Below, piece by piece: positions 1-64,000 of a DNA stretch of 64,000 nucleotides. The stretch spans positions 1,550,001-1,614,000 of the forward strand of contig JAHLKI010000003.1 of NCBI GenBank assembly GCA_025602905.1, given 5' to 3'. The translations under genes were made by a program, and so were the position numbers. Every line of letters starts with the position of its first letter. Position 1 is the stretch's first letter. Source of the stretch: Phlyctochytrium arcticum (taxonomy: Eukaryota; Chytridiomycota; Chytridiomycetes; Chytridiales; Chytridiaceae). The notes beneath the pieces were generated by a model. The model was not told the origin of the DNA. It saw only the letters and a list, made by a program, of their open reading frames with translations, and searched no databases.

Positions 1-1159
1 TTTTGCAGAGGCTATCACGTTAGCTTTATCCATTGCCACATTTTTCGTTGGAATCATCAACTTCCGCAACTTTGGAAAGGGACTGAAAGAACAATGTAAG
101 TCTTTTTTTCGCACGGTTTTTCAGTCCGGGGATCAGCCGCTCACGATTTATGTTTCATTCGCCAGTAAATAAAGCCAAAGGACAGAGTTTAGAACTAGAC
201 AATATGCCAAACTCTGCGACCGCCAAGGACTCTACCCGTTGGACCCTTGATTAAACTCATTCTTATAGTCACCCACCACTTTTTGGGCACCTACTCGGTG
301 CCAGCTGCTTTGTCATATAGGTTGTTCTTATAATTATACATAGTTGTTCCTTCTCTACGGACCTTACGTGAGGTGCTGCCCCGCCACGCTCAACAATGCC
401 CCGCAGGCCCCCAAAGATCCTGTGCTATTTTTAAAGGGTCTTGTAATAAGCAACCAACGTTGTTCTACCTGTTATTAGTTTGCTCTATTCATTGACTTCA
501 GGCGTTGCAAAGGGGGACCATTTTTGGGTTGCCAGATTCCGTTTATTCCAGCCGTTTTATACCTTGCTACTAGCTGCTGCTTGCTTCCGACTATCATCAA
601 ACGTCCTGGAAATCGGTAGGGACATCAACGATTCTCCAAACGAGGCTTGCGGCAATTTTTTCGAGGAGATATCGCTACAAAAGGTGAGTGCTGAACTACT
701 TTGATTTGCTATACGCAAAGAATCTGGGCGGAGGGAATATATACTTCGAAAGTAAGGGTATGCGGCAGGACCTTGGATGAGACATTACATAACAACTACT
801 ATTGGGCTAGTCGGATGCACCAAACCAGGTCCCGCCGTTCTCGACCTATTTAGTTGTTGCCTGCACGACCAGCAATCTCGCCGAGTGTATATACGGCAAT
901 CTGGAAAAAGAGTTGTTTGTTTTTCGCAATCCCAAGGATTTACCTTTGTATACGGTGCTGAGCCCTTTTGGCCACGTTTGGCTTTGGACGAGCGCGACGC
1001 CATCTTGAAGCATTTCGCGGGCTAGCCGCATTCGAGCCCTGCGAAATATATATTGAGAAATCGGGGAACGGGGGAGGAAGTAACGGCGCCGGCATAGCGG
1101 TCTTGAACGAGGGAACGACGACGAGAAGAAGGACCCTGGGCCTTTTAGACAAAAGCTAA
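1..1159 (+). CDS. 3' part of an unidentified multi-exon membrane protein gene
   Basis: The window opens at a likely splice acceptor (ttttgcag) followed by an exon of about 95 nt coding a hydrophobic helix and a basic loop (ending NFRNFGKGLKEQ) before a gtaagt donor near 105. A second exon-like stretch near 503-684 encodes another hydrophobic segment (FQPFYTLLLAAACFRL) and ends at gtgagt. A third, near 830-1010, has an open frame with a hydrophobic start (VPPFSTYLVVACTTS). A basic Ser/Gly-rich segment ends at a TAA near 1157. Two or more membrane helices plus a polar tail suggest a polytopic membrane protein. I do not recognise the family, and the exon joins, including one intron near 400 nt, are uncertain. 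Confidence 0.3.
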
Positions 1160-1435
1160 ATACTTTTGTTCATTTCCATCTACAAAGGCTGTTGACGGAA
1201 GGAAACCTTGCAAGACACAACTCGACCGCTTCTCCTGTCATTCGCGGGTGGATATTTCATAATTCCTATCAAAGCAAGTGATTGTTTCGGGATTAGCAAG
1301 TTGGAGGGCCAGTACTCAGCGGTACAATTTACATCATCAATTGGATGCGAAAAACATTGGCAACTAAAACAATATTCAACATTAACTAGTACGAGGTTCG
1401 TGGTGGCAATTTCACTTGGACCGGTTAACTCCGCA

Positions 1436-4243
1436 ATGAAAGGATTGAAAAATCGCGTTGTGAGTTGCTCTTCTTTTGGGATATGCGCGTTATTGCAGTC
1501 TTGGGTTGATGTCAGGGCACATTGAGACTAAACCTATGCTCTTTTTCGTTCTTAGTTGTCCAGAAATAAAGCTCCTGAAACAAACGTCCCAATCAGCACT
1601 ACCAAATCTACTCCATCAAATAAAGTTGCAGCTGCACCGAATAGCAACCTAAAACTCGAGAAAGGGCAAGCATCTGGGTCGTCCTCGGCTCCTACTTCAC
1701 CCACAGCGGTCTCAGGTCCACCGAGTGCAAAGGACAGACTAAGCAAAGACCCCGTCACAGCAAAGACTGCCGCGTCTGTGGCAAAGAAAGACGAAACAAA
1801 AATGGACTCGGCACCTCTAATATCCATAGCCCATCCTGTAAGTCACGCGCTTTTGGATAAATTTCGTGTCAAAAGTCAATCTGACATGCATCGCGATGTT
1901 AGCCTGCCCAGGGGGGAAGTCACAAAATATTGGACAAGGAAATGCCAAAGAGTGGCCCACTAAACCGGTTAAAGAATACGCCAAAGGACACGGTGCCCAT
2001 AAGCAAAACCCCTCGTCGCCAGCGATCTTCTCGATTCCATGTGACGGAACGCGTCGAACTGGAGAAGCTTGTTGGATTCAAGGATGTCGCGGCAACGGAA
2101 CGCCAGGATCTGTTGATTAGAAAGATTCAGCAATGCAACGTCATTTTTGATTTCAATGATGCGTTTTCCGACTTGAAGGGAAAGGAAATCAAGCGGCAGA
2201 CACTGACTGAGCTAGTGGAGTACATTAGCAACAATAGAGGAGTCATTACTGAACCTATTTACCCCGAGGTTATACATATGGTAAGATGTTTGCGTACGGG
2301 ACCGTTCCGCAAACTTTTTTGCTCACATGCTCTTTACAGTTTTCTACCAACCTGTTCCGTACTATACCACCTCAGGTCAACCCAAGTGGAGACGCTTTTG
2401 ACCCGGAGGAAGATGAGCCAGTGCTCGAAATGGCATGGCCTCACCTTCAAATCGTCTATGAATTCTTTCTCCGATTTATTGAATCACCCGATTTCAATAC
2501 CAACATTGCCAAGAAATACATAGACCAGCACTTTATATTGCAGGTTTGGACGGAAACCTTCATTTCGTGTCTCAAATTTCCTCTGAAACAAACACCGTTA
2601 TGTAGCTCTTGGATCTCTTTGACAGTGAGGACCCTCGAGAGCGCGATTTCTTGAAGACTACCCTTCACCGCATTTACGGAAAATTCCTCAACCTCCGAGC
2701 CTTTATTCGGCGCTCGATCAACAACGTGTTTTTCCAATTCATCTATGAGCAAGAGCGACACAATGGCATTGCAGAACTTTTGGAAATTCTTGGAAGGTAA
2801 AGAAAATGACATTTGTCGCTTTCCTTCAGAGCGTATCAATTGACACTTTTACCTTTTTATTCAGTATCATTAACGGGTTCGCCCTTCCGCTGAAAGAGGA
2901 ACACAAAGTGTTTTTGACCCGGGTCTTGATTCCCTTGCACAAAGCAAAGTCATTGACATTGTACCACCCTCAACTGGCCTACTGCGTCGTACAATTTTTG
3001 GAGAAGGATCCCGCATTGACCGAAGAGGTAATGGCTCAACTACTTACTCGATACAAAAGTTGGGCTGACTGACCTGTTGATTTTTCTCTCCAAACAGGTG
3101 GTTTGTGGGCTTTTGCGATATTGGCCTAAAGTGAATAGTCCCAAGGAGGTCATGTTCCTAAACGAGATTGAAGAGATCCTGGACGTAATTGAGCCCCAAG
3201 AATTTGTCAAAGTCCAAGTCCCGCTCTTCCAACAAATCTCTCGTTGTGTATCAAGTCCGCATTTCCAGGTCCGTCAAAGTCTCTTACCCATCATATCTTA
3301 ACATCCGCTGATTTTTTTTTTTCGTTTTTGACAGGTCGCAGAGCGAGCACTCTACTACTGGAACAACGACTACATTATTAATCTCATTGGGGATAATGCG
3401 AGTGTGATTCTGCCCATTATGTTTTCATCCTTGTACCGAAATTCCAAAACGCATTGGAACCGGTAAGGCTATGAATCTGCTCATCTTTGTTGGATTTCAT
3501 TTGGGCTCAATACGGCGATTTGTTTTAGGACTATACACGGCCTAGTTTACAACGCCCTCAAACTCTTTATGGAAATCAGCCCAAAGTTGTTTGACGAGTG
3601 TACAAACAAGTACAAGCAAAACCGTCAGATGTAAGTTTAGTCGCTCCCCGATACCAACTTTCCCCCATTTACTCACCCTGTATTATCACACAGGGAACGC
3701 AAGAAACTCAAAGACCGCGAAGAGACATGGACCAAACTCGAACAACTCGCTGCGCAAAACGCCGGGAAATTACCCGGTGGTGGGAATGTGACGTTGAGGG
3801 TGGGCGGTGGGGCTAGTGTACCTGTTGCCAATGTCCTGATTCCTGCTGCGAGTAAGTGTCCTCTATTCAACTTGGTTTATGGAGGTATTTTTGGTTGACA
3901 TTTAATTTCTAATTTTAGCGACCTTTACGTCTGATCCAATGGAGGAAACCCCCGTCAAGGCCGAACCAGTTGAAGATGATGCGCTCAATAAGGAACTGGT
4001 ATGTACAAAAATCCTTCTCCATTTGTGTGAATAATAACTCATCAATATTTCTTTTACTCCAACCAGCAACAATTCGAAGAACGACCCACCCCGCAGCGGT
4101 TCCGCCGTAAATCCGTGTTACCAGTCGACGAAACCGTCCTGTCTGAACTCTCGCGGCACAAGTCTTTGGAAGAACTCACGACACAAAAAGCTGCTGCAAG
4201 TGGTACGACGCCAACATCGAAAACGGCTGTTTCCCCGTCGTGA
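1436..4243 (+). CDS. PP2A regulatory subunit B56 (B')
   Basis: This encodes the B56-family regulatory subunit of protein phosphatase 2A, which binds the scaffold/catalytic core and selects substrates; the fungal orthologues are Rts1 and Par1. The start is a 24-nt exon at 1436-1459 (MKGLKNRV) spliced at gtgagt to 1556, where a low-complexity Ser/Thr/Lys-rich N-terminus follows. The conserved HEAT-like core begins near 2060 ([20 protein letters not shown]) and includes [51 protein letters not shown] and [11 protein letters not shown]. About a dozen exons are separated by 50-100 nt GT-AG introns and all are phase-consistent, giving roughly 680 residues. The tail is a charged, Pro/Thr-rich segment ending at TGA 4241-4243. 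The gene converges on CCT4. Family identification is secure; individual splice sites were read by eye. Confidence 0.95.
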
Positions 4244-4593
4244 AGGGGCGCAAACGGACCTTGAAGAAAAAAAGTTATATATTACTGAAGACTTTTTTTG
4301 TTGATTCGGGATGGGGAGTTTGGTTAGAGAGAATTTTAGTCGGATGATTCGTATTGTGGATTGACACCGGACCTCGAAATAGTAGACATTATTTTGTCTG
4401 TTAAATCATAACACGCACATTCCAACGGAATTTTTCTTTCTTGTTTGGACACGATCCTGGACTTTAACTCTGTCACCTTCTGTTTTAACTTTCCCGTTCT
4501 TTCCATATTAAAAAAAAGAAACGATACATGGTGGGAGGATGCCTACCAAATATATTTACAAATCATATTACTTTTTTTTTTACAAAACACACA
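4244..4593. other. Convergent 3' spacer
   Basis: This is about 350 bp of AT-rich sequence between the B56 stop and the CCT4 stop, with T runs near 4285 and 4569-4581. It probably holds both 3' UTRs and polyadenylation sites. No coding signal is apparent. Confidence 0.6.
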
Positions 4594-6677
4594 CTATCTG
4601 ACAGCAACACTGAGCGAGGAAGAAAACATGTAATTAGATGATGATTGATAACATTTGTTTAAGATAGGAAAACTCACATGTCGTCAATCTTCATAATCAT
4701 TTTGACCGTCTCGGCAGCGAGCTGGATCGCACTGGTCGAGACAAGAAGAGGCTGCACGACATTCTCCTCCAGGATGTTTGAAATAATGCCCTAAGGTTGA
4801 AACTTTAGTGACTGGCTTGGAACAAATGATACGTAGGAACAAAGGACTATACCTTTCGAACATTGATTCCAGCAGTAATCTCGCCCAACGCATGCCTGTT
4901 ACGCAATTCGGTGACAATAGCGATGGGGTTCAATCCAGCATTCTCGGCCAATGTCGTTGGGATGACTTCCAATGCTTCGGCGAAAGCCTGGAAACAGTAT
5001 GCTTCCATGCCTTTGAGTGTCCGGGCGTGTTCCATCAAGCGACGAGATACTTCAATTTCCGGAGCACCGCCACCGGCAATCAGCGCACGCTTCTTGACGA
5101 GACAACGGATGACGCAGAGGGCATCGTGAATGGATCGCTCAGCCTCTTCGAGGACCAGAGGGTTGGAGCCGTGGATGAGGATAGAGACGGTTTTGCCGGC
5201 GTTCTTAACACCAGTTACTTTGACCACCTTGGCACCGGCTGATTCAACCTCCTCAATAAGATCAGCGTATCCGAGCTTGTCCTCGGTGAACGAATCAACA
5301 TCAGCGATTGGCTTGCAGCCGGTAGACTTTGAGCGAAACGTGATGAGCTAAACTGTGGCAGACTTTCATCAGTAACTATAACCCTTACCTTGCAGATAAA
5401 CTCAATCTCATCACGCTCAACCTCCTTGATGGCCAAAATCTTCAACTTTGCGAGGAAGTGTAAAGAAAGCTCGTTGACGGCATCACGGAGAATAGACTTT
5501 TGGATCAAGAGGACATTGCAGCCAGACTTCTTAATCTTTTTGCAAATGTTGAGCAAGTATTGACGTTCCTCCTTCAAGATTTTGTCCATTTGACGGTAGT
5601 CGTTGATGATAACTTGGTTCTCCATGTCGGGCTTTGGGGGGGAGAGCTGGAATTGGATAAGACCAATCTTGGCCTTTTCCATGCGTGTTGGGCCACCGGC
5701 AGCCTTGATGACATTTTGGTTCAACACCAAACCGTCAATCAGCTCGGTATCATCAATAGTTCCACCCAGCTTTTTTACAAGACGAATGTCCTTGAGGTCT
5801 ACGTTGTCGGTGATGGCTGGGTCAATGACACGGATGACACTGTCTACGGCGATGGGGGAAAGCAAGCTCGAGTATTGTGAGACAATCTAAGATTTTTTGG
5901 GGTAATAAGTATCACCATAAGTTGCCTGAAATGAGAAACTCCAAAATACCTTGGAGTTGAGGGATGTAGAGGCACTCTTCAAAAGGGATTCACGGTCGTT
6001 CAGGTCAAGAGGTATGGACATTTCCTCGAGGAATTCTGTGGCCTTTCCGGCGGCGTGCTGGAATGATTCGGCAATAACCGTGGGGTGGATACCTGATTAT
6101 GATATTGGTTAGTGGCTACACATATGGCGGAAAACAATTGCGTCCGTACCCTTCTCGAGCAGCTTTTCTGCTGCACCCAAAAGACTTCCTGCAAGAACGA
6201 CGACAGACGTTGTACCGTCTCCAGCCTCAACATCTTGGGCGGCAGACAAATCTACCAACTAATCATAACTTTAGTGTTCATGTCGCTGGGTGGGTTCCAG
6301 TAAGCAATTTGCTTACCATCTTGGCGGCGGGGTGCATGACAGACATTTGCTTCATGATGGTGGCACCATCGTTTGTGATAATGACACTCTCTCCAGCTCT
6401 TCCGGTTTGGATCTTTGCAGAATCATTAGGATCTTATTGAATTTGCAGCGGATCTGCTTCAACGACGTTACCATCTTGTCCATGCCCTTGGGACCCAGAC
6501 TTGTTCGGACGGCATTGGCAACAGCTAGGAGTTACAGAGGTGAGCACACCTACACGCAATCTGGGGGGTGCAACGAGATCAAGGCGCACCTTTGCCAGCA
6601 ATAATGTTGCTAGAGCGGACTTCGGCAGGCTTCTCCTTGTCCTGGAACTGCTTTGGGGTGTGCTTTGAGATGGCCAT
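4594..6677 (-). CDS. CCT4: T-complex protein 1 subunit delta (CCT4)
   Basis: This encodes the delta subunit of the cytosolic CCT/TRiC chaperonin, which folds actin, tubulin and other proteins in an ATP-dependent double ring. The start at 6677 gives [17 protein letters not shown]. Strongly conserved stretches include [37 protein letters not shown] and the apical segment [12 protein letters not shown], which identify delta among the paralogues. The gene has several short introns. The last exon is only 16 nt (4594-4609): splicing GACGACAT to tgttgctgtcagatag gives the ending KIDDIVAVR, matching the family's KIDDIV-x-x-R end, while reading through gives a premature stop. The stop is TAG. The gene converges with B56 and diverges from the HOOK gene over about 900 bp. 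Confidence 0.95.
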
Positions 6678-7595
6678 TGCGTGCAGAGATTGTAGTGGTT
6701 CAAGGTGTGATCTGGGGTTTGTCGGGTTGGAAGGGGTAATTGGCAACGCGAAACGGGCAACCTTCGGACACCAAAGCAGCCAGCCAAAAAGCTGCGCAGT
6801 GCTGTGCCACTCTCCTCTAATAAACGCGTCCGTGGCCAGGCTGGCCTTCTCCCAAGATCTTGGCCGGGAGCTGATCCTGAAGCAGGGCACTAGCGTCGGG
6901 ATTATGTCGGGGGGATGTAGGGAGGGTGTGATATAGGGATTAGCAGAGATGTACCAGAAGGGGATGCAGCAGATGCAATGCGGTACATTGCATGCGACGG
7001 CGCAGAAGGACAGGCTGTAGACCCATAACATGTCTCCAGAAACCGCCAGCTCTTGCCGAGGGAGAAATTCCCGTCTTTTCTTGGCCAGAGCATTCATCGG
7101 TCTTATAAAATGGAGACATCTCCATGCTCTCGTGCGTAATGCAGAGTCTGGACCAGCTGAGACGCTGAGACCAATGAAATGCTCAAGAGAGATGAAGGCT
7201 CCGATAGGCCGGGCATGGACGTTTTCGTTTGAAACCATTACTATATACTGAGAGTAGTATGGAGAGCATGCCTCAAATTCCGTCTGACGGTCAAGCCCAA
7301 ATATCCCATCTTCATCAGAGATCATCAGACAGTGGCCGTGGGAATTGGGTTACCTGGGTTTGCCATAGTATTGAGCAGCCACATTACCTCTGCTGGATCT
7401 ATCAGGAATCCCCTGTTGTTATCCCCAAAAATGACATGTCAAATTTGAACGGAACGAGGAATGTGTTGACGTTTCGCGGTGGCACAGTCAGCGGCAATAG
7501 GCATCACGCTTGAACCGCAAAATTGGCCAGCGGCGGAAATTTTGGAGCAAGGAAAATAGCAACGAATTAGAGAGCGCATATAACAACTTTGAGCC
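6678..7595. promoter_or_regulatory. CCT4/HOOK divergent intergenic region
   Basis: This 918-bp spacer separates two divergently transcribed genes and should carry both promoters. A long open frame runs upstream of and in frame with the CCT4 start (to about 7325 on the minus strand), but its residue pattern looks non-coding. I see no other gene. Confidence 0.5.
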
Positions 7596-10397
7596 ATGGA
7601 GGAGGCCATCTTGCAATGGTTCAGTGTGCTCGGGGCAGAGCCTGCCGGGATCGGTCGGATATCTGACCTCGCCGACGGCATTATCTTGGCCAGAGTGCTT
7701 GCGAGTGCGTAAGTGTCTAACCTTTGCGCAAGAGTTTCCTGAGTGAAAAGATACTAAAAAGAGTCCTCTAGGGATCCACAATGGTTCCGCTTTCAAGTCA
7801 AGAGCGATGCAGACGACGATAACTGGGTTGTTCGCTTTAATCGGTGGAAAAAGCTGCACAAGCTCCTGTTTGGCTATTATGAACAAGTGCTGCGCTTATC
7901 TACGACCCACTTTGAGACTTGCAATATTACCGCTATTGCTAAGGACAGGAATGAAGATGAGATCCTGAAATTTGCGAGACTGGTCGTCGCCCTCACGGTC
8001 CAATGTGAAAACAACAAAAAGTTTATTACAAAAATGCAGTCATTGGATAGTGACCATCAGCATCATCTCATGATGATAATAGAAGAGGTACGGAACTCTT
8101 TCAAGACAATTTGGGTTATGTGGACTGATCCCCGTGTCTTGCGTATAGGTCATGAAGTTGACGGCGGTATCAGCCTCACCGTCAACTGACATCAGGTGCG
8201 TTTTGTACATGAGTGACCTCTGCTTTGACACATCTGATTCGTCCAATGCAGTGCCAACCACTCTGATGGCGGACCATTTTCATTTCACAGGCAGTCGGCC
8301 ACTGAGCCGACCTCTAACGACATTGGGTACCGGCGCGTGTCGACGAGGGAAACGCACGTACGTTCTTTGTTTATCCTGAATGATACGCCACCAACTGACA
8401 TACTCCTCACACTAGGGACAGATAATAGCCCAAAACGCAATGTTGAAGGATAGAGTTAAAGAGCTGGAACTGCAGCTGGCTCATATGCCCGAAGCCGGGC
8501 AAGGAGATTCCATGTGGCGCGCAGAAACAGACACCCTGCGCCAGGAAATGTACGTATATGCACCTACTGAACCTTTTACGTGTATCTAATGATCGGGTCT
8601 TCTTTAGAGCAACACACGAAGCGGCGCGTGTGGATCTTGAGCAGAGCATAGCAAAACATGAGGCAGATTCCGCCTTACTGAATCGGAAGGTGGGTAACCA
8701 ATCCTGCTCAACAAGAATGCATTTCCAATACTTTCATCAATAGATACAATATGCAGAAGAGCAGACGCGCGAACTTGAAACTTTGCGAGATTCGGTGCAG
8801 GAGGTTAGCGCCATGGCCGACAAGCTCCAAAAGGCAGAGGCACTGGTCGACAAATACCGACGGCGGTTTGAGGAAACTAAAGATTTGCGAAAGTTACTTG
8901 CGGTATGGTTTCCCTGAGCAAACTCCTATTTCCTTGGACGTGAAGTGCTAAACTCTGTACTTCTAGGCTTCAGAGTCCAATGTGGTAAAACTGGTAGAGC
9001 GAAATGAGACACTCGAGAAGGATGCCTCAAAAGTACCCGCCCTATTACAAACTATTGAAAAGCTAAAGGAATCTCTGGACGGCTCTCGCCATGCATCCGA
9101 GTCCTTACGCTCCGAGCTGGAGAACATGTCGGCCCAACTGGCCGAAACGCGCTCGTTTTCGGATCAGCAAATGTCGGAGCGCGTCCGCGATCAGGATCAT
9201 ATCCATATGCTGGAAGAGAAACTTGCGGATCTGGAGATGCTGAGTATGTGCCAATGGTTATTAACTGCAGCTATGTTGAAAATTTATTTTATGTGTGTTG
9301 TAGAAGGGGAGCTTCACTCGAAGCGCAACTTTGAAGACCTTCCAAATCTGGCTGAAGCCAAAATTCCCACGGTTTGTGCTTTTGTGTACGTACTTGGGTC
9401 CTATGCAAACTACTTATATCCTGTATATGCAGATCCACCCCAAAACACCGAAATCCCCCATCCCAGACGACGCCACCTCTCCCCGTGACAAGTAAGTCCT
9501 CCTGAACACAAAAAAACGTTACTCCCACAACTCATAGACTATCTTTTAGTGCCTCTTCAAGACGGGACTCACTCGCCTCAGACGCTCACGTCCAAGCCCA
9601 GCGCCTCGCCGAACAACTCCGCGCATCCATGGGCGAAGTCAACCGCATCGCTAGCGAACGGGAACGCCTCTCCCTCGAATTACTCGATGCAAAAGGGGAA
9701 ATACTGCAACGGGACCGAACAATTACGTGCGCACATCCCCCTTTTTTTTCCTTTGTGGTTTGACATGGCTGATTTATGATCATACAGCGAGTTACGCGGC
9801 AACCTGGCCGCCATGGAATGTCAGAGCCAGACTTCTGACGAGATGATGCAGAAGATGGGATACATCACCAAACAGATTGTAGAGTCGCAACAAAAGAATG
9901 AAGAGTTGCACTCAGCACTCAAACAAGCCAAAAACGTAAGTTCTATCCTTCTGTCAAACGTCCAAATTGAACCTAATCCCTGGACTTTCCCCCAGCGAAT
10001 CGCTGTTCTGGACCGACAGTGTAAAGAAAATGCAGCCATGTCATCGATGGTAAGTATTTTGCGTTCTTTAAACGGTCACTCTTTTTGACTCACAACACTC
10101 GATTTTTTTCAGGGCGATTTGACGAGTCCAACCTATACATCCATGCAAACGCTCCTGGTGGATAAAGACAATGACATTCAGCGGTTAGCCAAAGAAATCA
10201 CCGAGACGCGTAAAGCCGCCAAACGGGAACAAATCCTGATTGCATCGGCCTGGGCAGCCGGTCTTCGATCCCCTTCCCATCACCATCAACAACAACCACA
10301 ACCGTCCGAACCCGTCCGTAACCCAAAAAGTTGGCTACTCCGGGAACGTCGGAACCTGCTTATGGGCCATAATGTCGAAAAGGGCCTGCATCGATAA
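7596..10397 (+). CDS. HOOK-family dynein/endosome adaptor
   Basis: HOOK proteins link endosomes to dynein and microtubules; the fungal orthologues are HookA and Hok1. The ATG at 7596 gives MEEAILQWFSVLGAEPAG. The globular N-terminal HOOK (calponin-homology-like) domain covers about the first 150 residues, with LADGIILARVLASADPQWF, NRWKKLHKLLFGYYEQVL and VALTVQCENNKKFITKMQSL in the expected order. From about 8430 onward the product is a long heptad-rich coiled coil (for example ERNETLEKDASKVPALLQTI). The tail is His/Gln-rich and then basic (NPKSWLLRERRNLL), ending at 10397. At least nine short introns interrupt it. The gene converges with LSM14, with 137 bp between stops. Confidence 0.88.
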
Positions 10398-10534
10398 GGA
10401 CTTCACAAGCAGTCTATATATGCACATTCATGTACACCACCCACTTTATACAAATTCCATGTTTTACCCCCCACCTCCCTGTCACAGCAATATTCTTATA
10501 TAAGGCCTTAAAAAATAGAACATTTGTAGATTCA

Positions 10535-12314
10535 TTACTGCTGTTGCTGGCCCTGCTGGGCTTCTCGAGGAGCAGAATCCCGTCGGTTGGGTGTCCCCCG
10601 GTTGTCTCCATTGTGGTTACTGTTTCGGCGAGGAGGAGGAGGTCCACCTTGTCCACCGTGTCCTCCTTCCATTCCGCCTCGGTGACCACCATCCATACCA
10701 CCTCGAGATCTGCCGCCGCCGCCGCCCCGCCTGTACCCGCGGTATCCACCACGACGGTATCCCCGGTTTCCTGCACCAGTTTGGCCAAAGGTTTCCATGT
10801 TGAGGCGTCGTTCTTCGAAATGCCGGGCACGTCTATTCCTATATCAGTATCATGAGTTTATGAAAAGCAACCTTACGCAAATCCGAGCTTACCGATTCTG
10901 CCCATCGTTCCGGTCTTTACTTTCACACGAGATATTGTCAAAGAAGGAGGACTTTTGGTAAAACTCCTCATCCTGTGAAGACTCATCCTCATCACGCGCT
11001 TCAGGGTTCGTAGTAGGAGCAGCTTCCGTAGCCACTTCCGATTTATTGAATTTGGCAAGAGCACCCTCAAAATCAAAGTCTGAATCGGGTACAGGGATCT
11101 TGCCGCCGCCCTGATGATGGTGTGGGTGAGGGCCTGGACGACCCATACCTCTGCTGCGGGCATACTGGCCACGGGGAGGACGGAATGGGCCTTGCTGATG
11201 ACCGCGCCCTCGCGACATGCCATCATTCCGACCGGGGTGATGGTCAAAGTTTCCGTGATTCGGACCTTGGTAGTCTGGACCTACTGAGGGATTCATCGCG
11301 TTGGGGTGTTGGTTGTTGTTGTAGTTGTTGTTATTGTTATAATGCTGAGGCCGTCCTTGGTGACCGTTGGATTGCCAATTGCGGTTATCATGGCGGTCAC
11401 CTTGGCGGTTATCCTGGCGGTATTCAGAGCGGCCGTCAATGCGGTTATCAAGCTGTTTGGCGGCCTTTGGGCTCTCGGGACGCTTAGCGCTGACTGTAGT
11501 ATCCTGCACATTGAGCGTGGCAAAATCAACTGCCAATTCTTCCTCTGGCTCTTGCTGGGACTTTCGGACTGGAGATGCCGGTTTTCCTTTCTGCTCGACC
11601 TAGTAACGCGCAAATTTAATTCCCATCACTCGCTTCACGATATAATCTGAAGCAACTTACGGCTGGTTTCTGAGGAGCCATCTGCTGTTGACGGTAACCA
11701 CCATTGTCTCCGCCCTTGGGAGGTAAATGTGACGGGGGTTGCTGCTGGCCATAGTTATATCCATTGTTGTATCCTTGATCGGGTCGCTGATTATACTCGG
11801 GGCCAGCTACATTACGTCCTGCTGCGGCGGGTGGAAATCCGCGATAATCACCGTAATTGCGCGAAGCATCAGCAGTAGGGGGCCGGGCCTTTTGCTATAG
11901 CATACTTTTAGCACACGACACATGCCATCGAACAACATCTCGGGTCAAAATACACACGCACCGATACAATTGCGGGATCATTAAGCGTTCTCGCCGGCGG
12001 CGCAGGTTCCTCGGCAGGTGCGTTCATGACATGCAAATCTTTGACGTCGGCTCCACGAAACACAACATAGGGATAAATCTCATCACTACCGGGTAGCTCC
12101 TCTGCCGGATCCCCGAGTCGTCCCTCAGTTCCAAACGATCGCACTGTCAAAATGTTGTGGTTAGGGAAATTGCTCGCTGTTAAAGGAGGAATGCAAAGAC
12201 AATACCATTTTCGAGAGCGACAGTCGATTCTTGCTGGTTGATATCGGTCAGAATCCCGACGTAGCGGACCTCTGACTTTGAAATGAGACTGATTTCCGAG
12301 CCCAAGTAAGGCAT
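10535..12314 (-). CDS. LSM14/Scd6-family RNA-binding protein
   Basis: Members of this family (RAP55, Scd6, Sum2) repress translation and promote decapping in P-bodies. The start at 12314 gives the LSM14-type Sm domain ([20 protein letters not shown], then [18 protein letters not shown] and [16 protein letters not shown]). A long Asn/Gln/His/Gly-rich region follows, then an FDF motif ([15 protein letters not shown]), an FFD box ([14 protein letters not shown]), a TFG box ([20 protein letters not shown]) and a C-terminal RGG region ending in a Gln run. The order Sm-FDF-FFD-TFG-RGG is diagnostic. Only 160 bp separate its start from the FAM92-like start, so the two genes probably share a bidirectional promoter. 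Confidence 0.93.
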
Positions 12315-12473
12315 CTTTTGCGGTGCTCTTCGACGAAGGGGCAGCTTTGGAACCTTTGGCCCCAAACCCAAACGGACTCTCCCTGACTTCCCCAGTCACG
12401 TGGCGGCCTTACGCAAGCAGCGCGCTTTCAGAATCCGCTCGGATTTGACATTGCCCAACAAACGACACTTATC

Positions 12474-13773
12474 ATGGCCGCCGCACTCATTACTGGGTGA
12501 GAACTCTTTAAAAGGTCGTACTCAGTGTTATATCTAAGATGTCCTCTATAGAAATGGAGGGTATGCCGTGCTTCAAAAGAGTGTCCGCGACACCGGTAAG
12601 GCGTCAGATCCACCCATGCAACAATCCATTATTTACTTAGCAAGATGTGTAGAAAAACACATGTCGGTTTTGCAAAGAAACATTGGCGGACTGATGCGCA
12701 ACCAAGAACGTGAGCCTTACACGATGATGGACTCAATCAAATGGGAATCTAAATGGGAAAACGCAGGGATACGCCGCAAGGGCCTCAAGACGGCATTAGC
12801 ACTCAAACAATTCTCGGAAAGCGAAGGGCCACAACTGGCAGCTGTGCTCTCAGACGTGGCGGATCTGCTGGCAGAAGTGGAAAGTGCTCGGCAGGTCTCC
12901 ATGGCCAAGATTGAGATGACCCGAGAGCCGCTCAAATATTACAAGGTAAGGGACATGACGCTACATGCGCACCTGGATGGAGTAGTAAACATCTTCGTTG
13001 GTTGGTAGGCGTTGTGCTCTCGACTCAGAGTAAGCCACAATGCGCGAGGACAGCCCCCTAATGGTTTTGCCAACAATCAGACTATTAGGACGAGATTCGG
13101 ATGCGTGACACTGCCGTGATGAAAGAAATGAGGAAGCAGGAACAGCTGGATAGGCTGCTGCTACAAGACGCAGCAAACAGGGGCAAAATCGTACGGTGAA
13201 AAAGGTTGCAACACATCGTCCGCTGCAAAAACTAATCTGAACAGACTCAGGTAAACAAACATGGTTAGCAACGTCTGCCCACCCAACCAAAACATCATCA
13301 TATCAGGGACAAATGGCGCTTTCGGGTGCAAATCACGGTGCGGCTAGCGTGACGGAAACACTCCTCGGCCATGTTCATACGTTTGAGAGCCAAAAGCGAC
13401 GCGACTTGAAGGTAAGAAGGCAAACACAAGCTGGACCAACCAAAAGGTAACAGATCCTGTATGAAAGGTCGCCATCGGCCAACTGATTCGAGAACAAATG
13501 AACTTTTACGCTCAATCCCTGGAAATCCTGACCGAAGCCCACCAACTCCTCATGACCACCGATTTGGACGGCGACCTCGAAGAAATCGCTCATTTGAGCA
13601 GCAGCCCACGCTCCGCAAGTCCATCGCCCACCCGTAAAAGTCGCGGTCGAAGTCAAAGGTCTGCACGATCCGCTGAAGGGGCTCCATCACCATCACACGG
13701 GGGACACGGGCATGGGCACTCTGCAAAAAGCCCTCGCAGACACAGCCGGCCATCAATTGATCACATACGCTAA
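12474..13773 (+). CDS. FAM92/CIBAR-type BAR-domain protein
   Basis: This resembles the BAR-domain proteins FAM92/CIBAR1-2, which bind curved membrane at the base of cilia with Chibby. The start exon 12474-12497 (MAAALITG) splices to NGGYAVLQKSVRDTG. The BAR-like helices include SESEGPQLAAVLSDVADLLA, ARQVSMAKIEMTREPLKYYK, IRMRDTAVMKEMRKQEQLDR, LLGHVHTFESQKRRDLK and REQMNFYAQSLEILTEAHQL, in the same order as in animal FAM92. The C-terminal tail is low-complexity Ser/Arg/His-rich. At least five short introns are phase-consistent, giving about 300 residues. The cilium-related role is inferred from the family and fits a flagellated fungus. Another BAR subfamily is possible but fits less well. Confidence 0.75.
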
Positions 13774-13848
13774 TGACTGTATTGTTTCGAAATGGAAATT
13801 TGTAAATGTGGCTATGTGGCTAAGAATGGGGTTCCTCTATGGGACTAT

Positions 13849-14519
13849 TTACATGGTCAACTCCTGTAATAAATGAAGATTAATATCAAATGTCAATACT
13901 GGATACGAAAGGCAACTCACCATAATGGCATTCACAATGTCGTTGTTGTGAGTTCGGAGAGCCTTGACAGCCTTGGACCGGCTGACACTGGCTTGCTGAA
14001 TGACAAGCTCAATGTCCTTGTCCTCAATTCCCTCCTCATCAACAGCCTCCTCATCATCTGCGAGCTCTGGGACCTCCTCCTCGGTGGTGGCCTGGCTGAC
14101 CTCGGGGGCCTTAAACTGGCCAGCGGCAGCAGCCTGGGCCTGGGAGTTCAAGTCCTCAATTTTGGCCTCACCGAAAACAATGTAGGTATCGCTGGTGCCT
14201 GACTTGTAGACGTCTGGGGATGCAATGACAAAGAGGACCTGAGATCCGTCACATCAGAACTCCAGCTATTTCCGCAGATTTGCAAGCAATTCTAACTCAC
14301 GTTCCGGGGGCGGCGGATGGTAACACGGGTGATGCCGGCAACGGGCTTCAGGCCGAGCTTGGCCATGGCCTTGCGGGCCTTCTTCTCACCACGGCTTTGG
14401 TTCTTTCCGGCATCGGCTCCGGTGTTGTCCTCCAACTCGGGGAGATCGTCAGAGTCGTCAGACTCCTCAACCTTCTCGACCTTGTCCTCGGGGCGCTCCT
14501 GAGCCTTTTCGGATGCCAT
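13849..14519 (-). CDS. EGD2: Nascent polypeptide-associated complex subunit alpha
   Basis: NAC alpha pairs with NAC beta on the ribosome, binds emerging nascent chains and influences their targeting. The start at 14519 gives an acidic leader ([13 protein letters not shown]), then the ribosome-binding/NAC core ([61 protein letters not shown]). The C-terminal UBA domain has [20 protein letters not shown] and [17 protein letters not shown]. The last exon is tiny: splicing after NAIM adds ELTM and TAA at 13849. Two introns are visible. It converges with the FAM92-like gene, leaving only 75 bp between stops, and diverges from the TLG2 gene. Confidence 0.95.
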
Positions 14520-14875
14520 CCTGCGGAAAACATGGTCGAGTTAATGTCGAGATCGTCACGGTGCTTAGCATCCTTCTTCGCATTTGGCCTCTAAACATCC
14601 ATCCATCCATCCGTTCAAATTTGACGAGCCGTCCAGTCGTAGGTATCTCCGTCCGCCGGGCATCCGTCCTCCAGCAGCAGGATGCTTCACTTACATTGAT
14701 ATAGTCTGTCTGGATGATCTCGCCGTGGTGGCCGTTTCGTCCGTATAATGCGGGGCTGCCTTCGGTGCGCTCGGCCCAACAGGCGGCACAGTTTCCGAAC
14801 CCGCTCATGTAAGCGGATGCTGTCACTGCCAGCCAGATTCCGCGACGGCGGCAAACTCCGCGGAAATGGAGCACG
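14520..14875. promoter_or_regulatory. NACA/TLG2 bidirectional promoter interval
   Basis: This 356-bp spacer lies between two divergent starts. It has a short (ccat)n run at about 14599-14613 and no supported gene. Confidence 0.5.
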
Positions 14876-16210
14876 ATGGCCACGCGAAGTCGAACCTTGC
14901 TGTTCCTGCAGTACCGCAATTCCTTCTCCCGGACGACGGGCGGCTCGCGACGGACGAACCGGCTGGGCATCCCCGATACCTCTGAACGGGCAGGTCTCAT
15001 TGCGAACGAAATTGACCAGGATGCAGAAGTTGTCGTTGAGTTGTCGGTTCTACCTCCCAAATGGTGGGTTAAGACCTCTCCCTTCCTTAATCAATGATAT
15101 ATACTGACAATTTTCTCCAGGATCGACATTGTTGATGAGGTATGCGGTATATTGTCTGACAAATAGGAACAATACTCTGACACGTTCGCTCAAAAGGTTG
15201 AGGAGGTCATCGATCGAATCAAGGCTCGGAGTAAGGGCCTTCGATAGTGGTGAATACACCCTCCCAGATTTGACTCACTTTTGAGAATAGTAACGGAGCT
15301 GGAGAGTCTACACAAGAAACATCTTTTACCTGGTTTTGACGATTCGTCCCGTGAGGAACAATCCATCGAGCGATTGACCGACAACATTGGAGAGGCTAGC
15401 ATCAAGTCGGACCGCTCATATAGAGAGCAGAGCTAACAGAGCCTGTTTAGATGTTTCGCGAGTGCGAGCGAAAAGTCAAAAAACTGGTCCATGATAGTCA
15501 CCATGGGTCCATGTCGAAACAGAACGAAATTTTAGCCAAGAACATCCAAACATCATTAGCCACCAAACTTCAAGAACTCTCGAGCGCTCTAAGAAAGACG
15601 CAGACCGCTTATTTGCAAAGTACGCACAAGCATACCGTTCAGGGCCTACTAGTGGACTGACTATATTGACAGAGCTCCGTGGACGCGAATTACGCAACAA
15701 AGATGTTGCTGGAGCAGACAGCCAACTGGAAGCGAATGACGACGAATTGGACGCAGTAAGGCATTTTCACAATCTTCTCACAGATGGGCATGCTAAGAAC
15801 AATGTATTACAGGTCTTCTCAGACGCTCAGATACAGATGGTGCAGAATAACGAACGAGCAATTACAGAGCGGGAACGCGAAATCAATGAGATTGTCAAAT
15901 CCATGTTGGGCGTGGCAGAGGTGTTTCGAGAGCTGCATACTATGGTCATTGATCAGGGCACGGTATTGGATCGGATAGACTACAACATTGAATTGGTGAA
16001 CGTGCATGTGGAGGAAGCCCATAAGGAGCTCCTGCAGGTACAGGACTTTTGATTTCATTGACGTTCTGACGGCGTCACTAACATCTTACATAGGGAAAGA
16101 AGTATCAAGACGGATCAAGGGCAAAACTCTGCATCATTGTACTTGTGGTGGTGGTGGTTTTAATGTTCTTAATTCTAATTTTCAAAAGAAGATCATCGTC
16201 GTCTTCGTAA
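14876..16210 (+). CDS. Syntaxin-16/Tlg2-type Qa-SNARE
   Basis: This is a Qa-SNARE of the trans-Golgi/endosome system. The start at 14876 gives MATRSRTLLFLQYRNSFSRT, matching the short N-peptide of the Tlg2/STX16 family (the family's Sec1/Munc18 partner is Vps45). An Habc-type helical region follows. The SNARE motif near 15840-16030 runs from RAITEREREINEIVKSM to VLDRIDYNIELVNVHVEEAH, with the zero-layer Gln in MVIDQGT. A single C-terminal membrane anchor (IVLVVVVLMFLILIF) and a short basic/Ser tail end at TAA 16208-16210. Several introns are present. It converges with the uS3m candidate, 56 bp apart. Confidence 0.92.
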
Positions 16211-16266
16211 AGTTGCAGTTGAAATTGTGTGTGTATTTAAATTATTCAAAGGGGTATGCATCCCTT

Positions 16267-16833
16267 TTATCCAGAGAGACTGTTGAGCAGTTGTCGGTAC
16301 ATTTTGTTGATCGGTTTCCCATTGCTCAAATTCTCGGCAATGTAGGCGGCGCAGACATCAGCGTTGAGTAATGGGTTGGATAAGACAGTCACGTTAAGCT
16401 TGATGGGAACATCTCGATGAATCTGCAGGGCTTTGAGAGGTTCTGACAATCCGTCCAGGGCCGTGACAAAATTTGTTGCTTTGCCAGCAAATAGTGGAGA
16501 AAAGTACTTGTGCGCTGAAGCAACTCGATCTACGCGGGTTTGTATCCGTCCCAGAGTCTGAATCTTCTCTTCTGCCTCCTTGACAAAGCTGGCATTCCGG
16601 AAATCGAGGACGGGTTTTTGGATGAAGGGGTGTGATGGGGAGGAGGTGGGTTGTCTTGGGAGTATAACGCAATTTATCCAAATGCCCGTTGTTGACGAGC
16701 GAATGTGCGGTTCTGTAACGACAAAGTCCTGGAAGGCGTGGCGGACGTAGTTGGATAAGAATTGATGGCGGACATTGCCGGGCCAGTTGAGCGAGCCTTT
16801 CAGGCGAAGAGCGAGAGGGTTTGTTCGTCCCAT
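16267..16833 (-). CDS. Probable mitochondrial small-subunit ribosomal protein (uS3m-like)
   Basis: This is a single open frame of 188 residues starting MGRTNPLALRLKGSLNWPGN. The N-terminal 'TNPLALRL...W' pattern resembles the start of bacterial and organellar ribosomal protein uS3 (which typically has KVNPIGFRLG-type residues). The C-terminus (AAYIAENLSNGKPINKMYRQ) resembles the uS3 C-terminal segment. Basic composition and intronless structure fit a mitochondrial ribosomal protein. The central part is divergent and I cannot confirm the KH-like core, so the assignment is tentative. Its start is 167 bp from the RIX7 start, a likely shared promoter. Confidence 0.5.
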   Translation of the reverse strand: MGRTNPLALRLKGSLNWPGNVRHQFLSNYVRHAFQDFVVTEPHIRSSTTGIWINCVILPRQPTSSPSHPFIQKPVLDFRNASFVKEAEEKIQTLGRIQTRVDRVASAHKYFSPLFAGKATNFVTALDGLSEPLKALQIHRDVPIKLNVTVLSNPLLNADVCAAYIAENLSNGKPINKMYRQLLNSLSG

Positions 16834-17000
16834 TAGGCTTTGTCTTCTAAATTGTGAAAAGTATGGGAGATCCCAGCGACCTTCAAATGTGCAGATTCCC
16901 AGCAGGTCGTCGTCCTGGCAACTCGAAATGGGAAATGGAGATGACCATCCAGTTCATATTGAATTTGCTTGTTTGTAATTGGAAATTTGACATTTGACAA

Positions 17001-19692
<2,692 letters not shown>

Positions 19693-19845
19693 TCACTGCA
19701 ATATTTAAGACACTATTTAATCATAAAGCATTGGGGGTGGTGGTATCAGAGTGTTCATGCATATTGTCAAATTAATTTTGGGGGAGCATATCGCAATCGA
19801 GCGTGATCGCAGCACAAAGTACATATTCACGTGCATAAAAAATGT

Positions 19846-20976
19846 CTAACCAACAATAATCTTGCCGTCAGCTTCGTTGAACTCGTAGGCAGGAATCTCC
19901 AAGTTGAGTGGTGCAGGTCCCTTACGGATACGTCCACTGAGTGAGTGTTAGTATCAGTTCTATGCACGAGTTCATATTTTGGCCTTACCTGATGTCGTAG
20001 TGGGATCCGTGACATGGGCAGAACCAGCCGCCGTACTCTCCAGCTATAGTTCAGAAATGTGAGTAGCCCGCACATCAAATTCACCAAACGGATATCCCTA
20101 CCTTCACCGATTGGCACACAACCCAAGTGGGTGCAGACTCCCAACATGACGAGCCATTCAGGCTTCTTCGTTCGGTCAGCGTCCGTCTCGGGATCGCGAA
20201 GCTCACTCAAAGCAACAGTGTTGGCTTCCGCAATTTCTGAAATGGGGTCTCGTGTGTAAGTCAATGGCTCAAATCAGCTCTCGATAAAAAGTCTACCCAC
20301 CATCTGCTGTTCGGTGACGAATGAAGACTGGCTTTCCGCGCCACTATTTTTTTTCCCAGAATAAGAATGACGAACGTCCACGATAAGAAAGGGTGAAAGC
20401 CTACCTTCAAGATCACGTTCTTTCCCTCGGGAATAGATGCCATGTCAACCTCAACCTTGGCCAAAGCCAGAACATCTGCTGATGCGGCAAAGTGGACAAG
20501 GTAGTCAGTGACCATGTTTTTCGCGGCGGCGGCTCCAATAAAACTGTAGGTTCCAATCATAAAGTAGGCAAAGTTTCGGCGGGATTGATCATCTCGGTTC
20601 TGCAACTTGTACTCTTCCTGGTCCCTGGGGACAGCTGTCGCATCGTGGTAAGAATCTGCCCGCTGGACGGGGGCGGCGTAGTATCGCTTCTGGTTGATGA
20701 AGACGCTTGAGCCTGTATCAAATCAAAGGGAGTCAATGTGAAAAGCTCTATAACATCAACAATCACACAGTTCGTACGGGCGTAGGAAGTCTTGGAAGCC
20801 AACTGCGCGTGGCGGCCGACCAGGGATGTAGAAACCTTTGAGCTGCGAGCAGGGTGGGCGGCGCTCGGCATAGAAGTTTCAGGGTGGGCAGGAGAGGTGA
20901 CGGTGGAGGCTGGCAGGGTTCGTGAGAACCAAGTCCGCGATGCAACCCCAGTTCGGGCAATCTTTCCGGTCAACAT
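19846..20976 (-). CDS. RIP1: Ubiquinol-cytochrome c reductase Rieske iron-sulfur subunit
   Basis: This is the Rieske 2Fe-2S subunit of respiratory complex III. The start at 20976 gives a mitochondrial-targeting-like leader ([16 protein letters not shown]), rich in Arg/Ser/Thr without acidic residues. The membrane hinge region has [20 protein letters not shown] followed by the [15 protein letters not shown] segment. The cluster ligands are visible as CTHLGC and CPCHGSHYD, and the protein ends with [18 protein letters not shown] and TAG. Several short introns are present. It converges with RIX7 and diverges from phosphofructokinase over 331 bp. Confidence 0.96.
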
Positions 20977-21307
20977 GCTTGCAAAGAGTCCGCTTCAATT
21001 ACAAATAAAAAGCACAATAAAATAGAGTCCAGAGTTCTTTCTTCGTTCGAGAGGTCTAGCGCAAGCTTCCGCTGCTTCAAATGCCCCGCTCGTCCCCGCT
21101 GGAGGCTAATGTCAAATCGCTGATGAGGAACGGGAAAACCTTGACGACGACCGAGGCGGTTGCTTGCTGCCTGCCGAAATCTTGTGATTGGCTGCTCCCA
21201 TCGGCGCACGTGACTGTGCACGCGCCACATTCTGAGAGTATCAACGCGAAATCGATTATTCAGAGGTGCCCATCACCAGAAAGCACACACATTAATCAAC
21301 GACAAAG

Positions 21308-24300
21308 ATGGCAGAATCCCGAGGGCCATCTGTTACGGGTCTATCCCACATTGAGCTCTTTGCTCCTACGCGTGAAGTGGTTGAAGACACGGTCCGGTTC
21401 TACGCGCGGTTGGGCTTTGCCGTTGTCGCCGAAGAGCCCGAGGGCAACACCTGGTTGCGCATTATCCAAGCGGCAGATGTCAAGCTGGACGAATTAAGCG
21501 CGGCCATCACACTCAAAATATCGGTGGTGGTCAAGCCCCCTAAAGCCGGTGAGGCTGCTGCAGGCCGGACTGTCACCTTTAGCTGGACAATAACAAATCT
21601 GGATGTACGTGATGTGTGACCTGATGCCCGGCTCACCAGCAAACTAACTTGTCATACAGCAATTACAGGAAGAGCTCAAGAGTGCTGAATACCCCTACGC
21701 CCACCCAGTTCACCATGGCAATGTTGTCAGTCATGCCATCATCGTTGTCTCAGATCCATGTGGGAACCGCCTTTTCCTGAGCAAGAGCGCAACCATTTTC
21801 GGAGGAGCAACTCAAGTCCCCTCGGCAAAGATCTCTGCTGCGATAGCAGCTGCTCTTCTCCCTCAAGCTACTGTGGCCGATCGCCCCAAGAAACCAAAGC
21901 CTGCAGATGTCCGACGCCGTATTGGCATCTTGACGAGCGGTGGCGATTCATCTGGAATGAATGCTGCTGTCCGATCCATTACACGAGTGGCGTTACAGAA
22001 AGACTATATCCCATACGCCATTTATGAAGGATACCAAGGCTTAGTCGACGGAGGCTCATATATCAAAGAGTTGGGATGGGAGGACGTCCGTGGGCTGTTG
22101 GCCGTCGGTGGGACTTCCATAGGAACTGCTCGCTGTTTAGACTTTCGTAGTCGTGCTGGCCGCCTCAAGGGCGCACTCAATCTGCTCAAGAATGGCATTG
22201 ACGCCTTGGTTGTGATTGGGGGAGATGGATCTCTGACTGGAGCCGACCTCCTCCGATCCGAATGGCCTGGACTGGTTAAAGACTTGATAGAGACTGGTCA
22301 AATTACTGAAGATGCATGCGGATCGCTCAAGGACGAGCTTACCCTGGTTGGGATGGTTGGATCCATTGACAACGACATGTCAGGCACCGACATTACTATC
22401 GGAGCTGTCACATCTTTGCATAGAATTTGTGAAGCAGTAGATAACCTGACGTCCACAGCTTTATCTCACCAACGTGCTTTTGTAGTAGAAGTCATGGGCC
22501 GCCATTGTGGATGGCTCGGTCTGATGGCGGGTATTGCTTGTGGTGCGGATTGGGTGTTCTTGCCCGAGAGACCACCACCTTTGAACACTGACCATTACGG
22601 CGATGATTGGGAATCGGAAATGTGTGACACAATCAAAAAGTATCGTGAAGTTGGCAACCGAAAGTCGATGGTCATTGTCTGTGAGGGAGCGGTGGATCGG
22701 CACTTACGTCCCATCAAGCCGGACCACGTGCAAAAGGTTCTCACGGAGCGCTTGGGCCTGGATACCCGAGTAACTTGCCTAGGCCATGTCCAACGAGGCG
22801 GAACTCCCTGTGCCTTCGATCGCTACCTAGCCACAGTCCAAGGAGTGAAGGCCGTGGAGGCTGTTTTGGAATCAAAACCAGGAAGTCCATCCCCCATGAT
22901 TGGAATCAGCCACAACGAAATTACCGCTACTCCCCTGATGGAGGCGGTCAAATTAACCCATGCTGTAGCAGAGGCCATTGGCAAGAAAGATTTCGCAAAG
23001 GCCATGGAGCTGCGCGATCCAAACTTTACTGCAATTTACAACGCCTTTTTGGAAACAACGGTACATTCTTTGAACAAAACTAAACGCCTGAAACCTGAGG
23101 AGGTAAATGTCATTCAATGTTTCCAAGGGGGAGTGTAAAAGTACTAATATCACAATGTAGTGCCTTCGCATTGCAATTATTCACACCGGAGCACCCGCTG
23201 GTGGTATGAATGCCGCTACAAGAACAGCTGCCCGAATTTGTCTTAGCCGTGGTCATACCGTGCTCGGAATTCGAAACGGGTTCACAGGTCTGGTAAACGA
23301 TGAGGTCTCTGAATTGAACTGGCATGATACTGTCGGGTGGCAAGTTCTCGGTGGTTCTGCCCTCGGCACCAATCGTGACCATCCATCTTCTCTCCCTGGC
23401 GGTCCCAAGGTCTCGCCAAAGGGAGACGGTAGTTTTGTTGATATTGGCTTGATTGCTTACCACATGCAAAAGCATAACATCCAAGCTCTGCTGCTTATTG
23501 GAGGTTTTGAGGCATACACTTCGCAGCTGACATTGACGGACGCGCGGCGTATGTTCCCAATCTTTCGCATTCCAATGGTCCAACTTCCAGCTACAGTCAG
23601 CAACAATGTTCCGGGGACGGAATACTCCATTGGGAGTGACACTGCATTGAATGTAATTGTGGAAGCATGTGATCGGATCAAACTCAGTGCAAACGCCAGT
23701 CGAAAACGTGTCTTTGTTGTTGAAGTTCAAGGTGGAAGCTGCGGGTACGTTCACTATGAGACCCTCACTCATGTCGCTTTGATTTAACGAATACCGAATA
23801 GTTACTTGGCTACCATGGGCGCACTGGCCACTGGCGCTACCACTGTGTATATTCCAGAGGATGGGATCTCTATCGACAAGCTTCAGGCTGATATTAAGCA
23901 CATCGTGCACCGCTACAAAGAGGAGGATCGGAAAGGTATCCCCAACGAGGGACGACTCATCTTACGCTCGGAGCTGGCGTCCAAAACTTATACGACTGAC
24001 ACCATCTCCAACATTCTGAGGGCGGAGGGAAAAGGCCTGTTTGATTCTCGGACTGCCGTTCTTGGCCATCTTCAGCAAGGTGGTATTCCCAGTCCTTTAG
24101 ACCGTATTCGAGCCACCCGCCTTGCCGTCAACTGTGTGGATTGGATTCAAGAGATTGCCGCCAAAGCGCGCACGGCACCCGAGATGGGCTCTACCACGGA
24201 CATCAGTTATCAAATAGATAACTCTGACAGCATCATTATTGGAATCGTGGGAGCTGACATTATGTACACTCCTGTGGATACCATCATCACTGGAGCTGAC

Positions 24301-24444
24301 TTCGAAACTCGTCGCGGAAAAGACCAATGGTGGATGAATGTCAAGCAACTGATCCGCATTCTGTCCAAGTATGAGTACGTCGGACCGGATAGTGCCGAGA
24401 TCGATCTGTTGAAGAACCGAGATAACACATTCATCTACGAGTAG
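21308..24444 (+). CDS. PFK1: ATP-dependent 6-phosphofructokinase with glyoxalase-like N-terminal domain
   Basis: This enzyme phosphorylates fructose 6-phosphate in glycolysis. Residues 1 to about 190 form a glyoxalase/VOC-like domain (LSHIELFAPTREVVEDTVRF, NPCGNRLF-type end), a known feature of fungal PFK. The catalytic half follows: GGDSSGMNAAVRS, GGDGSLTGA, the active-site GSIDNDMSGTD, MGRHCGWLGL and GHVQRGGTPCAFDR. The C-terminal regulatory half is a degenerate repeat (HTGAPAGGMNAATRTAARI, SNNVPGTEYSIGSDTALN, GHLQQGGIPSPLDRIRA), as expected for an allosteric duplicated PFK. Three introns (21605-21659, near 23103-23160 and near 23745-23802) give about 990 residues. It is followed in tandem by UTP20. 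Confidence 0.97.
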
Positions 24445-24902
24445 GCTTTCCAAATTTATTTTTGCATTTTTTCTTTTTTTCTCCATACTTACTGTGCAAT
24501 GCATGGTCCTACTCATTTTATGCGTTCCTCTAATACAACTATCAACCACGAACTAGGCAGAGAAACGAGCCATCTCCACTGTCATGAAAACCTCTCATGT
24601 CACCTTCCCAAATGTCATCCAAAATCAAATGAGCCATATCCCATATCTTGAAAGCATGAAATTGTTGCTCAACTGGAACTGCTTTCCTTGACAAGCGGAT
24701 TTAGCTTTTCTGCTCCCTGATGAGGGTGCACTTGGAGTCCGGAGGTCTCTATTTAGAAGTGGTTCTGGGCTCTGGGTCTACCTCCATGATGTGTCTGCGC
24801 TGCTGCGCAGCTTTCATACACGTGTGCGCAGTCATGTGATTTGAGCGGAATGGGGGATCAGTGAGTTTTACTTTTTTTTGGATTTGACATTACGTTTATG
24901 TC
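24445..24902. other. PFK-UTP20 spacer
   Basis: This 458-bp tandem spacer carries the PFK 3' UTR and the presumed UTP20 promoter. I see no coding or repeat signal. Confidence 0.5.
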
Positions 24903-27900
24903 ATGGGCATTATGAAGAAGCCCGCTAGGAAAGGTGCAATTCCTAGTTTAAAAGAAACAAGAGGATTCAAGGTTTGTTCTCGATCATGCCCTCGTCTTGT
25001 CCACCTACTCATTGTCTCGTAGTTCAAGAAATACTCGAAAACCGTTCAGAAGGAGCATGTCGGAGTATTCAAACAGGTCAAGGAGGAATTAAATGTTGCC
25101 AATGTAAGAAGATCTAGTATCTCAAAACAGAGGGATCGATTCTGATAGTTGCTTGATCCAGCATGGAAAAGACTGGTGTCACATCAACTCTCAACTGGAA
25201 GTATTATCTGAATCAATATGTACTGGCGATTTTGTCAAGCTTGCCCAGAACTTGCGACCCCTCATCGGATCGTTAATGCATGTACTTCTGAACCAAGAGA
25301 AAATCAAGGAAATACTTGTGGAGGCTCTGAATCAGAGTGAAAGCCTTGCGATTGGGCCCGCGATACAGTATGTTCAGATAAAACATGATTTCTCATGGAA
25401 TAACAATGCTGAACGCATTTCCAGGTTGTTTACCGCGTTTGCAAAGGACCTGCAGGATGACTTTTCTCCTTATAACAAAGACTTTCTGGTTGCCTTAACT
25501 CCTATACTGCAATCTTCCGATGTGGAATTGTCCAAGGTTAGCTTTACATATGTCAATCGTGGCGATGTTTATGCTGACGATCTACTCAGGCTGCGTTTGG
25601 TGCATTTGGCTCAATCTACAAAAATAATCAGCAATTCCTGGCTCCTGATATCTTGGAACCTAGTATCGGGTAGGTTTTGGGTGTTCCCGATTGTCATTCA
25701 ATTACATTCTAATATTCCACCATAGAATGGTTATCAATACGCTCGGGAGCACCAAGGCTCATACGCGCCGCTTTTCCGCGGAAACATTTGGAATGCTCTT
25801 GCAAAGTCTAAAACTTGCCGATTTTGCCAGCTTTATTGATCAACTGCTATCGGAACTCCCCCGCCAAGAGATTTCTCTTCAATCTGTGACCGAGCCTCTC
25901 AGCGACATGTTTTTGGAGTCGTTCAAGGTTTGTTGGGTTTGCTTGCGACAACGACAGAATACTTACCATGAACTAATACAGCTATTGGACGGTGATTTTA
26001 CGCACGACTGGCATCATCGGTTCCGACTTGTTTTGGACATGTTGGACATAGAGGACGACGATAGCATTCAACTACTTCGCGCTACTGTTTTCAAGCTTGT
26101 GAAATACGGCAATGGCGAAAGTTTACGACCTTTACTCGATATTCTCCTGCGCTCCCAGCTGGCAAACAAAGGTGCCGAAGACCAAAAGTTCTCATCTGGT
26201 GCTTTGATCAGATTACTTCCTTTCTTTCGAACTTGGACAACATACAACCACGGTGATAAGTTGCTGGGTTAGTATGTTCTAAGAGATGCGCCTGGCCCAT
26301 TTACTGACTTTGTCGCAGATAAGAATGAACTTCTAGCGGCACTGGAATCACTTATACTCGAGGATATGCCGAAAGATTCCCTGCTTTTACTCCCGCCTTC
26401 CTCCAATAATGAGTTTATCGCGACCGTGTCAGAGTTGATATGCATATCTGGCAGTACCGAAAGAGAGCGATTGCACGGCATTATCAAGCTCATATTTGAA
26501 GAGAAGCGATGTGTAAGGCTAATGTTGAATTCCTTTTTTGCTTTAATTGACTAACGAGATGCTCAGGATATTGATACTATTCTTCGCATGTGTGCTCAAG
26601 TTCGGTCCAACAACGGGCGACGCTTTACCTATGTCTTGTCTGATATTCTGAAAAGGTGAGATTTTGTAATGTTTGCGTACAACAACTTGCACTGCTCACT
26701 ACTTGCGTAGAACTATGCAACAACAGTGGGGCGCATCCCGATTAAACTTTCAAACTTTTATCGCCGAGTCGTGCGAAGTCGAAATTGAGCGATACACTAT
26801 GAACATCTTGGACGAACCTTTGAATTTTGACTTTGTTCCTTGGACGGCCGATATCGAGTCAGTCGTTGTTCAAGACATTGCTAGACTCAAAACGGCGATA
26901 ATGGACTCACAGGAGGATCGATCAGCAGGATTCCCGCAATTGGCAGTTCTTTGCGCTTACCTCAACGCAGCCCCGATTTCGGGCGAAACCATCTTAACAC
27001 CCTTGATTAAGTTGTTTATCGGACTCCTCCAATCGACCTCAAAAGCTCGGCAAACAGCTAGTCCCGAACAATCTGATGGACTCGGTCGTTTACTTGTGAC
27101 AATCGTGATTCTTTTCAAGCGCTCATCGGGGACCACAAATCTCGCTCATCTGACAAATGTCGTTCGAGATGATTTCGCCCCACACGTTAGCCAGGCTAGA
27201 GAAGCCTTGCGAGGACTGCTAGTTTTTCTGAACTTCATGAAGGGATCCAAACCCAGTGAGCTCCCATATTCAGACAAGTTCGCTGGTGACGTGCTGGATC
27301 ATTCCCGGAAGTGGTTCTCGCATCATGAATGTCAAAGTCGTCTGCTAGCACTTTACTGCGCGGGCACGCTGGTGTCATGGGAGCGCTCTTTGCCGGCAGA
27401 TTCAATTGACGGGGCCAAGCAACTTCTTGACGTTCTTGCTGACATAGAAAATTCACCCTGGGATGGAAATTCGGTGCGTGGGAAAGTTATGCTTTTGCGG
27501 CGAGCGGAGCGTTTATTGCAGGATACTACGTTACCATCAAGACTTCGGAAAACGTTATTGTCTTACTTTCTCGGATTACTGAAATGCCAGTTGACGCCGC
27601 TTTGGCCTGAAATCATCAAAGTGATGCAAGTCTGCGTGAGCAGTGAAGGAGTCTCCTATTGGAAGCTCGTTGAGGAGCAGCTGACCGACACCCTCCAATA
27701 TCATGATGGGGGTCCTATCACACCAACGGCACTTCCGGAGACGGTATCTGAGGTCAGCTGTCAGGCATATCACAGGCAGCGATTGTTACTTTCCAAGCAA
27801 ACGGATCCAGTCAGCTATTGCTGTCAGTTGCTGAAACTTTTTTCAAATTCAGACAAAGCAATGATAAATTCCTCGGCACTGTTGATCAATAGCTTTCGCC

Positions 27901-30900
27901 GTTATGTCGCTCTCAAGTCTGACGAAGAGGAGCAGAGCGCTGAAAAAGATGACGATGTGGCTATGGAGCCTCGATCGCGTCCACGACGTTTGATTATGGA
28001 GTTTCTGCGGACGTTTGCTGCTGTGAAAACACCAGCTAAGCTCACAGAAACCGATTCCGCCTACGAGTGCTTCTTGCAATTGCTGGGTTTGGGTAGTCTG
28101 GATATTCAAAAGCTAGCGCTCGACTGTGTCCTCAACTGGCAGCGCGATTTGATTGACCCACAAGCTGGCCAGATCCTTCGCACTCTTACCGACGACAAAA
28201 CGTTCCGATCAACGCTGCTTAGCGCAGACATTGAATTCGATGCTTTCAGAGTATCCGCCCCTCATGCGGACCTGTTTGGATTGATCCTTGGAAAGCTTCT
28301 TTTTGGTAGAATGACGAGCAGACGTGGTCGAAACTCTGCTCGTGCGAATACAGTCTCAAGCGCCATTCTTGCTTACCTCGCTTCTGAATATGGAGTACGC
28401 TTCGTGCTACCCCATTTCCTTGAACTGGTCGTGGTTCCTCTACGCGAGAAAGTTCCGCTATCCCAACATTCTGAGCTGGAGGCACGTCCGGGACCAGAGT
28501 TTGTACAGATGAGGAAGGTCATAGGAGCGCTCACTGTTCTGAGCAAAGTCATCAGTTCACTTGCCAAAAACCTGGAGCCGTTCTCTTCCCTGGTTTTTGA
28601 GGTCCTCAATAACGCTTTCATTCTGGCGCGGTCTCTTACCCCCACTGACGGAACGTTGAACGATAACCATCATGCTAAACAAGTTACCTCCCTGGCACTG
28701 CAGTCAACAATATTGCTCTTCGAAAAGACGTCAGTTGACTTGGCCGACACAGTGGATGCTTTTATAACCAACCTATATGAGCACCTGATAAACCCACGTT
28801 TAGCAAACTTCAGTGTTGAACACACTCAAAACCCCAGCAAACTGCTCAAGCTATTCATATGCTGGTCATCCAAACCTGAGTATATACGGTTTGTTTTCCA
28901 TCAAGGGGACAATGTGCTTCTTTCGGTTCTTGGCGTTCTAGAAAACGACTCAGTCGCCAGTACTGTCGTTTTTGCCATTTTTGACATGCTCGAGTCACTG
29001 ATTGCAAATGAGAGTTTGGACAACTTGGAAAGCCCCTTATGGCGAAATCTGTCGACTATTCTTCGCGGTTTCCGCTGCTGTCTAGAACGTGATGTCAAGA
29101 ATGTAGGAAAGCAACCGATCGCGCGGACCGTCACATGGAAGGTTATCCAGTGTTTGAAAAGTGTTGCTCCTCTGGTTGAAAATTCCACAGAGACCGATAT
29201 CATCCTCGACATTCTACTACCTTTTACGAAGCGTCCTGACAAGACTGTCCCTGAATTTGCCAAAGTAGACATACTCCGAACATTTGCTTTCTTTGTTCCC
29301 AAATTGGACAGTATCCGGCAGGATGGATTCTTGGAATCTAACCGGTATAGGACGATTTCGCACCTGTTTTTGACGCTGCACTCTCGAGAGGGTCGGATTG
29401 AGCTTGCCAACGTTTTCGCCAAATTTTCCGAGATGCAACCAGTACTGCTGCGCACCAATGAATGCGTACAAGGATTGAACGCTTTTTCCAGAAGTCGCTT
29501 GGATGAGCCGGATTTCGACGCACGCTTCAATGCTCTTGAATGGTTGGCAGGGGAACAGGGCGAGTCCTTGTCGCCTGGTCTTTGGATTCCCTTGCTTTAC
29601 AACCTTCTCTTCTTCTTGTTGAGCAAAGATGATTTCTCAATCAGAGCTAGTGCATCCACCGTTTTGGAGAAGTTCATCCAATCAGTGGCGACTGAGGATT
29701 TGAGTACTGTTCACGAAGCCAAGAGTGCCAAGGACGTATCTCTGGGATCTCTCGTTGTCAATCTTATTATTCCCAATCTCCGGCACGGTATAGCATCATT
29801 GGATATTGCCGTTCGACAAGATCATTTGCAAATTCTCGAGCGTATTGTCCTTACTTGCCACACGCTGCCGGATGTTCAAGATATGATGTGTCTTACTGCA
29901 GACGGTGATGATGAGGCCAGTTTCTTCCGCAACATCCATCATATGCAAACACATCGTCGTGCGCGAGCCATGAAACGTTTGGCCGCCGCTGCTGCTGCCG
30001 GGTCTATCGGATCGCGAAATTTGAACGGAATTTTCGTTCCTCTGCTTGTCTCTGTGATATTCGACAAGAATCCTGATCACAATCTCGTCAATGAAGCCAT
30101 CGCCAGCCTCGGTATATGTGCTCAGCAGCTGCAGTGGACCCACTACTACGCCCTTCTGAAACGTCTCAAAGTTAAAGCTTCACGTGCTGTAGACAACGAG
30201 AAGACCATGTTTCGGACAATGAGCATAGTCTTGGAAGCTTTTGCCAAATTTATCGTCACAAGCCCTGAAGTTAAAGCCGATGATGACAACGAATCCGAAG
30301 AGGTGGTGGAAGATGGGGATGACGAACCTGAGACCGAACAAATCTCCATTTCTACGCCGGCAAATGGGAAGGCATCTCGTGTCCTGTTGCAGCAGATTCT
30401 ACCAGATTTGCTCAATACCCTAAGCCAAGCGGACGACGATAACGTTGAGCATCGTATTGTGCTCGGAATCGCTGCTTGCAAAGTACTGAGCAAATTGCCT
30501 CCCTCAGACAGCCAATTGCCGATATCCCGACTTATTGTGACTGTGGTTCTACACCTTCGATCGCGGAAACAAGATGTCAGGGATAGATCTCGGGAGACGC
30601 TCTGTGGCATACTGTCAATTCTTGGAATGCGGCATCTTCATTTCGTTATTCAAGAGATGATGGCCACACTAGCGCGGGGATACCAGAAGCATGTTCTAGT
30701 TTACACCATTCACAACATCTTATCTCAAAGAATTTTGGATTTGAAGGGAAATCTCATGGACGAAACACTCAAAAACATTTGCAATGTTGCTTTGGGTGAC
30801 ATTTTTGGACAAACTGGGCAGGAAAAAGAGATTCAAGGGCTGAAAGGAAAAATGCGGGAAATGAAAGGCTCGAAAGGAAACGATATCTTGGAGATTCTGG

Positions 30901-33209
30901 CTCAATCGGCAACTGTCGGACAAATTTCTGCTTTACTGCTTCCCTTGAAGGAAATTCTTTTCCACGCCAACACCACAGCTATCAGTCGAAAACTGGAGGA
31001 AGCTTTAAAACGCCTTGCGTCAGGACTAAGGTCTAACACGAACTTGAACCAGATGCAGTTGTTGTTGCTAGGACAAAAGCTCTTGCAGGAGTTCCAGCTT
31101 TCAAATGGAGGAAATGAACCCAAGTCGGAAGCAAGTGGCTTGCGCAACATGAAGTGGTTTCACACACACTCCTACGTTTTTGTACAGTTTGGTTTGTGGA
31201 TCATACAAGGACAACTCATGCATGAGACCCGCGCTGGTCTAACCCCGGAACTGGAAGAAATTCTGGCTCAAGTCAACAAGCAGCTGGTCCGCTACCTGAC
31301 TCAAGATCGGGCATCCTTGCGTCTGACTACGGTCCAATTGCTCAATACCATTATTCAGCTCTTACCAGAATCTCTCGCTTCCTACGCCGTTAACCTTGTA
31401 GATCACCACCTCAGCTTTCTCGAATCGTACAAAACTCAACCAGAATTGGCGAACGCGGCGGCTCGCTTCATTGCCTTGGTCCTCCGAAGCTTACCGGATT
31501 TCAAGCTTTCCGCATTCCACACCACCGCATTTTGTACCTTTATAAAAGGACAGATAGCCGTAGGATTGCAGCATGATCAGTTGGCCTGTCTCAATCTCTT
31601 GCGCGAGCTCCTCGGTCGCAAATGTCTGGTCAGTGACATTTTCGAAATCATGGATGATGTTGGTCGCGCGATGGTCACAAGCTCTGCGGATCAAGTTCGT
31701 GTTAGGTGTCAGCTGCTGTTCATGCAATATTTGTTGAGCTATCCGATTGGAACTGCACGGTTACGAAAGCAAATAGCGTCGCTTGTGCACAATCTCAGCT
31801 ACAATGGGCAAGGCGGTCGGATTTCGGTGCTCAAAACTATCGGCGGGTTGTTGCAAAATTTGACGCCTGAAACAATTGCAGAATATGTTGAGGCTGTTTT
31901 CCTCGCCCTGTGCAATACCCTAGTGGAGGATGAGTCCCCACAATGCCGTAAATTGGCCGGAGAAAACCTGACATTGACGATCAAAGCATGCGACGAGAAC
32001 ACACTCGCTAAGTTGAAGCAAGTTACTACCCACTGGTTTCAACAAGAAAACAAGGTTCTAGTCCGTGTAGCCGCGCAGGTTTCCATGTACTTTATCGCCG
32101 ACGACACTGCTACGATGAACGGTTGGACTAAGCAGTATATCCCTCTCCTCGAGAGGACATTACTCAGCACGTGCTCAACAGTTAGATCTGATGAGGAGTT
32201 TGCGGAGGATTGGAGGCTCGGGTACCAGTGCTTGGGGACTTTGGAAAGAGTGTTTGGTGACCATCCCCAACTACTGGAAATCACAGAGTCAAATCGAATT
32301 TGGGAAACGATTGTGGACATTATGAACTATCCGCACGCTTGGATTCGTTTGTCTTGCAACCGGCTTCTCGGACTCTTATTCACCTTCTTGGACACGTCCT
32401 CCACCCCATCACTGTATACCGATACCACGCATATTTTACTGCGCCGAAAGTACTCGGTCCGGAAATTGACAAATAGGCTCTGTGGACAATTGACTATTGG
32501 CATGACGGAGGACTTTGCAGCACAAGTACACAAGAACCTGTTGTTCTTGACCAAATGCCTTGTCTGTTGTGAAACCCAGCAGTCGTCAGAGGACCCAGAC
32601 AATGATAATCCCCTCTTACCCCTCATTTTCACCGAGCTTTCAAATACGGTCAAAATCCTTGCTGAAAAATGTGATTTTATTTTGGTAAGTATTGAATGTC
32701 AATTCGGAGAATGTTTTGCATTGGAGACTAAGAATCTTCCTCCCCATTAGCTACAAACAGTTTTGCAGTGGTATGCAGCGGCAAATCCCTTACTCTCAGT
32801 GGCTGACAAGAAAACATACTTGCCGTCAATGCTGCGCACCATGAATCGAATTTCTGTGGCGGCCACGCGACCAGAAGGTAAGAGTCTATCATCCAATTCA
32901 AAATCGATAAATTTCTGAGCATCTCCTTTAGATCCAATACATGGCGTCATCCGTGAGGTGAGGGACGCTTTATCGGGCAGTATTGAGAACCCCACTGTGG
33001 GCCAGGAGCACTTCCTCAACACGGACCACGAGATTCTTAACGAAGCAAAGAATAAGCGGGAAGCCCGTAGGAGTCAACAAAAAGCAGCTGCAATTACCCA
33101 GTCTGGCGAGGTTGCAAAGCGAAAGATCCAACGAAATTTGAATAAGCGGAAACGGATCAAGGAAATCAGCGCACAGCATAAAAGCTGGAAACAGAAGCGC
33201 GTGTCTTGA
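24903..33209 (+). CDS. UTP20: UTP20/DRIM-type U3 snoRNP (SSU processome) component
   Basis: UTP20 is a giant HEAT/ARM-repeat protein of the small-subunit processome needed for 18S rRNA maturation. The gene starts at 24903 (in-frame ATG also at 24912), with exons 24903-24971, 25023-25103, 25162-25536, 25590-25669 and 25726 onward. A single exon of about 6 kb from near 26700 to 32683 holds most of the repeats. Family features include DLQDDFSPYNKDFLVALTPI near the N-terminus, EMMATLARGYQKHVLVYTIH in the conserved middle, and a very basic C-terminal tail (AKRKIQRNLNKRKRIKE) ending at TGA 33209. Estimated length is about 2,600 residues, as expected for the family. An acidic insert lies near 30280-30340. 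Its 3' end faces the Fanzor element. Confidence 0.9.
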
Positions 33210-33279
33210 GGAGAGCGCTTTCACCATTCTATCACCATCATTTCTTGTACAGTATTTCCTTTAGCGTTTTTCTTTTTAA

Positions 33280-33291
33280 TTTATTCCTCTA
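33280..33291. repeat. Left copy of 12-bp direct repeat flanking the Fanzor element
   Basis: tttattcctcta is identical to 36806-36817. It may be a target-site duplication, or part of an AT-rich terminus. Confidence 0.55.
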
Positions 33292-33440
33292 CAAGTAATG
33301 AAGGAGTGCTTTCGCACGTCCAAACAACAGAGGTAATGTCCGCACGCACAACAACAGAGGTTGTGAGTTACGGTGTGAGCACGGCAGGTACCCGACTCGG
33401 AAACTATAAAGCTATCTATGGGAAACCAACTACAGCTAAC
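33292..33440 (-). ncRNA. Candidate Fanzor guide (omega/fRNA) scaffold region
   Basis: TnpB and Fanzor guide RNAs derive from the 3' end of the element, read in the sense of the gene, with the guide supplied by flanking DNA. Read on the minus strand, this 150-nt tract between the Fanzor stop and the element end ends in a hairpin at 33321-33303. Its stem pairs GGAcGTGC with GCACTCC (one bulged C) and is closed by a GAAA tetraloop. A second stem (CACAAC/GTTGTG, loop 7) sits at 33347-33365. An 11-nt tail then leads to the boundary, so the native guide would begin at about 33291 with tagaggaataaa. The scaffold may extend upstream into the coding region. Position and structure support the call; transcription is unproven. 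Confidence 0.5.
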
Positions 33441-36106
33441 GTGTAAAAACCAAAGGGCGCCCATTTCCAGCCAACTCGGAACTGACAATCTTGACCATGT
33501 TGCGGGTGCTGAGGACGTCGCGGTTGTACAGCTTCATGACGATCGGTTGCGGCTGTCCAGAGACTGTGACAATTTGAGGCGTCCAGGATTGCTCAATACA
33601 TTGTAGGTTGGGACAACCCAGCAATCCATAGACCGTCTCAAGGTCATTGCCCCGCCATGGGCGCGAACTTGGGCGTTTGCGGAAGCCTGAAATCAGCCTA
33701 CCTTCACACTTGATGCAGCGCGAAGAGGTCCGGTATTCATCCAGCAGGAAGCATGGGATGTGGTGTTGCGCGAAGAGCTTCCGGAACCCCACCGTCTTCG
33801 TCGACGTCTGGAACCGCATGGTGTGTCCAGCATCGTTCCAGTCGCCCATCACCACGCTGAAATGTTTGCCGTACTTACTCCGCATGTTTCTGATCAACTT
33901 GGCTTCCGACGCCTGCCGTAGAGAATAAGACAGAAGGCGTACTTGAATGTGCCATGGGCGGCTGTAGAATGGCTGTAGGGTAGGAGTGGCGGCCTGGACG
34001 TCGATCAGATTTTCTGCAAAATTGTTAACGTCCATGCTTTTATGGGTCGGGATCGCTGACTCGATCTGAGCCACTCCCGCTTGCGCTTTCTTTGCTTCCC
34101 GTTTCTTTCGAATGACGTTCGACTTTGTTTCGAACCTTCTTTGCATCGAAGTGTAACGAAAGGGGATTTGTCTGTTGAGATCGCGACAAAAGAGGAGGTC
34201 GCGTTTGTTGGGATCGATAACAACGACGTTGGGGGCTTGGCGAAGCTCGTCTAGATGGTTTTGAAAATACAGCTGCTGCAGCTCGTTCCTCAGCGCCTGC
34301 TTAGATTTCCGCATCTTCTTGTAGCCATATCGCAGCCCGGGTTCTTTGAAGTGCACAGAAGCAGCATGTCCATCGGTGCTAATGGAAAAATCAAATTCCA
34401 GCCCAAGACGACGGCGGTGCTTGAATATCTTGTTATTCAGGCGAAGCACACGATTCCACAGATTTCGCTTGCGCACGACAGTCCATTTACCCCGCATTTG
34501 TGAAGGCCGCATCCCAAGAATACTAAGGGCCAAGATCTTGGTGTCGATTCGCACATGAGATTGTACCCAGGAGCGGCGAAGCGGAACTGCTTGGAATAGC
34601 CGCAACCCATGTTGTTCGTACAGTGTGGAGAGCCTACAATAAGAACCCAAGTAGGCAAGAGGGTTGGCGACAGTGGAGTATTGCAGGCACTCGGTTTGCA
34701 CGGGGATTATTCCCCACAGTTCAGTCAAGACTTCAGACTCGAGCGTCGTCAGACCATCCAGTTCATCCTCCTCCGGATCTTCCTCCAAAGTAGCCAATTG
34801 TTTGAAACGACGTAGACGCCCATAAAATATATCGAGTTGATTTCCCCCATCCGCCAAATCCTTGAGCGCCTGAACTGTTCCTTGCACGTCCAGTCGCACA
34901 TTGATGTAGCGCAAATACATTTGCATGAAATGCTCCTTGACGTTGACGGTCAGATTGGTCAAGATGCTGTCACCAGTGTAGTGGGCAGTTTGTTGGTCGT
35001 TCGGCAGGTTGCAGTGGTCAAAATCGAAAATAGTACAGTATCCTTCGACATACGGCCAGAGCTCCTCCTTTATGGCAATTTTATGTTGGGTCCTAGGTTG
35101 ATATGCTTGTCCCTTATTCAGTAGTTGGAATATAGCGTAAATATGCTCCTTAGTGAGGATGGTAAAATCTTGGGGACTGGTTTTGTGGCATAGGTAGTAC
35201 TCGAGACAATACGTAGTGTGCTTGGCAAGGAGATGTACAGTCTGAATAAACTGGTTGATCTGAGTCAGATGGGTTACTTGGCCAATTTGATCCCGAATAA
35301 TTCGATGTAATGCGCATTTAGTTGTTGAGTGGGTTTCTGGTGGATGGTGCGGCGGGTTGGAAGCGGCGGATGATGGAGAAGGAGACGAGGGTTGCGATGA
35401 GAGCGGTGTTGATGGCGGCGTTGAATCGGACTCATGTTCGCTGTGGCTTTCAGAGTCTTCGTGAACAACAGGTGCATTCGACGGTCCCGCAGAAGCGGAT
35501 GACATGTTGCCTTGAACTGTTGCCGCGGATGTGCCTGAAAGTACAGACCTTGACTCTTCACCCATCGCGCCAGTCCGTTCCGCAATTTGACGTTGCATTT
35601 TCTTTTTCTCTGCTGGAGATTTGCCGTGTAATAAGCATGGTTTTGCCGTCGTGCGGTAGTGGATGGCTATCCCATTGTTGCTGGGATCAAGAAGGTAACA
35701 TTTACATGGGCACTTCTGGTGCTCTGTAATGTAAAATCAGTTCTCTGTAAGTTTAAGTTTCAAATTAGTTGCTCGCCAACACTTACTTTTCTTTTGGGCA
35801 ATTTCTGGTGAAAGAGATTGGAGGCGCAGACGCTTTCTACGCTTTGGCCCTAATAAAAAATTTTCATGAGTCGGTTGGCTGAAAGCTGTAACGAAAGAAA
35901 AGTCTGTAGGCACCCATTGATTCTTCATCTAAGCGCTTCGCGAGTTGTTGCGCAAGTTGCGCGTCAGCATTGAGCTGTTCAATAGGTGTGGAAGTGGTGG
36001 GGGGTGGGGGTTTTTGAGAAGTGCTGGGCCATTTTCCTTTCGCGAATCGTCTCACGCAAGCGGGGTCCCGGCAGTGCCCCCATGGTTTATGATGGGGACA
36101 CTGCAT
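33436..36106 (-). CDS. Fanzor: eukaryotic TnpB-like RNA-guided nuclease
   Basis: Fanzors are eukaryotic relatives of TnpB/Cas12 that use an element-encoded guide RNA to cut DNA with a RuvC domain. I splice three exons: 36106-35914, 35849-35787 and 35723-33436. The introns are 64 and 63 nt with GT-AG ends, the phases are consistent, and the total is exactly 848 codons including the stop. The RuvC-I aspartate lies in VVVIDPNKRD (about residue 589 of 847). RuvC-II is VVMGDWNDAGHT. A zinc-ribbon segment starts EYRTSSRCIKCEGRL near residue 750. The RuvC-III aspartate is in LYNRDVLSTRNM (about 821). All expected acidic positions appear intact, so the enzyme may be active. The N-terminus has two Cys/His clusters (MQCPHHKPWGHCRDPAC and HQKCPCKCY...CLLHG) and a Ser/Pro-rich linker, which are unusual. 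The start codon could be further upstream, because the ATG lies close to a possible splice acceptor. Confidence 0.88.
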
Positions 36107-36805
36107 ATCGGTAAAGAATCGGAAGAAACGGGGGATGAGAGAAACGCTGAATGGTATATACCGGCGGTGGACGCTCTCTTTGTATAGCGAAATGTAGTGT
36201 GTGAGTAAAAACTCGGATGTATTACTTCGGGGAGCACTCAAGGCTCCCATTATATACAGGAAACATAGGCATGACAATGATGTAGGAAATGCTGTGCGAG
36301 CGGCCGAGGGTAACCGTGTGATCGTGTTCATGGTGTTCAGGGATGAGACAGCTGTCAGTGGCAGACGCGACACTATCGTAGCCATTCTTGTCAGTGTGAA
36401 CTATGTTTGCTTGTTGTGAATATTCGTGTTGGTTTAACGGTTATGTGTATTGGTAAACCGCTAATCACTAAAGGGGGAGTGCGGTCTCCCTCGACATATA
36501 TTCTAGTACAACTACAAAACTAATCTCCACGCAAAGACTGTCAAGACTAATTACAGTGATGACTGGACAGAACCTTAGCGGACTTGTGAAGACCGGCGGG
36601 ACGAAAGCGGACGAAAGCGTAGTAATTTGTGGACAGAATAGGCCAGAAGGCTCGGAAAAATCTGGCAACAGGCTCGTTGGAAAGACAGGAAGCAAGAGTA
36701 CCGTCAATAAAATCAGCATTAAATTTGAAAGGTAGGGAAAGGACAGACGTCGTTTGAAAGACAGAGCAAGAAACGGAAAGACTATGAAAACGGACAGGTC
36801 ACTCC
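36107..36805. other. 5' non-coding part of the Fanzor element
   Basis: About 700 bp upstream of the Fanzor start, inside the inferred boundary. It contains a hairpin-like tract gggagcactcaaggctccc near 36229-36247, a ggttta/taaacc inverted pair near 36431-36458, and a stem-forming ggggagtgcggtctccc near 36475-36491 that echoes the element's left end (ggagtgc). TATA-like tatatac sequences occur near 36150 and 36252. No coding frame is convincing. Confidence 0.45.
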
Positions 36806-36817
36806 TTTATTCCTCTA
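36806..36817. repeat. Right copy of 12-bp direct repeat flanking the Fanzor element
   Basis: Identical to 33280-33291. Reading the minus strand, the four bases CATA end two bases upstream of this repeat (36820-36823). Confidence 0.55.
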
Positions 36818-36863
36818 TTTATGTAACTAGCCGCACGCAATAACACTATCTACATTATTTACG

Positions 36864-38758
36864 CTACATACTGAGAATCTGTCTTGGCAGTACGGACTGG
36901 ATGGTGGCATGCAAGGCTTGCGAGTCCACCTTGTGAATCTCTCCAGTCTGCCGCACGTGAACTTCTATAAATCCAGTTTTCGTAAAATCTTTGCCGAGTA
37001 CAATCGAATACGGAACACCCAGTAATTTGGCGAAACGCAGTTTGCCTCCGATACCCGCTCCCGTTCGATCATCCAGTACAACCCTGTCTTCCCCGAGAAG
37101 GGTTTCGAGCTTTTCGTACATGGCATGTGCTACCTCATCATTCAAGTCTCCTGGTGAGTATATGATGTTCGCAGCGTATGGCGCAAGGGCCAGCGGCCAT
37201 TTAAGTCCATCCTTGTCGTGGTTTGCTTCTACAATGGCGGGCAACATGCGAGAAATACCGATACCGTAGCAGCCCATAAAGATGGGCTGTACTTCATTGG
37301 AAGAGTTTTTGAAGGTCGCATTCAATGGCATGGAATATTTTGTCCCCAAGAGGAACGTATGACCAATTTCGATGGCGCGAGAGGTTTCAAGGAGTCCGAC
37401 ATCTTCGTACGACAATTCTGAGCAGGAGGCACAAGCATCGCCAGCCTCAATCAGCACGAAATCACCGATATTTGCCTCGCCATTGTAGTGACAACTATGA
37501 TCCACAAAGATAAGATCAGCTGGACAAGCGGTACTCCCGTTTGATGGTGATTCCAGCTTGATAGTAGTGTTTACAAGTTTGCGATGCTTTTGAAGTTTCA
37601 AGAGGTTGACTTGCCGGCCAGCCGGCAGAATGATTTTACCAGTTGTAACTTTGCCAGATTCCTCTTGTACACTGAATGGAACGGTTTGCTGATTCGATGA
37701 TTCCCCAAGTTCAGACGGGAGAACTCCAACTCCAGTCTCAACGTTGGCAACATATGAGCATTTATTACATGTCAAGACTGAATCTTCGCCCACTACAACA
37801 ATACCACCCTAGTCAAATCGAAAAACCATGTATGCGTGTATGCGAAGACTGCGACACACTTACCACTTGAAGTAAACAGATATTCGTGAGAGACACTTCC
37901 CCCAATACTTCCACTATCAGCATTTGCAGCCACAAACGGAACCCCAATCTGCGTGAAAATACGATCATAGGCTGCCCGAACTTCCTCGTACGTCTTCCGT
38001 GCTTCTGCTTCTGATGTATCAAAGGTGTAGAGATCTTTCATTATAAACTCCCGAGCTCTGAGAAGACCAGATCGCGGCCGAGCTTCGTCTCGATACTTTC
38101 TGCCTATGCGGGACTCAGTCAAAGTTCGCAGCAACGGGCCAAAGTAAACATACCAATTTGATAAAGACGGAGTGGAAGATCACGATATGATGAGACCTCA
38201 GCAGCCACCAATGCTGTGATTTCCTCTTCGTGCGTTGGCGAGAGACAAAATTCAGTCCCTTTGCGATCGTGAAGCGTGAATAGCTATGAGAGGGCATCAG
38301 TTTGTTCCCATGATGCTCTTGAGATTCGATTATGAAATTGTACCTCGCCCCCCGTGTTCCATCGTTTTGTCTTATGCCAATTTTTGGATGACAGCAAACA
38401 TGGAAGGGCGACTCGTTGAGCGCCTATTTACACAACTGGCCAGTCATTAAATCTTTCATCATACCCGGAACGACACAGTCTATCCTACCTACGGACGCCA
38501 TTTCGCGGGAAATGAGCTTTTCCAAACGCTCAAGAGTCCGAACGGCTAATGGGAGCATGCTATATATCCCTGCCCCTCCAGACTAAAGCAGCTTTATTCG
38601 ATATGGAAGTACTGAATGTATTAACCGACTCTTCTGACCTGGCGAATGAATCCAGCGCTGAGAAGAAGTTTTAAGCTTGGAGCCGCCGTCTTTGGAAAAG
38701 CTCCATCTTGTCGTGTATGGGGAACCCATATCTTTGATAAGCGGTTATAGAAACTCAT
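36864..38758 (-). CDS. Prolyl-tRNA synthetase, bacterial-type (probably mitochondrial)
   Basis: This class II aminoacyl-tRNA synthetase charges tRNA-Pro. It is of the bacterial/mitochondrial type rather than the eukaryotic cytosolic type. The start at 38758 gives [20 protein letters not shown], a basic presequence-like leader. Later exons encode [20 protein letters not shown] and [18 protein letters not shown], then [14 protein letters not shown], motif 2 ([32 protein letters not shown]) and the motif 3 region ([16 protein letters not shown]). The anticodon-binding domain follows ([43 protein letters not shown]). A CxxC pair (CNKC) and a second Cys pair (CASC) lie in the insertion region. The gene has about five introns. 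It converges with UTP20 across the Fanzor insertion. Confidence 0.92.
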
Positions 38759-38889
38759 GGCGTATCTGCCGTGATCTTTGCCGTGTGTTGCCGAGTCTCC
38801 AAATTTTCCAGCTCCGCTTCTTCCGAATCTCAATTGGGCTCTCATGGACTGGTGGCACAGCCACCAGCCGGTCTTTGCGATTCTCAGGC

Positions 38890-40819
38890 TCGAAAGTCTG
38901 GTTTCAATTGTGCACTTCGAAGGGTGAACCATTACTGGGAAGAGTTTCCTCTGTACTCGTCTCGAAAGATTCGATTGTGGACAACCTTTGCGACGCAGTC
39001 TACGACAAGTGGAAAGTGTCGAAACATTTCTAGGACGTGGCGGCCGGAGAACTTTTCGTCTACGCCGACAAAGCAGCACTCGACACCGATATTGCCGCAA
39101 ACAAGACTCTGAAAGGGATAGACTCGGGAACGGAAGTACAAACGCTTGCGGAAACGTAGAGCAATAAGCCGCCGCTGATTGTGCTGCCGCAGCAAAGTGG
39201 TCAGTCAACAGAAGTAGCCGGCGGGATGGCAGGTGGATCTTTTCATTTATTTTGGACGCATCTTCCTTCCGCCTCTTCCTACCGGGAATATGACTTTGAC
39301 TGGCTCACAATGGCGAATGGCGCGTACTGCCTGGCACATCCCGCTTACGGTAAACACGTACTCGTGCGCGAGGCATACAAGATATGGGAGGAAATTGATA
39401 AGAATCCAACCCTAAAGTATGTCATATGTGGAACACCAGGTGTGTTACCTTTTCCTGCAGTTACTATATCAAGACTCATCACTATTACTTCAGGAATTGG
39501 TAAAACCTTTTTCAGCAACTACCTAATGTGGCAGATTCGCAAGAAGTATGACACGGCAGTAATTGTCTATTCGTCCCAATTGACAGAAAGTATTGCGAGG
39601 TATTTCGCATTCCTTCCTAATGGAGAAGTACGGGTGCCGGAAGGAGTGGAATTAGTATCATACGTCTCGAATGCAAACAACTGGCTCATTACTGATGCCG
39701 TGTAAACTGGTTATTGGGCCGCCCGAACAGTCCTAGTAACCTCCCCCGAACGGGAACGATTTAAAGTACTATTAAAACAGCCGCGTACCCGGCGACGTTT
39801 CATGCCGCTGTGGTCCTGGGAAGAGATTGAGGCCGTTGTGCGCAAGTGTTTCCCACACTTCAGACTTGATGACGTTCGACGGGTAGTGGCTTTCTGGGGC
39901 ATGATCCCTCGCAATATAGTGATAAAATGCGAGAGTGGCCAATTGGACCAGAAGCATTTGGAAGATAGCGACTCTCTCAATTCAGATCTTGCACTTGCAA
40001 AATGTTTCGAAGTCATCTACACCGAAACTTACCCAACTGCAGCCATTAGTGGTCAAGTGTTACATCTCTGGACAGAGAAACCATACGTAGACAAAGTGGT
40101 CAAATTTGCTTCGATTCCCATGGCAGACAAACTTTTACGGTTGTGCGGTGAGAGTCTTCAGGAAAAAATTCGCCACTTTATATCGACCGCTGCGAATACT
40201 AGTAACCTTGCCGGCTTAAGAGGCAACATATTCGAAGCGTTTTCTCATCGTCGGTTAATGCGCGGCGGGAAATTTACGGTATGTTCAATATAATCTGCTG
40301 CTTAAAGAACATGAACGTGACTCTTTGCAGATTCGAAATCTTTCAACGAAAAAGGAGGATGAACTTGTCTTGTCACCTGTCGGAGAGACTGTTGTTTTCA
40401 AGGACTTCGATGAGATGGTTGACAACACATATAACCGCCCTATCTCGCGAAGTATTGCATCAGTTGATTCACTCTACACTCCCCTCAAACTATTTCAAAT
40501 GACGGTTTCTTGCGAGCATGAAATAAAGGCAAGTATAATCATCTTGCCGTCCATCGATTGTCACTTTTTTACCGTTGTTATTTTGATTTAAGGGAGTGGT
40601 CTAAAACCCTTGATCGACCATTTGGATTCCGACGAACCTCTACAATTCTTTTTTGTCGTTCCCACCGAAAGATTTGAATCGTTCCGCGAGCAGCAGGTAG
40701 TAAATAGCGACGGAAAGCCCTATCAGAAGCCTGGTGATTTTTTGAATCGAATCCAGCAATATGTTCTTAGACTCGACGTGGCAGAGTTGGGAGAGTGTTA
40801 TGGCTGGGGCAACAAGTAG
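38890..40819 (+). pseudogene. Crinkler/RHS-type NTPase gene, inactivated
   Basis: The reading frame matches the layout of CRN (Crinkler) proteins, which are related to trypanosome RHS proteins. A ubiquitin-like header (KVWFQLCTSKGEPLLG, then ELFVYADKAALDTDI) is followed by a P-loop NTPase with GTPGIGKT interrupted by a 54-nt intron (39440-39493), then the conserved PLWSWEEIEAVVRKCF and the C-terminal RGNIFEAFSHRRLMRGGKF motif. Three stop codons interrupt an otherwise well kept frame: TAG at 39031, TAG at 39157 and TAA at 39703. Further introns are likely near 40280-40330 and 40530-40600. Many CRNs carry nuclease or kinase tails; none is certain here. It lies head-to-head with prolyl-tRNA synthetase. 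I call it a pseudogene because TAG is a normal stop for other genes in this window. Confidence 0.75.
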
Positions 40820-41627
40820 CGTTACAAACGAAAACAATGACCCTCGATAGGCCACGGAGGGTTCCGGAGGATGGTTTGGAGCGAGGATCCACAAGTGTTT
40901 GCAGAGATAGTCATGTTGTAAAAAGTGCCGTATGTCGCTCGAAAATGCACCGTTTTGAATCGTTTTCAGTAGGTTTTGACGTATCTCAGCGCTTGAGGTC
41001 GATAAACCTACTGAAAACCTATCAGAAACATGTATTTTCACACGTTTCATTTTGCAACATTTAGAATGACCAGTTTTCGGAATTTTTGAAATCTTTTTCA
41101 ACCATGGAGAGCGGCTCTACATACCCCTCGACAATATATCGATTTCTCTGCTTTTCAGTGCATCTATCCCTCCATAGCCTCGGAAGGGTTTTGAGGCTTT
41201 GTTGCAAAACTCAAATTGTGGTAAAAAATATGCGACTCGATGGGGCTCGATAGCGATGCATGTTTTACCTCGTACTGGAGACATTGATGGAGGTGCGACT
41301 GTCAAAAAGATGCAGATGACAGTCATCTCTCTCCATCGTACTCGAAGATTACATAACAAAGGATTATTCTGATGTAAGATAGAGGGAGGTTCGAGGCATT
41401 TAAACCCTTCGAGGGCCTGCGATGCGGGCAATTCAGAGTTACAATTATGGGTTGGTGTTCCGAAGTTTCCAGGCAATACATCTCGCGCAAAGCCATCAGC
41501 CCTCGTCAGAACCGCGGCATAACCCTTGATTATATTAGTCCAAGGCATTTAAACTCAAGCTTGATGTACCAAGGGATGTCTCGCAGATTATCGAATTTAT
41601 CATTGCAGAATTCGAATGTTCTTGAAC
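40820..41627. other. Gene-free spacer
   Basis: About 800 bp with no supported gene. It holds a perfect 15-bp inverted repeat (40962-41018). Its last 40 or so bases (gattatcgaatttat near 41587) resemble the spacers between the membrane-protein paralogues downstream, suggesting a decayed edge of that array. Confidence 0.5.
40962..41018. repeat. Perfect 15-bp inverted repeat (hairpin)
   Basis: gttttcagtaggttt at 40962-40976 is exactly complementary to aaacctactgaaaac at 41004-41018, with a 27-nt loop. It lies about 140 bp beyond the Crinkler-like pseudogene. It may be a transcription-linked hairpin or a miniature element end. Confidence 0.7.
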
Positions 41628-41981
41628 GCATGATTAGAAACGATATGAATGATGGTCATCGCCGATGGAGGTTTTGTCCGATACCTACTTGCAAGTTTAT
41701 TTTATGCATTGGTGATTGATTCAGGAAATGTTTGTAGATGTCCCCGTTTTCGAGACTCAAGGCCCCCGATGTGTTTCACGCGTTGACGGTTGGCAAATGG
41801 GGATTCGTGAATAAGTGACAGCGCAACGCGTGAAACACATCGGGGGCCTTGAGTCTCGAAAACGGGGACATCTACAAACATTTCCTGAAGCAATCACCAA
41901 TGCATAAAATAAACTTGCAAGTAGGTATCGGACAAAACCTCCATCGGCGATGACCATCATTCATATCGTTTCTAATCATGC
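41628..41981. repeat. 158-bp near-perfect inverted repeat
   Basis: The left arm 41628-41785 is the reverse complement of the right arm 41824-41981. I find a single mismatch (near 41733, inside gtgattgattcagg versus gtgattgcttcagg). The spacer is 38 bp. The right arm runs directly into the upstream region of the first membrane-protein gene and resembles the spacers of the other two copies (gcgcgt...cacagcgggggc). The left arm is therefore an inverted copy of promoter-proximal sequence. Near identity implies recent origin or correction. Confidence 0.85.
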
Positions 41982-42069
41982 TTTTAGTAAACATCAAATA
42001 AGAAGCAGACCCGTCATCCTCCTGGTAGCAACGTTCCGAAAGCTGGAAAACGCTGAATATAACCTTGCC

Positions 42070-43242
42070 ATGGAATACGATCCTGCTCTCTATTTCCGGT
42101 GCAGATACGCTGAAGTCTGGGGGACAGTTTGTTATGTTATTGCGGTAAGCGATACGGAGATACGCTGATGTTGGGCACTCATTAACCGGTTTAATGATCC
42201 TCCAAATCAGATTGTGTTATGCCTCGAAACTGCGTGCGGTCTTCTGACAAGCGAACGATTCAAAGGCTCCAGACCTATGCACTTGCACCTTGTCTGCAGT
42301 ATCACCTGGCTAGCTGTCGTTCTTACCTATTCTGCGGCCTTGCACATCCGCTCCGGACCGTCGCGCAACAGCTTGCTAATCCTCAGTGCCGTGCTTGATG
42401 TACTCGGGAGAAGCATTCTCGTGTACAATGTGGCAACCCGAGCATTGTGTGTGCTCACTTTCCATCAGAAAGTGAAACGAGCTACACAGGCCACGCTCTA
42501 CGTTGTTATTATCCTGATCATCGCCTCAGTGGGTGGACTAATTCCCGCATATATTCAATCCAACGGACTGTACTCGTCAAACCATCCTGGATACCACATC
42601 TATGTGGCTGGGATTATCTTGGATCTGATATTCTCCATTGTATGCGACACCTTGTATCTCTATGTCATTCGCGAGTGTGTTTCCATGTACGGTCGGTTTC
42701 CTCATCGACGAACAACCTTGGCATCGATAAATTTGGTCGTGCTTATGCTTTTGGAGGTTGTTGCCATCGTACTCGTCTTGACCGACATGGACCAGCAATT
42801 TGGAGCCCACTACGTGTGTACTGCGCTGCGCATTCGGTTTTTTACTTACATCGTCAAGTACACCGACCGTATCTTGCGGACAAGAAACAGGGAAAACAAC
42901 CGCGCTAATGGTATCCCATCGGGAAATGCGCGCTCAGACGCAACGACACCTGAGACGAGCGGCCCACAAACTGGAGACACCAGTGGTTTCAGTGGAGGGT
43001 CTACAGTGGAAGCCGATCTGACCGCTCCAAACATGTGTCGCACCAACTCAATACCACCGCGAATGGACGTTGAAACTGGACACATGCAACGTCCACATCG
43101 CAATACTGATCAGCTAAGTCTTCCGGAAATGCGTATCAATACGGACGTCTCGAATAATGGTCGGCGATACTCCAGTTGGGCATCTCCCGACTCTGACGCG
43201 ACTCGAAACTCTGCTACATCTACCGAACCGTGCCTGATATGA
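42070..43242 (+). CDS. Seven-helix membrane protein, array copy A
   Basis: I do not recognise the family. Exon 1 (42070-42144) encodes MEYDPALYFRCRYAEVWG and the start of helix 1; exon 2 is 42211-43242, giving 368 residues. Hydrophobic segments number about seven, including LVCSITWLAVVLTYSAAL, LLILSAVLDVLGRSILVYN, TLYVVIILIIASVGGLIPAY, YVAGIILDLIFSIVCDTLYL and INLVVLMLLEVVAIVLVLT, followed by a short last helix ending FFTYIVKYTDRIL. The layout, with a short N-terminus, short basic loops and a long Ser/Thr/Pro-rich tail, is receptor-like. The tail is full length here and ends ATSTEPCLI. This copy is the reference for the truncated copies B and C. Confidence 0.8.
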
Positions 43243-43928
43243 ACAGACAAGATCGTATCCGCCTCCGGTGAACGACTCTAGCGCAGCAATGCAGGCCGTT
43301 CCGGTAACGGTCCAGCTTTCTTTCCATTGTTTCATCCCACTTTTCTAGAGCTTTTTGCTCACCATGCGGTTCTCTGTCCCTGCATTTCTCCATCCAATCT
43401 TTCATAACCGTAGCACATCTATCCCCCATTTGAGAGTTGCTTTACGGACACCAACTGTGCCTGAAGTCTGCTTTATCCTTCTATGAGCGGTGCTTCTCAT
43501 TGTAATATATTATTTTCTGTCTTGTATACTGCTCACCACCAACGGTTTTCGCCGATTATCGAGTTTACACAGTTTACATCCGCAATCGTATAGAACTCGA
43601 ATGGTCATGACGAGTAAAACAGAGACGTGTCAATATGTGACTGCGCGGCGCGTCGGAACACAGCGGGGGCTCTGTCGAAAAACCTGCTCGAAAAGGGGTC
43701 CATGTGCAGAACACGTATTGATGAGATGAGAAGAAGCAGCAGCAGAGAGATGGAAATGACGATATCGAGGGCTTGAGATATTGGGAAAAACGTCGTCGCC
43801 CACAAGCATAGGTTTTTGGGCTGTGATTCAGACATGCTACCAAGTACACACCAAATGAACAACACAACGGCTGTCCTGCTCACACAAACTCTCCGAGAGC
43901 TGAAGAACGCTTGCCCCAATTGCCCGTC

Positions 43929-45040
43929 ATGGAACACGATCCCGGATTTACTTTCTCATGCACTTTTGCCGAAGTCTTTGGACGGGTCTGTGATGTCGTG
44001 ACGGTAAGGGAAAGAGGACGGCCTGAGTTTGGCATATATTCATCAATTAAATAAATGATCTCTCACATCAGATTGTGCTATGTATCGAAACTGCGTGCAG
44101 TCTGCTGACAAGCAAACGGTTCATAAAGTCCAGACCTATGCAACTGCATCTCCTCTGTACCATCACCTGGCTAGCTGCTAATGTCACGTATTATGCGGCA
44201 TTGGACCATGACTTGGAAACGCCACGCGATGTCCTACTGATCGTCAGTCTTTTACTTGATGTATTCGGGAGAAGCTTACTTGTATATAATGTAGCAACAA
44301 GAGCATTGTGCGTGCTCGTTTTTCATCAGAGATTGAGACGAGCTGTACGGATTGCGCGCTACGTTGTCATAATCCTCATCATCGCATCGGCGGGTGGACT
44401 GATTCCCGCATACATTCAATCAGACGGAATTTACGTGCCAAATCATTCCGGATACTACATCTACGGGGCTGGGATTGTCTTGGATTTGATATTCTCTATC
44501 GCATGCGACGCGCTTTACCTATATGTCATTCAAGAATGTTCCTCCGTGCACGGTCAACTTCCTCGTCGACGAACAATTTGGGCACAATTGAATTTGGCCA
44601 CGCTTGTAGTTTTAGAGAGCGTCGCCATCGTTCTCGCCTTGACCGGGATCGACCAGGACTTTGGGGTACACTACGTCTGTACCGTGCTGCGCATCCGGTT
44701 TTTCGTCTACATCATCAAATACACCGACCGGATGATCCGGGCAAGAGACGACGCCAGCAGCCTTTTTCCTAATATTCCATCAGGAGATGCGCTCTCAGCA
44801 GGAACAATGCAGGAGTCTGGTGGACCACAAGCCGGAGACATCAGTGGTATTAGTGAAGGGCCTACGGTGGAATCCGAGCTGACCGCTCCAGAGACACTTT
44901 TCAGCAATTCAATACTCCCGCGAATAGATATCGAAGACGAACACATACAACATTCACATCGAGATGCTGATCAGCTCAGCCTTCCAAAAATGCGTATCAA
45001 TACGGATTTCTCGAATAATAGTCGGCGATACTCCAGTTGA
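43929..45040 (+). CDS. Seven-helix membrane protein, array copy B (C-tail shortened)
   Basis: A close paralogue of copy A with the same exon layout: exon 1 43929-44003 (MEHDPGFTFSCTFAEVFG, 25 codons) and exon 2 44072-45040. The seven hydrophobic segments align with A throughout (for example VVIILIIASAGGLIPAYIQS and GIVLDLIFSIACDALYLYVI). The tail stops at NNSRRYSS because the TGG codon of copy A has become TGA. The sequence past that stop still encodes the missing 20 or so residues (ending TDPCLI and TGA), so the truncation is recent. The upstream and downstream spacers are homologous to those of A and C. Confidence 0.8.
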
Positions 45041-45772
45041 GCATCTCCCGACTCTGAAGTTACTCGCACCTCAGCTACATCTACCGACCCGTGCCTGATA
45101 TGATCGGACGCGCATATATTCTTCGCTCCTTCCTTTAACTTCGGTGAACAATTCGAGCGCAGCAAGGCAGGCAGTTTCGGTGATTTTTATCCATCTTTCC
45201 ATCCCATTCTTAAAAAAATAATTCCGCACCATACGGTTCTCTGGCCTTACATTTTCCGTTGAAATCTTTCGCGTACCATAGCACATCTCTATGAAGCCGA
45301 TCCCTGTTTGTTTGAGTTGCTTTACGGACACCCACTGTGCCTAGAGTGTGTTTTGGCCTTCTATGAGCCGTGCTTTTCGTTGTAATATATTACTTGCTGT
45401 CTTGTACACTATAAAAAATCATTTGTTTCCGCCGACCATCGAATTTACATCCTGAATCGTGGAATCCGAATGTTCTGTGGCGGTGCACTCTAGGACGCTG
45501 CGCAACGAGTCGAAACAGAGCGGGGGCCCTGTCAAAATACCTGCTGGAAAACGGGTGCATGAGTAAAACACGTATTGCTGAGGGATGAAGCAAGGAGATG
45601 CAAATGATATTAGCGAAGGCTTAAGATATCGGGAAAAACAGGCTAGCATCGTCGCCCCCGCACACAGGTTTTTGGACTGTGACCGCCAAGATCACAGCAA
45701 CTGAAGAGCAACCGCCGTCCTTCCCAAACAAAGGTTCCGAAAGCTGAATAACGTTTGCTCCAATTGCGCGCC

Positions 45773-46830
45773 ATGGAATACGATCCCACTCAGAGTTCCT
45801 CATGCAACTTTACCGAACGCTTTGGGAGGCTGTTTATTGTCACTACGGTGAGGGGATGACGATGGCTTGAACTTTGGCATTCATTCATCAGTTGAATAAT
45901 CCTCACAATCAGATTATGCTATGTATCGAAGCTGCGTGGAGTCTACTGATAAGCAAACGGTTCAAACGCTCCAGGCCCATGCAACTGCATCTTGTTTGTA
46001 CGATCACCTGGCTAGCTGCTACCGTTACGTATTCAACCGCCTTGCACGGTGACTTGGGAACGCGGCGCAATGTCTTGCTGATCATCAGTGCGCTGCTTGA
46101 TGTGTTTGGGAGAAGCTTTCTCGTGTGGAATGTGGCAACAAGAGCGTTGTGTGTGCTTGTTTTCCATCAGAAATTGAGACGAGCTATATGGTTTGCGCTC
46201 TACGCTATCATAATTCTCATAATCGCATCAGTGGGTGGACTGATTCCCGCATACATTCACTCAGACGGAATTTACTTGCCGAACGATGCTGGATACTACA
46301 TCTACGTGGCTGGAATTATCTTGGATCTGGTATTCTCCATTGCATGCGACACGCTGTACCTATGTGTCATTCACGACTGCGCTTCCATACACGGCCAGCT
46401 GCCTCGCCGACGAACAATTTTGGTACAATTGAATTTGGTTACGCTTGTTATTTTAGAGACCGTCGCCATCATTCTCGTCCTGACCGGAGTTGATCGGCAA
46501 TTTGGGGTACACTACGTCTGTACCGTCCTGCGCATCCGGTTTTTCGTCTACATCATCAAATACACCGACCGGATTATCCGGGCAAGAGACACAGTTAGCA
46601 GCCATTTTCTTGATATTCCACCAGGAAATGCGCTTTCAGCAGGAACGATGCAGGAGCCTGGTGGACCACAAACCGGAGACCCCAGTGGTGTTAGTGAAGA
46701 GTCTACGGTGGAACCGGATCTGACCGCTCAAGACATACGTTCCAGCAAGTCAATGCCACCACGAATAGATATTGAAAACGGACCCACACAACGTTCATAT
46801 CGAGATACTGATCGGCTCAGTTTTCCGTGA
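45773..46830 (+). CDS. Seven-helix membrane protein, array copy C (C-tail shorter still)
   Basis: The third paralogue has exon 1 45773-45847 (MEYDPTQSSSCNFTERFG) and exon 2 45913-46830. The membrane core is intact (AIIILIIASVGGLIPAYIHS, GIILDLVFSIACDTLYLCVI). The coding frame ends at DRLSFP, where a TGA replaces the GAA of copy A, removing the tail segment MRINTDVSNNGRRYSS and everything after it. Sequence downstream of 46850 no longer resembles the array unit. The conserved core suggests that selection acts on the helices rather than the tail. Confidence 0.78.
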
Positions 46831-49290
46831 ATGCGCTAATTGTGGCGACCCCAAAATACTCATATTTCCGACGTTTTAAGTGGTTCATCCCAATCTTCCC
46901 CGATCTTCCCATCACACTTTTTAAATAGCCTTTCGCACATTATATATACGGTTCTCTGCTCTCACCCTACCTTTAACATTCCCTACCACATCTGCTTAAA
47001 TCGGATCCCACTTGGGTGCTTTGCTTCATAAACTTCAGCTACTTTTTGTTGTTAATGTGAGCATTACCCGTCTTTTACAAACTTTACAGATCTGCCCATA
47101 AACTGTGACTTACGGTATCAGTTCATGATCTGATGATCTTTCATCACGATAAGCAATGCGTATCAAGATGCCGCTGCTGATATAGGACTCGGCAGTGTTG
47201 AAGTACTAGCAGATGCTGGTTGTTGGCATATTTGCCAAATGTTCCGCTCTAGACGGAAGTTCAGGACGCTCAAACAGAAAGTCAGATCTACCAAAGTCGG
47301 CAGTGGCACAGTCTTCGAAGAGCTGTCAGTTCGGAGAGCTGTCAGCCCCGCCACGCTCAATCGAATTCAATGTCTGTTGAAGCAAGATCTCAGTCGTACG
47401 TCTGGCAATCTCTGTGGATGAAGCATGCGCTCAGCCGAAAGCCCTCCTGTATCCGCTAACAGGCCAACAGGTCGCAGTCTTGCACAACGCACGACAAATC
47501 CGACCATCTACTTCCGACATTCCCCTCCCCTCAGCCGTCGGGTGCGATATAACTTCTTGTCCAGCTTTGAAAACAGTACCAACACCTTGTATTGAAGCTC
47601 TACGATCCCCCTGAGTGGTTCATCAGCATCGCCGGAAGACATCCTCGTGCAAGATGCCGATTATCGGCCGCTATAAGATGCCAAAGGCTTCCGCCGTCTA
47701 TTCGAACCAAGTTTAAAGGAAATCTCGATATATGTTACTGGTATTGCTTTTCAAATCGTGGAGCATTCATCTCAAGGCTGCCATCAAGTTCCGCTGATCG
47801 GATAAGAATTTGTTCCCAAATCGCAGGCAACTCAGTCGAAAAATGCGAGAGAACTCCAAATTAAGCAGTACGATGTTGGACGCTTGGCTCATTTGGAAGG
47901 ACTTCGCCATCTAGTTACCTGCCCGCCGCCCGTTCATGCTCGGAAAATCCTTGCGCGTTCCCCGGAGTTTATTGAAGAGTATGAAGAGTATGAAGAAAAG
48001 CTGCCAGTCGAACTACCTGTTTGCAAGAACCGTTCACCAAAGAAGTGAGAGAGGTTGTCAAATTCTTCAACAATCATCACTCAATCAATAGAACGCCGCC
48101 TTGCCAGCAGCCTGCGTTCACCCTGCACAAATGCGAATGGGCAGATGGGCTCAAGGTTTTACCCAACCCTGTACCGACCCTAAACTCCCGGCCCTCGGGC
48201 TACTGGCTGGCCCACACCAACAAGTATGTCCAGCCGGTTGCTACAACACGCCGCAGAAACAAGACTATGGCGTCGTGGAGCGCATTGGCGCTGGCAAATG
48301 CCCGTCCCTCATCACAGAGCCCGTCACGGATGACACGGACTTACATCTCAAACAGGATGTTAAAGATTTTGTTTTGGAGGACGGCAGTACGCCTTGCCGC
48401 CTGTCATGCATCGGGTACGTTAATGGATATCGGACAATCCCCATTCATACTGTCCTGAAACCCTTTTTTTAGGAAGTATTGAATCAAACGACAAATCACA
48501 AAGGCATTTAGACAGTAACTACCAGAAAAGCATTATTTTACGCCCTATTGGTTCTGATACATGCCCCGTCCGAATTCTCGACAAAATCCTCGCTCGATTA
48601 GGCAAGAACCGGGATATGGCAGACGATCACGAAGTCTCCAGGCGGGCCTTCTTCGTTCAGAGCGAGCGGTGCAACGCAATTGACCTTCGCAGGATGCCCC
48701 CCTTTAATCACTTGCTCCAGACGAAAGGAGACATATATGACGGGAAGACAAACCAGAATGGTCAAGCGGAATGTGCAGGCGCGATGCGAAATGTAGATCA
48801 CACAAAAATGCATGGAGGTCGATCATATTGACGGAAACCGGAAGAACACCTGTTCCGCCTCAGTGGGGTCGAAAGGCTGGCGCAGAGATACACCGCGAAC
48901 AGCAACACGGTACCTGTCACCTTTGCGATAAAGAGGGTCCTGTCGGCGTCGATCGCGTAGACTCCAGCGACACATATGGACGACTGTCGCGAATGTTGTT
49001 GGCCGTGCAACTACATGAAGCGCGACCTGGCTCTCGACGGTCTATAACCAAGTATTTATGGGCAACCATCAAGCACAAAACCTTCAAGATGGGCAACCTA
49101 CCGCAGAACATATCCCAGCACATATCCCAGCACATATCCCAGCACATATCCAGCACATATCCCAGAACATATCCCCGGAAACTACAGAGACACTCCAGAA
49201 CTTCATACAGATTCAGCAGAAACAGAGCATGAGACTAAGGAAAGCAGGTTAACTTCGAAAATCATGAGTTGTTGTTGGACTTTGTTCTTG
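46831..49290. other. Decayed, coding-like DNA without an intact gene
   Basis: Several short open stretches on the plus strand look like remnants, such as RRKFRTLKQKVRSTKVGSG near 47255 and QYDVGRLAHLEGLRHLVTC near 47872, but stops and frame changes separate them. Near 48812 the short frame MEVDHIDGNRKN resembles the core of an HNH endonuclease and is cut off soon after. The pattern suggests old transposon debris. I cannot assign a family. Confidence 0.4.
49104..49174. repeat. 12-bp minisatellite, six units
   Basis: The units are cagcacatatcc with the first and last as cagaacatatcc. The fourth unit lacks one C, which shifts the frame of the short HIPA-repeat peptide it encodes. Confidence 0.85.
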
Positions 49291-49494
49291 TTCTCTGTTG
49301 AAGTTGAATACTCAATTGATGCAACATAGGTATGGGCAGATGGATACAGATCAGATGTGGCGCCTTAAATCTGGCCGTTGTGTAGAAGAAGTCATGTACG
49401 AAGCTGGGTTTGAAGTTCGGATATGCAAGGTAAGGTTATCTTCGGTCAGGTCCAACGACCGCGCATTTAAGCACCGCCCATTGATACAGACATA

Positions 49495-50485
49495 TCCGCA
49501 GACGGAGTTACCCACCCACACCAGGATGCACTTACGGACTCGGCGGAACACATGGAAGCGACGGCGCAGGCCGAAGGAGAAATTGGCAGCAACGCCGCGA
49601 ACACTACGAAAGACAGTCGAACTTTTTGCCCTACCCACCTGAGGAACGCCATCATAGATATGACGGAGGGACATTTCTGTGCACATCCTATGATCCCAGG
49701 ATACTCTGCCCCAACACCTGGAGGGATCAGGAAGTGGGCTGTTAAGCAAATGTACACTTACTGCGAGGAGAATGATTTGCCCGAGGTCTGGGCATACATG
49801 TGGGAGAATTGGTACCGTGTTAGACGGTGGGAATTGTGGGCGCGCTGCGTACGTGACGAGATCCCCGTGATGAGGACGACCATGATGATCGAATCGCAGT
49901 GAGTATTGATGAATTTAACAAAAGCACAACGAACTCACATATCGCTACAGTTGGAGTCGCCTTAAGCAGGGTTTCCTGCATCAATTCCACATGCCGCGAT
50001 GCGACCTACTGGTCTGGATTCTAGTCACTAAGCTGGGACCGACATACCATCGTAGGTTGGACAAAATATTGAGTGGAGAAAAAGATATCAGTCGATATCG
50101 AGATCCCCCATCCTGGAGAAAGGCCTTTAAAAAGATGTGGCGGAAGTTAGAGAAAACGGTGATCCCGCAGCCTGTGAACGACAAATACAGGCCGGATGCT
50201 AAACAGTGGAAGTGCACCTGTCCGTCTTTTGTCATTAACAGGTTTCTCATCTGTAAGCATCTTGTCCAAAGTGTGCACCCGGTGCCGGTCAAGTTCTTTT
50301 CGGAGGTAAAGCGCGGGCGCACAGCCCCTTACTGGCAACACCCATCTTTGCGTGTCATCCATGATGCTGAGGAAGACAGCGACGCCGATGAGGGTGATCC
50401 TCTTGATGTGGGAGTGGAGGCGGAGGTAGGGGGCTGTGCCCTGGACCGCCCTGGACGCGGAAGATCACGCGGAAGGCGAAGATGA
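49495..50485 (+). pseudogene. SWIM zinc-finger transposase-like fragment
   Basis: The frame runs to 49898, splices out 49899-49950 and continues to a stop at 50485. It includes CEENDLPEVWAYMWENWYRV, RRWELWARCVRDEIPVMRTT, ESHWSRLKQGFLHQFHMPRC and a SWIM-type zinc finger (WKCTCPSFVINRFLICKHLV, pattern CxCx10CxH). Similar segments occur at the C-terminus of MULE-like transposase proteins in fungi. The catalytic DDE part is not found upstream, and the acidic tail seems to change frame near 50460 (DDEESEWEQEQVEGFVNDGD lies in another frame). I therefore read it as a truncated, probably dead, transposon gene. A domesticated SWIM protein is the alternative. Confidence 0.5.
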
Positions 50486-51301
50486 TGACGAGGAGTCCGA
50501 ATGGGAGCAAGAACAAGTGGAGGGTTTTGTGAATGACGGCGACGACTGCCGTCAAACATTTGAGGAAGAAATGTTCAAGATTTGCACATGAGACCCTGCT
50601 CTCCCATCTGGAGACTTCACCAAAGGACGACGCGGTGCACTTGCTCATTATAGACTGGGTATCATACATTTGCCTATGCAAGATCCACCCAATGCCAGCT
50701 AAATGAACTCGAATAGGTACTCCACGAGGCTGTAGCCCGTATACAAAAAGCGAAATCCAAAGATGTTCGTAACGAGTCGGAACGCAACAAATATATGCGG
50801 GGGGCTCCGAGTTTTGGGAATATAGCAGAAGGTGCGCCGGATGATGTGGCGAGCATGGAAAACATCCTTGCTGATGTCTTTTGATTTTCCAGATATGATG
50901 GCTTCACTACCTGGGCTGGCCCTGTCATCCGTGAGGCTTCGGCTAGAATTGTACCTCTTTATGCAGATCACCCTGTTCCGGTGCGTATAAGGTCATTGAT
51001 CCGATTGGTTTCCCCCACGGCTAATGTCCAAGTCCCAGGGAGGAACGAATCCAGGGCCATAGGAACCTTGTGTACTTTGGGCTCGTAAAGTAATACAAGT
51101 TACTGTTGTGTTTGTTTATGATTGTGTGTGTGGAATTCGACGTTGAGAGTTCTCCTCTCTCCGTCCGGTGTCCTTTCTTCCTTTATTATGCTCTCTCGGA
51201 GCGGTAGCACACTCATTGGCCTAGCCAGAATGGGTGTGGCTACTACTGGGAGCAGCGGGGATTCATGAAGATTAGTGGATGCCGTGCCTGCCTATCTTAC
51301 C

Positions 51302-51780
51302 ATGGCGGGTCTCGCGCTGAAACAGAGCCATGGGTCAACAGATAAAGTAGAATTGCAGGATATGTGGTATGAAGTGTGGGTCATGCTCCAAATCCAGGTA
51401 CGAACATGATAAATGGTTCGTCTCACTTTTGTTCATGTTCCTCACCCCGGATGGTAACTTAGGCTGGCCTGGAGCTACAGTGGTATTCTGGAGAATCCAT
51501 ATACGACATAGAGAAGGCTGTGGGAGAGCATCATCCTACCGATGAGCCGACCCTGAGAGGAGCCGTCACAGCTGCGATGTACAAAAAGTACTCTGAGAAG
51601 CGGAGGAAGCAATGGGAGCTGGTTGGTTGGCGGAGCCTATCGCTAGATGCAGTACTTCTACTTATCATCCCCACAACAGTGCCACAAAGACCTATTGAAA
51701 GATCGGACGGATGCCAACAATGCATTTGACCAGGAGATGCTCGAGTTTGCCATGGCAATGCAGCATGCTTTACCCCCACC
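51302..51780 (+). CDS. Unrecognised exon pair, possible small gene or remnant
   Basis: Exon 51302-51397 encodes MAGLALKQSHGSTDKVELQD and ends at gtacga. After an acttag acceptor, the frame continues from 51463 with AGLELQWYSGESIYDIEKAV and AAMYKKYSEKRRKQWEL. A third possible exon from about 51673 gives DANNAFDQEMLEFAMAMQHA. The phases are consistent at the first join, but nothing is recognised and a transposon remnant is equally possible. Confidence 0.28.
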
Positions 51781-52312
51781 TAGGCTTTACAAGGTAAAGA
51801 CACGGGCGTCTATCCTGTCCTACTTACGCTGTAGATCTAACCGTGATGTTGAATGGCTTATTAGGAGGCTGAGGATCTAGCTAGAGCGCCACGACTTTCC
51901 CGCTCTACTTTGGACTGCTCCATGTGGTGTACGCCTCAGCATGAACTTCGAATAAGAAAGCAATAGTATTCCCTATCCCCATGCAAAACCCCTCTACTCC
52001 CATTATCAATGTATAGGAGTAACTGTTCTCAATAAGTGATGAGTTAGTTTTTTATATGTATTAAACCTCGACGAATACGCTTGTACATGTGGTTAACGGT
52101 GTAGCGGTCGTCTCGGGGGGTGGTGTCGAAAACACGTGTTTTATAGGTATTTCACCGATTTTGGACACGTACCTCTGTTACTAAGTTCTACTGTTCTAGT
52201 CTACGTAAAACGTCAAATGAACTCTAAAATAATTACACCCGTCGCAACCTGCGTCCGCAACTGTTGGGCAGGGCCGGCTGCTTGCCGTTCAAGATCATTT
52301 GGATAGGCCCGT

Positions 52313-54008
52313 TCATAATTGGGTTGCACTGGCCACGCGCTCCCTGATTTCATCAAAAGTTTGCACTGCCTTTTCAACAAGAGCCTAGTTTTTCGCAAAC
52401 ATGAGAAAGCACCCACGCATCATGAGATCCCATCAAACCAACCTTGAAAGGCTGTTGCAGCTCATATAGAGCCGCCAGTTGCGACGGAGAGCGATCAGCG
52501 AAATTGGTCGGTATACAAGCTCCGGGACTGATTTCAAATCCTCCAAATACATCATCGCTCAGATGCCCAACGGCAAAACAGTGGTAAGTAGATCCATCAA
52601 TGAGCAATCCGGGCAGAATCAGCGCACGCAGTTTCTCATCGGTGGCATTAGCGCACTGCTTCAATTCTCTGCGGAGACTTTGTTGCTGATCATACAACAA
52701 CATGAGCAGCTCGTTTTTTTTCTTGGAAAAATTTACGGCGCGATTGCCCACAGAGCTGACTCTGACAGCGGCCCCAAACTCTCTTGCGTTTCCATCGGAA
52801 TTTTTGCAGCTGTCATCCTGAGAAAAGTTAGCACAGGATGTATGATTGAGATTGGTCGTAGCTTACTGTTATGAGATATTCAACATAAGTTGGGTCCTGC
52901 GCAGCTTTGCTTTGCGTCAAGTCCCTATGAACAGGAAAATTCAGAATAAACACAATGGTTGAATGACAAAAAAACAACTGTTCTGACCATGCCACGCTTA
53001 GTCTGGGCAGTACCGTTCGAATGATCTCAAAGTCCATCAACAATTCGGGGTAGTCATCATCATTCTGGAGTGGCTGTTCCAAGCTCAAGTCTAAAGTATC
53101 GGCCCTTCATTTCGAAAGTTACAAGGACTCCCTGTGAAAATAGGTAAGAGATGGCGCTCACCAGTTTCGCACGAGCCGCAGTGCATCCCGCAGGGATGTA
53201 CCATCCAAGAGTTCGGTCTCCACTGTGGGTAATAATGGGTGCTTTTTAGCCCAGATGCCGCCACGAGAGCCCCGTTGATCCACGAGGGTCTGCATTGCTC
53301 ACCGGTAGCCCTCTTTCTCGGCAAACCGTCCTATATCTTGCAAAATGTGATTTAATGTCTTCCAGGGAAACCGAATGTTAGTCTACCAGTCACTGCCGCA
53401 GATATACAGCCAAGCACTTCAGTCGGACTTACCGAGCGCACCGTAGACACAATCCACCTTGTTGCGGCGGAACGAGAGCAGAAGAAGGCCGCAGCCGCAA
53501 GCTTATGCTGCATCAGCGCAATATCATCGGGAGTCATGCCAAGGAAGGCCTGATCTATCTGTTCTTGGACAGTCCCTCTCGCCGTCTCGCACTAAATTAA
53601 TAAAATGGACGCGGAAGCTGCGGTCGGAGAATCACTATTTAGATGGGTGGATTGATTGATGCTTGCGAGGGAACGGACATACTTTGTCTTTTGCCCTTGA
53701 CTACTTTCTCCCTCTCTCCTGCGGCGTGATGGCACAGATGCCCCCACATCCCAAAAGTTGATTTCTGGTTGCGCATGCTTTTCAGCTGCCCGGGCACTTG
53801 CTGGTCTGCCTTGATTGTCCGGCACCGTTGACCTAATAGCCCGATTAACCAGTTCATTGAATACTTGAGCATCAGTCGTTGTTTTGCGACGCTTCACGAG
53901 AGTCTTGTCGGTCGACATTGGCTCCTTCCTCCCCCAATCCTGCCCACGGTTAATAGGTATAGGTATAATTGGTGTCAATTCTGTGCTTGGAACCAGATCC
54001 TGCTTCAT
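52313..54008 (-). CDS. Unrecognised multi-exon gene
   Basis: I do not recognise the product. The start at 54008 gives MKQDLVPSTELTPIIPIPIN, then a basic Ser/Arg-rich region with a possible nuclear localisation signal (KTLVKRRKTTTDA). Later exons encode FLGMTPDDIALMQHKLAAAA, LEQPLQNDDDYPELLMDFEI and VGNRAVNFSKKKNELLMLLY. The last large exon has EKLRALILPGLLIDGSTYHC and SDDVFGGFEISPGACIPTNF. The final exon ends ETFDEIRERVASATQL-like (read as FDEIRERVASATQL) at TGA 52313. Seven or eight short introns have plausible donors and acceptors, though the first join is uncertain. Normal splicing and an even amino-acid pattern support a real gene within the gene-poor block. Confidence 0.5.
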
Positions 54009-54698
54009 GCTAGATCGCAGTGTCTGCCTCGCAACTTTCGCGCTATAACGTTCTCATTCGCTTTCTCTACGATCTATGCATGGGCCATGTCGGTTTTGGA
54101 AGGACATACCGTACATGACATTTTTGACAACACATTTTGCTCTGAGGATGAAAACATCGAGACTTGATTTACGCTGATGCCCGGTTTCAGGAACCATATC
54201 AAAACATGGGCGATGAGAGTAATTGCCATGGGCCCATAGCAATGTTTCAACATTAACGAAACATCTTAATGTTCCTAATGGCCAAGAAGAAAAAAAAAGA
54301 TAACCATTTAATTTGGATGGTCATAATAAAATCGATTCCAAAGCGCAACCCCGCCCCGCCGCGTTTCCAAAATTACTAATACAGCTCCACTTTTCTTCGG
54401 CGGGAGATTCCATCCTCAGCCAGCAAAAGGTATCAAGTAGGTTCCTCCTGCCATCTTGAACGAGGCCGGCGATAGCTGACCGTTTTTGGGTTCCAAGTCT
54501 GCCGACGGAATTCGCAGGATTCGCAGGATTTCGGGAATCGGTATTGTTTATTTCCAGCGTGGGTATCGCTCGCCATACCGGTACTTGCACGCGCCAACGT
54601 CCCTCCAAAACCTATCATATATCTGGGATCCTTTGAAGCCGGACGGACGACGACGACAGCTCAAGCTTAACCAACTTCCCATTAAACGTTGAGCACAA
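54009..54698. promoter_or_regulatory. Divergent spacer upstream of the glutamate-cysteine ligase gene
   Basis: This 690-bp interval separates two divergent genes. It contains an A-run near 54289-54298 and a small tandem repeat (ttcgcaggattcgcagga near 54510). No gene is seen. Confidence 0.45.
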
Positions 54699-57199
54699 AT
54701 GGGACTTCTCTCCCAGGGAACACCCCTGCCGTGGCCCGAGGCCAAGCAGCATGCCGACCATGTTCGAGAGCACGGCATTACACAGTTTCTCAATATCTGG
54801 AACCGAATCAAGACAAGGAAGAAGGATCATCTCCTTTGGGGGGACGAGGTTTGTCTTCATCAGAGCGACCCCCGTCCGCAGCTAAAATGATTAACGTTTT
54901 ATCTGTCAGATCGAATATATTGTCGTCTCGTTTGACGAAGAGCGAAAGCGAGCCAAAGTCTCTTTGAAGGCCCATGACGCATTGGAAAAGCTTCAACAAC
55001 TGGAAATTGACATTTTGGATCGGGGGTATGTCCATGTGTAGCGCAGTCATGTTGATCGATTGCAAGACTCATGACTGTGTGTGTAGGGAGTTTTTGGAGA
55101 GCTCATGGAAGCCAGAATATGGCCGTTACATGTTGGAGGGAACGCCAGGTGTTCCCTATGGTTATACGCTCGACGATTTGTTGACAGTAGAGGATAACAT
55201 GGTGCGGAGGTGGGTATAGAATGCTGTTCTCACAGCAAGTCATCAAATTAAAAATGTGAATAGACGAGTTTTGGCGGCACAGATGTTGGCACCAAATGAA
55301 GCCGCTTTGACAATGACAAACTTTCCGCGTCTGGGATCCTGCAATTTCACAGAACCCGAATTCATGGCCACTCCCGATACAGGCGCCAGCATGAGTTTGT
55401 TTATTCCACAAGAGGCAATCAACCCACACGCCCGGTTCCCAACGCTCACTGCCAATATCCGTTTGCGTCGTGGTTCCAAGGTCGCCATCAATGTACCAAT
55501 CTTCAAAGACAAGAAAACGCCATCACCGTGGATGGAGCCTATTCCTCCTTGTGTATTTGCCAACCATCAAGATGAGCGGGTAGAGGCTGCTGCCGCTGCT
55601 GGTTGTTCGAACGGAAAGGTTGACGAAGCAAAACAGAAGGCGAGACGTTGCAGCGAGTCTGGCGTATTTCCGTCACTCCCTGATCTGGTTCCAGATGCTC
55701 TTCCCGACCACATCTACATGGATGCCATGTGCTTTGGAATGGGTTGTTGCTGCTTACAAGTGACGTTCCAAGCATGTTCAGTAGAGGAGGCGCGTCGACT
55801 GTATGACCAACTTGCAGTAGTTACTCCCATCATGATGGCATTGTCAGCTGGTGCTCCCATCTTCCGGGGCTACTTGGCCGATGTCGATTGCCGCTGGAAC
55901 GTGATTGCAGGGAGTGTGGATGATCGGAACGTCGAAGAACGAAGCCTTACGTCCTTGAAGGAGAGCAAGTTCCGAATCAACAAATCTCGGTATGATTCCA
56001 TTTCCTGCTATCTGTCACCGGGACCCAACTACTCTGGCGGCTGCGCGGATGACGCCCCACCACTGTCTCCATCCGAAATGGGCCGAAAGCCATCCAAGGG
56101 CATGGAGTTTTGGAAACCCGAATATAACGACTTGAGTCCTGCGCTCAATGGCGACATTTACAAGCGCCTCCGCGATGGCGGAGTAGATGACTTGTTGGCT
56201 CGCCATTACGCTCATCTCTTTATCCGTGATCCTCTTGTAGTATTCAAGGAATTACTGGTGCAAGACGATGAGCTTTCATCGGATCATTTTGAAAACATTC
56301 AGTCTACCAATTGGCAGACCATGCGATTCAAGCCTCCACCACCCACTGCTCCCAATATCGGCTGGCGCGTTGAGTTCAGAAGTATGGAGATTCAATTGAC
56401 TGACAAGGAGAATGCCGCGTTTGCCATCTTTGTTGTCCTTTTGGTGCGAGCTGTCCTCAGTTTGGACCTCAACTTTTACATTCCATTAAGCAAGGTATGA
56501 ACCCATTGTCACATTTCGAAAACATATTTGTTTTTTAGTAGCTAATATCGTTTGCATTCTAGGTCGACGAAAACATGAAACGCGCCCATCACCGCGGCGC
56601 CGTCTCGCGAGAAAAGTTTTGGTTCCGCCGTGACGTCCTTGGCTCGCCTAACCGCACATTGGGCGAAATTGGGTGTCGCTGCCAAGGTATTTCCGGCAAG
56701 ACGGTCGGGGAGGTCGTTTATGGTGAATCCTACAACACGAATGGCACCTCGGAACCCAACGGTGTTCATGAGACCAACGGCGCATCTTCGACTGGCGAGG
56801 AAGATGAATGCGTTGAATTGACTGTGGATGAGATTATTAACGGCAAGGTAAATTTGACATGTCATCCACCTCTCCTACAACCTTTGTGCACTAAGCCATA
56901 TTCTCCTATAGCCATCCATCCGCTACCTAGGGCTGGTCCCGCTCGTCCGGAAATACCTCTCCATCCACCGGCCCGCCATTAAACAATCCACCCGGGAACA
57001 ACTCGACAAATACGTCGATCTGGTCTCCCGTAAAGCCTCGGGCGAACTCAAAACGGGGGCAACCTGGATCCGCGATTTTGTGACGAGCCACCCCAAATAT
57101 AAAGGCGACTCGGTCGTCAGTGAGGAAATTAACTGGGACTTGTGTGCGGCTGTCCGGGATTTGGCTCATCAGTCGGAAGTGCCTGGATTGAATGCGTAA
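54699..57199 (+). CDS. GSH1: Glutamate-cysteine ligase catalytic subunit
   Basis: This enzyme catalyses the first, rate-limiting step of glutathione synthesis, joining glutamate and cysteine with ATP. The start at 54699 gives MGLLSQGTPLPWPEAKQHAD, nearly identical to the N-terminus of animal and fungal GCLC. Further family blocks are KPEYGRYMLEGTPGVPYG, FPRLGSCNF, RLRRGSKVAINVPIFKDK, DHIYMDAMCFGMGCCCLQVT, MMALSAGAPIFRGYLADVDC, HFENIQSTNWQTMRFKPPPP and GWRVEFRSMEIQLTDKENAA. The last exon encodes IRYLGLVPLVRKYLSIHRPA. Several introns lie in the 5' third and two near the 3' end. It ends at TAA 57197-57199 and converges with the carrier gene. Confidence 0.97.
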
Positions 57200-57636
57200 A
57201 GTTGTATACACACATTTTTTATTATCTTTTTTTTTTATAAGTTTGCTGCTTCACCACGCCCGAGTTTCCTTTTATTTTTTGTTTGTCCTCTTCAATTTAC
57301 TTTTGTACTCCTTCTTTTTCTACAATCATAGCTTATTTGGGAGTTTCTTTTCCCCTAGTTTATCGTTTCATGAAACTTTCTTCTTGTCTAAGATCCTGAT
57401 AACAAAATACCACAATCAGACGTCAACACTCCCTTGCATTCAGCAAAACGTATAGAATAGTATGGTATTAGTAGCTAGCTCGAAGAGGAGGCACGGGAGA
57501 AACTTGAGATACAAAAAAAAACATCCTTACAAGCGAAAGATGTCCACTGAGACGGGGTCAAGGGAATCGAAATTACAGAAGGGGAGAGCAAAGACAAAGT
57601 CTCAATAGGGAGGGAGTACAGAGGTGTGATCCAAAA
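57200..57636. other. Convergent 3' spacer
   Basis: About 440 bp, very T-rich on the plus strand in its first half (runs near 57211-57240 and 57265-57330), between two convergent stops. It fits 3' UTR sequence; no gene is seen. Confidence 0.5.
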
Positions 57637-59582
57637 CTACCGTTTGGTAGCTTGACGTTCACCAACAATGGCAGTGACTTCCTGAATCATGGCTGGGTAT
57701 TCTTTACTGCTGATGGCATGGTCATGGTCAATATCGGCCTTGTCCAGGATTCGGTTGGCGTACAAGTCAATCTAAAAATGAGACTTTGAGAATTCCGCGC
57801 GGAGGGGTACGTTGGATTTCAAAAGGAAATCTTACCAGACGCTCATAACGCTCCATATCTGCGCTTTCGACCTCTGATGATTCAGCTCGAACGCCGGTGC
57901 CGTCCGTCATGAGTGACAGGGCGCCGACACCGCCCAGACCGCCCAACCGGGCCGATGGGGGTACGATCCGATGCAAGGCCTCCTTGAGTTCCTCAGGGTC
58001 CAGGACACCGTTTCCGTCCGTGTCGAATGCGCTAAACGAGTCTCGCATATCGAGGTATCCGTAAAAGTCGGTCAGGCCACGACGGAGGATTCCCAAAAAG
58101 ACAAACGTGACTGATTATAAACAAAAAGAATGAGTGTTTACGGTTGATTTGTCGTGGTTTTGTTTTGTTCTTACGGCAGAAATGTGGTCCAATTCGCAGA
58201 AAGTGCGTTGTAAGCCCTTTGTAAAAGGCAGTCGGGCCCTCATTCTTGGCAATCTTTTTGATGGCATCGAAACCGTTACTGTACACGAGTCCCTTGCCAT
58301 TCTCATAGGGTTGATTGTAGTACCGTGTTCGAGTGACATCAATAGGGTTCATACATATACTAGACATTCAAGAAAGTCATGGATGAGTTGCATGTATGGT
58401 CTCAGGTAGTGGGACATGACTTACCAACTGACAACACCGCTAGCCAATCCACACACCATATCCAGCCATGCATTGTCGGCCCATTTACGTTTGTCAATCA
58501 AATGTTCCTTCATCAACGAGTAGGCCGCCAAATTGGACCCGCTGCCAAAGACGGAGCGCCCCATACTCAGGACGGAACCCCGATACAGACCGCGAAAGCC
58601 ATCTTCTTTCCAGATCCGCGTAAGTGCGTCCCATGTACCATTGTAGCTGGAGAACAATAGCTTAGAAAGACCCATCAGACACGACAGACATATATTGCGA
58701 CACTTACTTGTGTTGATGACCGACAGCGACCTTGCCAGGCTTGGTGCCCGCATTGGATTGCAATCTATAATGGTGCGTATCAGTGCTTTGCTCCTTCGAC
58801 ACTTGGTCTGCTTTATTAGAAAAGGCACATACCTCGTCTTGACCAGCTCGAAAGGATTGCACGATACAGCTCCCATAACACCACACATTGATCCAGCAAG
58901 CATTCTTTTCCACCCTGGCGCACGTCCTTGGGCAGGATCATGCAGCATATTCATAATTGGATCAAACATTCCCTGGAACAATAAATGTCAGACGCGTTCG
59001 AAACAGTGAATGGAGGAGAAACAACATACTATCCGAAACAGATTTTTTGAGCCCTCACGAAGAATAGCTGGGGTCAGACCCTTTTGTAAGCCCTTGAGTC
59101 CTTCATGGAGATATATCTTGTGTATTGTGTCAAAACTGTTCTTGTACACCTGAAGGGGATAAAGCGGTTATGATCAAATGTCATTTGTTCTTCCATGTAT
59201 TTTTGCCATGACGTACAACTTGGGCAGATGCATCAACAGTCGCTGTTGCAGCACCTGAGACGGCTTTTGTTACTTGCCGCAGACGTTCGCCTTGTAATTG
59301 AAGCCGCACTCTGTAGCCAATGGTTAGCCATCTCAGATCATCTTCATGGGATATGAGCTTACTTTGCAGTATCGAAAGGATTTGTGAAAATGACGGCTCC
59401 TGAAACAGCAACCTGGTCAGCCTTCCAACAACAAGATGCATAAGGAAGTGCCCGGGTTTACCTGCAGGGGCAAGTGCGGATATGGCAAAACTTTCTGGGG
59501 CTCCCAAGGTCCGTGCCCGACCGCGGGTTGGATACAGGCCCGGTATAGAGAGTTTGGGCGGTGCTTGGCCTGTGACAGACAT
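57637..59582 (-). CDS. Mitochondrial carrier (SLC25) with C-terminal EF-hands
   Basis: The N-terminal part is a six-helix mitochondrial carrier with three signature repeats: NPFDTAKVRLQLQGE, NPFELVKTRLQS and NPIDVTRTRYYNQP. It is most like the oxaloacetate carrier Oac1/SLC25A34-35 group. The start at 59582 gives MSVTGQAPPKLSIPGLYPTR. The last helix (GPHFCLTFVFLGILRRGL) continues in the same exon into a canonical EF-hand, DTDGNGVLDPEE near 58000. A final exon adds a second loop, DIDHDHAISSKE, before TAG 57637. Known calcium-regulated carriers (SCaMC, aralar) have EF-hands at the N-terminus, so this arrangement is unusual. The carrier/EF-hand join lies within one exon, which argues against two merged genes. 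Substrate and calcium control are inferred. Confidence 0.85.
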
Positions 59583-60230
59583 GGGTGGCAAAGATCAAAA
59601 GCAGAGGTACGGGATTGTGGTGACAGTTGCTTTCGTGGTTGACGAAATGGGTAGCCGATTCGGTTGCCGGCAGTAAAACTTGGAAATTCCGTGTAATAAA
59701 AAAGGTGGCTCTCTCATCCAAGAGTCCGAAACAGAGACTATGCCGCTGGTTATAAAAGTCCAGGAACTCGTCTCTAGTAGCAGAACAAGTATATCTGGGC
59801 CCTGAGAGATTTGAAGAAAGGGTTTCCGCGGTTCTGGTTAAGATGATTCCTTTTGACGAGAAAAGAAAACCCCGGCGGATGTATATTTCGCTTTTCCCAA
59901 ACGAATTTTGAGCAGGGCTATATGGATCGGAGTTGCCTTTGGGTATAGATTGTCGTTGGGATTGCCGGAGATTTCGAAGGAATGCTCGGGGGATTTGCTA
60001 AAAGGAAAGAACTTTGCATGAGGTCAGCACCGGAGCAGACCGGCGGCCTTTTGCTGCTGCCAATGGCCAAAATAGATTTCAGAGATTTCAGAGTCAAAGA
60101 GAGAAGATACAGATGAGATTTGTTTTATTGTTGGACGTACAGAAACAATTCTAAAATTGCGACATATATACGAGTTGGGAAAACTAAAACTATTTACAGT
60201 AGAAGCAGTAAAGGCACAAATCAAAACAGC
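59583..60230. other. Spacer between carrier start and Hsp70 stop
   Basis: About 650 bp; it carries the carrier promoter and the Hsp70 3' UTR. A short direct repeat (agatttcagag) occurs near 60074-60095. No gene is seen. Confidence 0.5.
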
Positions 60231-62141
60231 CTAGTCAACCTCCTCAACAGTTGGGCCAGAAGACTCTGGGGGAACTCCACCGGGCATGGATGCACCTCCG
60301 GCTGCCCCGTACATCTTCATCATAACAGGGTTGACCACGCCTTCCAGCTCCTTTTGTCGGGATGAGTATTCATCAGTTGATGCCTCTTGATTGTGATCCA
60401 GCCATTTGATGGCTTCGTCGACAGCCGCATTGACCTTTGCCTTGTCTGATTCGTCGAGTTTGCCTGCAACTTTCTCATCTTGCATGGTGTTGCGCAGACT
60501 GTATGCATAAGACTCGAATCCGTTGCGCGCGGCCACCTTCTCGGCAACTTCCTCATCTTCCTTGCGGAATTTTTCGGCCTCGGAAAGCATCCGGTCAATC
60601 TCGGCCTGGGAAAGACGACCCTTTTCGTTCTTGATGGTAATCTTGTTTGCTCGTCCAGTAGACTTGTCTTCGGCGTTGACGTTGAGGATACCGTTGGCGT
60701 CAATGTCAAAAGTCACCTCAATCTGAGGCACACCGCGAGGAGCTGGGGGAATGCCGCTGAGTTCAAACTTGCCGAGTAGGTTGTTGTCGCGAGTCAGCTT
60801 TCGCTCTCCTTCGTAGACTTGAATGAGGACTCCGGGCTGGTTGTCGGCGTAGGTGGAAAAGACTTGAGAGCGCTTGGTGGGAATGGTCGAGTTGCGTTCG
60901 ATGAGTTTGGTCATGACACCGCCAGCAGTTTCCAGGCCCAGTGAAAGTGGTGTGACGTCCATAAGTAATACATCTTGAGTCTTCTCAGAGGCAACGCCAG
61001 TAAGAATGGCAGCTTGCACTGCGGCACCGTAGGCAACAGCTTCGTCAGGGTTGATGGATCGGTTGAGCTCCTTGCCGTTGAAAAAGTCACTGACAAGCTT
61101 CTGAACCTTGGGAATACGGGTACTTCCTCCCACCAGAACGATTTCGTCTACCTTGCCCTTGTCCAGCTTGGCATCCTTGAGAACCTTCTCAACGGGCTCC
61201 AGAGTCATGCGGAACAGGTCGCCACATAACTCTTCGAATCTTGCTCGGGTGATGGATGTGTAAAAGTCGACGCCCTCATAGAGTGAATCAATCTCGATAC
61301 TGGCTTGTGCTGATGCCGACAGAGTTCGCTTGGCGCGTTCGCAAGCGGTGCGCAACCGACGCAGAGACCGTGCGTTGCTCGAAAGATCCTTCTTGTATTT
61401 GCGCTTGAATTCGCCCGTAAAGAATGTCACGAGTCGATTGTCAAAGTCTTCACCACCCAGATGGGTATCTCCTGCCGTTGCCTTGACTTCAAAGACACCC
61501 TCGTCGATGGCCAAGAGGGAAACATCAAAAGTCCCTCCACCCAAATCAAAGATGAGAATGTTCTTTTCCTTGCCGCGCTTGTCGAGACCGTAGGCAATGG
61601 CAGCTGCGGTGGGTTCGTTGATGATTCGCAATACGTTCAGGCCAGCGATAGTACCGGCGTCCTTGGTTGCTTGACGTTGAGAGTCGTTAAAGTAGGCGGG
61701 AACGGTGACGACGGCATCCTTGACGGGGTGGCCAAGATAGGATTCGGCAATGTCGCGCATCTTGGTGAGAACCATACTTGAGATTTGTTCTGGGGTAAAT
61801 CGCTTCTTTTCCCCTTTGAACTCGACTTCAACTACTGGCTTGCCGGCTTCGTCGACGACCTTGAAGGGCCAGTGCGTCATGTCGCTTTGGACCTCCTTGT
61901 CCGAAAAGCGGCGACCGATGAGACGTTTGGCATCAAAGACGGTATTGGTCGGGTTGAGGGCTACTTGATTCTTGGCCGCATCGCCGATGAGACGCTCCGT
62001 GTCGGTAAAGGCGACGTAAGATGCAGTGGTTCGGTTTCCTTGGTCGTTTGCGATAATTTCCACGCGGTCGTTTTGCCAGACGCCGACGCACGAGTAGGTT
62101 GTTCCCAGATCAATTCCGACGGCTTTTGATGTGTTTGCCAT
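60231..62141 (-). CDS. Cytosolic Hsp70 (SSA type)
   Basis: This is an ATP-dependent chaperone of the cytosol and nucleus. It is a single uninterrupted frame of 636 residues from ATG 62141 to TAG 60231. Signatures include the N-terminal [28 protein letters not shown] and [16 protein letters not shown]. The substrate-binding domain follows, then a Gly/Met/Pro-rich tail ending EEVD, the TPR-cochaperone docking motif of cytosolic Hsp70s. It has no intron, unlike almost all its neighbours, as is common for heat-induced genes that must be expressed when splicing fails. Upstream TATA and heat-shock-like elements agree with inducible control. Confidence 0.98.
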
Positions 62142-62337
62142 GTTGACTTGTATGTGCTTGGTATCAGTGCTGCTTGGAAAGCGATGGTAGTGCTGAGGTG
62201 GTGATGTGTGTGCAGAGCTTTAAGTCGGGCGGATCTCGCAGTCGAGACGGGTTGTTGGATGTGAATTTCTTTCGTAAGAGTACTGTCAAATAGAAATATG
62301 TATTGATGTGACAAGTCTGGGTGCGGGTAGCGCCCCC

Positions 62338-62345
62338 CTTTTATA
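62338..62345 (-). promoter_or_regulatory. TATA box of the Hsp70 gene
   Basis: The minus strand reads tataaaag, about 195 bp upstream of the start codon. This would give a long 5' UTR, typical of heat-shock genes. Confidence 0.6.
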
Positions 62346-62434
62346 CATTTGGCCGGCCCCCCCAGTTGCATCGTCGTTGGCTGCTTGCCGCTGCTTGAAT
62401 ATGCTGCGCGAACCTGCCGGCACCGACGCGTCGC

Positions 62435-62452
62435 TTCGCGTGTTTTCGAGAA
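62435..62452 (-). promoter_or_regulatory. Heat-shock-element-like sequence
   Basis: TTCGAGAA at 62445-62452 is a perfect tail-to-tail TTCnnGAA pair. Another TTC lies 10 bp away at 62435, in phase for an extended heat-shock element. It sits about 100 bp upstream of the TATA box. A second cluster, ctgaaagacctgaaagacc near 62538-62556, may add weak sites. Confidence 0.5.
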
Positions 62453-62816
62453 CCGTCCACGCGTTTTTCGTGACTGTGCCGTGGCGCAGCCCGGGTCTTG
62501 GCGAGACCCTGGGAAAAAGCATCAGTCTTTCAGAGACCTGAAAGACCTGAAAGACCAGAGTCTCTCCAGAAAACAAGCGCCTAGTTTGGGTGGCGGTTTC
62601 TTTTACCTTAATGTGCTGTTCTTTTTCGCTCAGTGCTCAAGGTAACCTGCGTAGCTATCCTGTCCGATCATGCCCTGCAGAGAGTTGATCTGAGGGAAGA
62701 TGTCCTGGGCATCATTCCGTGGGGACTAACCAGGACTCTTCCAGTAGTTAACGATTTCTACTTTCCCAAACGCTAATGTGTATAGGCAGTCAGAAAATGA
62801 CCTGTCACTTGTAGAG

Positions 62817-62842
62817 CGCAGTAGAGCGCAGTAGAGCATAGT
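62817..62842. repeat. 10-bp tandem repeat, about 2.5 units
   Basis: gtagagcgca is repeated, with the last copy diverging to gtagagcata. Confidence 0.7.
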
Positions 62843-62948
62843 TACACCAGATGCGCATATAGTCCTGCCTCAGACCTTGTATGGTAACCTTGGACTTCTA
62901 ATACACTACTTGTGACAGACTCTGTCTGAACGAGCGACGTGAGGTGCT

Positions 62949-62967
62949 ATCCATCCATCCATCCATC
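62949..62967. repeat. (CATC)n microsatellite
   Basis: Four to five copies of catc/ccat. A similar short run occurs at about 14599-14613. Confidence 0.75.
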
Positions 62968-63129
62968 CTTCGGATTCAATATCACGTTAAACGCCGTGAC
63001 AAAAGGCAAGCCAAACATGTATAGGTCGGGTAACATTTTCGATATTTCATACGGTTCATTTTACGTTTTCGGACACGCGAGACATACAATCAACATACAA
63101 TATTTAAGAGATCCGAGTAAAAAGCATTA

Positions 63130-63990
63130 GGCACCTGTCAACATTTTTAATGGCCTGTGATGGCTGTGGAGAAGGTCAGTATTGCATGTCCAAAAGGGAA
63201 TGTTGTCGCCGTAATCTTACCAAGTTGCACGGGTAAGCTGAGCCTTCTTTGAGCTGCGGTCTCCCCTGGAGTCGTAACTTCTTGGACCGCGACGGGATAG
63301 GAGTTGGTGATCGTAAACGCACCGAGGCCGTCTTCCACGATGTCTTCGTCCCCCTAAGGGCCTTCACGGGCATCTACTGCGTAGGCACCAGGCTGTCCTT
63401 GGTCTTGTTGGTCAGAAAACTGGTGCCCGTCCCCATCGCCCCCAGTGCTCCAACCGAACGACCCATCGCCTGGGTAGGTTCCATCGGCATCAGCATTGTA
63501 GACTTCATCAGTCCACGCGACATACGGCAACATGGGCGGAAGGAACGGCTGCGGGAATGATTCTTGAATGATGTATGCATGGAGCAAACGGAGATTGGCA
63601 AGCTGATCAGCAGAGATTGTTACTTGCCCCGCACTGAGATTTCTCAGATTTCTTGCGGAAACCACGGGCAGGCATGCAACTGAAACGTAGCAGTTTCTCG
63701 AGAAGGTGTTGTCAATGCTTGGTTATAGTCGTGCGTAGATTGGGTTCAAAACTCTGCCATTGTATGGTTGCTCTTCCAATGTCTCCCCGACCGGAACGTA
63801 CGTCAGCCGTCGCCACAAGGACGTCGGATACTTATCGATTATACTCCTGCCGCCAAAACTGGTCACCTTGAACGAAACTTAGCGAACTCTGGATCTACAA
63901 AAGAAAGATGTGCGACCAGGGAAGAGAAGATACCTTGGCTACGGTGAGCATCTGATCCGTGGCACTCTTGTACATCAAGTTTCATTCTTC
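63130..63990 (-). CDS. Weakly supported exon-like segments, unidentified
   Basis: On the minus strand there are open stretches with possible splice sites. One near 63665-63360 encodes NLRLLHAYIIQESFPQPFLP and GTYPGDGSFGWSTGGDG and ends at a TAG. A second near 63355-63225 encodes GDEDIVEDGLGAFTITNSYP and ends at gtaaga. A third near the right edge reads SSLSFVQGDQFWRQEYNR after a tttgtag acceptor. The joins are unclear and no family is recognised. This may be a partial or decayed gene running in from beyond the window. Confidence 0.22.
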
Positions 63991-64000
63991 CACCCCCTTC

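Follow-up and report, generated by a model that had tools for sequence, protein, structure and literature searches.

In this study, a 64,000-nt window of the Phlyctochytrium arcticum genome (GCA_025602905.1, contig JAHLKI010000003.1) was analyzed. The locus at 33280..36817 of this window is probably a mobile element that carries a Fanzor1 gene of the SpuFz1 type, supplies an omega-RNA from its right end, spreads by homing, and may retain the product of a failed repair at its left junction. Judging from homology, the encoded protein is a new member of Fanzor1, and its cleavage activity is predicted on the same ground. The parts of the locus described below lie on the minus strand.

The single-sequence homology search matched the exon-3 frame to SpuFz1 with E=7.4e-159; 288 of 592 aligned residues were identical, and the homology spans the whole length except for about the first 33 residues. 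PpFz1 was matched with E=2.4e-36, also by single sequence, in two stretches from REC to the zinc ribbon, and GtFz1 with E=5e-9 by a four-copy profile. In the alignment, all four SpuFz1 active-site residues, D383, N385, E541, and D606, fall on identical residues of the 847-aa protein, namely D589, N591, E748, and D821; the roles of the SpuFz1 residues are taken from the published account (PMC10432273). The motifs VVVIDPNKRD and NRDVLSTRNM, from which the earlier note had proposed a RuvC core, are present, and their acidic residues survive the alignment to SpuFz1. The zinc ribbon has four cysteines before the last Asp: the pair recognized earlier (CIKC) is joined by a second (CPNLQC), and both align with pairs in SpuFz1. 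The alignment also retains the SpuFz1 contacts R96, Q129, Q130, Y345, R268, S269, R407, R420, and K440. Two TAM-reading residues are replaced, N133 by H and R291 by P.

The earlier note had regarded the lack of a profile match as evidence against this identity, and for the Fanzor protein Pfam indeed returned no family at E<=10 and NCBIfam a single irrelevant match (E=1.6). Neither database is known to hold a dedicated Fanzor profile, and the absent match is a weak test that reflects a limit of the tool instead of a defining trait. The missing profile match is overridden by the homology found directly with three Fanzor1 proteins of solved structure, two of them in single-sequence searches and one with a profile. 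The family was fairly described as having few characterized members, yet this protein is a close relative of the best-characterized Fanzor. None of the 7999 candidates scored in a large protein collection reached E<=0.001; viral contigs gave one pattern match and no relative in a single-sequence query that finds close relatives only. The AlphaFold2 model built from four sequences had a pLDDT of 39 and was unusable.

Three exons give a spliced model of 847 codons without a stop. Exon 1 (35914..36106) opens at 36106 with the start codon of MQCPHH and encodes the first part of a Cys/His-rich N-terminal module; exon 2 occupies 35787..35849; exon 3 (33436..35723) encodes REC, WED, RuvC, and the zinc-ribbon part. 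Sequence comparison placed both introns (35913-35850 and 35786-35724) in the diverged C16 copy as well, with GT and AG at matching places. The clean splicing and undisrupted frame proposed earlier are borne out by the exon model and by the introns common to the C16 copy. On this model and comparison, the locus gene is a real Fanzor gene, unbroken and spliced. A start codon at 36385 was considered and dropped, as 36393-36202 is a solo LTR and the MQCPH start is kept in the C16 and C9 copies.

This LTR (36202..36393, 192 bp) is of the Ty1/copia type and has a 5-bp CACAC repeat on both flanks. It was identified by alignment and from the frames beside two-LTR copies, two of which matched Pfam RVT_2 and gag_pre-integrs. 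The LTR lies upstream of the Fanzor start codon at a distance of 95 nt, so that the neighborhood, formerly called intact, is interrupted in the stretch that leads from the left end to the gene. The host genes flanking the locus on its two sides matched the Pfam UTP20 and class II tRNA-synthetase families; we read the synthetase as prolyl. No transposase gene was recognized in a non-exhaustive survey of element frames of at least 80 aa.

At the right end, the candidate omega-RNA scaffold (33290..33400, the 5' limit being a guess) ends ...GUGCGAAAGCAC-UC-CUUCAUUACUUG-UA. It contains a GUGC-GAAA-GCAC hairpin (33306..33317) that is identical in 4/4 copies, and it closes with the insertion dinucleotide TA (33290..33291). 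The last 29 columns are invariant at 26 positions in four copies, and the end stops exactly where the flanks diverge, the sequence after TA being unrelated between copies. The right-end pattern has four genome-wide matches within 3 mismatches, as compared with none for the control. Its terminus, CTTGTA, also occurs in family B (7/7 right ends), in family C (5/6), and in the C26 and C9 copies. The host sequence adjoining the right end (33275..33289) provides the predicted 15-nt guide GAGGAATAAATTAAA, its length borrowed from SpuFz1 as reported in PMC10432273; the genome has a single occurrence of the target TAGAGGAATAAATT, which lies at the right flank of the locus. The predicted fold was no better than that of shuffled sequences (z -1.12; 25/200 shuffles as good), and z was -1.17, -1.81, and -0.74 in three other copies and -6.08 for the family B right end. 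Rfam gave no match in 33200-36900 up to E=1. The proposal that the locus has its own 3' scaffold is supported in part, by the conservation of sequence and end in four copies. Taken by its sequence, 33290-33400 is a good candidate for a guide-RNA scaffold.

The left end is different. The 12-bp direct repeat that marks the two ends given earlier is exact: TTTATTCCTCTA occurs at 33280-33291 and at 36806-36817, and it combines the insertion TA with the first 10 nt of the guide-matching target. The left copy reads TAGAGGAATAAA on the minus strand and is preceded by AA, giving a candidate TAM of AATA. It is followed at the junction by GGA (36803..36805), possibly filler, with no match to the target or to the left-end repeat. 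The left-end repeat R1 (36563..36802) is missing roughly 45 nt at its start, and its clear relatives begin with TCAAAAGAGTATACC... or nearby; the homologous left ends at other places in the genome run outward by that much further, and TA precedes 4/7 of the clear left-end starts. A second 5' repeat segment, R2 (36412..36561), matches one other locus at 87% and, in part, a second at 85%. The R1 loci were also considered as complete "ghost" elements; within 1.5 kb on either side of those examined, no right end of the A type turned up when as many as 6 mismatches were allowed. A left end was not found for family C, the copies of which differ far upstream. Ends described as defined are conserved and precise on the right and, relative to homologous left ends, truncated on the left by about 45 nt. 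Because of this truncation, the 12-bp repeat does not amount to the plain target duplication that a complete element would show.

The 12-bp signature was found in 2/19 copies checked, namely the window copy and the family-B copy C9:778656; the other 17 have a repeat of at most 8 nt. C9:778656 is also 5'-truncated, by about 44 nt, and both signature copies sit at a NATA site (AATA in the window, TATA in the family-B copy). In family B, the four copies that have a right end and are complete, or almost so, occupy AGTA, CCTA, GGTA, and CCTA sites, and their repeat is TA only. Further copies with a truncated 5' end or a rearrangement (C3:225900, C20:328676, C7:141466, and C17:217462) lack the 12-bp repeat.

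By analogy with SpuFz1, the right end would be transcribed into an omega-RNA with the adjoining host sequence as its last 14-15 nt. Protein and RNA would then cut element-free insertion sites beside a NATA TAM, here AATA; this TAM is a guess because the two TAM-reading residues named above differ from those in SpuFz1. The cut chromosome would be repaired from the element-bearing copy, and the element would be restored there. The left junction may, with less confidence, be attributed to a failed repair, in which copying ran from the right end inward and its product was then linked to the left side of the cut, where TA and 10 nt of target had been kept. The empty site before insertion would read AATA-GAGGAATAAATTAAAAAG, and the joined left side would be too short for recutting. 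We tentatively view the 12-bp repeat as the scar left after Fanzor had cut the empty site and the break had been repaired from one side. That the window and C9:778656 junctions are both natural scars of homing at NATA sites, with copying halted about 45 nt short, is a doubtful extension, and this reading rests on two cases.

Alternatively, the repeat may be a target duplication of the ordinary kind, produced by a transposase or through one-ended transposition with the left end unused, and with no part played by Fanzor cutting; we give this about an even chance. In the account of the Chlamydomonas CRe elements (PMC3627910), 5'-truncated copies duplicate about 7-19 bp right after a TTTT-like site, whereas no duplication is described for copies that end at the consensus 5' end; one-ended, Helitron-like transposition is proposed there, and some duplications reach 44 to 443 bp, far beyond what a Fanzor cut would leave. 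Against this alternative, the pattern is alike here, although insertion is at TA and no Helitron feature was recognized by eye, without a profile. The 10 nt of target also fall short of the cut positions given for SpuFz1, at 16-17 and 20-21 nt (PMC10432273). Between Fanzor cutting and ordinary duplication, the evidence favors neither. It is very improbable, in contrast, that the element is complete, with terminal inverted repeats at 36800-36814 and 33294-33308 (13/15 paired) and a 12-bp target duplication. An imperfect inverted repeat (87%) does accompany the exact direct repeat; however, its outer part, AGGAATAAA, is target sequence that is also found outside the right end, the homologous left ends continue outward in shared sequence absent from the window, and the four family-B copies show TA only. 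This reading was rejected because homologous left ends reach further out.

Another question is whether the gene is a relic, its frame still open because the insertion is recent, but silenced by the left-end truncation and by the LTR before the start codon and no longer able to move. The missing 45 nt, the nearby LTR, and the stops present in several other genome copies fit such a history, but we regard it as rather unlikely, considering the open 847 codons, the kept active-site residues, and dN/dS values well under 1 against two copies: 0.225 for C16 (655 codons) and 0.306 for C7 (199 codons). These values indicate purifying selection in the past. The SpuFz1 guide RNA, moreover, stems from the right end, which is whole at the window locus. 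The near-identical family-B copies L006 and L003 gave a dN/dS of 1.2 on very few changes and bear no sign of recent selection.

If homing with one-sided repair is correct, it would also account for the duplications of 7-19 bp in truncated Chlamydomonas Fanzor elements, a point left open in 2013, and the scars would be in vivo evidence for Fanzor function; the 2023 study of SpuFz1 described the biological role of cleavage by Fanzors as still unknown (PMC10432273). If truncated copies hold the target start because of a Fanzor cut, cut-and-repair homing would leave a countable trace in any Fanzor genome. Being complete and moderately diverged from SpuFz1, with altered TAM contacts and an extra N-terminal module, the nuclease itself may help in comparing guide and TAM rules.

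The system is most similar to SpuFz1 of Spizellomyces punctatus (Fanzor1; PDB 8gkh, 9ceu-9cez), with which it shares the active-site residues, a guide-RNA candidate that follows the gene at the right end, TA insertion, and a multi-copy fungal element. SpuFz1 has 633 aa in one open frame, whereas the locus protein has 847 aa, two introns, and an N-terminal extension of about 200 residues bearing the Cys/His module. The Spu-1 element is reported to carry terminal inverted repeats of 30-33 bp and to duplicate TA (PMC3627910, PMC10432273); no such repeats were found at the locus, where the left end is truncated and only the 13/15 repeat, partly target sequence, is present, and complete family-B copies have TA and ends unlike each other. 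PpFz1 of Parasitella parasitica (PDB 9cf0-9cf3), a homologous Fanzor1 with a published TAM of ATN (PMC11423790), is far more distant. CRe-1, -2, and -3 of Chlamydomonas reinhardtii, also Fanzor1, resemble the locus in the short duplications after the insertion motif in 5'-truncated copies; they differ in their Helitron-type ends and TTTT motif, and about 150, 70, and 35 loci were considered for them, as against two clear cases here (PMC3627910). In its way of working, the locus would correspond to TnpB of IS200/IS605, the bacterial relative, for which a transposon-derived guide RNA, a TAM beside the target, and empty-site cutting that favors retention are described (PMC11870625); the locus protein, by comparison, is eukaryotic, larger, and encoded with introns.

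Three minus-strand exons (36106-35914, 35849-35787 and 35723-33436), separated by GT-AG introns of 64 and 63 nt, make up the Fanzor gene, which splices to 847 codons. In the copy on contig C16, which is 73% identical and broken by one frameshift and one stop, the MQCPH start is preserved and the two introns sit at equivalent positions; the Fanzor copy on C9 also starts with MQCPH. The clean splicing claimed in the earlier note is borne out, and its view of the locus as intact holds for the coding sequence and fails for the element, whose left end is 5'-truncated. The first methionine of the open frame (36385) was not used in the gene model because it falls inside a solo LTR (36202-36393, minus strand). 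This LTR of 192 bp, with TGACAAG...ACTCA ends and a 5-bp duplication, CACAC, on either side, lies 95 nt 5' of the Fanzor start codon, where it could provide a promoter or obstruct one. Its family occupies at least 16 further genomic places, some paired about 5 kb apart; frames adjoining these LTRs match Pfam RVT_2 and gag_pre-integrs, as in Ty1/copia elements, to which the LTR is assigned.

When searched against solved structures with phmmer, the protein matched two sequences at E<=1, Fanzor1 of Spizellomyces punctatus (SpuFz1, 7.4e-159) and of Parasitella parasitica (PpFz1, 2.4e-36), and a profile from four copies added GtFz1 (E=5e-9). The comparison with profiles proposed in the earlier note thus found solved Fanzor1 homologues and no match in Pfam or NCBIfam. 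The alignment to SpuFz1 spans residues 152-766 of the exon-3 frame and runs nearly to the end of SpuFz1, with identity at 288 of 592 aligned positions. SpuFz1 D383, N385, E541 and D606 are reported ligands of two metal ions (PMC10432273). The alignment keeps all four, as D589, N591, E748 and D821 of the 847-residue protein; the RuvC acidic residues are therefore retained. Among the SpuFz1 contacts to the TAM, the motif adjoining the guide target, R96, Q129, Q130 and Y345 are kept, N133 is replaced by H and R291 by P; among the further DNA contacts checked, Q148 and R260 differ and the rest are conserved. In SpuFz1, R291 touches the base facing the C of CATA, which makes it reasonable to guess that the first TAM position is relaxed here; the sites AATA (window) and TATA (L004, a family-B copy at C9:778656) agree with this. 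An N-terminal module of two Cys/His clusters (35575-36106; MQCPH..PWGHC..C, then C.C..HYR..CLLHGKS) is without counterpart in SpuFz1, whose alignment begins at about its residue 34. Seven other loci carry this module: the Fanzor copies on C16 and C9, C56:19479-20085, C13:392869-393490, C13:320706-321254, C2:691772-692101 and C14:434192-434704. Judged by sequence comparison, it is well supported that the gene is a new Fanzor1 member close to SpuFz1; its coding sequence is intact, the surrounding element is not.

The neighbours of the Fanzor gene are UTP20 (about 26.7-33.2 kb, plus strand) and a gene for a class II tRNA synthetase, read as the prolyl type. Among solved structures, four UTP20 sequences match the first of these at E<=1e-20 (best 3.2e-138, weakest 1.4e-102). 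The first three are fungal and the last human, pointing to a fungal host; the similarity of the Fanzor to SpuFz1 makes a chytrid probable. At 42169-46830, three related plus-strand frames in series (357, 329 and 319 codons) look by eye like membrane-protein paralogues.

A search of the genome (31.5 Mb, 91 contigs, the window being C3:1550001-1614000) returned at least 67 matching stretches, and 59 of 85 candidates were scored. Family B comprises four near-identical copies, whose 99% identity indicates recent mobility, and family C comprises six copies, 96% identical to the query copy. In the family-B elements L003, L004, L005, L006 and C16:513337-515562 the left end is unlike the right end, and most lie at TA. 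The window copy is single except for a 5'-truncated fragment on C7 (L010, C7:139966-143151), 96% identical across 751 bp. By eye, the 5' side of this fragment is fused, at about position 936 of its reverse complement, to a different TnpB-like zinc ribbon reading CTRCGHRREIGGQKKYSC...; it may be a chimera formed from two genes of the Fanzor type. The dN/dS ratio was 0.225 for the window versus C16 and 0.306 versus C7; silent sites are saturated against families B and C and the copy L007, and the value of 1.2 between two nearly identical family-B copies comes from very few changes.

At the right end, the pattern GTGCGAAAGCACNNCTTCATTACTTGTA, allowing <=3 mismatches, hits the genome four times and the control not once, and all four copies part company immediately past TA. 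In the last 29 columns 26 are invariant, against a proportion of silent differences of 0.455 between the window and C16. The 3' scaffold candidate is thus supported by its conserved end and not by its predicted fold: single-sequence folds of window-type right ends (z -0.74 to -1.81) are no better than shuffles, and the family-B right end folds better than shuffles (z -6.08). Within the candidate scaffold, a 28-nt tandem duplication (33317-33384 in the window) occurs in the window and C7 copies only, being absent from C16 and C6. The terminus CTTGTA is found in 7/7 family-B and 5/6 family-C right ends (one CTTGAA) and in the copies on C26 and C9; three further copies (C51, C46, C6:489803) showed no recognisable end of this kind. 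Because the SpuFz1 guide RNA has a 75-nt scaffold followed by a 14-15-nt guide (PMC10432273), the guide of the window element is predicted by analogy to be GAGGAATAAATTAAA; the genome contains TAGAGGAATAAATT a single time.

The left-end repeat (36802-36563, 240 bp) is common to at least 21 other genomic places. Eighteen stretches were aligned with the window and the starts of 17 inspected; in every one long enough to show it, homology extends outward past the window's GTGACC. The window copy is therefore 5'-truncated, contrary to the defined ends described earlier. Twelve rows, representing nine distinct loci (three present twice), share some 45 outer nt that finish with GTCGGTCC or a close variant of it, and L025, L028, L031 and L032 carry a related variant. 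Seven distinct loci have a clear start, TCAAAAGAG or near, directly preceded by TA in four (two TATA, two AATA) and by CA, CA and AA in the others. The left junction reads AATA-GAGGAATAAA-GGA-GTGACC and the right flank TA-GAGGAATAAATTAAAAAG, so the 12-bp repeat consists of the insertion TA and the 10 nt with which the predicted guide target begins.

The longest start of TA plus right flank was sought upstream of 19 copies, in stretches ranging from 141 to 4300 nt, including remaining family-C, C16, C6, C26 and C9 copies with left ends not located. A 12-nt match exactly at the left junction was found in two, the window and L004, which is shorter by about 44 nt at its 5' end than L003, L005 and L006. 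The other 17, four complete or nearly complete family-B copies among them, gave <=8 nt (8 in one, 5 or 6 in ten, <5 in the remainder), taken as chance. The family-B copy C2:197490, with no right end and a left end without TA, lay outside this survey.

The junctions may be scars of homing, a reading we hold only tentatively and consider rather doubtful. The Fanzor would cut the empty allele, copying would enter the element by way of its right flank, and the copied end would be joined to the left stump. With the SpuFz1 cut positions lying after bases 16-17 and 20-21 (PMC10432273), the junction would keep at most that many target bases, too few for renewed cutting. One-ended transposition without Fanzor is a possible source too and would yield an identical junction picture. 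The repeat is absent from the truncated or rearranged copies C3:225900, C20:328676, C7:141466 and C17:217462, which counts against a general rule. A general suggestion in print is that Fanzor may act by cutting the sister chromosome (PMC10432273); among the papers listed for Fanzor with one-ended transposition, target site duplication, Helitron, truncation and homing, the titles and abstract openings do not state the scar idea. In Chlamydomonas Fanzor elements, Bao and Jurka (PMC3627910) reported duplications of about 7-19 bp, a few much longer, directly after the insertion motif in 5'-truncated copies; copies starting at the consensus 5' end had no duplication, and the authors left undecided whether Fanzor was responsible. 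The window element shows the same pattern, a duplication after the insertion motif in a 5'-truncated copy.
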